Assembly (NCBI GenBank): GCA_020853795.1
Contig: JADYYF010000142.1
Coordinates: 1 to 36,997, forward strand
Reading direction: 5' to 3'
Length of the DNA stretch: 36,997 nt
Source of the DNA: Candidatus Zixiibacteriota bacterium
GTDB lineage: Bacteria; Zixibacteria; MSB-5A5; CAIYYT01
The notes under the pieces: model-generated
Told to the model about the DNA's origin: nothing
Databases searched by the model: none
Seen by the model: only the letters and a program-made list of their open reading frames with translations
Program-made: the position numbers and the translations under genes
Shown: positions 1 to 36,997 of the stretch, piece after piece
Numbering within the stretch: position 1 is the stretch's first letter
How the letters are laid out: each line of letters starts with the position of its first letter

Positions 1-512
1 CGGTGTTTCCGGGAGGCGCGTACGACTGCAAGACGCGAGAAATGGCGGAAGGCTCGCCGCTGCTGGAGGCGTTGTTTGCGCTGAAGGGAATTCGCGAGGT
101 GTTCGTCACGGGCGACAGCCTGACGATTTCGAAGGATTCCGACGAGGACTGGCAGGTGCTGGGACGCGAGGTCGGCAAGACGATTCGCGCGGCGATATCT
201 TCGGGCAAGCCGCTGATGGCGGAGAACCTGAAGCAGCCGATACCGCCGGATGATGAGATTCGCAAGATCGTGACAGAGATGCTGGAAGAGCAGATCAATC
301 CGGCGATCGCCTCGCACGGCGGGTTTGTGGATGTGGTTGATGTCAAGGAGGGGCGGATTTATATGCGGATGAGCGGTGGGTGCCAGGGGTGCGCGTCCTC
401 CTCGATGACGCTGCGTTACGGGATCGAGCGGATGATTCGCGAGCGGATCCCGCAGATTGTGGATATCGTCGATGTGACGGATCATGAGGCGGGAGTGAAT
501 CCGTATTATTGA
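1..512 (+). CDS. Nfu-type Fe-S cluster scaffold/carrier protein (5' end outside window)
   Basis: The C-terminal part is a NifU C-terminal (Nfu) domain, about residues 85-160 of the visible frame. It contains the cluster-binding C-x2-C in GGCQGCASS, followed by an amphipathic segment ending DIVDVTDHEAGVNPYY. The N-terminal part (FPGGAYD...SPLLEALFALKGIREVFVTGDSLTISK) matches the Nfu N-terminal domain, which normally starts a few dozen residues earlier. The GTG at position 3 is therefore probably internal and the true start lies upstream of the window. Nfu proteins accept Fe-S clusters from the assembly scaffold and pass them to apo-enzymes in the cytoplasm. The gene is followed by a strong intrinsic terminator and is the last gene of its transcription unit. 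Confidence 0.9.
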   Translation, partial: VFPGGAYDCKTREMAEGSPLLEALFALKGIREVFVTGDSLTISKDSDEDWQVLGREVGKTIRAAISSGKPLMAENLKQPIPPDDEIRKIVTEMLEEQINPAIASHGGFVDVVDVKEGRIYMRMSGGCQGCASSSMTLRYGIERMIRERIPQIVDIVDVTDHEAGVNPYY

Positions 513-536
513 TCGCAGTCGAAGGCATGGACTTGA

Positions 537-566
537 GGGACAGGCTGCGAGGCTTGTCCCTTTTTT
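537..566 (+). terminator. Rho-independent terminator after nfu
   Basis: The arm GGGACAGGC (537-545) pairs with GCTTGTCCC (552-560) over 9 bp including one G-T pair. The loop is 6 nt and six T residues follow directly (561-566). It lies 25 nt after the nfu stop codon. Confidence 0.9.
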
Positions 567-618
567 GTTGCGGCGGGGAACGGTTGAAGCCGCGCCGGCA
601 GCGGGGGGAAGGTTTTCG

Positions 619-647
619 TTGCGCGGCGGGGAGAGCGGGCGTATAAT
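619..647 (+). promoter_or_regulatory. Predicted sigma70-type promoter of the yggS-divIVA-pnp-ileS run
   Basis: A perfect -10 hexamer TATAAT (642-647) stands 17 bp after a weak -35 TTGCGC (619-624). Transcription would start near 654, only about 5 nt before the yggS ATG at 659, and no Shine-Dalgarno-like sequence lies between them. The message could be leaderless or nearly so. Confidence 0.6.
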
Positions 648-658
648 GCTGTATTAGT

Positions 659-1357
659 ATGGACGGCGGCAACGATATCAGCCGCAATTGCCGGCAGTTT
701 TGGGAGCGGCTGGCGGCGGTTGCCGGCCGGTGCGGGCGCAATCCGGCCGAAATCGACGTGATTGCGGTCGCCAAGACGAAGCCGCTGGCGGATGTGTTGG
801 CCGCGGTCAGCGCCGGAATGCGGCAGATCGGCGAGAATAAGGTGCAGGAAGCGCAGGCCAAATATGGCGAGGCCAAGCGCGAATTTACTCTGCACATGAT
901 CGGCCACCTGCAGAGCAACAAGGCGAAGGCGGCGGTCGAGCTGTTCGATACGATCCAGTCGGTGGACTCGCTCAAGCTGGCGCAGGCAATCGACAAGGAA
1001 GCTGAGCGACTCGGTAAAGTGATGCCAATCATGCTCGAAGTGAACACGAGCCGCGAGACGCAGAAGTTTGGACTGGCGGTGGAGGCGACGAGCGAGGTGC
1101 TCGGGCAGGCGCTGGAATTGAAGAATGTGCGCTTGCAGGGGCTGATGACGATCGCGCCGTTTGTGGATGAGGAATCACCGGTGCGGGGGGCGTTCCGGGA
1201 ACTGCGAGAATTGCTGGAGCGAATCAAGTCGGAATATCCTACGGCGACGGCGTTCAACGAGTTGTCGATGGGAATGTCGGACGATTGGGAATTGGCCGTG
1301 GCGGAAGGCGCGACGATGATACGGATCGGGCGCGCGCTGTTTGGAGAAAGGAACTGA
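659..1357 (+). CDS. yggS: YggS/PLPBP family pyridoxal phosphate-binding protein
   Basis: At 232 aa this is the normal family length. The hallmark PLP-lysine segment is VIAVAKTKP (near residue 40), followed by the family motifs IGENKVQEAQAKY, HMIGHLQSNKAK and a C-terminal LSMGMSDDWELAVAEGATMIRIGRALFG, which contributes phosphate binding. The family is a single-domain TIM barrel without a known catalytic reaction; it takes part in vitamin B6 and amino-acid homeostasis in the cytoplasm. The ATG at 659 is the only start that gives a normal N-terminus; it has no visible Shine-Dalgarno and sits about 12 nt after a TATAAT box. divIVA begins 3 nt after its stop, so the two are co-transcribed. The order yggS then divIVA is conserved in Gram-positive bacteria (ylmE...divIVA). 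Confidence 0.93.
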   Translation: MDGGNDISRNCRQFWERLAAVAGRCGRNPAEIDVIAVAKTKPLADVLAAVSAGMRQIGENKVQEAQAKYGEAKREFTLHMIGHLQSNKAKAAVELFDTIQSVDSLKLAQAIDKEAERLGKVMPIMLEVNTSRETQKFGLAVEATSEVLGQALELKNVRLQGLMTIAPFVDEESPVRGAFRELRELLERIKSEYPTATAFNELSMGMSDDWELAVAEGATMIRIGRALFGERN

Positions 1358-1360
1358 GCG

Positions 1361-1879
1361 ATGGCGATTACGCCGGTGGATTTGCGCAATGCCACATTCG
1401 AGAAGAAGATGCGCGGGTACAGTCCGCTTGATGTGGATGCCCTGATCAACGAGGCCGCCGGTGAGATCGAGCGCTTGATCAATGTGAACAGCGACCTGCA
1501 GCGGCAGGTATTGTCGCTGGAGGACAAGCTGGCGACGTTTCAGAACCTGGAGAAGTCGCTGAAAGAGGCGCTGGTGACGGCGCAGCAGGCGGCGGAAGAG
1601 CGCAGGCGGACGGCCGACCGCGCGGCGGAAGTGCAGATTCGCGAGACGGAGGCGGCGTGTACGGAATTGAGGCAGCAGGCGCACAAGGAAGTCGAAACCA
1701 TGCGCTTCGAGCTGGCGTCATTAAAAATGCAGAAGGTGCGGTTCACGGCGGAATTGAAATCGCTGATTGAAGCCCATCAGAAATTGCTCGACGAGAAGAC
1801 CGGTGCGGAAAATCTGGCTGAGGTGGCAACACAGGTGCAGCAGATCAGCGCCGACATGAGCCGGTCGGAACAGGAATAG
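1361..1879 (+). CDS. divIVA: DivIVA domain protein
   Basis: The first ~35 residues are the conserved DivIVA N-terminal membrane-binding module (ITPVDLRNATFEKKMRGYSPLDVDALINE). Most of the rest (about residues 30-165) is heptad-rich coiled coil. DivIVA proteins assemble at negatively curved membrane and recruit division or polar-growth factors; here the exact partner is unknown. At 172 aa the protein is of ordinary family length. A clear ribosome site (AGAAAGGAA, about 1344-1352) precedes the ATG, and the gene sits 3 nt after yggS and 3 nt before the phosphorylase gene. Its place before ileS matches the classic divIVA-ileS adjacency. The sepF, yggT and ylmH genes that often lie between yggS and divIVA are absent. 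Confidence 0.88.
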   Translation: MAITPVDLRNATFEKKMRGYSPLDVDALINEAAGEIERLINVNSDLQRQVLSLEDKLATFQNLEKSLKEALVTAQQAAEERRRTADRAAEVQIRETEAACTELRQQAHKEVETMRFELASLKMQKVRFTAELKSLIEAHQKLLDEKTGAENLAEVATQVQQISADMSRSEQE

Positions 1880-1882
1880 GCG

Positions 1883-2703
1883 ATGCAGCTCTACGATAAG
1901 ATTGTTGAAGCGACGAATTTCATTCGCACCACGACGAAGGCCACGCCGGAGGTCGGAATTATCCTCGGCACCGGTCTGGGGCGGCTGGGCGAAAAGATCG
2001 AGCGCGAAACAGCGGTGGATTACCAGCAGATTCCGCATTTTGCGGTGTCGACAGTGGAAGGGCATGCCGGGCGGCTGATCTTTGGGAAGCTGAAGGGCAA
2101 GTCGGTGGTGGCGATGCAGGGCCGGTTCCATTTCTACGAAGGCTACAACATGGAGCAGGTGACGTTCCCGGTGCGGGTGATGAAGCAGCTCGGGATCAAG
2201 GTGCTGATCGTCTGCAATGCGGCGGGCGGGTTGAATCCGCAGTTTCGCGTCGGCGAAATGGTGCTGATCACCGACCATATCAATTTCCAGGCACAGAATC
2301 CGCTGATCGGACATAACGACGAGCGGCTGGGACCGCGGTTTCCCGATATGTACAACTGCTACGATAAGGAGTTGGTCGACCTGGCAGAACGGACGGCAAT
2401 CGATTTGGGGTATCGAGTGATGCGCGGCGTGTATGCGGCGGTTACGGGGCCGAACCTGGAGACGGCAGCGGAGTACCGGATGCTGCGGGCGATGACGGCC
2501 GACCTCGTCGGCATGTCGACGGTACCGGAGGTGCTGGTGGCGCGACATCAAGGCACGAGAGTGCTGGGGGTGTCGATTGTGACGGATATGGGACTGCCGG
2601 ACGATCTGCATCCGTGCAGCCACGAAAAGATCCTGGCGGCGGCGAACAAGACGGAGCCGCTGATGACGGAGATGATTGCGAACGTGGTCGAAAGGATGAA
2701 GCT

Positions 2704-2707
<4 letters not shown>
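1883..2707 (+). CDS. punA: Purine nucleoside phosphorylase, trimeric (PNP/MTAP) family
   Basis: At 274 aa, this enzyme splits purine (deoxy)nucleosides with phosphate into base and (deoxy)ribose 1-phosphate in the salvage pathway. Visible motifs are GIILGTGLG (phosphate loop, residues 25-33), GRFHFYEGY (His83), CNAAGGLN (111-118), TGPNLET (Glu193, the base-binding Glu201 of human PNP), VGMSTVPEV (Met211) and VTDMG (Thr234-Asp235). Asp235 occupies the position of Asn243 in human PNP. Asp there is typical of enzymes that handle 6-amino purines such as MTAP, so substrate choice may not be limited to inosine and guanosine. AGGA 7-10 nt before the ATG is the ribosome site. The stop codon overlaps the TTG start of ileS (TTGA), suggesting coupled translation. 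Its insertion between divIVA and ileS is unusual. Confidence 0.92.
2691..2707 (+). promoter_or_regulatory. Ribosome site and TTGA stop/start overlap that set the ileS start
   Basis: AAAGGA (2691-2696) lies 7 nt before TTG (2704-2706). The TTG shares two bases with the phosphorylase stop TGA (2705-2707). This decides the TTG over the more upstream in-frame ATG at 2614, which lies deep inside the phosphorylase gene and would add 30 residues of unrelated composition. Confidence 0.75.
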
Positions 2708-5856
<3,149 letters not shown>

Positions 5857-5939
5857 TTTTTGATTGTCGAATTGACGCGCCGGCCGTTACTTGAAGAGCA
5901 ATCAACCCGAACGCCAACGGACGAATCCGGAACGAGATC

Positions 5940-6338
5940 ATGCGTAAACGCGACCTAGAGAAATTCGAAAAGCAGTTGTTGGCGCGCCGCGACGAGTTGC
6001 TGAAGGATATGGAGTCGTTCAAGGACATGTCGCTGTCGACGACGACGAAGGAAGCAACGGGCGATCATTCGAGTTACTCCTTCCACATGGCCGACCAGGG
6101 GACTGACGCCGAGGAGCGCGAGAAGGCCTTCATGCTGGCGTCGAAGACGGGGCGGCTGTTGTATCACATCGACGAGGCGCTGCGCCGGATCAAGGACAAC
6201 ACCTTCGGCAAGTGCCTGAAGTGCGGCAAGCAGATCTCAGTCGCGCGGCTGCAAGCGGTGCCGCACGCGCGGTACTGTATCGACTGCAAATCGCGCGAAG
6301 AGGAAGAGAAGGCGGCGCGGACGATTCCGCGCCACTAA
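5940..6338 (+). CDS. DksA/TraR-type C4 zinc-finger protein (YlyA-like position)
   Basis: The 132-aa protein has an N-terminal helical region (residues 1-35), then a long helix (about 50-88) and a C-terminal zinc finger C92-x2-C95-x17-C113-x2-C116 in the family context CLKCGKxIxxxRLxAxPxARYCIDC. DksA relatives enter the RNA polymerase secondary channel with ppGpp; whether this short form does so is unknown. The acidic DxxDxA tip of true DksA is not obvious between the two helices, so a different role is possible. The gene lies 5 nt before lspA, the same place that ylyA (also a zinc-finger TraR/DksA relative) holds between ileS and lspA in Bacillus. GGAACGAG gives a weak ribosome site. Confidence 0.85.
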   Translation: MRKRDLEKFEKQLLARRDELLKDMESFKDMSLSTTTKEATGDHSSYSFHMADQGTDAEEREKAFMLASKTGRLLYHIDEALRRIKDNTFGKCLKCGKQISVARLQAVPHARYCIDCKSREEEEKAARTIPRH

Positions 6339-6343
6339 GCCGC

Positions 6344-6937
6344 ATGTCCTGGTCTGATTCGCTACGCTGGACGAACACCAACCGCTATCTTTTCGGGCTC
6401 GCTTCCCTCTCCGGCCTCATCTTTGTCATCGATCAAATCACCAAGCAGATTGCGCTGAAGCACTTGAGCGCGGTGACCAGCACTCCGGTGTGGGACGATT
6501 TGCTGCGACTGACGCTGGTGTTTAACGAGGGGGGCGCGTTTTCAACGCGGCTGGGGACTTCGTATTTCTACACCTTCGCCTCGGTACTGGTGATGATCAT
6601 CGTGGTGACGGTGATTTACCGCGACGCCGGCAAGAACCGCAAGCTTGACCTGGCGCTGGCGCTGGTCCTGGGGGGCGCGCTGGGCAATTTGACCGACCGC
6701 CTGCAGTTCGGCTCGGTGATCGACTTTATTGATTTCGATTTCCCCGATATTGCGATTCCCTCCGGCAAGATTCTGTTCATCAACTTCCCGGGCTATGCGC
6801 TCGATCGCTGGCCGGTGTTCAACGTTGCCGACTCGGCGATCACGGTCGGGATGGTACTGCTCGTGGTCGCACTGATTTTCGATTCCCGCAAGAAGCATTG
6901 TGAGCTTAATCCAGTTAACGATTCCGCGGCTGTCTGA
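6344..6937 (+). CDS. lspA: Lipoprotein signal peptidase II
   Basis: This 197-aa inner-membrane aspartic protease cleaves signal peptides from diacylglyceryl prolipoproteins. Conserved blocks are FVIDQITKQIA (Asp30), VFNEGGAFS (59-67), GGALGNLTDRL (110-120), VIDFIDF (catalytic Asp127) and FNVADSAITVG (catalytic Asp163). Four hydrophobic segments lie around residues 15-30, 75-92, 103-118 and 164-180. The ATG at 6344 is chosen because it gives a normal N-terminus just before the first membrane helix; an open frame continues upstream through the zinc-finger gene but is its shadow. The C-terminus overlaps rluD by 38 nt. A predicted lipoprotein in this window (28313-29464) is a plausible client. 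Confidence 0.95.
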   Translation: MSWSDSLRWTNTNRYLFGLASLSGLIFVIDQITKQIALKHLSAVTSTPVWDDLLRLTLVFNEGGAFSTRLGTSYFYTFASVLVMIIVVTVIYRDAGKNRKLDLALALVLGGALGNLTDRLQFGSVIDFIDFDFPDIAIPSGKILFINFPGYALDRWPVFNVADSAITVGMVLLVVALIFDSRKKHCELNPVNDSAAV

Positions 6938-7865
6938 GCCGCAACGCCTCGACCTGTATCTGGCGCAGGCGAACCTCGGGCTGTCGCGCACGCAGATCAA
7001 GCGGTTGTTCGGCGAGAAGCGGATCACGATGAACGGGCAGTGGGTGCGCGTGTCGTTCCAGGTGAACGGCGGCGAAGAAATCGCGATCGACAAGCCGGAC
7101 GAAAAGCGGATCGAGTTTGCGGCGGAGGCGATCGCGTTGGATATCGTCTTTGAAGACGACGATCTGGCGGTAGTCAACAAGCCGGCGGGACTGGTGACGC
7201 ATCCGGCGCCAGGCAACGAAACGGGGACGCTGGCCAATGCGCTGCTGCATCATTTCACGCAGCTTTCAAGCGGGTATGCGAAAGGGTTTCCGGGGCTGGT
7301 ACACCGGCTGGACAAGAATACGAGCGGGTTGATGGTGGTGGCGAAAAACGACGAGATCCAGCGCAAATTGGCACAGCAGTTGATGGAGCGGACGTTGCGG
7401 CGCGAATACTGGGCGCTGATTTGGGGGAAGTTCCGCGAGCCGGAGGGGACGATCGACATGGCAATCGGGCGGTCGCGGGCAGATCGGCGAGTGATGACCT
7501 CGGGGAGTCCGAAACCGCGGGAGGCGATCACGCATTATGCGATGATCGAGGAATTCGAGCTGTTCAGTCTGATCCGGGTGCACCTGGAGACCGGACGGAC
7601 GCATCAGATCCGCACACATTTAAAGGAGTCGGGGCATCCGGTATTTGGAGATCCGGAGTACGGCGGGCGGGAGAATCGGTTGACCGGTATCGAGGCACGA
7701 CATCGCGGCTTCGCAACGCGGCTGTTGGAGATGGCGCAGCGGCAGATGTTACACGCCAAGCGGCTGGAATTTGTGCACCCGGCGACGGGAAAATCGGTTG
7801 ACTTCGCCGTGGATTTGCCGGATGATTTTAAGCAAGTGCTCGAGCTTGTGCGTCAGTACCGGTAG
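6900..7865 (+). CDS. rluD: RluA/RluD family 23S rRNA pseudouridine synthase
   Basis: The 321-aa protein has an N-terminal S4 RNA-binding domain (about residues 15-75: RLDLYLAQANLGLSRTQIKRL...G) followed by the pseudouridine synthase domain. The catalytic motif HRLDKNTSGLMVVAK carries the nucleophilic Asp138. GRTHQIRTHL and GHPVFGDPEYGG are further family motifs. RluD-type enzymes isomerise uridines in 23S rRNA helix 69; the exact target cannot be read from sequence. The start is GTG at 6900, inside lspA, because the S4 domain begins within the overlap and no other start is near. The order lspA-rluD is conserved widely. The next gene starts 11 nt downstream. Confidence 0.92.
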   Translation: MSLIQLTIPRLSEPQRLDLYLAQANLGLSRTQIKRLFGEKRITMNGQWVRVSFQVNGGEEIAIDKPDEKRIEFAAEAIALDIVFEDDDLAVVNKPAGLVTHPAPGNETGTLANALLHHFTQLSSGYAKGFPGLVHRLDKNTSGLMVVAKNDEIQRKLAQQLMERTLRREYWALIWGKFREPEGTIDMAIGRSRADRRVMTSGSPKPREAITHYAMIEEFELFSLIRVHLETGRTHQIRTHLKESGHPVFGDPEYGGRENRLTGIEARHRGFATRLLEMAQRQMLHAKRLEFVHPATGKSVDFAVDLPDDFKQVLELVRQYR

Positions 7866-7876
7866 AAAGGACAAGT

Positions 7877-9268
7877 ATGAGCAGAACCATATCGATCCTG
7901 TTAATTGCTTCGTTGTTACTGGGTTTGATCGCTACCGACGCGGCCGTGGCGCAACGGAAGTTGCGGCCGTGGCCGGAAATCAGTCTTTCGACGCTGCCGT
8001 CCGTGGTGGGGATGTCGAATTCGTGGCCTTACGAGATTCAGCGACGGAGTCCGGTGTATCTGGCCGATTTGGACAAGCTGCACGTGGCGTTCAGCTATGG
8101 CAAGGGCCGGCACGATAACGATTTGAATCCGCTCGCGGGAGCGGCGTCGGCGCGATATGGGTATTCGTTCTATCAGGGAGTTGATTATTCCAGCGACAAT
8201 TTCAAGCTGGATGTCTATTCGCATCTGGGGAAAACAACATTTGGATCGGTGTGGGCGGTTTACGGCGAAGATGAAGATCGTGAGACGCGGAAGGCGTTCT
8301 TGACGTCCGAGCCCAACCGTGTTGAAGTGCGAACCGCGTTTGCGTGGACCTTCAAGCCGGGCTGGACGGCGGCGGTCGCGGGAACCTTCTCGAATTACCC
8401 GTATGCTTATGTGTTTGCGCTGCAGCCGTCGGGATCGCAACCTGCGGATTCGCAGTTTGCGCTGCCGGCGAATGTCGGAGAGCATTTCACGGGAACCGTT
8501 GATGTTCTGCATCGCACCGAAAGCAACCTCGATCTGATCGTGGGCGCAGAGTTTCGGCGACATTACACGAAATTTGCGGCGCCGGATCCGCCCGCGGGAT
8601 CGAATTACCGGGATACTTCGGAAGTGAAGGAATACATCTACAGCGGCGCACCGCGGGTGATCGTGAAGAAGACGTTTTCAACGGGAGACTATGTGCGCGC
8701 GGGCGCTTCGGTCTATTTCAATCTGGTGGACTATCAGTACACCGGCGCCGGCCGGTGGGAGTATCCATCGCTGGCGGTGCCGTCGTATCGGACGCAGACG
8801 TTGGAGTCGATGGTGCCGAAGTGGAATTTCTATCTCGACGGCAGCCATTTGCTGAGTTCGAATGCAGTACTGTACGGTGCAGTGGAAGTGGCGGGGTATC
8901 CGAACCGGCTGACGCGCAAGGATACCGATTTTGTGCCGTTGGATTTCTCGTTGTTGGATGTTGAGAACATCACGACCGCGGCATTTACGGTAGACATCGC
9001 GGCGAAATTGACGCCGATCTTTCACGGGACGGCGGGGGTGACTTTGCGCTATCTCGATACCGGGCCGGTGACGACGGCGCGGCCGGTAGATGATCGCAGT
9101 CTGTATCCAAGTCTGCACGTGGGGACGCAGACGCGGTTCTATCGCAGTCTGTGGTGGACGGTCCGGGTGAATGAATTCCGGCTGTATACATCGGAAGAGG
9201 TCGGAACGGCGGCGCTGATTGAAAATCGGTACTATTTCGAGACGGAAGTGCTGTTCTTGGGGCTGTAG
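7877..9268 (+). CDS. Exported protein, probable outer-membrane beta-barrel, family not recognised
   Basis: Of 463 aa, the first 25 form a typical signal peptide (MSRTISILLIASLLLGLIATDAAVAQ, cleavage likely after AVA). The rest is rich in alternating hydrophobic/aromatic and polar residues, with many Tyr, Phe and Trp in short strands, and ends with strand-like YYFETEVLFLGL. This composition suits an outer-membrane beta-barrel. There are no cysteines and no enzymatic motif I recognise. A good ribosome site AAAGGA stands 5 nt before the ATG. It is the last gene of the plus-strand run, 11 nt after rluD, and a hairpin follows. Function unknown; a secreted beta-rich protein that is not a barrel remains possible. 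Confidence 0.7.
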   Translation: MSRTISILLIASLLLGLIATDAAVAQRKLRPWPEISLSTLPSVVGMSNSWPYEIQRRSPVYLADLDKLHVAFSYGKGRHDNDLNPLAGAASARYGYSFYQGVDYSSDNFKLDVYSHLGKTTFGSVWAVYGEDEDRETRKAFLTSEPNRVEVRTAFAWTFKPGWTAAVAGTFSNYPYAYVFALQPSGSQPADSQFALPANVGEHFTGTVDVLHRTESNLDLIVGAEFRRHYTKFAAPDPPAGSNYRDTSEVKEYIYSGAPRVIVKKTFSTGDYVRAGASVYFNLVDYQYTGAGRWEYPSLAVPSYRTQTLESMVPKWNFYLDGSHLLSSNAVLYGAVEVAGYPNRLTRKDTDFVPLDFSLLDVENITTAAFTVDIAAKLTPIFHGTAGVTLRYLDTGPVTTARPVDDRSLYPSLHVGTQTRFYRSLWWTVRVNEFRLYTSEEVGTAALIENRYYFETEVLFLGL

Positions 9269-9303
9269 GGGGCGCGATTCAATTTCAGACGAGCTTAAAT
9301 GTG

Positions 9304-9330
9304 AAGGGCACGCGGTGGCGTGCCCTTCTT
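9304..9330 (+). terminator. Hairpin terminator between convergent genes
   Basis: A perfect 10-bp stem, AAGGGCACGC (9304-9313) with GCGTGCCCTT (9318-9327), closes a 4-nt GGTG loop. The T tract is short (CTT on plus, ATTTA on minus), so it may serve both converging units weakly. Confidence 0.65.
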
Positions 9331-9365
9331 GCGTAGTCGGCTTGGATGCCGGCGCACCGGTCAGC

Positions 9366-11660
9366 TTACCATTTCACCAAGCGCTCGGCTTCGGCCATGA
9401 TTTGGTCGAGCTGCGGCAGGCAGGCGCGGTCGCCGTCGGGACCGTAGGCGATACGGGCATCCGGCGGCGTGATCATGCCGATCGGCGCATCGAGATAACC
9501 CATCGCATCGGAGGTTGTGATCACGGCGGAGATTGTCGGACCGGCGCCACCCGGGAAGCGATCTTCGGAGACGATCAGCACACGGCCGCAGTCCTTGGCG
9601 GCCTGGCGGATGGACTCTTCATCGATCGGCTTGAGGGTACGCAGGTCGATGACGCGGGCGTTGATTCCCTTCTCGGCGAGCAACTCGGCGGCCTTGAGGC
9701 ACATCGGCAGCGTGATGCCATAGGAGATGATCGCCAGATCGGAATCCTGGTCGCGGTAGACCTTGGCCTGACCGAACGGAATCGTGAAATCGAGGGCCGG
9801 ATAAGGCCGCTCAATGACGATGCCATCCCAGTCGCGGCGGTTGTAGAGCGCGACGGCTTCGCAGAAGAGCACCGGATCGGTGCAGCCGACGGCGGTGCGG
9901 AAGAGACCAACGGCATCCTCGGCGTTCGACGGACAGACGACGTGGAGACCGGGGATGTTCAGGAAAGTGCCGAGGTTGGCCTCGGAATGCCAGAACGAGC
10001 CGGCGCCCTGCTTGTATCCGCCGTAGGAGCAGCGAATGACCATATCGGCATGCTCCTGCTTTTTCGAGCGCTGATGGAGCGTGCAGATGCGGTCTTTCAG
10101 ATGCTGGTAGGCGGGCGACATATAGTCAATAAACTGGACTTCCGGCAGCGCCTTGCGACCTTGATAGGCGTGGCCGGAGGCTTTGCCGAGAATACCGGCT
10201 TCATCCAGCGGTGTGTTGAAGACACGATGAATACCAAAGGCGCGTTGGAGTCCTTGCGAAACCAGGAAGACACCACCCTTACCCTTGAGGATCTTCTGCT
10301 CTTCGGTGTTGAACTTCATCTTGCCGGAGAAGTCCGCAACGTCCTCACCGAAGAGAATCACATCGGGAGTGATTAAGAACGTGTCGAAGAGAGCGTAGTT
10401 TATGGCACGGCGAAGCGTCATCGGGCCGAGGGTCTCGGGCAATTCCGGCGACGGGCGCGCGCCCATCTCGTGGTATTTCTTGTATTCTTTCTTGCGGTCG
10501 CCCTTGTAGGCATTGACATACTTCTGCCAGCGGGCTTTAGCCTTATCGTAGGCGTAATCGGTGACCAAGCTCATGACGAAGTCGCGGGTCTTGTGCTGAC
10601 GGTCGGCGACGACTTCGGCGGAGATTTTGGAGACCTCGGCGTCGTACTTCTCGTACATGCCCTTGATCTGATCGGCGGTGAGGACACCATCTTCGATCAG
10701 CACCTTGGCCGCTTTGAGGATTGGGTCGTTGGTATAGTGCCACTTCTGTTCGGCCAGCGCCATGTAGAAAGACTGGTCGTCGGAGCCGGAGTGGCTTTCC
10801 TCGCGGACGACGCGGATATTGGACAGCACCGGGCCTTTCCCGGAGCGGGCATATTCGATGTTTTCTTTCTGGTGCTTGAGCACTTCCTTGATCTCGGTGC
10901 CGTCGAAGTGATCGATCTTGAGGCCGAAGCGCTGGTAGCCCTCGAAGGGCGAGGTCGGGTCGCCATCAGGGAACTGCTCTTCGACGGAGACGGAGATCGC
11001 CCAGCCGCAATTATAGATCGAGAAGATATTGCGGGTCTTGTCGAAGACCGAGTAGAAGACCGCCCGGGCAAATTCGGCTTCCGAGGTTGAGCCCTCGCCG
11101 ATGGCGGTGTAGACGACGGCATCTTTGGGCCAGCGGCCGCCGGGATAGCGCGCCTGCTGGGAGATCGGCGTCGGATTCTTAATCGCTTCGCCCAAACCGG
11201 CGGCTTCGAGCGCATGGGCGCCGGTCGGTGAGGCCTGGGGCAGGATCGATTCCTTGGCGTGCGCGGCGTGGTGATGCTGGATCATGCCGCCGGTCGAGGA
11301 GGACCGGGGATCGCCGATTGCCTCGAGCATCTTCTGGCGGATATCGATGCCGCGGGTTAAGTCAATGGTCATATTGCGATAGTAGCCGAAAAACGGGTCG
11401 TCCTGACGCAGGAGGAAGCCGGTACAGGCGTCGAGCAGTTCCTTGCCGGAGGAGCCGATGAAGAAATAGCATTCGCCGCGGCGGGTGAGGAGCTTCTCCT
11501 CGATCAGGATACGCCGGGACTTGATCATGGTATCGAAGATCCATTCCAGGTCCTTGGCAGACAGACCGGCGTAGTCTTTCAGGGGTTTATCGCGGTCGGT
11601 AATGTACTTTCCGACCTTATCGTAGGTCTCAACTTGTTGTAGAATTTCTTTAATATCCAA
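9366..11660 (-). CDS. 2-oxo acid dehydrogenase E1 component, alpha and beta subunits fused
   Basis: This 764-aa thiamine-diphosphate enzyme is of the branched-chain/pyruvate dehydrogenase E1 type. The alpha half (about residues 40-350) has the ThDP motif IGEGSTSEAEF...N (Gly188-Asn217) and the segment STGGMIQHHHAAH. The beta half (about 415-764) has LFGEDVADFSG, FNTPLDEAGILGKASG, IDYMSPAYQHLKD, WHSEANLGTFLNIPGL and a transketolase C-terminal domain ending SEDRFPGGAGPTISA. Separate E1 alpha and beta genes are the more common state. The frame is open 92 codons further upstream, but TTG at 11660 has AGGAG 4 nt before it and starts the real protein (DIKEILQQV). No E2 or E3 gene lies nearby, so the substrate (pyruvate or branched-chain 2-oxo acid) is unresolved. 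Confidence 0.9.
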   Translation of the reverse strand: MDIKEILQQVETYDKVGKYITDRDKPLKDYAGLSAKDLEWIFDTMIKSRRILIEEKLLTRRGECYFFIGSSGKELLDACTGFLLRQDDPFFGYYRNMTIDLTRGIDIRQKMLEAIGDPRSSSTGGMIQHHHAAHAKESILPQASPTGAHALEAAGLGEAIKNPTPISQQARYPGGRWPKDAVVYTAIGEGSTSEAEFARAVFYSVFDKTRNIFSIYNCGWAISVSVEEQFPDGDPTSPFEGYQRFGLKIDHFDGTEIKEVLKHQKENIEYARSGKGPVLSNIRVVREESHSGSDDQSFYMALAEQKWHYTNDPILKAAKVLIEDGVLTADQIKGMYEKYDAEVSKISAEVVADRQHKTRDFVMSLVTDYAYDKAKARWQKYVNAYKGDRKKEYKKYHEMGARPSPELPETLGPMTLRRAINYALFDTFLITPDVILFGEDVADFSGKMKFNTEEQKILKGKGGVFLVSQGLQRAFGIHRVFNTPLDEAGILGKASGHAYQGRKALPEVQFIDYMSPAYQHLKDRICTLHQRSKKQEHADMVIRCSYGGYKQGAGSFWHSEANLGTFLNIPGLHVVCPSNAEDAVGLFRTAVGCTDPVLFCEAVALYNRRDWDGIVIERPYPALDFTIPFGQAKVYRDQDSDLAIISYGITLPMCLKAAELLAEKGINARVIDLRTLKPIDEESIRQAAKDCGRVLIVSEDRFPGGAGPTISAVITTSDAMGYLDAPIGMITPPDARIAYGPDGDRACLPQLDQIMAEAERLVKW

Positions 11661-11709
11661 GGTTCTCCTACCTTTCCAGGAGTAAACGAAAATTCGAAAA
11701 TAAGTACGT

Positions 11710-11737
11710 ATATTAGCGCCGTTTGGGTAAGATTCAA
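11710..11737 (-). promoter_or_regulatory. Predicted promoter of the E1 gene
   Basis: On the minus strand, TTGAAT (11737-11732) and TAATAT (11715-11710) are separated by 16 bp. Transcription would begin near 11703, leaving a leader of about 43 nt with the AGGAG ribosome site. Confidence 0.5.
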
Positions 11738-11771
11738 AACGAAATTTTGCCGCGGAAATGGACTTATTGGA

Positions 11772-11803
11772 GGGCGCAGATCTCCGATCGGAGGTTCGCG
11801 CCC
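11772..11803. repeat. Nested 32-bp inverted repeat between divergent genes
   Basis: Outer arms GGGCGC (11772-11777) and GCGCCC (11798-11803) enclose a perfect 12-bp palindrome CTCCGATCGGAG (11782-11793). It lies about 40 bp upstream of the kinase -35 box and about 35 bp upstream of the E1 -35 box. It could be an operator or a cruciform; no T run follows, so a terminator is unlikely. Confidence 0.55.
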
Positions 11804-11841
11804 GCACGCGGCGCAGCCGTAAGAGCTTCGGAAACATTCGC

Positions 11842-11870
11842 TTGCTATTTGGATTCCTGAAGTCTATTAT
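11842..11870 (+). promoter_or_regulatory. Predicted promoter of the Ser/Thr kinase gene
   Basis: TTGCTA (11842-11847), a 17-bp spacer and TATTAT (11865-11870) give a good sigma70-type match. The leader would be about 58 nt, with AAGGA at 11920-11924 before the ATG at 11935. Confidence 0.55.
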
Positions 11871-11934
11871 TGCCGGACAACTCGACTCTACGTGCACAAA
11901 CCCACACACCCTGAAGCTGAAGGATGAAGCGACC

Positions 11935-14598
11935 ATGTCCCTCGCACCCGGACAGATGCTCGGACCCTACAAGATCGTCGACCGCGCCGGCGCCGGCGGG
12001 ATGGGCGAGGTCTTCAAAGCTCACGACACACGCCTGGATCGCACGGTTGCGATCAAGGTACTGCCCGCGTTGTACGCCGGCAACACTGCCCTGCGCTCGC
12101 GGTTTGAGCGCGAAGCTAAGGCGATTTCGAGCCTGAATCACCCTCACATCTGCACGCTCTATGACATCGGTCGCGAGAACGGCACCGACTACCTGGTGCT
12201 TGAATATCTCGAGGGACAGACATTGACGGAGCGACTCAAGCAAGGCCCGCTGGGGCTGGACGAGCTGCTGCGCTACGGGGTCCAGATTGCCGACGCGCTG
12301 GAGCAAGCGCATCGGCAGGGGTTAGTACATCGGGATCTCAAGCCGCAGAATATCATCATCACCAAGAACGGCGCGAAGTTGCTCGATTTCGGACTGGCCA
12401 AGCTTCAGGTGCATGACGGCGTGGTAGAAGGAGTCAGCGGGATCACGCGTTCGACGCCGCTGACGGGCGAAGGCACGATCATCGGTACGATTCAGTATAT
12501 GGCGCCGGAGCAACTCGAGGGCAAGGAAGTGGACAAGCGCAGCGACATCTTTGCCTTCGGGGCGGTGCTCTACGAGACGGCGACCGGGCAGCGGGCATTT
12601 CAGGCCTCGAGCCAGGCCAGCCTGATTGCGGCGATTCTGACGAAGGAGCCGCGCGGGCTAGCGGAATTGCAGCCGCTGACACCACCGATGTTGGAGCGCG
12701 CGATCAAGCAATGCCTGGCGAAGGATCCAGATCAGCGCTGGCAGTCAGCGGGAGATCTAAAGCGCACGTTGCAGTGGATAAGCGAAGGCGGCTCGCAAAT
12801 TGGATTGCCGACACCGGTGGCACTGCGGCGCAAGCGACAGCTGCATCTAGGCTGGGTGCTGGCGACGTTGGCGACACTCGCGCTGGCGATATTGGCGTTT
12901 GTTCATTTTTCTCAGCCCCGGCCGGAAGCGGCGGTGATGCGATTCACAGTGCCGGTGCCGGAGGGTCTCACGACAATAATGTGGCCGCGCCTTTCGCCGG
13001 ACGGATCAATGATTGCTTTTCTCGGGCGCGACTCAACTACGGTAGTCAAGATCTATGTGCGCGCTCTCCATTCTCTGACATCGTACAGCCTGCCGGGCAC
13101 GGAGAATGCCGGTCGACCGTTTTGGTCGCCGGACAGCAAGTCATTGGCCTACTTTGTCGGAAACCAGTTGAAAAAGAGCCCAGCGCAAGGCGGCCCGGCG
13201 CAGTTGATCTGTGAGGTCAATAACGGCGCTGACGGTTCCTGGGGTGCGGCCGGAGTCATCCTGTTTGATGGCAGCAATAACGACTCGATCCGGCGCGTAT
13301 CGGCATCCGGCGGAACAGCCGTTGCGGCAACGACGATCAGACGCACGCGCGGCGAGATGTATCACGCCTGGCCGTGTTTTTTACCAGACGGTGAGCATTT
13401 TCTATATCTGGCCTGCGGCGATTCCCTGTCGCAGACGCGCGGCGGACAGTCGCTGCATGTCGCCAGTCTCGACGGCGCCGTCGATCAGGAGATCGGACGC
13501 GTCTTCAGTCGGGTGGAGGTGACGCGCGACGGCCAGCTCCTTCACAGCCGCGATGGCGTCTTGTATTCGACCAAAATCGACCTGGAAGCACTGGCACTCG
13601 AGGGCGAGGCGGTTCCGATCGCGGAGAACATCTCTTTCCGCGACGAACTGGCGCACTTCGGGGCGTCGGCGGCAGGAACGCTGGTCTATCGGACCGGTCC
13701 GTCGAACAACGCCAACAACGTCTTGACCTGGTTTGATCGTCGCGGAGCCGAAATGGGTACCGAAGGCGATGCTGCTGATTTTCAGGACATTGCGCTGTCA
13801 CCGGACGGATTGCGTTTGGCGTACGGCATGGGTGATCCGCGCAGCCTCAAGAGCGACATCTGGATTCGTGATCTCAAGCGGGGTGTGTCATCTCGACTGA
13901 CCTTTGAAGATGAGGATGAGATCTGGCCGATCTGGTCGCCCGATGGCAGTCGTATCCTTTATGCACAGAACAGCAAGGGTGTCTATGCCATCTCCGAGCG
14001 CCAGGGCAATGGCATCGGCGATGCTCGCCTCGTTTTCGCCGCCGGCAATAAGAACAGCGGTCCGTCTTGCTGGGCTCCCGACGGCAAGTCCTTCATCGTT
14101 GCGGTGTTGGATGCAGCGTTTGATATCAAACAGATCAGCGTCCAAGATTCGGCCGATTCAAGGTGGCTGGTGAAGACTCCGGCGGACGAGGGCAATGGAG
14201 TGCTCTCGCCGAACGGGCGGTACTTGGTATACTCCAGCAATGAGACTGGCCAGCGCGAGATTTTCGTTCGTGATCTGGGTCCGGCCGGAGGAAAATGGCA
14301 GATTTCTGCCGACAACGGTACGACCGCGAGATGGCGCGCCGATGGCAAGGAACTGGTTTACTGCACGCGGACATTCGACTTCAAATCGGTTGAGGTCAAC
14401 ACGACCGGGCCGACTTTCGAAGCCGGGCGACCAGTGAAGTTGTTCAATCGTCGCTTCGCCATCTCAAACATCGTGCAATTCCGTTGGGACATGACCCCCG
14501 ACGCCCAGCGCTTCCTGATCAACGCGCCACGAACAGAGACATCTTCCGGAGAGTTTATTGTGGTCCTCAACTGGGCGGAAGAGCTGAAAAAGCCGTAG
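11935..14598 (+). CDS. Membrane Ser/Thr protein kinase with C-terminal PD40/TolB-type beta-propeller
   Basis: Of 887 aa, residues ~10-285 are a complete Hanks-type kinase: glycine loop GAGGMGEV (19-26), Lys41 in VAIKVLP, HRDLKPQN (132-139), DFG (151-153), APE (190-192) and DIFAFGAVLYE. A membrane helix (about 304-325, LGWVLATLATLALAILAFVHF) follows. The remaining ~550 residues carry repeated blades of the type RLSPDGSMIAFLG, FWSPDSKSLAYF and IWSPDGSRILYA, a TolB/WD40-like propeller probably outside the cytoplasm. The kinase plus propeller architecture is common in Acidobacteria and related phyla. All catalytic residues are present, so it should be active; ligand and targets are unknown. The frame is open upstream to 11758, but the chosen ATG has a ribosome site and starts at the usual kinase N-terminus. 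It converges on the next gene with only 5 nt between stops. Confidence 0.92.
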   Translation: MSLAPGQMLGPYKIVDRAGAGGMGEVFKAHDTRLDRTVAIKVLPALYAGNTALRSRFEREAKAISSLNHPHICTLYDIGRENGTDYLVLEYLEGQTLTERLKQGPLGLDELLRYGVQIADALEQAHRQGLVHRDLKPQNIIITKNGAKLLDFGLAKLQVHDGVVEGVSGITRSTPLTGEGTIIGTIQYMAPEQLEGKEVDKRSDIFAFGAVLYETATGQRAFQASSQASLIAAILTKEPRGLAELQPLTPPMLERAIKQCLAKDPDQRWQSAGDLKRTLQWISEGGSQIGLPTPVALRRKRQLHLGWVLATLATLALAILAFVHFSQPRPEAAVMRFTVPVPEGLTTIMWPRLSPDGSMIAFLGRDSTTVVKIYVRALHSLTSYSLPGTENAGRPFWSPDSKSLAYFVGNQLKKSPAQGGPAQLICEVNNGADGSWGAAGVILFDGSNNDSIRRVSASGGTAVAATTIRRTRGEMYHAWPCFLPDGEHFLYLACGDSLSQTRGGQSLHVASLDGAVDQEIGRVFSRVEVTRDGQLLHSRDGVLYSTKIDLEALALEGEAVPIAENISFRDELAHFGASAAGTLVYRTGPSNNANNVLTWFDRRGAEMGTEGDAADFQDIALSPDGLRLAYGMGDPRSLKSDIWIRDLKRGVSSRLTFEDEDEIWPIWSPDGSRILYAQNSKGVYAISERQGNGIGDARLVFAAGNKNSGPSCWAPDGKSFIVAVLDAAFDIKQISVQDSADSRWLVKTPADEGNGVLSPNGRYLVYSSNETGQREIFVRDLGPAGGKWQISADNGTTARWRADGKELVYCTRTFDFKSVEVNTTGPTFEAGRPVKLFNRRFAISNIVQFRWDMTPDAQRFLINAPRTETSSGEFIVVLNWAEELKKP

Positions 14599-14603
14599 CG
14601 GTT

Positions 14604-15200
14604 TCAAACGGAGAGCGAGCGGGCGCAGGCGGCACCAAGGGCGCGGGCTTCGTCGAGTGTGGCGCGGTCGCGGGCGACGGCGCCGAGAACATCCTCTTCG
14701 TGGGCGAAGGTCAGCGAGCCGACCTTGGCGATGCCGCACCAGATGAAGAAGCCGCCGATGGTGCGCTCGGCGGGGGCGAATTTCTGCCTCGGGCCGCCGA
14801 CGAGGAGATAGGCGCCTTTGCTCGAGAGGATGCCTTCATTGTCGAAGACGGCGCGACCCTTCTCGAAGCGGGGCGGGCGAAAACAATTGCAGCGGTCGAT
14901 GAAGAGCTTGGTTTGCGCCGAGACGCCGTCGAAGTAGACGGGCGAGGCAATCAGGACGAAGTCGGCGACGCGCAGATGTTCGAGAACCGGGTAGAGGTCA
15001 TCCTTGTAGATGCACAGGAGCGGGCGCGGGTCGATGGCGCAGGACTGGCACGGGATGATGCTCAGGTCATTGAGGCGGACGTTGACGACTTCGGCTTCCG
15101 GCAGCGCCGAACGGAAGCCACTCTCAAAATGGGCGGCGAGGATTTCGGTAGAACTGCCGTGACGCGGCGAGCCGTTAACGATCAGCAGTTTTGTCTTCAT
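14604..15200 (-). CDS. NADPH-dependent FMN reductase / flavodoxin-fold oxidoreductase
   Basis: The 198-aa protein has a flavodoxin-like fold with the FMN phosphate loop LIVNGSPRHGSSTEIL (residues 6-21). The family iron-sulfur-flavoprotein pattern follows: PCQSC...C...DD, then ADFVLIASPVYFDGVSAQTKLFIDRC. Only three Cys occur in the C-x2-C-x9-C segment, like the four-Cys iron-sulfur flavoproteins but one short, so cluster binding is doubtful. The enzyme would transfer electrons from NAD(P)H via FMN; its acceptor is unknown. The ATG at 15200 lies 26 nt inside the ABC-F gene, so the two overlap and are co-transcribed. A longer open frame to 15518 is the shadow of the ABC-F gene. This is the last gene of the minus-strand unit. 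Confidence 0.85.
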   Translation of the reverse strand: MKTKLLIVNGSPRHGSSTEILAAHFESGFRSALPEAEVVNVRLNDLSIIPCQSCAIDPRPLLCIYKDDLYPVLEHLRVADFVLIASPVYFDGVSAQTKLFIDRCNCFRPPRFEKGRAVFDNEGILSSKGAYLLVGGPRQKFAPAERTIGGFFIWCGIAKVGSLTFAHEEDVLGAVARDRATLDEARALGAACARSLSV

Positions 15201-17064
15201 CGAGCAATTGATAGTATTCCCAGAAGCATTTATCAAGCTGCTCCTGCGTCTGTCGTTGTTGGACGCCAAGATCGGAGAGTTTTTGCCAGTCGGCAGCGAA
15301 GCGTTCATCGAGGAGGTCGGCCTGGATGCGCTCAAGGTGCGCTTCAACGACCGCGATTTCCGTTTCGAGTTCCTTGATGCGGCGCTTGCGCGAGGTGGCG
15401 AGGTTTTTCTGGCGACGCTCTTCTTTGTAGGAGTCGCGCTTCTGTAGTTTCTCGTCGTCGGGGGTAGCCCAGGACTGCGCTTTCTTGCGTTCGACGTATT
15501 GCGAGTACTTGCCGTCAAAGTCGATCAGGCGGGTGTCTTCGAGGGCAAGAATGCGCGAAGCGACTGATTCGAGGAAGAAACGGTCGTGGCTGATAAAGAG
15601 AACGGTGCCGTCGAATTCGCGCAGGGCTTCCTCAAGCACCTCGCGCGAGCCGATGTCGAGGTGATTAGTCGGTTCGTCGAGGATGAGGAAATTCGCAGGC
15701 AGCGCCAGCAGCCAGGCAAGCGCGAGTTTCTTTTTCTCGCCGCCGGAGAGCAGCTTGACCTGTTTGAAGACATCGTCGCCGAAGAAGAGGAAGCGCGCGA
15801 GATGGCTGCGGAGTTTGAAGGCATCCCACTGCGGCTGGATGTTCCAGACAGTGTCGAGCACGGTCTCTTCGGGGTTGAGCATCGCCAGTTCCTGATCGAA
15901 ATACTCGTAGTCGACGTTGCGCCCGATTTCGATGCTCCCGTCTTTGCATTCGATCTCGCCGAGGATCGCCTTGACCAACGTGGTCTTGCCGGTGCCGTTG
16001 CGGCCGATGAGGGCGACCTTGTCGCCGCGCTCGATCTCGAAGGTGGCCTCAGCGAAGAGCACGCGCTCGCCATAGGCGAAGCTGAGGTCCTCGACGCGCA
16101 GGATGGACTGATACGAGCGGCGCGAGGCGGTCATGCGGATGACGGCCTTCTTGGAATCGGCCGAGGGAGCAGCCAGGCGCTCAAGCTTGGAGAGCGCGAG
16201 GCGGCGTGATTGTGCTTGCTTGGTCTTCTGGCCGGCGATGTTACGGACGATGAAGTCCTCGATGCGAGCGATTTCGGCCTGCTGGTGGAGATACTTCTTC
16301 AGTTGCAGACGGCGACGCTCGGCACGTTCCTCGCAATAGGCGGTGAAATTGCCGTGGTACAGCTCGAGGCGACCTTGATCGAGTTCGACGATCTTGTTGA
16401 CGACGTGATCGAGGAAGACGCGGTCGTGCGAAACGACGATGAGCGCACCGGCGAAAGTCTGCAAGTAGTTTTCCAGCCAGATGGTGGATTCGATGTCGAG
16501 ATGGTTGGTCGGTTCGTCGAGGAAGAGCAAGTCGGGCTGCCGCAGAAGTACCTTGGCCAGCGCGGCGCGGTTGCGTTCGCCGCCGGAGAAGCTGGAGATC
16601 GGGCGATGGAAGTCGTTTTCGCTGAAGCCGAGGCCGAGCAAGGTCGACTTGATCGTATCGTCGAGAGTATAGCCGCCGCGTACTTCCCACTCGTGCTGGA
16701 GTTCGCCGTACTTTTCGAGATCGGAGGGATTGCCGGCGGCGATGACGGATTCGAGCGCTTCCATGCGACTCTTGAGTTCGAGCAGTTCCGCATAGGACTC
16801 GAGCATCGAGAGAAAGAGCGAATAATTGGAGGCGATTTCGTCCTCCTGCGAGACGTAGCCGACCTTGCACTGGCCGTTGAGCATGACGGTGCCCTGATCG
16901 GGATGGAGCAGTCCGAGGGCGATTTTGATGATTGTGGTCTTGCCGGTGCCGTTCGGACCGACGAGGCCGTATTTTTCACCCTTGACGACCTGGAGGTCGA
17001 TGCCGCGCAGCAGGTGGTCTTCGTTAAAGGTTTTGTGAATCCCGGAGAGTTGGAGATAGATCAA
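15175..17064 (-). CDS. ABC-F family ATPase (ribosome-associated type)
   Basis: The 629-aa protein has two ABC domains without membrane segments. Domain 1 has Walker A GPNGTGKT (36-43), signature SGGER (160-164) and LLFLDEPTNHLD (179-190). The linker (about 240-300) is the charged helical P-site tRNA interaction arm. Domain 2 has GRNGTGKT (354-361), LLSGGEKKK and FLILDEPTNHLD (459-470). A C-terminal coiled coil (about 545-625) follows, as in Uup- or YdiF-like members. ABC-F proteins act on stalled ribosomes; some give antibiotic resistance, but nothing here proves that role. The start is TTG at 17064, with GGAGGT 9 nt upstream, and it overlaps the stop of the BatA-like gene as TTGA. The 30 extra codons of the open frame upstream belong to the neighbouring gene's DNA. 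Confidence 0.93.
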   Translation of the reverse strand: MIYLQLSGIHKTFNEDHLLRGIDLQVVKGEKYGLVGPNGTGKTTIIKIALGLLHPDQGTVMLNGQCKVGYVSQEDEIASNYSLFLSMLESYAELLELKSRMEALESVIAAGNPSDLEKYGELQHEWEVRGGYTLDDTIKSTLLGLGFSENDFHRPISSFSGGERNRAALAKVLLRQPDLLFLDEPTNHLDIESTIWLENYLQTFAGALIVVSHDRVFLDHVVNKIVELDQGRLELYHGNFTAYCEERAERRRLQLKKYLHQQAEIARIEDFIVRNIAGQKTKQAQSRRLALSKLERLAAPSADSKKAVIRMTASRRSYQSILRVEDLSFAYGERVLFAEATFEIERGDKVALIGRNGTGKTTLVKAILGEIECKDGSIEIGRNVDYEYFDQELAMLNPEETVLDTVWNIQPQWDAFKLRSHLARFLFFGDDVFKQVKLLSGGEKKKLALAWLLALPANFLILDEPTNHLDIGSREVLEEALREFDGTVLFISHDRFFLESVASRILALEDTRLIDFDGKYSQYVERKKAQSWATPDDEKLQKRDSYKEERRQKNLATSRKRRIKELETEIAVVEAHLERIQADLLDERFAADWQKLSDLGVQQRQTQEQLDKCFWEYYQLLDEDKTADR

Positions 17065-19163
17065 CCAGCACTTACCTCCGGTTGGCGCGCCGAGTAGGCC
17101 ACCGCCATTTCCACCAGCAAGAAGATGAAGCCGAACAACAAGAAGAGCTTCCAAAGTTCGGTGCCGAAGCGGGCGGCGGAAATTGCCTCGGTGGGGCTGC
17201 CGTCATTATCGAGCACGATCACTTTGGTGCCAGCAACTTTGGCGCCGACGCTTTCAGGCTCGCTGTATTCGGGGACGGATTCGGCCGGGGGGAAATTCAC
17301 AGCGAAGGCATCAACAACCTGACCGTCACCGAGAATGCGATAGACTCCGGTGTGCTGGAGCCGCCCGAGGCTGAAGACGACAGCGCCGGCGCGAATGGCG
17401 GCGGATACCTGGAGCGAGTCACCGGCCGGTGTAACGAGCTGGAACTGGCGCGCGGTCTGCGGGCCGAGTTCGCGGGTGATGTCGGTGCCGGCGATCAGGT
17501 TTTCGCGCTGATTGAGCGGCTCGGACACGAGATACTCGATGGAGCGATTAAGCATGATGACCGAGAGCGGGCGGAAGACGAGATCGGAGTAACCTTCATC
17601 AAAGCTGAAGGTATAGAGCAGCGCCTTGCCCTTGCCGACGTTGGCTTCGAGGACGGCAGGTGAATTATCGGAGAAACGTGCGAGCACGGTGGATCGAGCG
17701 GACTCACGGGTTTTGAAGTGTCCGGTGAACTCCGCCTGCGGACGTTTGTCGGCGGTGAAACTGCGGTAGGGCGAAAAGAGCGGGTGGGCGTAGTCAAAAT
17801 TGTTAAGCAGGTAATTGCCTCCGGCGGCCGCGATGGGAGGCGCTTCGAGGACCTCAAGGCCGAAGAACGCTTCGGTAACTTCATTGCTGAAGCCGGCGAA
17901 GTCGAGTGCCGGGCGCATCAAGAAGAGCGCGGCACCGCCGGTGTTGAGGTAGTTGCGCAACGTCGAAACCAGCGCCTGCGGGGGCGCGCCGGATTTGAGA
18001 TTGACGATTACGGCGTCGTAGTCGAGCAGATTCGTGGTGGCGGCCTGCAAGGGGCCGATTACCTGAACCGTCTTGGACAGACTCTGACTTTCACTGGGAG
18101 CCAGAGCGCTCTTGATGTAGAAGGCCTCGCGGTCGTCCTCGGCAATCAGAGCGATCTTGCTGCCGGAGGGGATGCGCATGGCGAAGTGGGCGCGGTTGTC
18201 GGCGAGGAGATCGTCGTCATCGATCGCGATCTGACCGTAGAGGAAACCGGGTTCGGTCGGCGTGTAATCGAAGCTGACGCGGCCGGAACCGGCCGGCGGG
18301 ACCGACAGGTCCGTTTGGGCGATGCGGCGGTCGTTGACATCGAGCGAGACCAGCAGTTCCGCCGGCTCTTTGCTTTGAAGATTGCCGACTTCGCCCTGCA
18401 CGGTAAAGGCGCGGCCGGCGGTGATGATCTGATTGGGGAAGACGACCTGCTCGACGGCAGAATTAGTGATGCCGGCCAATGAGGTGCGAGTGATGAAAAG
18501 CTTGATGTCGAGCCGTTCGGCCTGGATCGATTGGAATTCAAAATTGCGCCAGGCATCACCCTGGAGATCGCTAATCAAGTAGATCTCGAGATTCGGGTCG
18601 GTGGCGGATTTGAGAATTTCGGTGGCGCGGGCGAAGGCGACTTCGGGCGCGGCCGCAGCGCTTCCCGGATGGATCGTCTTGATAAACTCGCCGAGGTGTT
18701 CGAAATCGGAGGTCGGCTCACCGGAATCGTATTCGATCACGGAACCGAAGGCGAGCACGGTGACTTTCTCCTTCTCGGTGAAGTTTGCAAGAATCGACTG
18801 GAGTTTCTCGATGCCACGCTCAAAGAAACTGCCGGAATTGGTTTCCGAGGCGCACGAGCCGGAGATATCGAGCAGAATCACGGCGGTCGTGGTGGTCTTG
18901 CCGCCGAGCGCCGGCAGATAACCGCCTTCGATGGTCGGGCGCGCGAAGGCGAGGGCGATCATCAACAGGGCCAGGGTGCGGAGGATCAGAAGGAGAATCT
19001 GGCGGATCTTGATCTGCCGCATACGGGTCTTCTGCAGCGACAGTAGATACTTGACAGTTGAGAACTCGACAATCTTGACGCGTTGTTTGTTGAACAGATG
19101 CAGCAAAAGCGGAACCGAGGCCGCAGCCGCGAAGAGCAACAGGAGGGGGTTAATGAAGTTCAT
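17061..19163 (-). CDS. BatA-like protein: N-terminal BatA domain, VWA domain, C-terminal membrane helix
   Basis: The 700-aa protein starts with the BatA module (MNFINPLLLLFAAAASVPLLLHLFNKQR), a second helix near 55-75 (LLLILRTLALLMIALAFARP) and then a VWA domain with the MIDAS start DISGS (99-103). A long beta-rich region follows, including a glutamine-amidotransferase-like segment around 370-440. A final membrane helix (about 666-690) ends near the C-terminus. Homologues in FCB bacteria sit in bat or moxR clusters with an AAA ATPase and DUF58 protein; neither is in this window. ATG at 19163 is the family-typical start, without a strong ribosome site. The stop overlaps the ABC-F start. Function in these operons is poorly defined (envelope stress or assembly). 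Confidence 0.85.
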   Translation of the reverse strand: MNFINPLLLLFAAAASVPLLLHLFNKQRVKIVEFSTVKYLLSLQKTRMRQIKIRQILLLILRTLALLMIALAFARPTIEGGYLPALGGKTTTTAVILLDISGSCASETNSGSFFERGIEKLQSILANFTEKEKVTVLAFGSVIEYDSGEPTSDFEHLGEFIKTIHPGSAAAAPEVAFARATEILKSATDPNLEIYLISDLQGDAWRNFEFQSIQAERLDIKLFITRTSLAGITNSAVEQVVFPNQIITAGRAFTVQGEVGNLQSKEPAELLVSLDVNDRRIAQTDLSVPPAGSGRVSFDYTPTEPGFLYGQIAIDDDDLLADNRAHFAMRIPSGSKIALIAEDDREAFYIKSALAPSESQSLSKTVQVIGPLQAATTNLLDYDAVIVNLKSGAPPQALVSTLRNYLNTGGAALFLMRPALDFAGFSNEVTEAFFGLEVLEAPPIAAAGGNYLLNNFDYAHPLFSPYRSFTADKRPQAEFTGHFKTRESARSTVLARFSDNSPAVLEANVGKGKALLYTFSFDEGYSDLVFRPLSVIMLNRSIEYLVSEPLNQRENLIAGTDITRELGPQTARQFQLVTPAGDSLQVSAAIRAGAVVFSLGRLQHTGVYRILGDGQVVDAFAVNFPPAESVPEYSEPESVGAKVAGTKVIVLDNDGSPTEAISAARFGTELWKLFLLFGFIFLLVEMAVAYSARQPEVSAG

Positions 19164-19250
19164 GAATCAGCTCGTTTGCTCCGTCAAGAGTGAAACCCCG
19201 GCCTTCCCTACCGCCAATAAAGCTACCAGCTTCTACGCATGAAAGCGGGA

Positions 19251-21128
19251 TTAGTTCTGATAGGGAGATTTCAGAAGGCGTTCGGCCAGCCGGCGGTCGA
19301 GGTAAGCGGTTGGCAGTTCGAGCACTTCTTTGTAATCGGCGACAGCTTCAGCCCGTTGTTTTTTCAAGTCCTTAGCCTGACCGAGCGCCAGCAGGATCTG
19401 ACCGATATAGAACATCCGTTCTTCGAGGAACAGCGCGACCTCGAGATGCTGGAGGGCGAGGTCGGCGGAGCCGAGCCGGAGCGCCGCCTTGCCAACGCGC
19501 AGATGATGCAGCGGATTGTCGTTGAAAGCGCCGACGAGGATCTTTGCGTTATCCAGCGCCGTCTGGAAGTAGGCGGCGGCGGAATCGCGGCGGCCGAGAG
19601 CAACGAAGGCATCGCCCAGTGCGAGGTCGTAGTCGATCGTCAGTCCGGGGTTTTTCGTCACGGTACGGGCGGCGCGGATCAGGTCGAGTGCCTTCTGCTG
19701 GTTGCCTTTCAGTTCCTCGATTTGTGCCAGTTTGGCGCCCGCCTGATACATGGACGTATCCGTGGCGGCAAGCGGCGCAAAAACGGCGGCGGCGGAGTCG
19801 ACCTTGCCGGCAGCGAGCAACAGATTGCCGAAGAAGACGCGGGTGCCCTTGTCGTGCTCTGCCGTCAGCGCCAGTGGTTGGATCACCGCGGCAGCGCGCT
19901 CAAAGTCGCCAAAGGTGTAGTAGAGGCTGGAGAGCAAACGCGGCGACCAGGTGGTATCGCCCAGTTGTTCGTGGGCGGCGCGGGCGTAGGTCATCATCTC
20001 CGGGGTCTTAAGGAACATCTTGGCCCGCTCGCTGAAGAAGTTCAGAGCAGCGAGGTTGAGACTGGTAGTGTCAACGAACTGCTTCCACTCAGCTTCGACT
20101 TTGCCAAGCGGCTCACCGTAGACGCCGGTAAAGGCGTCGGCAAAGGTTAGATCGGTGGAGCGGCGGTAGAATTCAATCAGTTTGCCGCGGCCGCGAGTAT
20201 TGTAAAGAAAATTGACAAAGGAGCCGGCGACGTTGACCGCCAGGGCCGGATCGAGGGCGCGATATTCGCGCGAGATGCCGAGCCTATCAAGGGCGGGCAA
20301 CTGATCGGCTTTGCCGAGGTCCTGTAGATAGACCTCAGTGTAGTTCAGGCTGGCGGCCATGCCTTCGAGCAAGAACGCCGGCGCATAGCCGTAGATGCGC
20401 ATCAGTCGGACCATATAGACGACTTCCGGATGCAGCTCGTTGACGGCGTGGGTGAAGTGCGCGTAGACGCTGTGGCGAGCATAATCGTAGCCGTTGTGCC
20501 AGCGCGGGTCCCAGCCGATATCGGCGGCCGGGCAGGGGGCGATGTAGAAATTGGTCTTGGTGCGATCGGTCAGCTGGAAGCGTTCGACCAGGCCGTCGTA
20601 GTCCCGCTCGAAGGCGTCGCGGATTTCGTTCCAGCGGTAGTCGCCAAGGGACTGCTTGACATAGTAGAAGTCGAAATCACCGGAGGGATCGCTGGCGTAG
20701 CTATCGCCGCGAATCGGATACTCGCAGTCCGCGGCACTGTGGCCGAGCGAGTCAAACTGCAATTTGATCCGGTAAACGGAGCTGCCGCGGACGAGCGCCG
20801 AGTCACAGAAGACGGCGGCGCCTTTGAAAACGACATCCTGCTTGAAGAAATTGCGCGGCGGGTCGGCGGTGCAATTGACCTGCGATTGGAGCTGAATAAT
20901 CGTGTCATGGAGGGCGGTGGCAACAAGGCGATAACTGAAGTTGCCCATGCTGAACTGAAACTCGGACTCGAGGAGCGCGGCGTAACTGCGGCGGTCGACG
21001 CTCTGCCACGGCTGATCGGCCGCCTTTTCGAGGAAGTCGCACGTGAAAAAAGCGGCGCGCTCGGAAGCGATCAACGGGGCGGCGAGCAGCAGGAGAGCGA
21101 CGATGCCAACCCGGGATATGAACCTCAA
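19251..21128 (-). CDS. Secreted TPR protein with a degenerate peptidase-MA-like region
   Basis: The 625-aa protein starts with a signal peptide (residues 1-22, cleavage near LIAS). Residues ~60-200 form a domain of unknown family with several Cys. Residues 224-261 (HFTHAVNELHPEVVYMVRL...APAFLLEGMAASL) resemble the core helix and the WLxEGxA segment of gluzincin (peptidase MA) domains, but the HExxH zinc site is missing. Residues ~375-600 form TPR-like helical repeats (GDFERAAAVIQPL, GKVDSAAAVFAPL, GRRDSAAAYFQTAL, GSADLALQHLEVAL). The start is TTG at 21128, with GAGGGA 5 nt before it and a TTGA overlap with the comB stop. It is co-transcribed with comB and, after 87 nt, the BatA-like gene. Probably a periplasmic or outer-membrane-associated scaffold; function unknown. 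Confidence 0.75.
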   Translation of the reverse strand: MRFISRVGIVALLLLAAPLIASERAAFFTCDFLEKAADQPWQSVDRRSYAALLESEFQFSMGNFSYRLVATALHDTIIQLQSQVNCTADPPRNFFKQDVVFKGAAVFCDSALVRGSSVYRIKLQFDSLGHSAADCEYPIRGDSYASDPSGDFDFYYVKQSLGDYRWNEIRDAFERDYDGLVERFQLTDRTKTNFYIAPCPAADIGWDPRWHNGYDYARHSVYAHFTHAVNELHPEVVYMVRLMRIYGYAPAFLLEGMAASLNYTEVYLQDLGKADQLPALDRLGISREYRALDPALAVNVAGSFVNFLYNTRGRGKLIEFYRRSTDLTFADAFTGVYGEPLGKVEAEWKQFVDTTSLNLAALNFFSERAKMFLKTPEMMTYARAAHEQLGDTTWSPRLLSSLYYTFGDFERAAAVIQPLALTAEHDKGTRVFFGNLLLAAGKVDSAAAVFAPLAATDTSMYQAGAKLAQIEELKGNQQKALDLIRAARTVTKNPGLTIDYDLALGDAFVALGRRDSAAAYFQTALDNAKILVGAFNDNPLHHLRVGKAALRLGSADLALQHLEVALFLEERMFYIGQILLALGQAKDLKKQRAEAVADYKEVLELPTAYLDRRLAERLLKSPYQN

Positions 21129-21871
21129 ACGGTTCCCTCGACTTTCTGTCTCTGCAAGTCTACAACCTTGTTGCCGGCCAGGATCGGCACGACGCGGACC
21201 GAGTCGACGGCGCAGGCGGTGATGATGTCGGCGCCGTAACCGATCTCGCGCAGGTAGCGCGCGTGATCGGCGCGGCTGACGACAGCTTCGATCGAGTCGG
21301 TCTGATTCTTATACCACATATGAGCCACCTGGGCCGCATCGTTGTCGACCTGAAAGCCGCCGGAAGAAGCGAGCTTGTCGATCAGAGCGCCGCCGCAGAA
21401 GGTGTCCTCGAGGGAGAAATTTCCCTGTCTGCCGGCACAGACGATGGCGACGTCTTTTTGTGCAGTCAGAATCGTCTCGGCGACGAGGGACAGATTGACA
21501 AAACCGCAGATCATCGTCTGGATGGCAGGCGCGCACTTGAGGATGGCGCGCGAGCCGTTGGTGGAGGCAAAGATCAGCACCTTGTCGTTGACCACCTCCT
21601 CGGCATATTCCGACGGCGAGTTGCCAAGGTCGAAGCCTTCGACCTTGTGGCCGTCGCGTTCGCCGCAGAGGAGCACCTTGGCGCGGTCGAGATTGGCGCG
21701 CATGGCGGCGGCGTCGCCGGGGGCGCCGACCGGGACGATTTCGCGGCAGCCGTTTTGGATGGCGGTGCAGATGGAAGTGGAGGCGCGCAGCACGTCGATA
21801 ACGACAGCAATGCGTCCGCGCAGCTTGGCGTCAGTCAGCGGCTGCGGCGTGAAATAGAGTTTAACAACCAT
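21125..21871 (-). CDS. comB: 2-phosphosulfolactate phosphatase family protein (ComB)
   Basis: At 248 aa with the ATG at 21871 (a TTG at 21877 would add two residues), the protein has the family blocks VVIDVLRASTSICTAIQNG (residues ~23-41), GERDGHKVEGFDLGNSPSEY and IFASTNGSRA, and a C-terminal YGADIITACAVD. ComB of methanogens hydrolyses phosphosulfolactate in coenzyme M synthesis, Mg-dependent and cytoplasmic. Bacterial members are widespread where no coenzyme M is made, and neither comA nor comC is present here, so the physiological substrate is uncertain. The gene starts 6 nt after gcvT and its stop overlaps the TPR gene start. Confidence 0.88.
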   Translation of the reverse strand: MVVKLYFTPQPLTDAKLRGRIAVVIDVLRASTSICTAIQNGCREIVPVGAPGDAAAMRANLDRAKVLLCGERDGHKVEGFDLGNSPSEYAEEVVNDKVLIFASTNGSRAILKCAPAIQTMICGFVNLSLVAETILTAQKDVAIVCAGRQGNFSLEDTFCGGALIDKLASSGGFQVDNDAAQVAHMWYKNQTDSIEAVVSRADHARYLREIGYGADIITACAVDSVRVVPILAGNKVVDLQRQKVEGTV

Positions 21872-21877
21872 GCCCAA

Positions 21878-22975
21878 CTATTTGTGTGTTCCGTTCCGGT
21901 AAAAGGCGCCTTTGACCACCTCAGCGGCACAGCGTTTGCCACGAATGTCGATTTCGACGACCTCGCCGACCTTGCCGTGCTCGCGGTCGATGTAACCCAG
22001 CGCAATTCCCTGTCCAATCGAGGGGCTGAAGCAGCCCGAAGTAACCGTGCCTACCCGCTTATCACCGATGAAGATCGGGTAGCCGTGGCGCGGAATGGCC
22101 TTGTCTTTGAGCACCAAAGACTGCAGGCGGCGCGGCGGTTTGCCGTCCTTCATTTTTACAATCGCATCCCGTCCGATGAACTCACCTTTTTCGACTTTGC
22201 AGATCCAGCCGAGTCCGGCTTCAATCGGGTTAGTATGTTGGTCGATGTCGTTACCGTAGAGCATGTAACGCATTTCGAGACGGAGGCTGTCGCGGGCGCC
22301 GAGGCCGATCGGCTCGATTTCGAATTCACGGCCGCCGTCAATCGCCTGATCCCAAAGCTGTTTGGCGATTGCTGGGTCGCAGTAGATCTCGAAGCCATCT
22401 TCGCCGGTATAGCCGGTACGGCTGAAGAGGGTGTCGCGGCCGCAGAAGTTGGCGCGTCCGGCCTCGTAGTAGCCCATGGTATCGAAGTCGAATTTCGTCA
22501 ATTTTTGCGCCAGCGCCTGAGCTTTCGGGCCCTGAATCGCCAGCAGACCGATTTCGTCGGATCTGTTTACGAGATCGACGCCGGCAGGCTTGTGTTCCAT
22601 GAGCCAGGCGAAATCTTTGTCGATGTTGGAGGCATTGACGACGAGCATGTACTCATCCGGCAGGCGGTAGACCAAGAGATCGTCAACAATCCCGCCGTCC
22701 GGATAGCAGAGCGCGGAGTATTGGATCTGGTTCATGCGCAGGGTGGAGGCGTCGTTGGTCGTCATCTTTTGGATAAACTCGAGCGCGCCGGCGCCGCGGA
22801 CAAAGAACTCGCCCATGTGGGAGAGATCAAAGGCTCCCAAGCTCTGGCGCACCCTGAGATGCTCCTGATTGATCGAGTGATATTGGATCGGCATCCAAAA
22901 ACCGGCAAATTCGACCATCTTGGCGCCGTGTTTTTCGTGACATGCGGTAAACGGTGTGTGTTTGGCTAAGCTCAT
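21878..22975 (-). CDS. gcvT: Aminomethyltransferase, glycine cleavage T-protein
   Basis: At 365 aa this matches the normal T-protein length. It transfers the methylene group from the lipoyl arm of H-protein to tetrahydrofolate, releasing ammonia. Typical blocks are HGAKMVEFAGFWMPIQY (16-32), VRQSLGAFDLSHMGEF, YSALCYPDGGIVDDLLVYR (with the folate-site Asp), RTGYTGEDGFEIYCD and LGARDSLRLEMRYMLYGNDID. The C-terminal barrel domain ends with FYRNGTHK. The other glycine cleavage genes (gcvH, gcvP) are not in this window. It is the first gene of the six-gene minus-strand unit, read from a good promoter at 23018-23046. Confidence 0.94.
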   Translation of the reverse strand: MSLAKHTPFTACHEKHGAKMVEFAGFWMPIQYHSINQEHLRVRQSLGAFDLSHMGEFFVRGAGALEFIQKMTTNDASTLRMNQIQYSALCYPDGGIVDDLLVYRLPDEYMLVVNASNIDKDFAWLMEHKPAGVDLVNRSDEIGLLAIQGPKAQALAQKLTKFDFDTMGYYEAGRANFCGRDTLFSRTGYTGEDGFEIYCDPAIAKQLWDQAIDGGREFEIEPIGLGARDSLRLEMRYMLYGNDIDQHTNPIEAGLGWICKVEKGEFIGRDAIVKMKDGKPPRRLQSLVLKDKAIPRHGYPIFIGDKRVGTVTSGCFSPSIGQGIALGYIDREHGKVGEVVEIDIRGKRCAAEVVKGAFYRNGTHK

Positions 22976-23017
22976 GGCAGGTAAATCCCAACTTTCTCCA
23001 TCCCAGTCATTCGTTGC

Positions 23018-23046
23018 ATATTATGCAGGCGCATAATCAGCGTCAA
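23018..23046 (-). promoter_or_regulatory. Predicted promoter of the gcvT unit
   Basis: On the minus strand, TTGACG (23046-23041), a 17-bp spacer and TAATAT (23023-23018) form the promoter. A 7-bp inverted repeat ATTATGC/GCATAAT (23020-23026 and 23031-23037, 4-bp loop) overlaps the -10 box and spacer and may be an operator. Confidence 0.55.
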
Positions 23047-23087
23047 TCGGTTTTTCCGAAATCGCCAGGAGTGAAAATTTGGAGCTT

Positions 23088-23245
23088 GGCAGTTCAATCA
23101 AAACTGCCGGGCGCCGTCGTATAAGCCTGCGATGGGAAGTTTGACGGAAATGTCTGGTTTGTGCCGATGCGCCGCCTGCACAGGCGACAGTCGGTCTTCC
23201 CTATCCACCTATTGCACTTCACCGACAACCACATTGAAATCGGAG
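23088..23245 (+). promoter_or_regulatory. Potentially structured 5' leader of terC
   Basis: The leader can form hairpin GGCAGTT/AACTGCC (23088-23094, 23102-23108). It can also form a compound stem: GGGAAG (23134-23139) with CTTCCC (23196-23201), CCGA (23164-23167) with TCGG (23191-23194) and CGCCT (23173-23177) with AGGCG (23182-23186). A second CCGA (23222-23225) can pair with TCGG (23240-23243), which contains part of the ribosome site GGAG (23242-23245). Some TerC-family genes carry Mn2+ riboswitches (yybP-ykoY), but its conserved core is not recognisable here. Confidence 0.4.
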
Positions 23246-23249
23246 TAGA

Positions 23250-24254
23250 ATGGCGGCACTGTTTCCCTTCAATGAGTACTGGTGGCTGTACTTAGCGTTT
23301 TCCGGATTCGTGCTGTTGTTGTTGGCGCTCGATTTGGGGGTTTTTCACCGCAAAGCGCACGCCGTTTCCAACAAGGAGGCGGCGACGTGGAGCGTAATCT
23401 GGATTGCGTTGGCACTAATCTTCAACTTCGCGCTGTACAAGTACGCGGCCTGGACATTCGCGGACAACCCGCGGCTGCTGGCGATTCCCGGCTTCGACGC
23501 CGAGCAAGCGGCGCGAGCGGTCGGGCTGGAGTTTTTGACGGGATTCATCGTCGAGAAGTCGCTGGCCGTGGATAATATCTTCGTGTTCGTGCTAGTGTTC
23601 AATTACCTGGCCATACCGCTGACCTACCAGCACCGGGTGCTGTTCTACGGCATAATCGGGGCGCTGATCTTCCGCGCGATCTTCATCGCGATGGGGTCGG
23701 TGCTGCTGCAGTATCACATTGTCGTCTACATCTTTGGCGCCTTCCTGATCCTCACCGGCATTAAGATGATGTTTACGCCGGACAAAGGGATCGAGCCGGA
23801 AAAGAATCCACTGGTGCGGCTCTTGCGGAAGTTCTTCCCGGTAACACCGACGATTGAGGGGGAGAGATTTTTCTTGAAGCGAGACGGCCGGTGGTATGTG
23901 ACGCCGTTGATGATCGCGCTGGTGCTGGTGGAGTTTTCCGACATCATCTTCGCGGTCGATTCGGTACCGGCGATCTTTGCGATCACGAAGGAGCCGCTGA
24001 TTGTCTTCACCTCGAACGTCTTCGCGATTCTCGGATTGCGCGCGCTGTACTTTCTGCTCGCCAACATCGTCAGTCGTTTCCATCTGCTCAAGTACGGGCT
24101 GGCCCTGGTGCTGATTTTTGTCGGGTTGAAGATGGTGTGGCTGAACAATGCCTTCGACGGGAAATTCCCGATCACGTGGTCGCTGGGGATCATCTGCGCG
24201 ATTATCGCGGCGGCGGTGATATTATCGTGGAAGATTCCGAAGAAGACGGCTTAG
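23250..24254 (+). CDS. TerC/Alx family integral membrane protein
   Basis: The 334-aa protein has about eight to nine hydrophobic segments. The two conserved Asp-containing motifs are EKSLAVDNIFVFVLVF (about residues 101-116) and VEFSDIIFAVDSVPAIFAI (about 228-246). Family members affect manganese homeostasis and export, and metalation of secreted proteins (Alx, TerC, MeeF); tellurite resistance alone is not implied, since no other ter genes are near. ATG at 23250 has GGAG 4 nt upstream. The stop codon overlaps the stop of the opposing DUF192 gene by 3-4 nt, with no room for a terminator. Confidence 0.92.
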   Translation: MAALFPFNEYWWLYLAFSGFVLLLLALDLGVFHRKAHAVSNKEAATWSVIWIALALIFNFALYKYAAWTFADNPRLLAIPGFDAEQAARAVGLEFLTGFIVEKSLAVDNIFVFVLVFNYLAIPLTYQHRVLFYGIIGALIFRAIFIAMGSVLLQYHIVVYIFGAFLILTGIKMMFTPDKGIEPEKNPLVRLLRKFFPVTPTIEGERFFLKRDGRWYVTPLMIALVLVEFSDIIFAVDSVPAIFAITKEPLIVFTSNVFAILGLRALYFLLANIVSRFHLLKYGLALVLIFVGLKMVWLNNAFDGKFPITWSLGIICAIIAAAVILSWKIPKKTA

Positions 24255-24847
24255 TCGGCGCGCACCCAATTGATGCGGTAGCCTTCCCGGATGCCATAGC
24301 GATCGGTGTAGCCGGCGTTGACTTCGACGACGTACTTGGCGGGCGCAGACGAGCGGTAGCTGGTTTCGGCATAAGGGGTAGTGTTCTTGTGGATGGTGAC
24401 GATTTCGCGGCTGGCGTTGACGAAGATCATGTCGAGGGGGAGGATCGTGTTTTTCATCCAGAATGACTGGATGATCTCATACGGAAAGATGAAGAGCATC
24501 CCCTGATTCATCTCCATCTGATCGCGAAACATCAGGCCGCGGGCGCGTTCGTCGTCGTTTTCGGCCAATTCAGCATCGATGGTGGCGACCATTTGGCCGC
24601 CGGGATCGAAGAAGCTGAGGATAGCTTCGCGCTGGAATTCGAGGCGGATCAGCATGTTGTCCGTTGAAGCACCGCCGGTCGAGGAGTTGGCCGCAGGCTT
24701 GCTGGAATCGCGAACCAAGGTGATGGCGGCAACGACGGCCACAACCGCGATCACGAGGTAAATGACATACTTCAGGCCGGTGCCGGTGGCTTTTTCCGGT
24801 TTTTTTGACTTGGCTTTCCGCTTCGGGTTCTTTTTTGGTTCGGCCAT
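24251..24847 (-). CDS. Membrane-anchored DUF192 protein
   Basis: The 198-aa protein has a very basic N-terminus (residues 2-25, about ten Lys or Arg), one membrane helix (about 30-47, YVIYLVIAVVAVVAAITLV) and then a linker. The DUF192 domain lies at ~75-195 with its signature RARGLMFRDQ, GMLFIFPYE, FWMKNTILPLDMIFV and YVVEVNAGY. The domain is therefore probably outside the cytoplasm. The biochemical role of DUF192 is unknown. ATG at 24847 follows a GAGGCGGG-like ribosome site; a TTG five codons upstream is a less likely start. It lies 81 nt after the DUF6265-like gene on the same strand and is probably co-transcribed. Confidence 0.85.
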   Translation of the reverse strand: MAEPKKNPKRKAKSKKPEKATGTGLKYVIYLVIAVVAVVAAITLVRDSSKPAANSSTGGASTDNMLIRLEFQREAILSFFDPGGQMVATIDAELAENDDERARGLMFRDQMEMNQGMLFIFPYEIIQSFWMKNTILPLDMIFVNASREIVTIHKNTTPYAETSYRSSAPAKYVVEVNAGYTDRYGIREGYRINWVRAD

Positions 24848-24928
24848 TGCGGCCCGCCTCAATCTCTCAGGTTCTCTTCCCAGCCAATATCAGGGCGAAT
24901 ATAAGCGGTGACGCCAGCGGCGTCTACC

Positions 24929-25417
24929 TCACTTTGCGCGCTCGTAGAGAAAATCAACTCCGGCAGGCTTCCCTTGGCGGAGACCCTCGATGCGCGCATG
25001 AAGGGAATCGGCGCTGATCCGGGCATAGATGATGCGTGTCGGGAAGTCGTGGGCCGGGTTCTCGAAGACGGTCGTAACGGAATCCTGCCGGATCATCTTG
25101 AAGTACGTCGGCGCGGGGTTATGAGCGACTTCGGCGACGTAGAAGAGCCCGCTGTCGGTGGCCAGGAGCGAAAGCTTCTCCGAAAAGACGGTGTCGGCTC
25201 CGGCGAGGGTGACGCTATTGCCGACGAAAGAGGTGGAGTCGGGGCGTTGCCAGGTTTCGAAGGTGACATCCCTGGCGCCGGTCATTCTCCAGGAGCCGAG
25301 CAGCCAAGAGAGATTGTAAAGGGCGGTCCGATTCGACTTGTCCGCAATCGGCGTTGCCGCGAAGGCGGCAGTCAAAGCTAGGGCGACAATGGCCGCGAGG
25401 GGCAGTATCTGTTTCAT
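24929..25417 (-). CDS. Small secreted protein, DUF6265-like
   Basis: The 162-aa protein has a clear signal peptide (residues 1-20, cleavage after AFA). The mature part begins LYNLSWLLGSWRM and ends with FENPAHDFPTRIIYARISADSLHARIEG, the pattern of the DUF6265 family, a lipocalin-like beta-barrel of unknown function. There are no catalytic residues I recognise. A ribosome site AGGA stands 8 nt before the ATG, and a strong promoter lies at 25458-25486. It precedes the DUF192 gene. Confidence 0.75.
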   Translation of the reverse strand: MKQILPLAAIVALALTAAFAATPIADKSNRTALYNLSWLLGSWRMTGARDVTFETWQRPDSTSFVGNSVTLAGADTVFSEKLSLLATDSGLFYVAEVAHNPAPTYFKMIRQDSVTTVFENPAHDFPTRIIYARISADSLHARIEGLRQGKPAGVDFLYERAK

Positions 25418-25457
25418 CGATCAGTCCTCATCGAGTCAGGGCAAGAATTGCTATGCG

Positions 25458-25486
25458 ATTATACGCCGGATCGGCATTTGCGGCAA
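25458..25486 (-). promoter_or_regulatory. Predicted promoter of the DUF6265-DUF192 unit
   Basis: On the minus strand, TTGCCG (25486-25481), a 17-bp spacer and a perfect TATAAT (25463-25458). Its -35 box is only 7 bp from that of the divergent promoter. An ATTTG-CGG-CAAAT inverted repeat (25476-25488) covers the -35 box. Confidence 0.65.
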
Positions 25487-25493
25487 ATTCCAA

Positions 25494-25523
25494 TTGACAA
25501 AATGCACTGGAGAGGGTTATTTT
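25494..25523 (+). promoter_or_regulatory. Predicted promoter of the TSP3/dockerin gene
   Basis: A perfect -35 TTGACA (25494-25499), an 18-bp spacer and TATTTT (25518-25523). The leader would be about 155 nt and ends in GGGAGGA before the ATG at 25686. Confidence 0.55.
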
Positions 25524-25685
25524 TGGATTAACACAACAGATCCACCAAGAGAATCAGGCACTTCGCTCGGCGTGGCAGCGCGCGGGGGCAGGGGCTTATT
25601 GTGTCACCGCCCGGCGATCAAGGCAGTCAGCAGCGGCGGAATTTGTTGCACCCTGACAACACATATTTCGTATCGGGAGGACGTT

Positions 25686-28253
25686 ATGTCTCAAGCTCGA
25701 TGTTGGCTCGTCGTCGCCATAGCAACTGCCATGGCGGCCGGCATATTCAGTGGATTTTCGCCGGGAGCGATGGCACTGCCCAATGTCATTGTCAACGCCA
25801 GCCCGCCGATGACCGAGCAGCACAACTCATCGGTAGCAGTGAGCGAGACAGTACCGGGGGTGGCGTACGCGGTCTGGACCGAGTTTCCACCGCCCGGATT
25901 CGGTACTTCCCTGATTGGTTATGCGCCGACGTTGACTGGCGGTGCGGCCTGGGCGCCGGCGGTGATCCCGGCGACGCCACCCTATCCATTTGAGTGGAAT
26001 CCTTCGGTTTCGGCACATCCAGGGGGCGCGTTCTTTGCGGTGGCGGCGGCTTACGGTGCGGCACCGCCATGGGTGTCGCCGAACCAGATATTGATTCATC
26101 CCTCTGCAGGCGGGGGCGGACCGTTTGCGGCGGGGGTTCCGGTTTCACCGGTGAATGCGCCGGGCGGTAACTGGTTTGATTATCCGAATCTGGAGGTAGA
26201 TGCGTTTCCGATGAATCCGCCAATGGCAGTCGGAACGATCCATACCGCCTGGGTCGAATACTTGAACGTGAATGGCATCGACGCCGACGGTAACGGCAAT
26301 CCGTTCGACGATCCTGGCGGTGACGGCTACACCATCTGGTATTCCTACTCGCGAACAGCGGCGGGTCCAGCACCGATATACCCGGCGTTCAGCGTGCCCG
26401 TGGCCCTGATCGGTGGGCCGGTATCGGGCAACGGGATGGCAGCGCATCGGCCGTCGGTGGCGGTGATGGGGCCTCCCGGAAACGGTGTTATTCCTCCGGG
26501 CGGCGTTTATGTAGCCTGGACTGACGGTGTGACGGCGTTTATCACGGGCGCGCCGGGTTTGGGCGCGGCATTTGGGCCAGTGGCGGTCATCAGCCCGATT
26601 GTGCCGATTCCGCCCGTGATTGCACCGGGCGTGAGCGCGACGACAAACATCTCGATTGCGGTGGCACCTGCGGCCAGTCCCTGTCCCGGGACAGTCTTTG
26701 CAGTCTGGGCGGGTATTAACGCCGCAGACATCGACATCTGGTTCTCTTCCAGTCCGAACGGTCTGCCGGGAACCTGGCTGCCGCCAGTGCGGGTCAATCA
26801 GGACCCGGTCGGCAACGGCCGGGATCAATGGGCGCCGAAGATTACGGTCGATCCGGGCGGCAGAATCATGGTGACTTATTACGACCGGCGGAATGATCCG
26901 GCGAACGTCATGAAGCAGACTTGGATTTCTGTTTCGGCGAACTGCGGCGTGACGTGGACGGACTGCCTGCTGTCGAGTGTTCCGCCGCTGGTGCCGGCTT
27001 CAACATTCCCGCTGCCGCCCGCACCGATTACGATTGGTCATTATCTTGGCAGTGATTTCAACGCGATCAATCCGTTTCTGGCCACTTGGAATGATGAGCG
27101 GGTCACAGGCATAGATCAGGACATTTGGTCAGAGACAGTGCCGACTTGCTTCCCGGACACCGACGGGGATGGAATTCCGGATATTTCCGACAACTGCCCG
27201 ACGATTCCGAACCCGGGCCAAGCCGATGGCGACGGCGACGGCGTGGGTGATGTCTGCGACAACTGCCCGACCACCCCGAACGTTGGTCAGACGGACGGCG
27301 ACGGCGACGGCGTGGGTGATGTCTGCGACAATTGTCCGACCACCCCGAACGTTGGTCAGGCGGATGGCGACGGCGACGGCGTGGGTGATGTCTGCGACAA
27401 CTGCCCGACCACCCCGAACGTTGGTCAGGCGGATGGCGACGGCGACGGCGTGGGTGATGTCTGCGACAACTGTCCGACCACCCCGAACGTCGGTCAAGCG
27501 GATGGCGACGGCGATGGAGTGGGTGATGTCTGCGACAATTGCCCGACCGTCCCGAACGTCGGTCAAGCGGACGGTGACAGCGATAGCGTGGGTGATGTCT
27601 GCGACAATTGCCCCGCCACCCCGAATCCCGGCCAAGGCGACGGCGATAGCGATGGCGTAGGCGACGTTTGCGACAACTGCCCGACGATTTCCAACACCTC
27701 GCAGACCGACGCCGACGCCGACTTGGTTGGAGATGCTTGCGACAATTGCCCGACCACCCCGAATCCGGGGCAAGCGAATGCGGATGGCGATCCGTTCGGG
27801 GATGCCTGCGACAATTGTCCGAGCGTCAGTAATCCCGGCCAGGCCGATGGCGATGGCGATGGGCGCGGGAACGCGTGCGACAACTGTCCGGCCAAGGTGA
27901 ATCCGTTCCAGGAGGACGTTGACGGCGACGCTGTCGGTGACTCGTGCGACAACTGTCTGACGGTACCGAATCCGTCGCAGGCAGACAGCGATGCTGACGG
28001 CATTGGTGATGCGTGCGACAGCAGCAGTTGTGTCTGTATTCCGGGCGATGCCGACGGGAATGGGATGCACACGATCTCAGACGCCGTGTTCTTGATCAAC
28101 TATATCTTCGCGGGTGGGCCGACGCCGTGTAACGGCGATGCCGATTGCAATTGCGCGGTGTCGATTTCGGATGCGGTGTACTTGATCAATTACATCTTTG
28201 CGGGGGGACCGGCGCCGTGCACATGTGCGGTGTATATCACGCTTTGTCCATAG
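25686..28253 (+). CDS. Secreted protein: sialidase-like propeller region, 12 thrombospondin type-3 repeats, dockerin-like C-terminus
   Basis: The 855-aa protein starts with a signal peptide (about 1-31, cleavage after AMA). Residues ~32-490 are rich in Pro, Gly and Ala and have BNR/sialidase features, including the Asp-box-like SANCGVTW and WNDERVTGIDQDIW. Residues 502-777 hold twelve 23-residue TSP3 repeats of the form DNCPTTPNVGQADGDGDGVGDVC, which bind Ca2+ through the DxDGDG loops and link through Cys pairs. Residues ~780-848 hold two F-hand-like calcium motifs (GDADGNG...AVFLINYIFAGG and GDADCNC...AVYLINYIFAGG), a dockerin type I-like duplication. No cohesin gene is visible. The open frame begins at 25338, but the ATG at 25686 has a near-perfect ribosome site (GGGAGGA). 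Likely an extracellular calcium-stabilised adhesin or enzyme; activity not established. Confidence 0.88.
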   Translation: MSQARCWLVVAIATAMAAGIFSGFSPGAMALPNVIVNASPPMTEQHNSSVAVSETVPGVAYAVWTEFPPPGFGTSLIGYAPTLTGGAAWAPAVIPATPPYPFEWNPSVSAHPGGAFFAVAAAYGAAPPWVSPNQILIHPSAGGGGPFAAGVPVSPVNAPGGNWFDYPNLEVDAFPMNPPMAVGTIHTAWVEYLNVNGIDADGNGNPFDDPGGDGYTIWYSYSRTAAGPAPIYPAFSVPVALIGGPVSGNGMAAHRPSVAVMGPPGNGVIPPGGVYVAWTDGVTAFITGAPGLGAAFGPVAVISPIVPIPPVIAPGVSATTNISIAVAPAASPCPGTVFAVWAGINAADIDIWFSSSPNGLPGTWLPPVRVNQDPVGNGRDQWAPKITVDPGGRIMVTYYDRRNDPANVMKQTWISVSANCGVTWTDCLLSSVPPLVPASTFPLPPAPITIGHYLGSDFNAINPFLATWNDERVTGIDQDIWSETVPTCFPDTDGDGIPDISDNCPTIPNPGQADGDGDGVGDVCDNCPTTPNVGQTDGDGDGVGDVCDNCPTTPNVGQADGDGDGVGDVCDNCPTTPNVGQADGDGDGVGDVCDNCPTTPNVGQADGDGDGVGDVCDNCPTVPNVGQADGDSDSVGDVCDNCPATPNPGQGDGDSDGVGDVCDNCPTISNTSQTDADADLVGDACDNCPTTPNPGQANADGDPFGDACDNCPSVSNPGQADGDGDGRGNACDNCPAKVNPFQEDVDGDAVGDSCDNCLTVPNPSQADSDADGIGDACDSSSCVCIPGDADGNGMHTISDAVFLINYIFAGGPTPCNGDADCNCAVSISDAVYLINYIFAGGPAPCTCAVYITLCP
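27189..28016 (+). repeat. Tandem array of twelve 69-bp units encoding TSP3 repeats
   Basis: Each unit is exactly 69 bp (23 codons) with no indels across all twelve. Units 2-5 are nearly identical in DNA, including the wobble bases; units 8-12 are diverged. The gradient suggests recent expansion at the 5' half. The periodicity keeps other frames open too, so overlapping frames here are shadows. Confidence 0.95.
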
Positions 28254-28283
28254 GGGCCTGCGAAAAGAGGACAGTCGGTTGGA

Positions 28284-28314
28284 GGGTGCGCGCAAGCGCA
28301 CCCTTCGGTGTTTT
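28284..28314 (+). terminator. Hairpin terminator after the TSP3/dockerin gene
   Basis: A perfect 8-bp stem, GGGTGCGC (28284-28291) with GCGCACCC (28296-28303), closes a GCAA tetraloop (GNRA type). TTCGGTGTTTT follows. Confidence 0.75.
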
Positions 28315-29464
28315 AGCGGATGGCGAACTGCGTAGCGATGCGCGTGTAGTACGATGACCCGACAGGCCCGTGATGCAGGATCCAGACGGTGCTGTCATCG
28401 AAGTCAACGGAGGAGACCATTTTCACCGGCAGGGGATAGTCTCGGACCGGCTCACCATCGGCATCGACAGCGACAAGTGACCCGGTGGTTGCGATCACCA
28501 AGTTTCCGCTGTGATACGCCAAGTCGGTAATCTCGTTGAAGCGATCGAGAGAAAATGCCAGCGGTATGCCGAGAGGTTCACCCGATAGCAGCGAGTCGAT
28601 GGTATAGCTGACGGCGAGCCAGGAGTCTGGTTCGTATTTCAAGAACCAGAGTCGATCGGCGCCGGCGGTCACGGAAAAGAAAGTTCGGGTCGGCAGAGTC
28701 ACCTGATTCAGAATCTCTCCATCGGTGTTGAAACGCGCCAGGGAGTATCCGGCGATTAGCCAGAGGTTGGCGCCATCAAAGCAGATGTCGGAGGAATTCT
28801 CAATGCTGATGTCGTAACGATTCACAAGTTCGCCGCTGGTCGTGAACTTGTAGAGCGAGGGGGGATAGTGCCCGAAGGTCCACAGATACTGACCGTCGAA
28901 AGCGATGTCGTAGGCGCGAGATCCGTCTTCAAGTTGAAGCACGACGGCGAAGTATTTCGAGTGCAGTTGATAAGTTCTCAGGGCCAACCGGCACTCCAGG
29001 TTGGCAAAATCTGCGAGGTATGGCGAGGAACTGCGGAATCGAATCGTGCCTACGGGTGAGATCACGTTGGGTAATGCAATTCGGGTTCCGGACAAGCTGT
29101 TGTACTTGCAGGAGAACATGGGGTGGACGACATAGCCCGGTGCATCCTGCGGCGAAAACTGGACCCAGTCTTCCGCCTCGGGCCGCCACAACCAGTTGGG
29201 GACGTCGGCCGAGGTACCGGTCGTGTATCTGATTTCGAAGTCGTTGGCGGAGCTGTCGCGATAGAGCGGGTCCTGGCTGAGATCGAATTCGATGTCGCCT
29301 TCCCCAACGGCAACACCGGGTATCCAATCGGAGATCTCCTGGACGATGGTTTCGTCAAGGTACATTAGTTTGGATTGCGGTTCATCCTTGGGGGAAGTGA
29401 TCGATTTGTCGCCGCAGCCGCAAAGGATGGCTGTGACGCCGAGTATTGTTACCAGCCTTTTCAT
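28313..29464 (-). CDS. Lipoprotein with a beta-propeller-like C-terminal region
   Basis: The 383-aa protein has a lipoprotein signal (MKRLVTILGVTAILCGCGD) with the lipidated Cys probably Cys17; Cys at -2 is slightly unusual. Residues ~190-380 contain short repeats with the pattern DIAFDGQYLWTFG, DICFDGANLWLIAG and SVDFDDSTVWILH, typical of propeller blades that describe binding surfaces rather than enzymes. The part between residues 30 and 180 is unrecognised. ATG at 29464 follows AGGAGG by 4 nt. It is divergent from imuA and shares a 128-bp intergenic region that holds the LexA-type palindrome. Possible LspA client. Confidence 0.75.
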   Translation of the reverse strand: MKRLVTILGVTAILCGCGDKSITSPKDEPQSKLMYLDETIVQEISDWIPGVAVGEGDIEFDLSQDPLYRDSSANDFEIRYTTGTSADVPNWLWRPEAEDWVQFSPQDAPGYVVHPMFSCKYNSLSGTRIALPNVISPVGTIRFRSSSPYLADFANLECRLALRTYQLHSKYFAVVLQLEDGSRAYDIAFDGQYLWTFGHYPPSLYKFTTSGELVNRYDISIENSSDICFDGANLWLIAGYSLARFNTDGEILNQVTLPTRTFFSVTAGADRLWFLKYEPDSWLAVSYTIDSLLSGEPLGIPLAFSLDRFNEITDLAYHSGNLVIATTGSLVAVDADGEPVRDYPLPVKMVSSVDFDDSTVWILHHGPVGSSYYTRIATQFAIR

Positions 29465-29569
29465 AGCGCCTCCTCTGGCTTCATATAATTGACGTGACTG
29501 TCGCTGTTTCCGTCAATCCTAAAAAGTCACAAAAGTGATTGATCTTTCAGGGCGATTTACCGTAACTAT

Positions 29570-29589
29570 TACTGCACATTTGTGCAGTA
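29570..29589 (+). promoter_or_regulatory. LexA-type SOS operator in front of imuA
   Basis: TACTGCACATTTGTGCAGTA is a perfect palindrome with 9-bp arms around TT. It keeps the Escherichia coli-type layout TACTG-N10-CAGTA. It ends 3 nt before the imuA ATG, so a bound repressor would block transcription start or elongation. A possible -35 TTGATC lies at 29539-29544. No lexA gene is in the window, so the repressor is inferred. Confidence 0.8.
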
Positions 29590-29592
29590 TAT

Positions 29593-30513
29593 ATGAGACA
29601 GTTAGAGTTAGATATTCGGGATTTAGGCGGGAGGGAAAGCTCCCTCACCCCCGACCCCTCTCGCTTAGGAACTGCTGAGAAAGTAGGATCATCGTCAACG
29701 CAAGCGAAGCGTAGCAGTCTCACTCCCATGAATCAGCGCATACGAGATTGCTTCGTCGCGGCGGAGCGCGGAGGGAATGGTGAGGGAACGTTCGCTCCTC
29801 GCCATGACACGTTGAAGCAAGGCATGGGGATTGTTGAGAGTGCCGGTGCTGAAGCGGAATCGGAAAGGGAAAGCTCTCATTTGGCGGTACTACGGGAGTT
29901 GTTGCGGGGGCAGTGGCCCGAGGCGGGATATGTTGACCAGTTTGATCCACGGACATGTTTTCGCATCAACCTGGAATCACTCGGCGGGGTATTTCCGAAG
30001 TCGGGGATTCCGTATGGACAGATTTTGGAGATTACGGGCGGGGTGTCCTCGGGCAAAACCGGGTTACTGTTGCGAACGCTGGCGGCGCTGACGCCAACGC
30101 CACGGCTGGTTTATGTTGACGGGACGGGGACATTCTTCCCGCCGGCAGCGGCAGCGGCTGGAATCGACCCGCGGCAAATTTTGCTGTTGCGACCGGAACG
30201 GATCGGCGAGGCGATTCGCGGAGTCGAGCTACTGCTGGAGGCAAAGCTGGTGAACTGCGCGGTGTTTGACCTGGCGGGAGGGCGTGAGGTACTGCCGCGG
30301 ATTATGCTGCATCGGCTGCGCCGGCAGATCACGCGCGCCAAGGCCCTGGGGGTATTTTTGACCGAAGCTGGGGTGCATCTGCTCCCGGCCAGTTTTGTCT
30401 CGCTGCAACTGACGGTGCACAAGCTCGACCGCCACACACTGGAAGTTACCGCCACGCGGAGCCGGATCAACAACGAGGGGGCGAAAGGACGGCTGCACCT
30501 TGAAGCTGCCTGA
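29593..30513 (+). CDS. imuA: ImuA-like RecA-fold protein with an inserted N-terminal segment
   Basis: In the 306-aa protein, residues ~95-306 form a RecA-like domain with Walker A GGVSSGKT (149-156), Walker-B-like CAVFDLAGG, and a C-terminal LTVHKLDRHTLEVTATRSR. ImuA is a non-catalytic helper of the ImuB-DnaE2 mutasome that performs SOS-induced lesion bypass. Residues ~14-92 are foreign: they carry repeat P1 (ESSLTPDPS) and R1 (TFAPRHDTLKQGMGI). The insert is flanked by the 11-bp direct repeat AGGGAAAGCTC (29632-29642 and 29866-29876). Removing 234 nt (78 codons) joins MRQLELDIRDLGGRESS directly to HLAVLRELLRGQWPE in frame. The start ATG at 29593 lies 3 nt after the operator, without a clear ribosome site. 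The 3' end overlaps imuB by 14 nt. Confidence 0.85.
   Translation: MRQLELDIRDLGGRESSLTPDPSRLGTAEKVGSSSTQAKRSSLTPMNQRIRDCFVAAERGGNGEGTFAPRHDTLKQGMGIVESAGAEAESERESSHLAVLRELLRGQWPEAGYVDQFDPRTCFRINLESLGGVFPKSGIPYGQILEITGGVSSGKTGLLLRTLAALTPTPRLVYVDGTGTFFPPAAAAAGIDPRQILLLRPERIGEAIRGVELLLEAKLVNCAVFDLAGGREVLPRIMLHRLRRQITRAKALGVFLTEAGVHLLPASFVSLQLTVHKLDRHTLEVTATRSRINNEGAKGRLHLEAA
29632..29683 (+). repeat. Repeat family P, copy 1 (in imuA)
   Basis: It shares the head GGGAAAGCTCCCTC (29633-29646) with copy 4 in dnaE2 and the CCTCACCCCCGACCC-type core with copies 2 and 3. Read as ESSLTPDPS in the imuA frame. Its 3' half is diverged. Confidence 0.7.
29736..29832 (+). repeat. Repeat family R, copy 1 (in imuA)
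   Basis: 29761-29832 aligns without gaps to 32186-32257 in imuB, 64 of 72 positions identical by my count. The 5' extension (GAGATTGCTTCGTCGC) resembles a dispersed repeat seen in many bacterial genomes. Read as ERGGNGEGTFAPRHDTLKQ in the imuA frame. Confidence 0.8.
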
Positions 30514-32515
30514 TCGTTCTTTTCATGTCGCGCAGATGTGGCGGACGATTGTGGCGCGACGGGGAGCGGGGCAAAAAAGCCCCCTTGGCCCCTTTGCCAA
30601 GGGGGAATCGCGAACGTCGGTTGGTACAAAGCCTGAGTCGTCGAGTCCCCTCACCCCCGTCCCCTCGCCCAGAAGGAGGAGGGGGGAAAAAGATGCGGCG
30701 GGACGAGTGGTCTGTGCGCTGATTCCGCGGTTTGGATTGGCGCTTTACTGCAAGGACGATCCGCATCTTCTGCTCGACGCCGCGGTGCTGGCAGAGGATG
30801 GCACCGATACGGCGTTGGTTTTGGAAGTTAACGGCAAAGCAGCCAAGGCGGGAGTGACGGTCGGGATGACGGCGGCGCAGGCGGGAATGCTGTGCGCGGG
30901 TTTGGTGGTCAAGACAAAGAATCCGGCGCGGGAAGAAGAGGAACTTCAGGAGTTGCTGACGCGACTACAGGCGATCGCGCCACTGATCGAGGTGGAAACG
31001 CCGGGGGTGTTGCTGGTGGCGGCGGAAGGTTTTGACGCGCTTTACGGTGGCGAGCATCCGCTGGCCGAGCGGATCGTGCGGACAATCAAGGATTACGGTT
31101 TGCCGGTGCAGGCGGGGATCGGCGACAACCCGTTTGTGGCACGGCTGGCGGCGGAATTGACGCGACCGGGAACGGTGCAGGCTGTTGCGGCGGGGACGGC
31201 GCGCGTATTTTTGGCGCCGTTGCCGGTGAAGCATCTTCCGGTTAGTGTGGAAGTCCGCGAGCAGTTGCTGGCGCTGGGGATTCGGACGATCGGGCAGGCG
31301 GCGGAATTTCCGGCAAACGAATTAGTCGCGCGGTTCGGTGCGGAGGGGGCGCTGATTGCGCACCTGGCGCGCGGCAACGATCCGCGTCATTTCGTGCCGC
31401 TGGCATTGGAAGAAGATTTGACCGAGCGACTGATATTGGATGATCCGTACTGTCAGTTGCCGCTGGTCCTGGATTTGGCCGAGCGCGCGATGAAGCCGCT
31501 GTTGCAGCAATTGGGGCGGCGCGGGCTGGCGTGTGGGCGGATGGCGGTACGGTTGCAGTTTGCCGACCGCTCGCGGCAGACACTGGAGTTGGCGGTCGAC
31601 AAGCCAACATTGTCGCTGCGCAAGTTGCGGCGGCAACTGCAACATCAGTTGGAACAGGCACACGTTGACGACGGGGTGGTAGAGATCGCGGTCGCGCCGC
31701 TGGCGACCATGCCGCTGCACCCAACGCAGTTGGATTTGGCCGTCCGGGGCGATACCGGCAATGAAGAGCGTATCCTGGAACAGCAGATTCTCCGCAAGTC
31801 ACTCCTGACCGTACGAATTCACGCCGCGGTGTTGCCGGAGGATTGTTACTCGCTCAGTCGTTTTGATCCTCATGCAACTTCCCCACCGCCGGAGCTGCCG
31901 CTTCCGGAAACGTGCAGCAGCCGGCCCGCCTTCGCGCTGGCGGGGATTGTCGGACTGCGAACGTTCAACCCGGTGCGACGGATTGAGGTGATCAGCGAGA
32001 ACGAACAACCGCGGCTGATGATCGTGGGGGGACAGAGGCGGCGGATTGTGCGCTGTCACGGGCCGTGGCAGGTGTCGGGGCGCTGGTGGCATGACGAGTT
32101 TCGGCGCGACTATTTCGAGGTGGAAACCGAGCGGGGGGAGGTGTATTTGATTTATCGGGTGGTGCCGGGGGCGGTTAATTCCGCAGCGGAGAGCGGAGGA
32201 AATGGTCAAGCAACGTTCGCTCCTCGCAATGACACGTTGAAGCAAGGCGTGAGGATTACGGAGAGCGTCAGCGCGGGAAAGGGTAACAAATACAACCCCC
32301 TAGCCCCCTTTGCTAAGGGGGAATCGCGTGCGTCGTTTGGTACGGGGAACGGGATGTCGAGCCCCCTCACCCCCGACCCGTCTCCCAGGGGGGAGAGGGG
32401 AGAAACATCCCGTGCGCGTGGTATTCGAGGTCGCGAGAGTGAAGGCCAGATCAGAGATGGGGCGTGCCGGGGAGTGGCGGGCGCGGGCTGGTACTTGCAG
32501 GGGGTGTTTGATTGA
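30500..32515 (+). CDS. imuB: ImuB, catalytically degenerate Y-family polymerase, with repeat insertions at both ends
   Basis: The protein is 671 aa from TTG 30500 (AAAGGA upstream, 14-nt overlap with imuA). The conserved body begins at about residue 70 (VVCALIPRFGLALYCKDDP) and includes the Y-family-like ALYGG, GIGDNPFVARLAAEL and RFGAEGALIAHLARGND segments. The acidic triad of active polymerases is missing: CKDDP replaces DMDxF, and ETPGVLLVAAEGFDALYG replaces the SIDE motif region. That is typical for ImuB, a scaffold linking DnaE2 and the clamp. Residues ~20-69 (repeats Q1, P2) precede the body; GTG 30707 is an alternative start if they are untranslated leader. Residues 555-662 (R2, Q2, P3) split the C-terminal tail between EVYLIYRV and GWYLQGVFD, the normal terminus. 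dnaE2 follows without a gap. Confidence 0.88.
   Translation: MKLPDRSFHVAQMWRTIVARRGAGQKSPLGPFAKGESRTSVGTKPESSSPLTPVPSPRRRRGEKDAAGRVVCALIPRFGLALYCKDDPHLLLDAAVLAEDGTDTALVLEVNGKAAKAGVTVGMTAAQAGMLCAGLVVKTKNPAREEEELQELLTRLQAIAPLIEVETPGVLLVAAEGFDALYGGEHPLAERIVRTIKDYGLPVQAGIGDNPFVARLAAELTRPGTVQAVAAGTARVFLAPLPVKHLPVSVEVREQLLALGIRTIGQAAEFPANELVARFGAEGALIAHLARGNDPRHFVPLALEEDLTERLILDDPYCQLPLVLDLAERAMKPLLQQLGRRGLACGRMAVRLQFADRSRQTLELAVDKPTLSLRKLRRQLQHQLEQAHVDDGVVEIAVAPLATMPLHPTQLDLAVRGDTGNEERILEQQILRKSLLTVRIHAAVLPEDCYSLSRFDPHATSPPPELPLPETCSSRPAFALAGIVGLRTFNPVRRIEVISENEQPRLMIVGGQRRRIVRCHGPWQVSGRWWHDEFRRDYFEVETERGEVYLIYRVVPGAVNSAAESGGNGQATFAPRNDTLKQGVRITESVSAGKGNKYNPLAPFAKGESRASFGTGNGMSSPLTPDPSPRGERGETSRARGIRGRESEGQIRDGACRGVAGAGWYLQGVFD
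30580..30703 (+). repeat. Composite repeat Q1-P2 (imuA/imuB junction)
   Basis: Q1 (30580-30627) has a perfect 10-bp palindrome CCCCCTTGGC/GCCAAGGGGG (30580-30589, 30596-30605). A 13-nt spacer and P2 (from 30641) follow. It aligns without gaps to 32296-32396 in imuB over about 100 nt. Read as SPLGPFAKGESR and PLTPVPSP in the imuB frame. Confidence 0.8.
32186..32257 (+). repeat. Repeat family R, copy 2 (imuB C-terminal insertion)
   Basis: Second copy of R, read as ESGGNGQATFAPRNDTLKQ, the same frame as in imuA. It is the first part of a 324-nt (108-codon) insertion at 32162-32485. Confidence 0.8.
32296..32410 (+). repeat. Composite repeat Q2-P3 (imuB C-terminal insertion)
   Basis: Q2 (32296-32343), 42 of 48 positions identical to Q1, carries a nearly perfect palindrome. 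The 13-nt spacer is the same length as in Q1-P2. P3 (from 32357) can fold through TCTCCC/GGGAGA. Read as NPLAPFAKGESR and PLTPDPSPRGERGE in the imuB frame. Confidence 0.8.
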
Positions 32516-35500
32516 ATGAACTACATCGAACTGCACTGCCACTCGAATTTCTCGTTTTTGGACGGCGCGTCGCATCCGGAAGATCTGGTTGAAGCCGCTG
32601 CGCAATTGTGTTATCCCGCGCTGGCGCTGACCGATCACAACGGGCTGTATGGGATTGTTCGATTTAACCAGGTAGCCCAGCGCAAAGGGGTGCGGCCGAT
32701 TTTCGGCGCAGAGATCACACTCGACACCGGCCGGCATCTGGTGCTGTTGATCAAGGACGAGGGCGGTTACGCCAATTTGTCGCAATTGATCACGGCGGGA
32801 CAGCTGCCGCATGAAAAGGGCGAGGCGCGGATCGGGTGGGAGCAGTTGGACAAATATCGCGAAGGACTGATTGCGCTGTCGGGATGCGGGCGGGGGGAGA
32901 TTCCGACGCTGTTGCGGCGGGGCGAGACGACAGCAGCAGCGGCAGCGGCGAGTCGGTACGGCGAGTTGTTCGGGGGGGAGAATTTTTATCTGGAGATGCA
33001 GAATCATCATCTGCCGCAGCAGGAGACGGTGTGCGACCGGCTGTATGCGCTCGGGAAGCAGTTGGGACTTCCCTGCGTCGCGACCAATAATGTGCATTAC
33101 GCACGCGCCGACGGCCGACGGTTGCAGGATGTGCTGACCTGTATCAAACACCACACCGATCTGGATGCCGCCAACGGGAGGCTCTATCCCAACGGCGAGC
33201 GGTATCTGAAGGCACCGGCGGAGATGGCGCGGCTGTTCCAGGCGTATCCGGAAGCGGTGGCCAACACCCAGACGATTGCGGAGCGCTGCCGGTTTGTCCT
33301 GAATGCGCTGCCGACTTCCCTGCCGGAGTTTGCGATCCCCACAGGGCATACGCCGCACACCTATCTGCGCGAAATCACCTACCGCGGCGCGCGCGAACGC
33401 TGGGGTACGATTTTGCCGGCACAGCGACGACAACTGGAGCACGAGTTGCACCTGATCAACAAGCTCGATTTATCGGGGTATTTTTTGATCGTGTGGGATA
33501 TCGCGCGGTTTTGCCACGAACAGGCGATTCTGGCGCAGGGGCGCGGGTCGGCGGCGAATTCGGCGGTGTGCTATTGCCTGGGGATAACGGCGGTGGATCC
33601 GATCAAGCTGAAATTGCTGTTCGAGCGGTTCTTGTCGGAGGAGCGGCGCGAACCGCCGGATATCGACATCGATATCGCCAACAACCGGCGTGAAGAGGTG
33701 ATTCAGTATGTCTACAACAAATACGGGCGCGCGCATGCGGCGATGGTCTGCGAGGTGATCTGCTATCGCGGGCGGTCGGCGGTACGCGATGTCGGGAAGG
33801 CGCTGGGATTTTCGCTGGAGGAAGTGGACCGGCTGGCCAAGCTGCTGCACCACTATTCGAGCGGCGATGATGTCACGGCGATTATCGAAGAAGCCAAACT
33901 GAACAGCGGCAGCGCGCGGGTGGGGTTACTGCTGGAACTGGCGCAGCAGATTCAGGATTTTCCACGCCATCTCGGTATCCACTCGGGGGGGATGATCGTC
34001 ACCGGTAAGCCGTTGTCGCAGGTGGTGCCGATCGAAAATGCCACGATGCCGGAGCGGAGCGTGATCCAGTGGGATAAGGATGATGCGGGTGAGGTCGGGC
34101 TGGTTAAGATCGATCTGTTGGGACTGGGGATGCTGTCGTTGATCGATATTGCGTTCAAGCTGATTGCGCGCCAGCGCGGGCTGAAGCTCGATCCGGCGAA
34201 ACTGGCGTATGACGATCCGCGGGTGTACGAGTTGCTCAGCAAGGCCGAGACGGTCGGGGTGTTTCAGGTCGAGTCGCGCGCGCAGATGAACACGCTGCCG
34301 CGCCTGCAACCGCGTTGTTTTTATGATCTGGTGGTCGAAGTGGCGCTGATTCGGCCGGGGCCGATTCAGGGGGAGATGGTGCATCCGTATCTGCGACGGC
34401 GAGCGGGCGAGGAGGAGGTGACCTATCCGCATCCGTCGCTCAAGCCGATTTTAGAGCGGACGCTCGGAGTGCCGCTGTTTCAGGAGCAAGGGATGCAGGT
34501 GGCGATTGCGGCGGCGGGATTCAGTCCGAGCCAGGCGGATGAATTGCGACGTGCCATGGGGCACAAACGATCGCGCGAGCGCATGGAGGCGATCGCGCTG
34601 GATCTAATCGAGGGGATGACGCGGCACGGGATCGAGCAGGAGGTGGCGATGCGAATCTACAAGCAGTTGACGGCGTTCGCCGACTACGGCTTCCCCGAAT
34701 CGCACGCGGCATCGTTTGCCCTGCTGGTGTATGTGTCGGCGTACCTGAAGGTCTACTTCGCGCCGGAGTTTTACTGCGCGCTGCTGAACGCGCAGCCGAT
34801 GGGGTTTTATTCGCCGGCGAGCATTGTTTACGAGGGGCAGCGACGCGAGGTGACGTTTTTGCCGGTGGATGTCAATCGGAGTTCGTGGGATTGCACGATC
34901 GAGGCGGATGTTCGTGCCGCGACGACTTCAACTGCGGAGAAACTCGAATTGCGGGAAAGCTCCCTCGCGCCCGATTCGGTTCGCTCACGGATGAGGGAGA
35001 AAGACGCCGCGGGCGGTGAATCCGAAGGTACACAGAACGAGCAGCCGGCAGTGCGGTTGGGATACCGGTACGTCAAGGGATTGGGGGCGGATGCGCAGGA
35101 GATAATCGAGCGCGAACTGGCACGCGGGCCGTTTGCGTCGCTGGAAGATTTTGTGTACCGCACGCAATTGAATCGCGGCGCGCTGCAGCAGTTGGCGATG
35201 GTCGGAGCGTTTGACAGTTTCGGAATTACGCGGCGGCAGGCGGCGTGGCAGATTATGGCACTTACCGGGAGATCGAGCCAGGAACTACGTTTGCCGACGC
35301 CGGAACGGGGCGCGCTGCTTCTGCCGGTAATGCTTCCCGCCGAGGAATTGATCGCGGATTTCAAGGGGATGGATTTGTCGACGGCGCCGCATTTGATGCG
35401 CTTTGTGCGGCCGCAACTGGCGGCGCGGGGATTCAAGAACTCGGCGGATTTGGCGCAAACGCCCGACCGGCAACGAGTGCAGGTAGCGGGAATAATCGTG

Positions 35501-35752
35501 ATCCGGCAACGGCCCGGAACAGCGAAGGGGTTTTTGTTTATCACGCTGGAAGACGAGGCCGGGTTTATCAACGTCGTGGTCAAACCACAGCAGGTGGCGC
35601 AATTCGGGCGGATCGTGACCGACGGCAAGGCGCTGGTAGTAACCGGGACGGTGGAAAAGCAGGACGGGGTGATCAACGTGATCGGGAGAGATTTCCGGCC
35701 GCTGGAATTTGCCTTCCAAGATTTGGCGATCAAGTCGCGCGATTTTCGATAA
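32516..35752 (+). CDS. dnaE2: DnaE2, error-prone DNA polymerase III alpha subunit, with in-frame repeat insertion
   Basis: The 1078-aa protein starts with a PHP domain (MNYIELHCHSNFSFLDGASHPEDL). The palm motifs are RGSAANSAVCYCLGIT, PDIDIDI (two catalytic Asp) and KIDLLGLGML (third Asp); FPESHAASFALLVYVSAYLK is the family signature. A C-terminal OB domain (VQVAGIIVIRQRPGTAKGFLFITLEDE) follows, as in DnaE2 rather than replicative DnaE1. All catalytic residues are present, so this is the active polymerase of the mutasome. Residues ~799-844 are an insertion carrying repeat P4 (ESSLAPDSV...REKDAAG) between DCTIEAD and AVRLGYRYVKGLG, which are adjacent in the family. ATG begins immediately after the imuB stop. 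It converges on the last gene with 2 nt between stops. Confidence 0.93.
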   Translation: MNYIELHCHSNFSFLDGASHPEDLVEAAAQLCYPALALTDHNGLYGIVRFNQVAQRKGVRPIFGAEITLDTGRHLVLLIKDEGGYANLSQLITAGQLPHEKGEARIGWEQLDKYREGLIALSGCGRGEIPTLLRRGETTAAAAAASRYGELFGGENFYLEMQNHHLPQQETVCDRLYALGKQLGLPCVATNNVHYARADGRRLQDVLTCIKHHTDLDAANGRLYPNGERYLKAPAEMARLFQAYPEAVANTQTIAERCRFVLNALPTSLPEFAIPTGHTPHTYLREITYRGARERWGTILPAQRRQLEHELHLINKLDLSGYFLIVWDIARFCHEQAILAQGRGSAANSAVCYCLGITAVDPIKLKLLFERFLSEERREPPDIDIDIANNRREEVIQYVYNKYGRAHAAMVCEVICYRGRSAVRDVGKALGFSLEEVDRLAKLLHHYSSGDDVTAIIEEAKLNSGSARVGLLLELAQQIQDFPRHLGIHSGGMIVTGKPLSQVVPIENATMPERSVIQWDKDDAGEVGLVKIDLLGLGMLSLIDIAFKLIARQRGLKLDPAKLAYDDPRVYELLSKAETVGVFQVESRAQMNTLPRLQPRCFYDLVVEVALIRPGPIQGEMVHPYLRRRAGEEEVTYPHPSLKPILERTLGVPLFQEQGMQVAIAAAGFSPSQADELRRAMGHKRSRERMEAIALDLIEGMTRHGIEQEVAMRIYKQLTAFADYGFPESHAASFALLVYVSAYLKVYFAPEFYCALLNAQPMGFYSPASIVYEGQRREVTFLPVDVNRSSWDCTIEADVRAATTSTAEKLELRESSLAPDSVRSRMREKDAAGGESEGTQNEQPAVRLGYRYVKGLGADAQEIIERELARGPFASLEDFVYRTQLNRGALQQLAMVGAFDSFGITRRQAAWQIMALTGRSSQELRLPTPERGALLLPVMLPAEELIADFKGMDLSTAPHLMRFVRPQLAARGFKNSADLAQTPDRQRVQVAGIIVIRQRPGTAKGFLFITLEDEAGFINVVVKPQQVAQFGRIVTDGKALVVTGTVEKQDGVINVIGRDFRPLEFAFQDLAIKSRDFR
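34952..35014 (+). repeat. Repeat family P, copy 4 (in dnaE2)
   Basis: Head GGGAAAGCTCCCTC (34953-34966) is identical to copy 1. The tail (GAGAAAGACGCCGCGGG) matches the end of copy 2. Read as ESSLAPDSV...MREKDAAGG in the dnaE2 frame, the same frame as the other copies. Confidence 0.75.
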
Positions 35753-35754
35753 CG

Positions 35755-36997
35755 CTATTTATCCAGGAACAGCCGCAATTGTGCCTGCAACTCGCCGATG
35801 CGGAACGAGTCGTTGCGGGCGAGCGCATCGGCCAGACGCGCGGCAGTTGTGCGGTAGGGATCGTCCAGGCGCGGGCTGAGTTCACGCAGGAGTGCCATGG
35901 CCACCGTCGGCCGGTTGCGCTCGACGGCAAACAGCGCGAAATCGACCTGATGTTCGAGCGTGAGCATGTTCTTGCGCGCGAGCACCGAGGATTGCAGCGC
36001 CCAAGCGGAATCGAGTTGGCCGCGATCACGCAGGAGCGAACCGAGTTCATAGGTGATCCAGTCATGGTCGCCCTTGAGGTTGAGATACGCGCGCAAGACT
36101 GCCTCCTGCTCACCGGGGCTGTCGGCACGGCGAAAGACGCGCGACAACTCCCAAGCCATGCGGGGTTGTTCGAGCAGTGCCGGATACCAGCGGTCGCGCA
36201 CGAGGCGGGCGGCCGCCTGGGTCTCGCCGGCAAGGCTCTTGATAACGGCCAGTTGGTAGGCATTGTAGATGTCGGTCGGGTGGGTGCGCAGGTGCATTTC
36301 GAGTACGCGAACCGCCTCGGGAACGTCGTCGTAGACATTGTAGGCGAGGACGTGCCAAGGGATCAGGCGATAGCCGTCGTAGTAGGCCGAGGTGTAATGA
36401 ACATCATGCTGGATTACGCCTTTGACGAATTCGTAGCCGCGCTGGCGATCGGAATTGAGCAGCAGCCAACTACCGGTGTGCAAGACGCCAAACAAGAAGA
36501 ACGGCAGAAGTAATTGATAGCCCGCGCGGTGGTCGGCGGCAAACAGGCGACGGAGCGTGATGATGAGCGCGGACAAGCCGGGTGCGGCGGCGGCGCTGAG
36601 CAAGTCCCAGTCGCGAACGGCGCCGATCTTGGGATCGATCAGAATCGTGAAAAGTACGGCGGGGATGATCGCGGTAAGAAGTAGATTGCGTTCCGGCAGG
36701 CGGCGGAAGACTGGTGTAATGAGCAGCACGGGCAGAAGCGCGTGGTTGCGGATCACGACGTTGGCCAGATCCGTCAGATGCTGGAGCGAAAACAGGTGGT
36801 ACGGATTTAGTGCCGTTGGATAGAGCGGCACGAAGGTCTGTTCGAGCAAGCCGGCGCGAGCGAGGAAGATCGTCCCACCGACAAGCAGCAGGACGCCGAC
36901 GCCGGCGACAATGAGTGTGCGGAATCTGGCTGTGAGAGTCTGATGCCAAAGGAACAGAATCGAAGGCAGCAGTACCGCCATAGAAAAGTGAAACGCC
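35755..36997 (-). CDS. Multi-pass membrane protein with helical-repeat C-terminus (5' end outside window)
   Basis: At least 413 codons are visible. The frame is open to the window edge (AFHFS precedes the first Met), so the ATG at 36981 is probably internal. Hydrophobic segments lie near visible residues 1-17, 24-42, 80-92, 100-112, 128-142 and 155-175, with a conserved-looking IGAVRDWDLLSAAAAPG loop. The C-terminal ~200 residues form TPR-like helices (VYDDVPEAVRVLEMHLRTHPTDIYNAYQLAVIKSLAGE). The topology suits a glycosyltransferase-like or dolichol-mannose-type membrane protein with a soluble TPR tail, but no catalytic motif can be assigned. It ends 2 nt from the dnaE2 stop. Confidence 0.75.
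   Translation of the reverse strand, partial: AFHFSMAVLLPSILFLWHQTLTARFRTLIVAGVGVLLLVGGTIFLARAGLLEQTFVPLYPTALNPYHLFSLQHLTDLANVVIRNHALLPVLLITPVFRRLPERNLLLTAIIPAVLFTILIDPKIGAVRDWDLLSAAAAPGLSALIITLRRLFAADHRAGYQLLLPFFLFGVLHTGSWLLLNSDRQRGYEFVKGVIQHDVHYTSAYYDGYRLIPWHVLAYNVYDDVPEAVRVLEMHLRTHPTDIYNAYQLAVIKSLAGETQAAARLVRDRWYPALLEQPRMAWELSRVFRRADSPGEQEAVLRAYLNLKGDHDWITYELGSLLRDRGQLDSAWALQSSVLARKNMLTLEHQVDFALFAVERNRPTVAMALLRELSPRLDDPYRTTAARLADALARNDSFRIGELQAQLRLFLDK

Follow-up and report, generated by a model that had tools for sequence, protein, structure and literature searches.

REP-like palindromic repeats in and around the imuA-imuB-dnaE2 operon of a Zixibacteria genome, with one block in frame inside ImuB

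Short palindromic repeats lie in and around the genes of an imuA-imuB-dnaE2 mutasome operon, and the question is how many of them belong to the proteins and why they are found in this operon. The initial annotation of this DNA read eight copies of three families, P, Q and R, as in-frame insertions in all three genes. We analysed the whole stretch of 36,997 nucleotides, called the window below, which is contig 142 of a 3.56-Mb Zixibacteria genome with a completeness of 99.9%. Judging by DnaE2, Zixibacteria (candidate division GN15) are the nearest named relatives. The forward-strand open reading frames at 29593-30513, 30500-32515 and 32516-35752 are imuA, imuB and dnaE2, as had been annotated: they carry the RecA, IMS and DNA_pol3_alpha domains, respectively, and stand in the canonical order, which matches the operons of the relatives. 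DnaE2 also has PHP, finger, HHH_6 and OB domains and is 57–67% identical to Zixibacteria orthologues. Its identity is 65–67% to other Zixibacteria families and 57% to the same-genus genome G001, so that a horizontal transfer of the operon is possible. Upstream of imuA there is a perfect LexA-box-like palindrome, TACTGCACATTTGTGCAGTA (29570-29589; 9+2+9), the sole exact match in 780 kb of the own genome, with one 1-mismatch copy elsewhere. It is a putative SOS operator of imuA. Also in the window, a large protein (25338-28253) contains tandem thrombospondin-type-3-like repeats (DGDGVGDVCDNCPTTPN) and a dockerin-like tail.

Seven of the eight copies were recovered with nhmmer, all on the forward strand. 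P1 (29642-29662, E 0.015) is the 5′ half of a P element and matches model positions 1-21 only, the first 21 nt, and R1 (29746-29810, E 3.5e-15) is a full R element. Then come Q1 (30577-30608, E 1.1e-5) and P2 (30648-30686, E 1.1e-5), between imuA and imuB. Inside ImuB lie R2 (32182-32235, E 1.3e-10), which lacks the 5′ arm and covers model positions 12-65, Q2 (32292-32324, E 9e-8) and P3 (32364-32403, E 7e-9). The eighth is a weak P-like copy (34953-35003, forward strand) inside a DnaE2 insert, with 71% identity to P1 over 51 nt; the P model gives no match there. The P, Q and R models detected none elsewhere in the window, in agreement with the annotation.

Whether a copy is translated depends on where the genes start. 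We used a gene finder based on a hexamer model trained on the own genome; repeats receive low scores in it, and alone it is not decisive. Composition-based gene finding was rejected as the sole test of coding location, since it misses the imuA of a relative (G055) entirely, and orthologue alignment was used as well. The starts predicted by the gene finder are 29902 for imuA and the GTG at 30707 for imuB, downstream of P1/R1 and of Q1/P2, respectively. The orthologue-like start of imuA is the ATG at 29824, and the N-terminal stretch of the window's ImuA has no conserved counterpart among orthologues. The ATG at 29593 is located four bases past the LexA-box-like palindrome; if the palindrome is the operator, this ATG is so close to it that it is an unlikely start codon. 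Thus, imuA probably starts at ATG 29824, and the first 77 codons of its open reading frame are probably a leader. Although the open frame of imuB reaches upstream to 30413, orthologous ImuB proteins start at the position matching residue 70 of the window's long ORF (30500-32515), and together with the IMS domain this points to 30707-32515 as the probable gene. On these grounds, P1 and R1 probably lie in the imuA leader, and Q1 and P2 probably in an intergenic imuA-imuB spacer. Translation is therefore improbable for about half of the eight annotated copies.

The remaining block, R2-Q2-P3, is surely inside a protein, judging by alignment and modelling, and it is the only such block among the operon copies. 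It forms an in-frame insert of about 100 aa (32174-32479, forward strand) in the last hairpin of the ImuB C-terminal barrel, between YLIYR and GWYLQGVFD, where orthologues have a few residues. The final strand, GWYLQGVFD, is conserved and still in frame. From the WW motif to the last conserved W there are 29–37 residues in 53 of 55 ImuB proteins (median 29), 133 in the window and 74 in the relative G069. In the AlphaFold2 model, most of the ImuB core has a pLDDT above 90; at residues 490-591 it falls to about 33, and the last barrel strand (595-601) is restored. The insert is therefore predicted to be disordered. Like a Rickettsia palindromic element, the block lies in frame inside a (predicted) protein and is absent from orthologues.

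In DnaE2, an in-frame insert of about 46 aa (34910-35047, forward strand) occupies the linker ahead of the helix-hairpin-helix domain; close orthologues have 4 aa there, and residues 799-844 have no counterpart in them. This segment is also predicted to be disordered (pLDDT below 50 at residues 799-841). The linker is 50 aa in the window, 4 in close relatives and 11 at the median. Its length varies naturally, 92 of 95 proteins having at most 34 residues. The only good match of the P-like segment is to 22 nt of P1, with a genome-wide E of 0.14; in a local test, 0 of 1000 shuffles reached this match. The DnaE2 insert is real, and its assignment to P is tentative. It turned out that the claim of in-frame insertions in all three genes holds firmly for ImuB, holds for DnaE2 as an insert whose repeat identity is weak, and probably fails for ImuA, where the repeats lie in the leader.

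A search of the whole genome showed that P, Q and R are not private to the operon, and the claim of restriction to it fails at this scale. Pattern searches gave about 70 P, 29 R and about 10 distinct Q core matches; the backwards-read controls were zero for R and Q and high for P with two mismatches (47 matches), so that the P count rests on exact matches. On 780 kb of contigs, nhmmer detected 85 P, 39 R, 37 S and 19 Q copies, 175 of these 180 (97%) being intergenic. S (GTCATTCCCGCGGAGGCGGGAATCC) is a fourth family that trails P, with a gap of 4–9 nt in 24 of 27 P-S pairs. P, Q, R and S are thus dispersed palindromes of the whole Zixibacteria genome that lie mostly between genes. On folding, P, Q and S gave hairpins of -10.7, -7.4 and -8.9 kcal/mol (z -1.9, -2.8 and -3.5, respectively), and R gave no strong hairpin (z +0.4). 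The elements recur on the same strand in the order P-S (27 times), P-R (14), R-Q (6) and Q-P (5), at loci L105-L144 and L181-L192 of the own genome and at 29642-32403 of the window. Matches of the P family were also found in cyanobacteria and proteobacteria plasmids, the best hits being mostly 87–95% identical. The best match to the Q-P block outside the window is located about 1.4–1.6 kb from recN, a repair gene (L105:817-1168 and 2547-4229).

De novo repeat detection yielded 225 segments, of which 221 were intergenic. Of the four within genes, imuB holds three and the last is a Q elsewhere, which bears out the reported concentration of in-gene copies in the operon. This in-gene census covers the whole-genome pattern searches and the 780 kb of contigs, which were selected for the hits in them. 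Outside the operon, it revealed a single convincing in-gene copy, an in-frame Q in a gene for a GT22-like membrane protein (L114:503-2071).

Apparently, the operon copies partly descend from one another, because R1 and R2 have a common 3′ flank, and Q1-P2 and Q2-P3 a common 39-nt spacer, that are absent from every other genomic copy. The copies of each family do share a reading frame, as the annotation pointed out. As local duplicates, however, they provide no independent evidence by this, and a P element can be read through in any of the three frames, Q being fully open in one. The shared frame is therefore weak evidence of function.

The elements have a strong polarity. In 75 of 77 cases, neighbouring elements share a strand. 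Over 53 contigs, the orientation of the elements follows the GC skew (Spearman 0.84 with the third-codon skew and 0.85 with the repeat-masked intergenic skew) and not the gene strand (Spearman -0.04). Among co-directional genes there is no orientation bias (46 vs 44), and transcription-linked elements were rejected as an explanation. The link between orientation and GC skew suggests that the elements may spread via single strands at replication forks. Y1 transposases act on lagging-strand ssDNA (PMC6006769). The genome has two genes for Y1/RAYT-like transposases (L108:5102-5629 on contig C14, and L398, C192:16707-16970). Each of them is beside a different REP family, CCGACTGAAGTCGG or GTCAGGATCCCTGCGATCCTGAC, and P, Q, R and S are not beside either of the two. 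Since neither RAYT gene is flanked by them, we call P, Q, R and S REP-like and not REPs; the two RAYTs are unsupported as their source, other REP families being adjacent. One of the RAYT genes adjoins tandem TCCGACTGAAGTCGGATCTACAGG units and the other inverted pairs of GTCAGGATCCCTGCGATCCTGAC, which are two further REP families.

We compared the operon with those of 23 Zixibacteria genomes that have an ImuB. The mutasome loci of the relatives yielded no P, Q or R. Genomic repeats of different families are internal to imuA or imuB in four Zixibacteria genomes (G000, G055, G069 and G088). In the imuA of G055, the inserts at the N-terminus and inside the gene have tens of matching copies elsewhere in that genome; this gene (L175:7176-8366) holds several different genomic repeats and is too atypical for the hexamer gene finder. 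In G088, imuA (L334:572-1435) has an in-frame insert of 30 aa, whose repeat family has 46 further matches. The ImuB of G069 (L322:4503-6197) has an in-frame insert of 39 aa made of two low-copy repeats, in a hairpin neighbouring the one occupied in the window. There are also a 40-aa tandem repeat in the ImuB of G074 and a tandem N-terminal repeat in the imuA of G041, both known from these loci alone. In several Zixibacteria assemblies, mutasome contigs are just 3–5 kb long (L318, L319, L302, L324, L176, L178), as if repeats in the operon had broken the assembly. In a Planctomycetota locus (L255:5926-11462), a palindromic element of 30 nt (LQRAGASxPPA) recurs in frame in both ImuB and the DnaE2 linker, as do AT-rich repeats.

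We consider it probable that REP-like elements with a replication-polar spread reached the operon, were copied locally and are tolerated in the loops of a complex that is non-essential and seldom expressed. This reading builds on computed results: the genome-wide families, their intergenic bias and polarity, the local relatedness of the copies, the in-frame insert with its final strand and the predicted disorder. REP/BIME-like palindromes would be laid down as a same-strand mosaic (P-S, R-Q-P), with a spread tied to replication polarity, probably by transposition or copying via single-stranded DNA at the fork; we infer both the transposition route and its agent. One or a few elements would then have reached the imu operon, and local copying would have produced P1-R1 before imuA, Q1-P2 before imuB and R2-Q2-P3 within imuB. 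The in-gene block may have survived because it sits in a surface hairpin, keeps the frame, has no stop and belongs to a non-essential and rarely expressed complex, weak selection being the presumed cause. For the mutasome, the disordered loop of about 100 residues added to ImuB would then be nearly neutral. In relatives, imuA and imuB carry different genomic repeats at different loops, as would follow from tolerance, and the evidence fits the relaxed selection on linkers that had been suggested in the annotation. If tolerance alone were at work, copies would be expected in other non-essential genes too, and just one was found, the Q of the GT22-like gene. That the RAYT genes adjoin other REP families and that R folds poorly also speak against this explanation.

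It is unlikely that mutasome or repair genes are true insertion hot spots, with REP movement coupled to DNA damage, fork stalling or SOS-freed ssDNA. The different families inside imuA or imuB of four Zixibacteria genomes are in favour of this, as is the Planctomycete element common to ImuB and the DnaE2 linker. In-gene repeats were found in 5 of 59 mutasome genes and in 0 of 117 RecN genes (p 0.004), in a comparison that was picked after the data were seen and counts the weak DnaE2 case among the five. However, RecN, which is usually SOS-induced too, carries none (no excess over about 23 aa across 117 genomes, judged from hit lengths), and it is more conserved than ImuB, so that the comparison cannot separate targeting from tolerance. 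Most of the operon copies look like local duplicates, and no target-site motif was found. The previously proposed mobile unit targeting the operon is unsupported, as is site-specific targeting. A survey of 2013 reported many in-gene REPs in DNA synthesis/replication and repair genes, dnaE2 included, sometimes as the only decorated ORFs in a species (PMC3733652). This favours a hot spot, and the clustering of repeats in such genes is thereby not entirely without precedent. A wider idea seems to us improbable: REP-like elements, in Zixibacteria and other groups, would recurrently enter error-prone mutasome genes via ssDNA from the SOS response or fork stalling, linking stress-induced mutagenesis to repeat spread, with the loops diversifying assembly.

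It is still less probable that the added peptides have a function, with mutasome assembly tuned by the loop of ImuB or the linker of DnaE2. The ImuB insert is located in ImuB-C, published as a modelled beta-barrel that touches ImuA and DnaE2; the insert of DnaE2 is adjacent to the helix-hairpin-helix region, which contacts ImuB in the published models (PMC12926913). Nevertheless, both inserts are predicted to be disordered, and they are not conserved between species, each relative having a different insert or none. Least probable of all is a decaying operon with repeats marking a pseudogene, or a misassembled contig: frames are broken or cut in some relatives (dnaE2 of G069 and G072; imuB of G073, with masked bases), but the three frames of the window run uninterrupted over their full length, no domain is missing from dnaE2, ImuB keeps its last strand and a QLDLA stretch resembling a clamp-binding motif, and about 100 codons without a stop are unlikely by chance.

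The present case extends in-gene REP-like repeats to ImuB and the imuA-imuB-dnaE2 operon as a whole, and we found no earlier description for this phylum. The alignments with orthologues, which the annotation had proposed as a check, revealed insertion-free versions of ImuB and DnaE2. Across relatives, unrelated families appear to have been inserted independently at loops of the same proteins, which amounts to a natural experiment on the tolerance of the ImuB C-terminal barrel. It is now possible to test the report of REPs in repair genes (PMC3733652) against matched controls.

The operon resembles known ImuA-ImuB-DnaE2 mutasomes in gene order, domains and orthologues, and differs from them in the long last hairpin region of ImuB and the long DnaE2 linker. 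Rickettsia palindromic elements decorate many genes per genome, whereas here nearly all copies are intergenic and hardly any in-gene copy lies outside one operon. The likeness to them is that of in-frame palindromes in protein genes, as cited in the 2013 survey (PMC3733652). The REP/BIME and RAYT (TnpA-REP) system is similar in its short palindromes, many copies, mainly intergenic location, mosaic clusters and the presence of RAYT genes; the families of the window differ in that they are not beside RAYT genes, have same-strand neighbours and not inverted pairs, and include R, a weak palindrome. The intragenic GTAG/CGTC REPs (BMC Genomics 2013, PMC3733652) are also in-frame repeats in replication and repair genes including dnaE2; in the window there is a three-element block in the ImuB C-terminal barrel, and P, Q, R and S are termed REP-like only. 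The main text of that survey makes no mention of ImuB or the mutasome. Thus, in-gene REPs in repair genes were already known, and what is new beyond the 2013 survey is the gene (imuB), the phylum and the multi-family block.

Follow-up and report, generated by a model that had tools for sequence, protein, structure and literature searches.

How did 108 codons come to lie between the last two conserved strands of an ImuB protein, and what do they mean for the mutagenesis machinery of which it is part? The gene in question lies in a window of 36,997 nt (the whole stretch of DNA analysed here, contig JADYYF010000142.1) from a Candidatus Zixiibacteriota bacterium. The source is a draft assembly of 215 contigs (3.56 Mb), and conclusions on the insert rest on the assembled contig. 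We think it probable that an array of three dispersed repeats (R, Q and P) was inserted in frame into the final turn of the C-terminal domain (ImuB-C), where it is tolerated as a disordered loop, and that part of the array was copied locally. The labels ImuB-C and RecA-NT are taken from PMC11791113 and PMC6511836.

The operon and the segment within ImuB-C

The imuA–imuB–dnaE2 operon spans positions 29593–35752 of the plus strand. The dnaE2 gene (32516–35752) matches NF004225 at 1338.8 bits, above the cut-off, and ImuB is recognised by its IMS domain (PF00817, residues 78–218; 57.1 bits, cut-off 23.2). The RecA-like ImuA (29593–30513) is identified by PF00154 only (27.6 bits against a cut-off of 27; NF033429 gives 35 bits, far under its cut-off of 150); homologues detected by tblastn, with approximately 29–43% identity, adjoin imuB in 31 of the 81 loci searched. 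The longest imuB frame (30500–32515) encodes 671 aa, but because relatives begin there the true start is probably GTG 30707. Start comparison with relatives likewise suggests that imuA possibly begins at 29818.

A LexA-box palindrome, ACTGCACATTTGTGCAGT, lies upstream of imuA (29571–29588, plus strand). Allowing up to one mismatch, LexA-box-like motifs occur at three sites in the genome (29571–29588, G000:C133:22260-22277 and G000:C15:3924-3941); besides the one at imuA, one stands directly before lexA (TIGR00498, 213 bits) and the other precedes the gene of a Hel308-like helicase. Similar motifs are found upstream of imuA in six related loci (L132, L133, L135, L136, L137 and L141). The sites at lexA, at the helicase gene and at imuA of relatives make it very probable that the operon is SOS-controlled, and ACTGCACAnnTGTGCAGT is the probable LexA box of the lineage. 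The imuA leader of L136 also holds a sequence encoding LDSRLRGND, which may be another widespread dispersed repeat.

The inserted segment occupies 32162–32485 of the plus strand (ImuB residues 555–662), as judged from alignments, an AlphaFold model and the lack of a Pfam match. It is preceded by the penultimate conserved strand, VYLIYRV (32141–32161; alignments and model), and followed by the last, GWYLQGVFD (32486–32512; alignments, pLDDT ~83). The original prediction had placed these boundaries correctly: residue 555 begins at 32162 and GWYLQGVFD at 32486. It had also given the insertion as exactly 324 nt, which is right for the whole inter-strand segment but not for the size of the insertion, since in relatives the two strands of ImuB-C are joined by a tight turn of about 4–7 residues. 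The net gain is approximately 104 aa (312 nt), give or take a few codons at the edges.

Across the 324 nt the ImuB frame contains no stop codon, so the frame is indeed kept through all the repeats; the other two forward frames contain three and five. Glycine, serine, proline and arginine abound in the encoded loop, and its predicted translation includes the peptides ITESVSAGK and GNKYNPLAPFAK. Broken down by codon position (1/2/3), the GC-content of the insert is.62/.64/.64, compared to.71/.44/.73 in the ImuB core. This flat profile points to DNA with a non-coding past and is as expected of recently recruited non-coding DNA.

A frame that is open by luck would also be found if imuB were decaying, or if the segment were an assembly artefact. 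The contig is from a draft, repeats provoke misassembly, and 86 of 2000 dinucleotide shuffles of the insert (4.3%) are likewise open. Against this, the sequence downstream of the insert is precisely that of an ImuB terminus, with dnaE2 beginning immediately behind it, frame and length are both preserved, and the ImuB core and DnaE2 are intact. We consider decay or artefact very improbable.

If the segment were a conserved part of the family, then relatives should carry it. Among named records the closest ImuB relatives belong to Candidatus Zixiibacteriota / candidate division GN15. A conserved domain of similar length at this place, named in advance as the finding that would speak against an insertion, was looked for: none of 19 aligned Zixibacterial ImuB proteins has such a segment (the alignment excluded L011 and L023, which nearly duplicate other sequences, as well as L025 and L027, in which the end is missing). 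The insert has no match in Pfam, and a PDB search returned weak Fab matches only (best E 0.26); a conserved extra domain was accordingly rejected. The distance from the motif GPWxxSGxWW to the stop codon tells the same story. In the best 80 of 96 named ImuB genes the median is 37 aa; 72 of the 80 fall between 34 and 42, and the eight outliers measure 14, 45, 45, 49, 59, 60, 82 and 82. In the window's ImuB the motif ends at residue 530 of the 671-aa frame and the distance is 141. Absent from aligned relatives and composed of dispersed repeats (see below), the segment is an insertion that splits the conserved C-terminal domain, as had been proposed.

Variation in the length of this turn is not unique to repeats: two Verrucomicrobial sequences, L184 and L186, have some 22 aa more in the last turn, and L206 carries a long insert of simple sequence. 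The ImuB of L026 (genome G027) carries, in the linker preceding ImuB-C, a 40-residue stretch of tandem GTSAGHKIQ-like units. In the only genome of the same genus (G003) ImuB is just 29% identical to that of the window, too divergent to serve as an empty site from which a target-site duplication or the age of the insertion could be read. At the G003 locus (C376; L002, L215) DnaE2 is 54% identical. Both values are below those for another family of the class (ImuB 32–38%, DnaE2 ~62%), and horizontal exchange of the cassette is possible.

Repeat families R, Q and P and their copies in the operon

A search with the insert DNA yields 52 matches in the 3.56 Mb genome. Most of the insert belongs to three families of dispersed short repeats, found at 118 places (R 34, Q 17 and P 67). 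The core R and Q patterns were counted at up to three mismatches, where reversed-pattern controls gave one and zero matches, respectively. The core P pattern was counted at up to two mismatches (48 of the 67 are exact); the reversed P pattern, being nearly mirror-symmetric, matches the same kind of site, and gave 47 matches at two mismatches and none at zero. The 112 of 118 places that were fetched form 74 clusters, 26 of which are multi-copy; in 24 of these 26 all copies share a single orientation. R followed by Q at a distance of some 80–90 nt recurs among the clusters, and dense repeats are also present in C60, C33 and C114. The operon is thus unusual for its internal coding copies, not for its repeat density.

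Three copies make up most of the insert (all plus strand). R2 and its 3' flank lie at 32182–32265, Q2 at 32287–32326 (encoding PLAPFAKGES) and P3 with its 3' flank at 32358–32447 (encoding SPLTPDPSPRGERGE); the P3 flank is shared with a C27 copy to 32447 (78%) and with a C75 copy to 32437. Some 58 nt of the segment have no counterpart among the repeats. Four further copies lie upstream: P1 (29634–29664) and R1 (29757–29840) in the 5' region of imuA (leader or ImuA N-terminus), and the Q1–P2 unit (30572–30694), probably in the imuA–imuB spacer. That the ImuA and ImuB N-terminal copies are surely coding was considered and rejected, since relatives start later and only 4 nt separate the LexA box from ATG 29593; P1, R1, Q1 and P2 probably belong to the leader and the spacer.

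The copies named R2, Q2 and P3 in the original prediction are real: R2 is 86% identical to R1 over 84 nt, Q2–P3 (32287–32408) is ~78% identical to Q1–P2 over ~122 nt, and all have copies genome-wide. A third Q–P unit, on C105, is 73% identical. A 27-nt stretch of flank (32231–32257) recurs at 29806–29832 and nowhere else in the genome, which argues that one of R1 and R2 was copied from the other together with flanking DNA. To judge from the sequence, local copying contributed to the insert.

All seven window copies fold, with hairpin energies that modestly beat shuffles (z −0.66 to −2.87), and all seven have the same orientation. Copies in the leader, in the imuA–imuB spacer and in imuB itself, in one orientation and including direct repeats that agree in codon phase (R1/R2, 84 nt; Q1–P2/Q2–P3, ~122 nt), could mean that the element acts as RNA or DNA, with mRNA hairpins setting the ImuB:DnaE2 ratio, or direct repeats allowing imuB to delete, and the peptide a by-product. 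Yet the folding exceeds that of shuffles only modestly, no Rfam family is found above its gathering score (the one candidate, scr5239 on the minus strand, reaches 23.9 bits where 64 would be needed, and was rejected), and an identity of 78–86% is low for recombination. We regard such an element as distinctly improbable.

The ends of the repeats are imprecisely defined, and no GTAG/CGTC tag was recognised by eye on the window copies. The genome has two PF01797 matches, and no clear link between a tyrosine transposase and the window's repeats was found. One 10.8-kb contig (G000:C14, L212) carries a PF01797 tyrosine-transposase gene (5249–5575) with four P copies 3–4 kb off, on both sides. The abundance of PF01797 gave no explanation for that of the repeats: the family is present in 119 of 132 genomes of the phylum, compared to 14 of 132 for exact P.

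Repeat-derived segments in other proteins

Outside the window we asked which copies lie within open reading frames of 130 aa or more that extend 30 aa or more beyond the copy in both directions and have a Pfam match. Such a test misses genes whose family is unknown, as well as copies close to the end of a gene. Among the 112 of 118 places fetched, just one of 37 repeat-spanning frames has a Pfam match. This is a Q copy (G000:C47:1163-1195, L068), in frame about 258 residues into a Glyco_transf_22 (Alg9-like) protein, where it encodes DSPLAKGVRGL between likely membrane segments. ImuB is hence, as tested, one of two recognisable proteins with internal repeat copies in this genome.

A second ImuB insertion is found in G022, a genome of the same class and another family. 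Its ImuB-C has its own repeat-made insert of ~45 aa (L008:2915–3060, CP070824.1) in the preceding turn, before YLLFYD; the named record CP070824.1 is also our L132, the tail of which is identical to that of G022. The insert consists of two palindromic repeats of G022's own genome, which differ from R, Q and P, and on its sequence the insertion is independent of that in the window. Searching with the 144-nt insert gave 10 matches, itself included. Not one of the others is found deep within a recognisable protein. Two reach just into the start of long frames, one of them 12 residues into an FGE-sulfatase frame and the other in the DnaE2 frame, before the PHP domain. One of these two, at the imuB–dnaE2 junction, is an additional repeat copy in the imu operon of G022.

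The DnaE2 of the window also carries an insert of ~45 aa (34905–35045, plus strand; residues ~797–843) in a variable loop. Among 25 aligned of 52 loci covering this loop, five Zixibacterial DnaE2 proteins have no insert and the Rokubacterial L149 has its own. The insert shares a 22-nt match (91%) with the P1 region, with a score of 34 compared to 21 for P copies outside the window; the score to P1 is reached by 1 of 500 shuffles and by 0 of 78 and 0 of 392 controls. The resemblance is to the P1 region only, and the insert was therefore rejected as a general P copy; tentatively, it may be a degenerate repeat related to that region.

Structure, partner contacts and significance

ImuB residues 70–671 were modelled by AlphaFold with 40 named relatives (69 is to be added to model positions for protein numbering). 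In the 41 sequences G, P, W, S, G, W and W of GPWxxSGxWW are invariant; DUF6504 scores 15.8 bits, below its cut-off of 24.2. The model places ImuB-C strands at 417–431, 434–440, 443–457, 466–474 and 479–485, then a loop (486–593) with pLDDT ~30–35, and a last strand (594–601; pLDDT ~83) that is still docked. In the control relative L137, without an insert, the last two strands (474–480 and 485–492) are separated by a four-residue turn. The insert is modelled as a separate loop; its low pLDDT hints weakly at disorder.

The original prediction held that the insertion, by splitting a tail thought to contribute partner contacts, could alter mutasome assembly. The contacts that were tested lie elsewhere. 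Residue 410 is the conserved Q of what is presumed to be the β-clamp motif; it is followed by a model helix (350–362) and strand (367–371) that fit RecA-NT at ~419–440 in protein numbering, and both regions are upstream of the insert and uninterrupted. RecA-NT is described as the key contact to ImuA', with ImuB-C stabilising (PMC11791113, PMC6511836), and in M. smegmatis deletion of the whole of ImuB-C is reported to leave ImuA' binding (PMC11791113). As it was stated, the proposal finds no support in these data. An effect on assembly through DnaE2 is possible, because ImuB-C is the main candidate for DnaE2 binding (PMC6511836).

The insert might then weaken or tune the docking of ImuB-C to DnaE2 or ImuA, alter induced mutagenesis, and have been selected or kept for that. 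The candidate role of ImuB-C, the independent insert in the neighbouring turn in G022, the insert in DnaE2 of the same operon, and the intragenic REPs reported from numerous repair genes, for which a like effect was speculated on (PMC3733652), all fit such a role. The flat codon-position composition and predicted disorder of the insert do not, nor does the dispensability of ImuB-C for ImuA' binding in M. smegmatis (PMC11791113), and we consider it unlikely.

The reading that we prefer is one of tolerance. Dispersed repeats of the same genome, most of them apparently able to form hairpins, would have entered the turn between the last two strands as an array and in frame; part of the array was copied locally, given that the flank of R2 recurs only in the imuA leader. 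We infer that the array is translated into a loop of ~104 residues that stays disordered and that, because it occupies a β-turn, leaves the last strand free to pair. Domain and gene would thereby stay whole, with the insertion tolerated rather than useful.

The insert resembles the Rickettsia palindromic elements (RPE), short palindromic dispersed repeats that lie in frame in conserved proteins and are tolerated (PMC2229807); gmk carrying an RPE is reported to remain active (PMC2229807). It differs in belonging to another phylum and in being a mosaic of three families (~104 aa), and it is likened to RPE by description, not sequence. GTAG/CGTC REPs are likewise intragenic, often with repair genes as hosts (Di Nocera 2013, PMC3733652). 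The hosts are reported to include many repair genes, dnaE2 among them, and the intragenic clusters to encode 43–82 aa; recB of two Xanthomonas species carries a REP at about the same site, and a mutator role was speculated (PMC3733652). ImuB and ImuA have no occurrence in the main text of that paper, and the window's repeats lack a recognised GTAG/CGTC tag or clear tyrosine-transposase link; we do not claim that R, Q and P belong to either group. In literature searches, judged by titles and the beginnings of abstracts, we recognised no paper on repeats in ImuB. In its Y-family domain, operon, ImuB-C motif and C-terminal WYLQGVFD the window's protein is like known ImuB; it is unlike them in the long repeat-derived loop in its final turn.

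Intragenic palindromic repeats, often in repair genes, are already known; their recurrence in ImuB-C is unusual, if a matter of just two cases within a single phylum. It is conceivable, if unlikely, that a genome's palindromic repeats favour the SOS mutagenesis operon, perhaps under selection, and that inserts in adjacent ImuB-C turns of two unrelated lineages (and in the DnaE2 loop) tune how the error-prone polymerase is held; were this true, selfish repeats and the induced mutation rate would evolve together. The idea, put forward in 2013, that mutation is modulated by repeats lying in repair genes becomes directly testable, and last turns of ImuB-C that accept large insertions would be useful for tagging ImuB. 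The locus provides a clean, structurally placed case in which genome repeats have entered a protein of the mutagenesis machinery. One and the same domain has been struck twice, by unrelated repeats in two lineages, and intragenic copies are otherwise rare in both genomes as tested.
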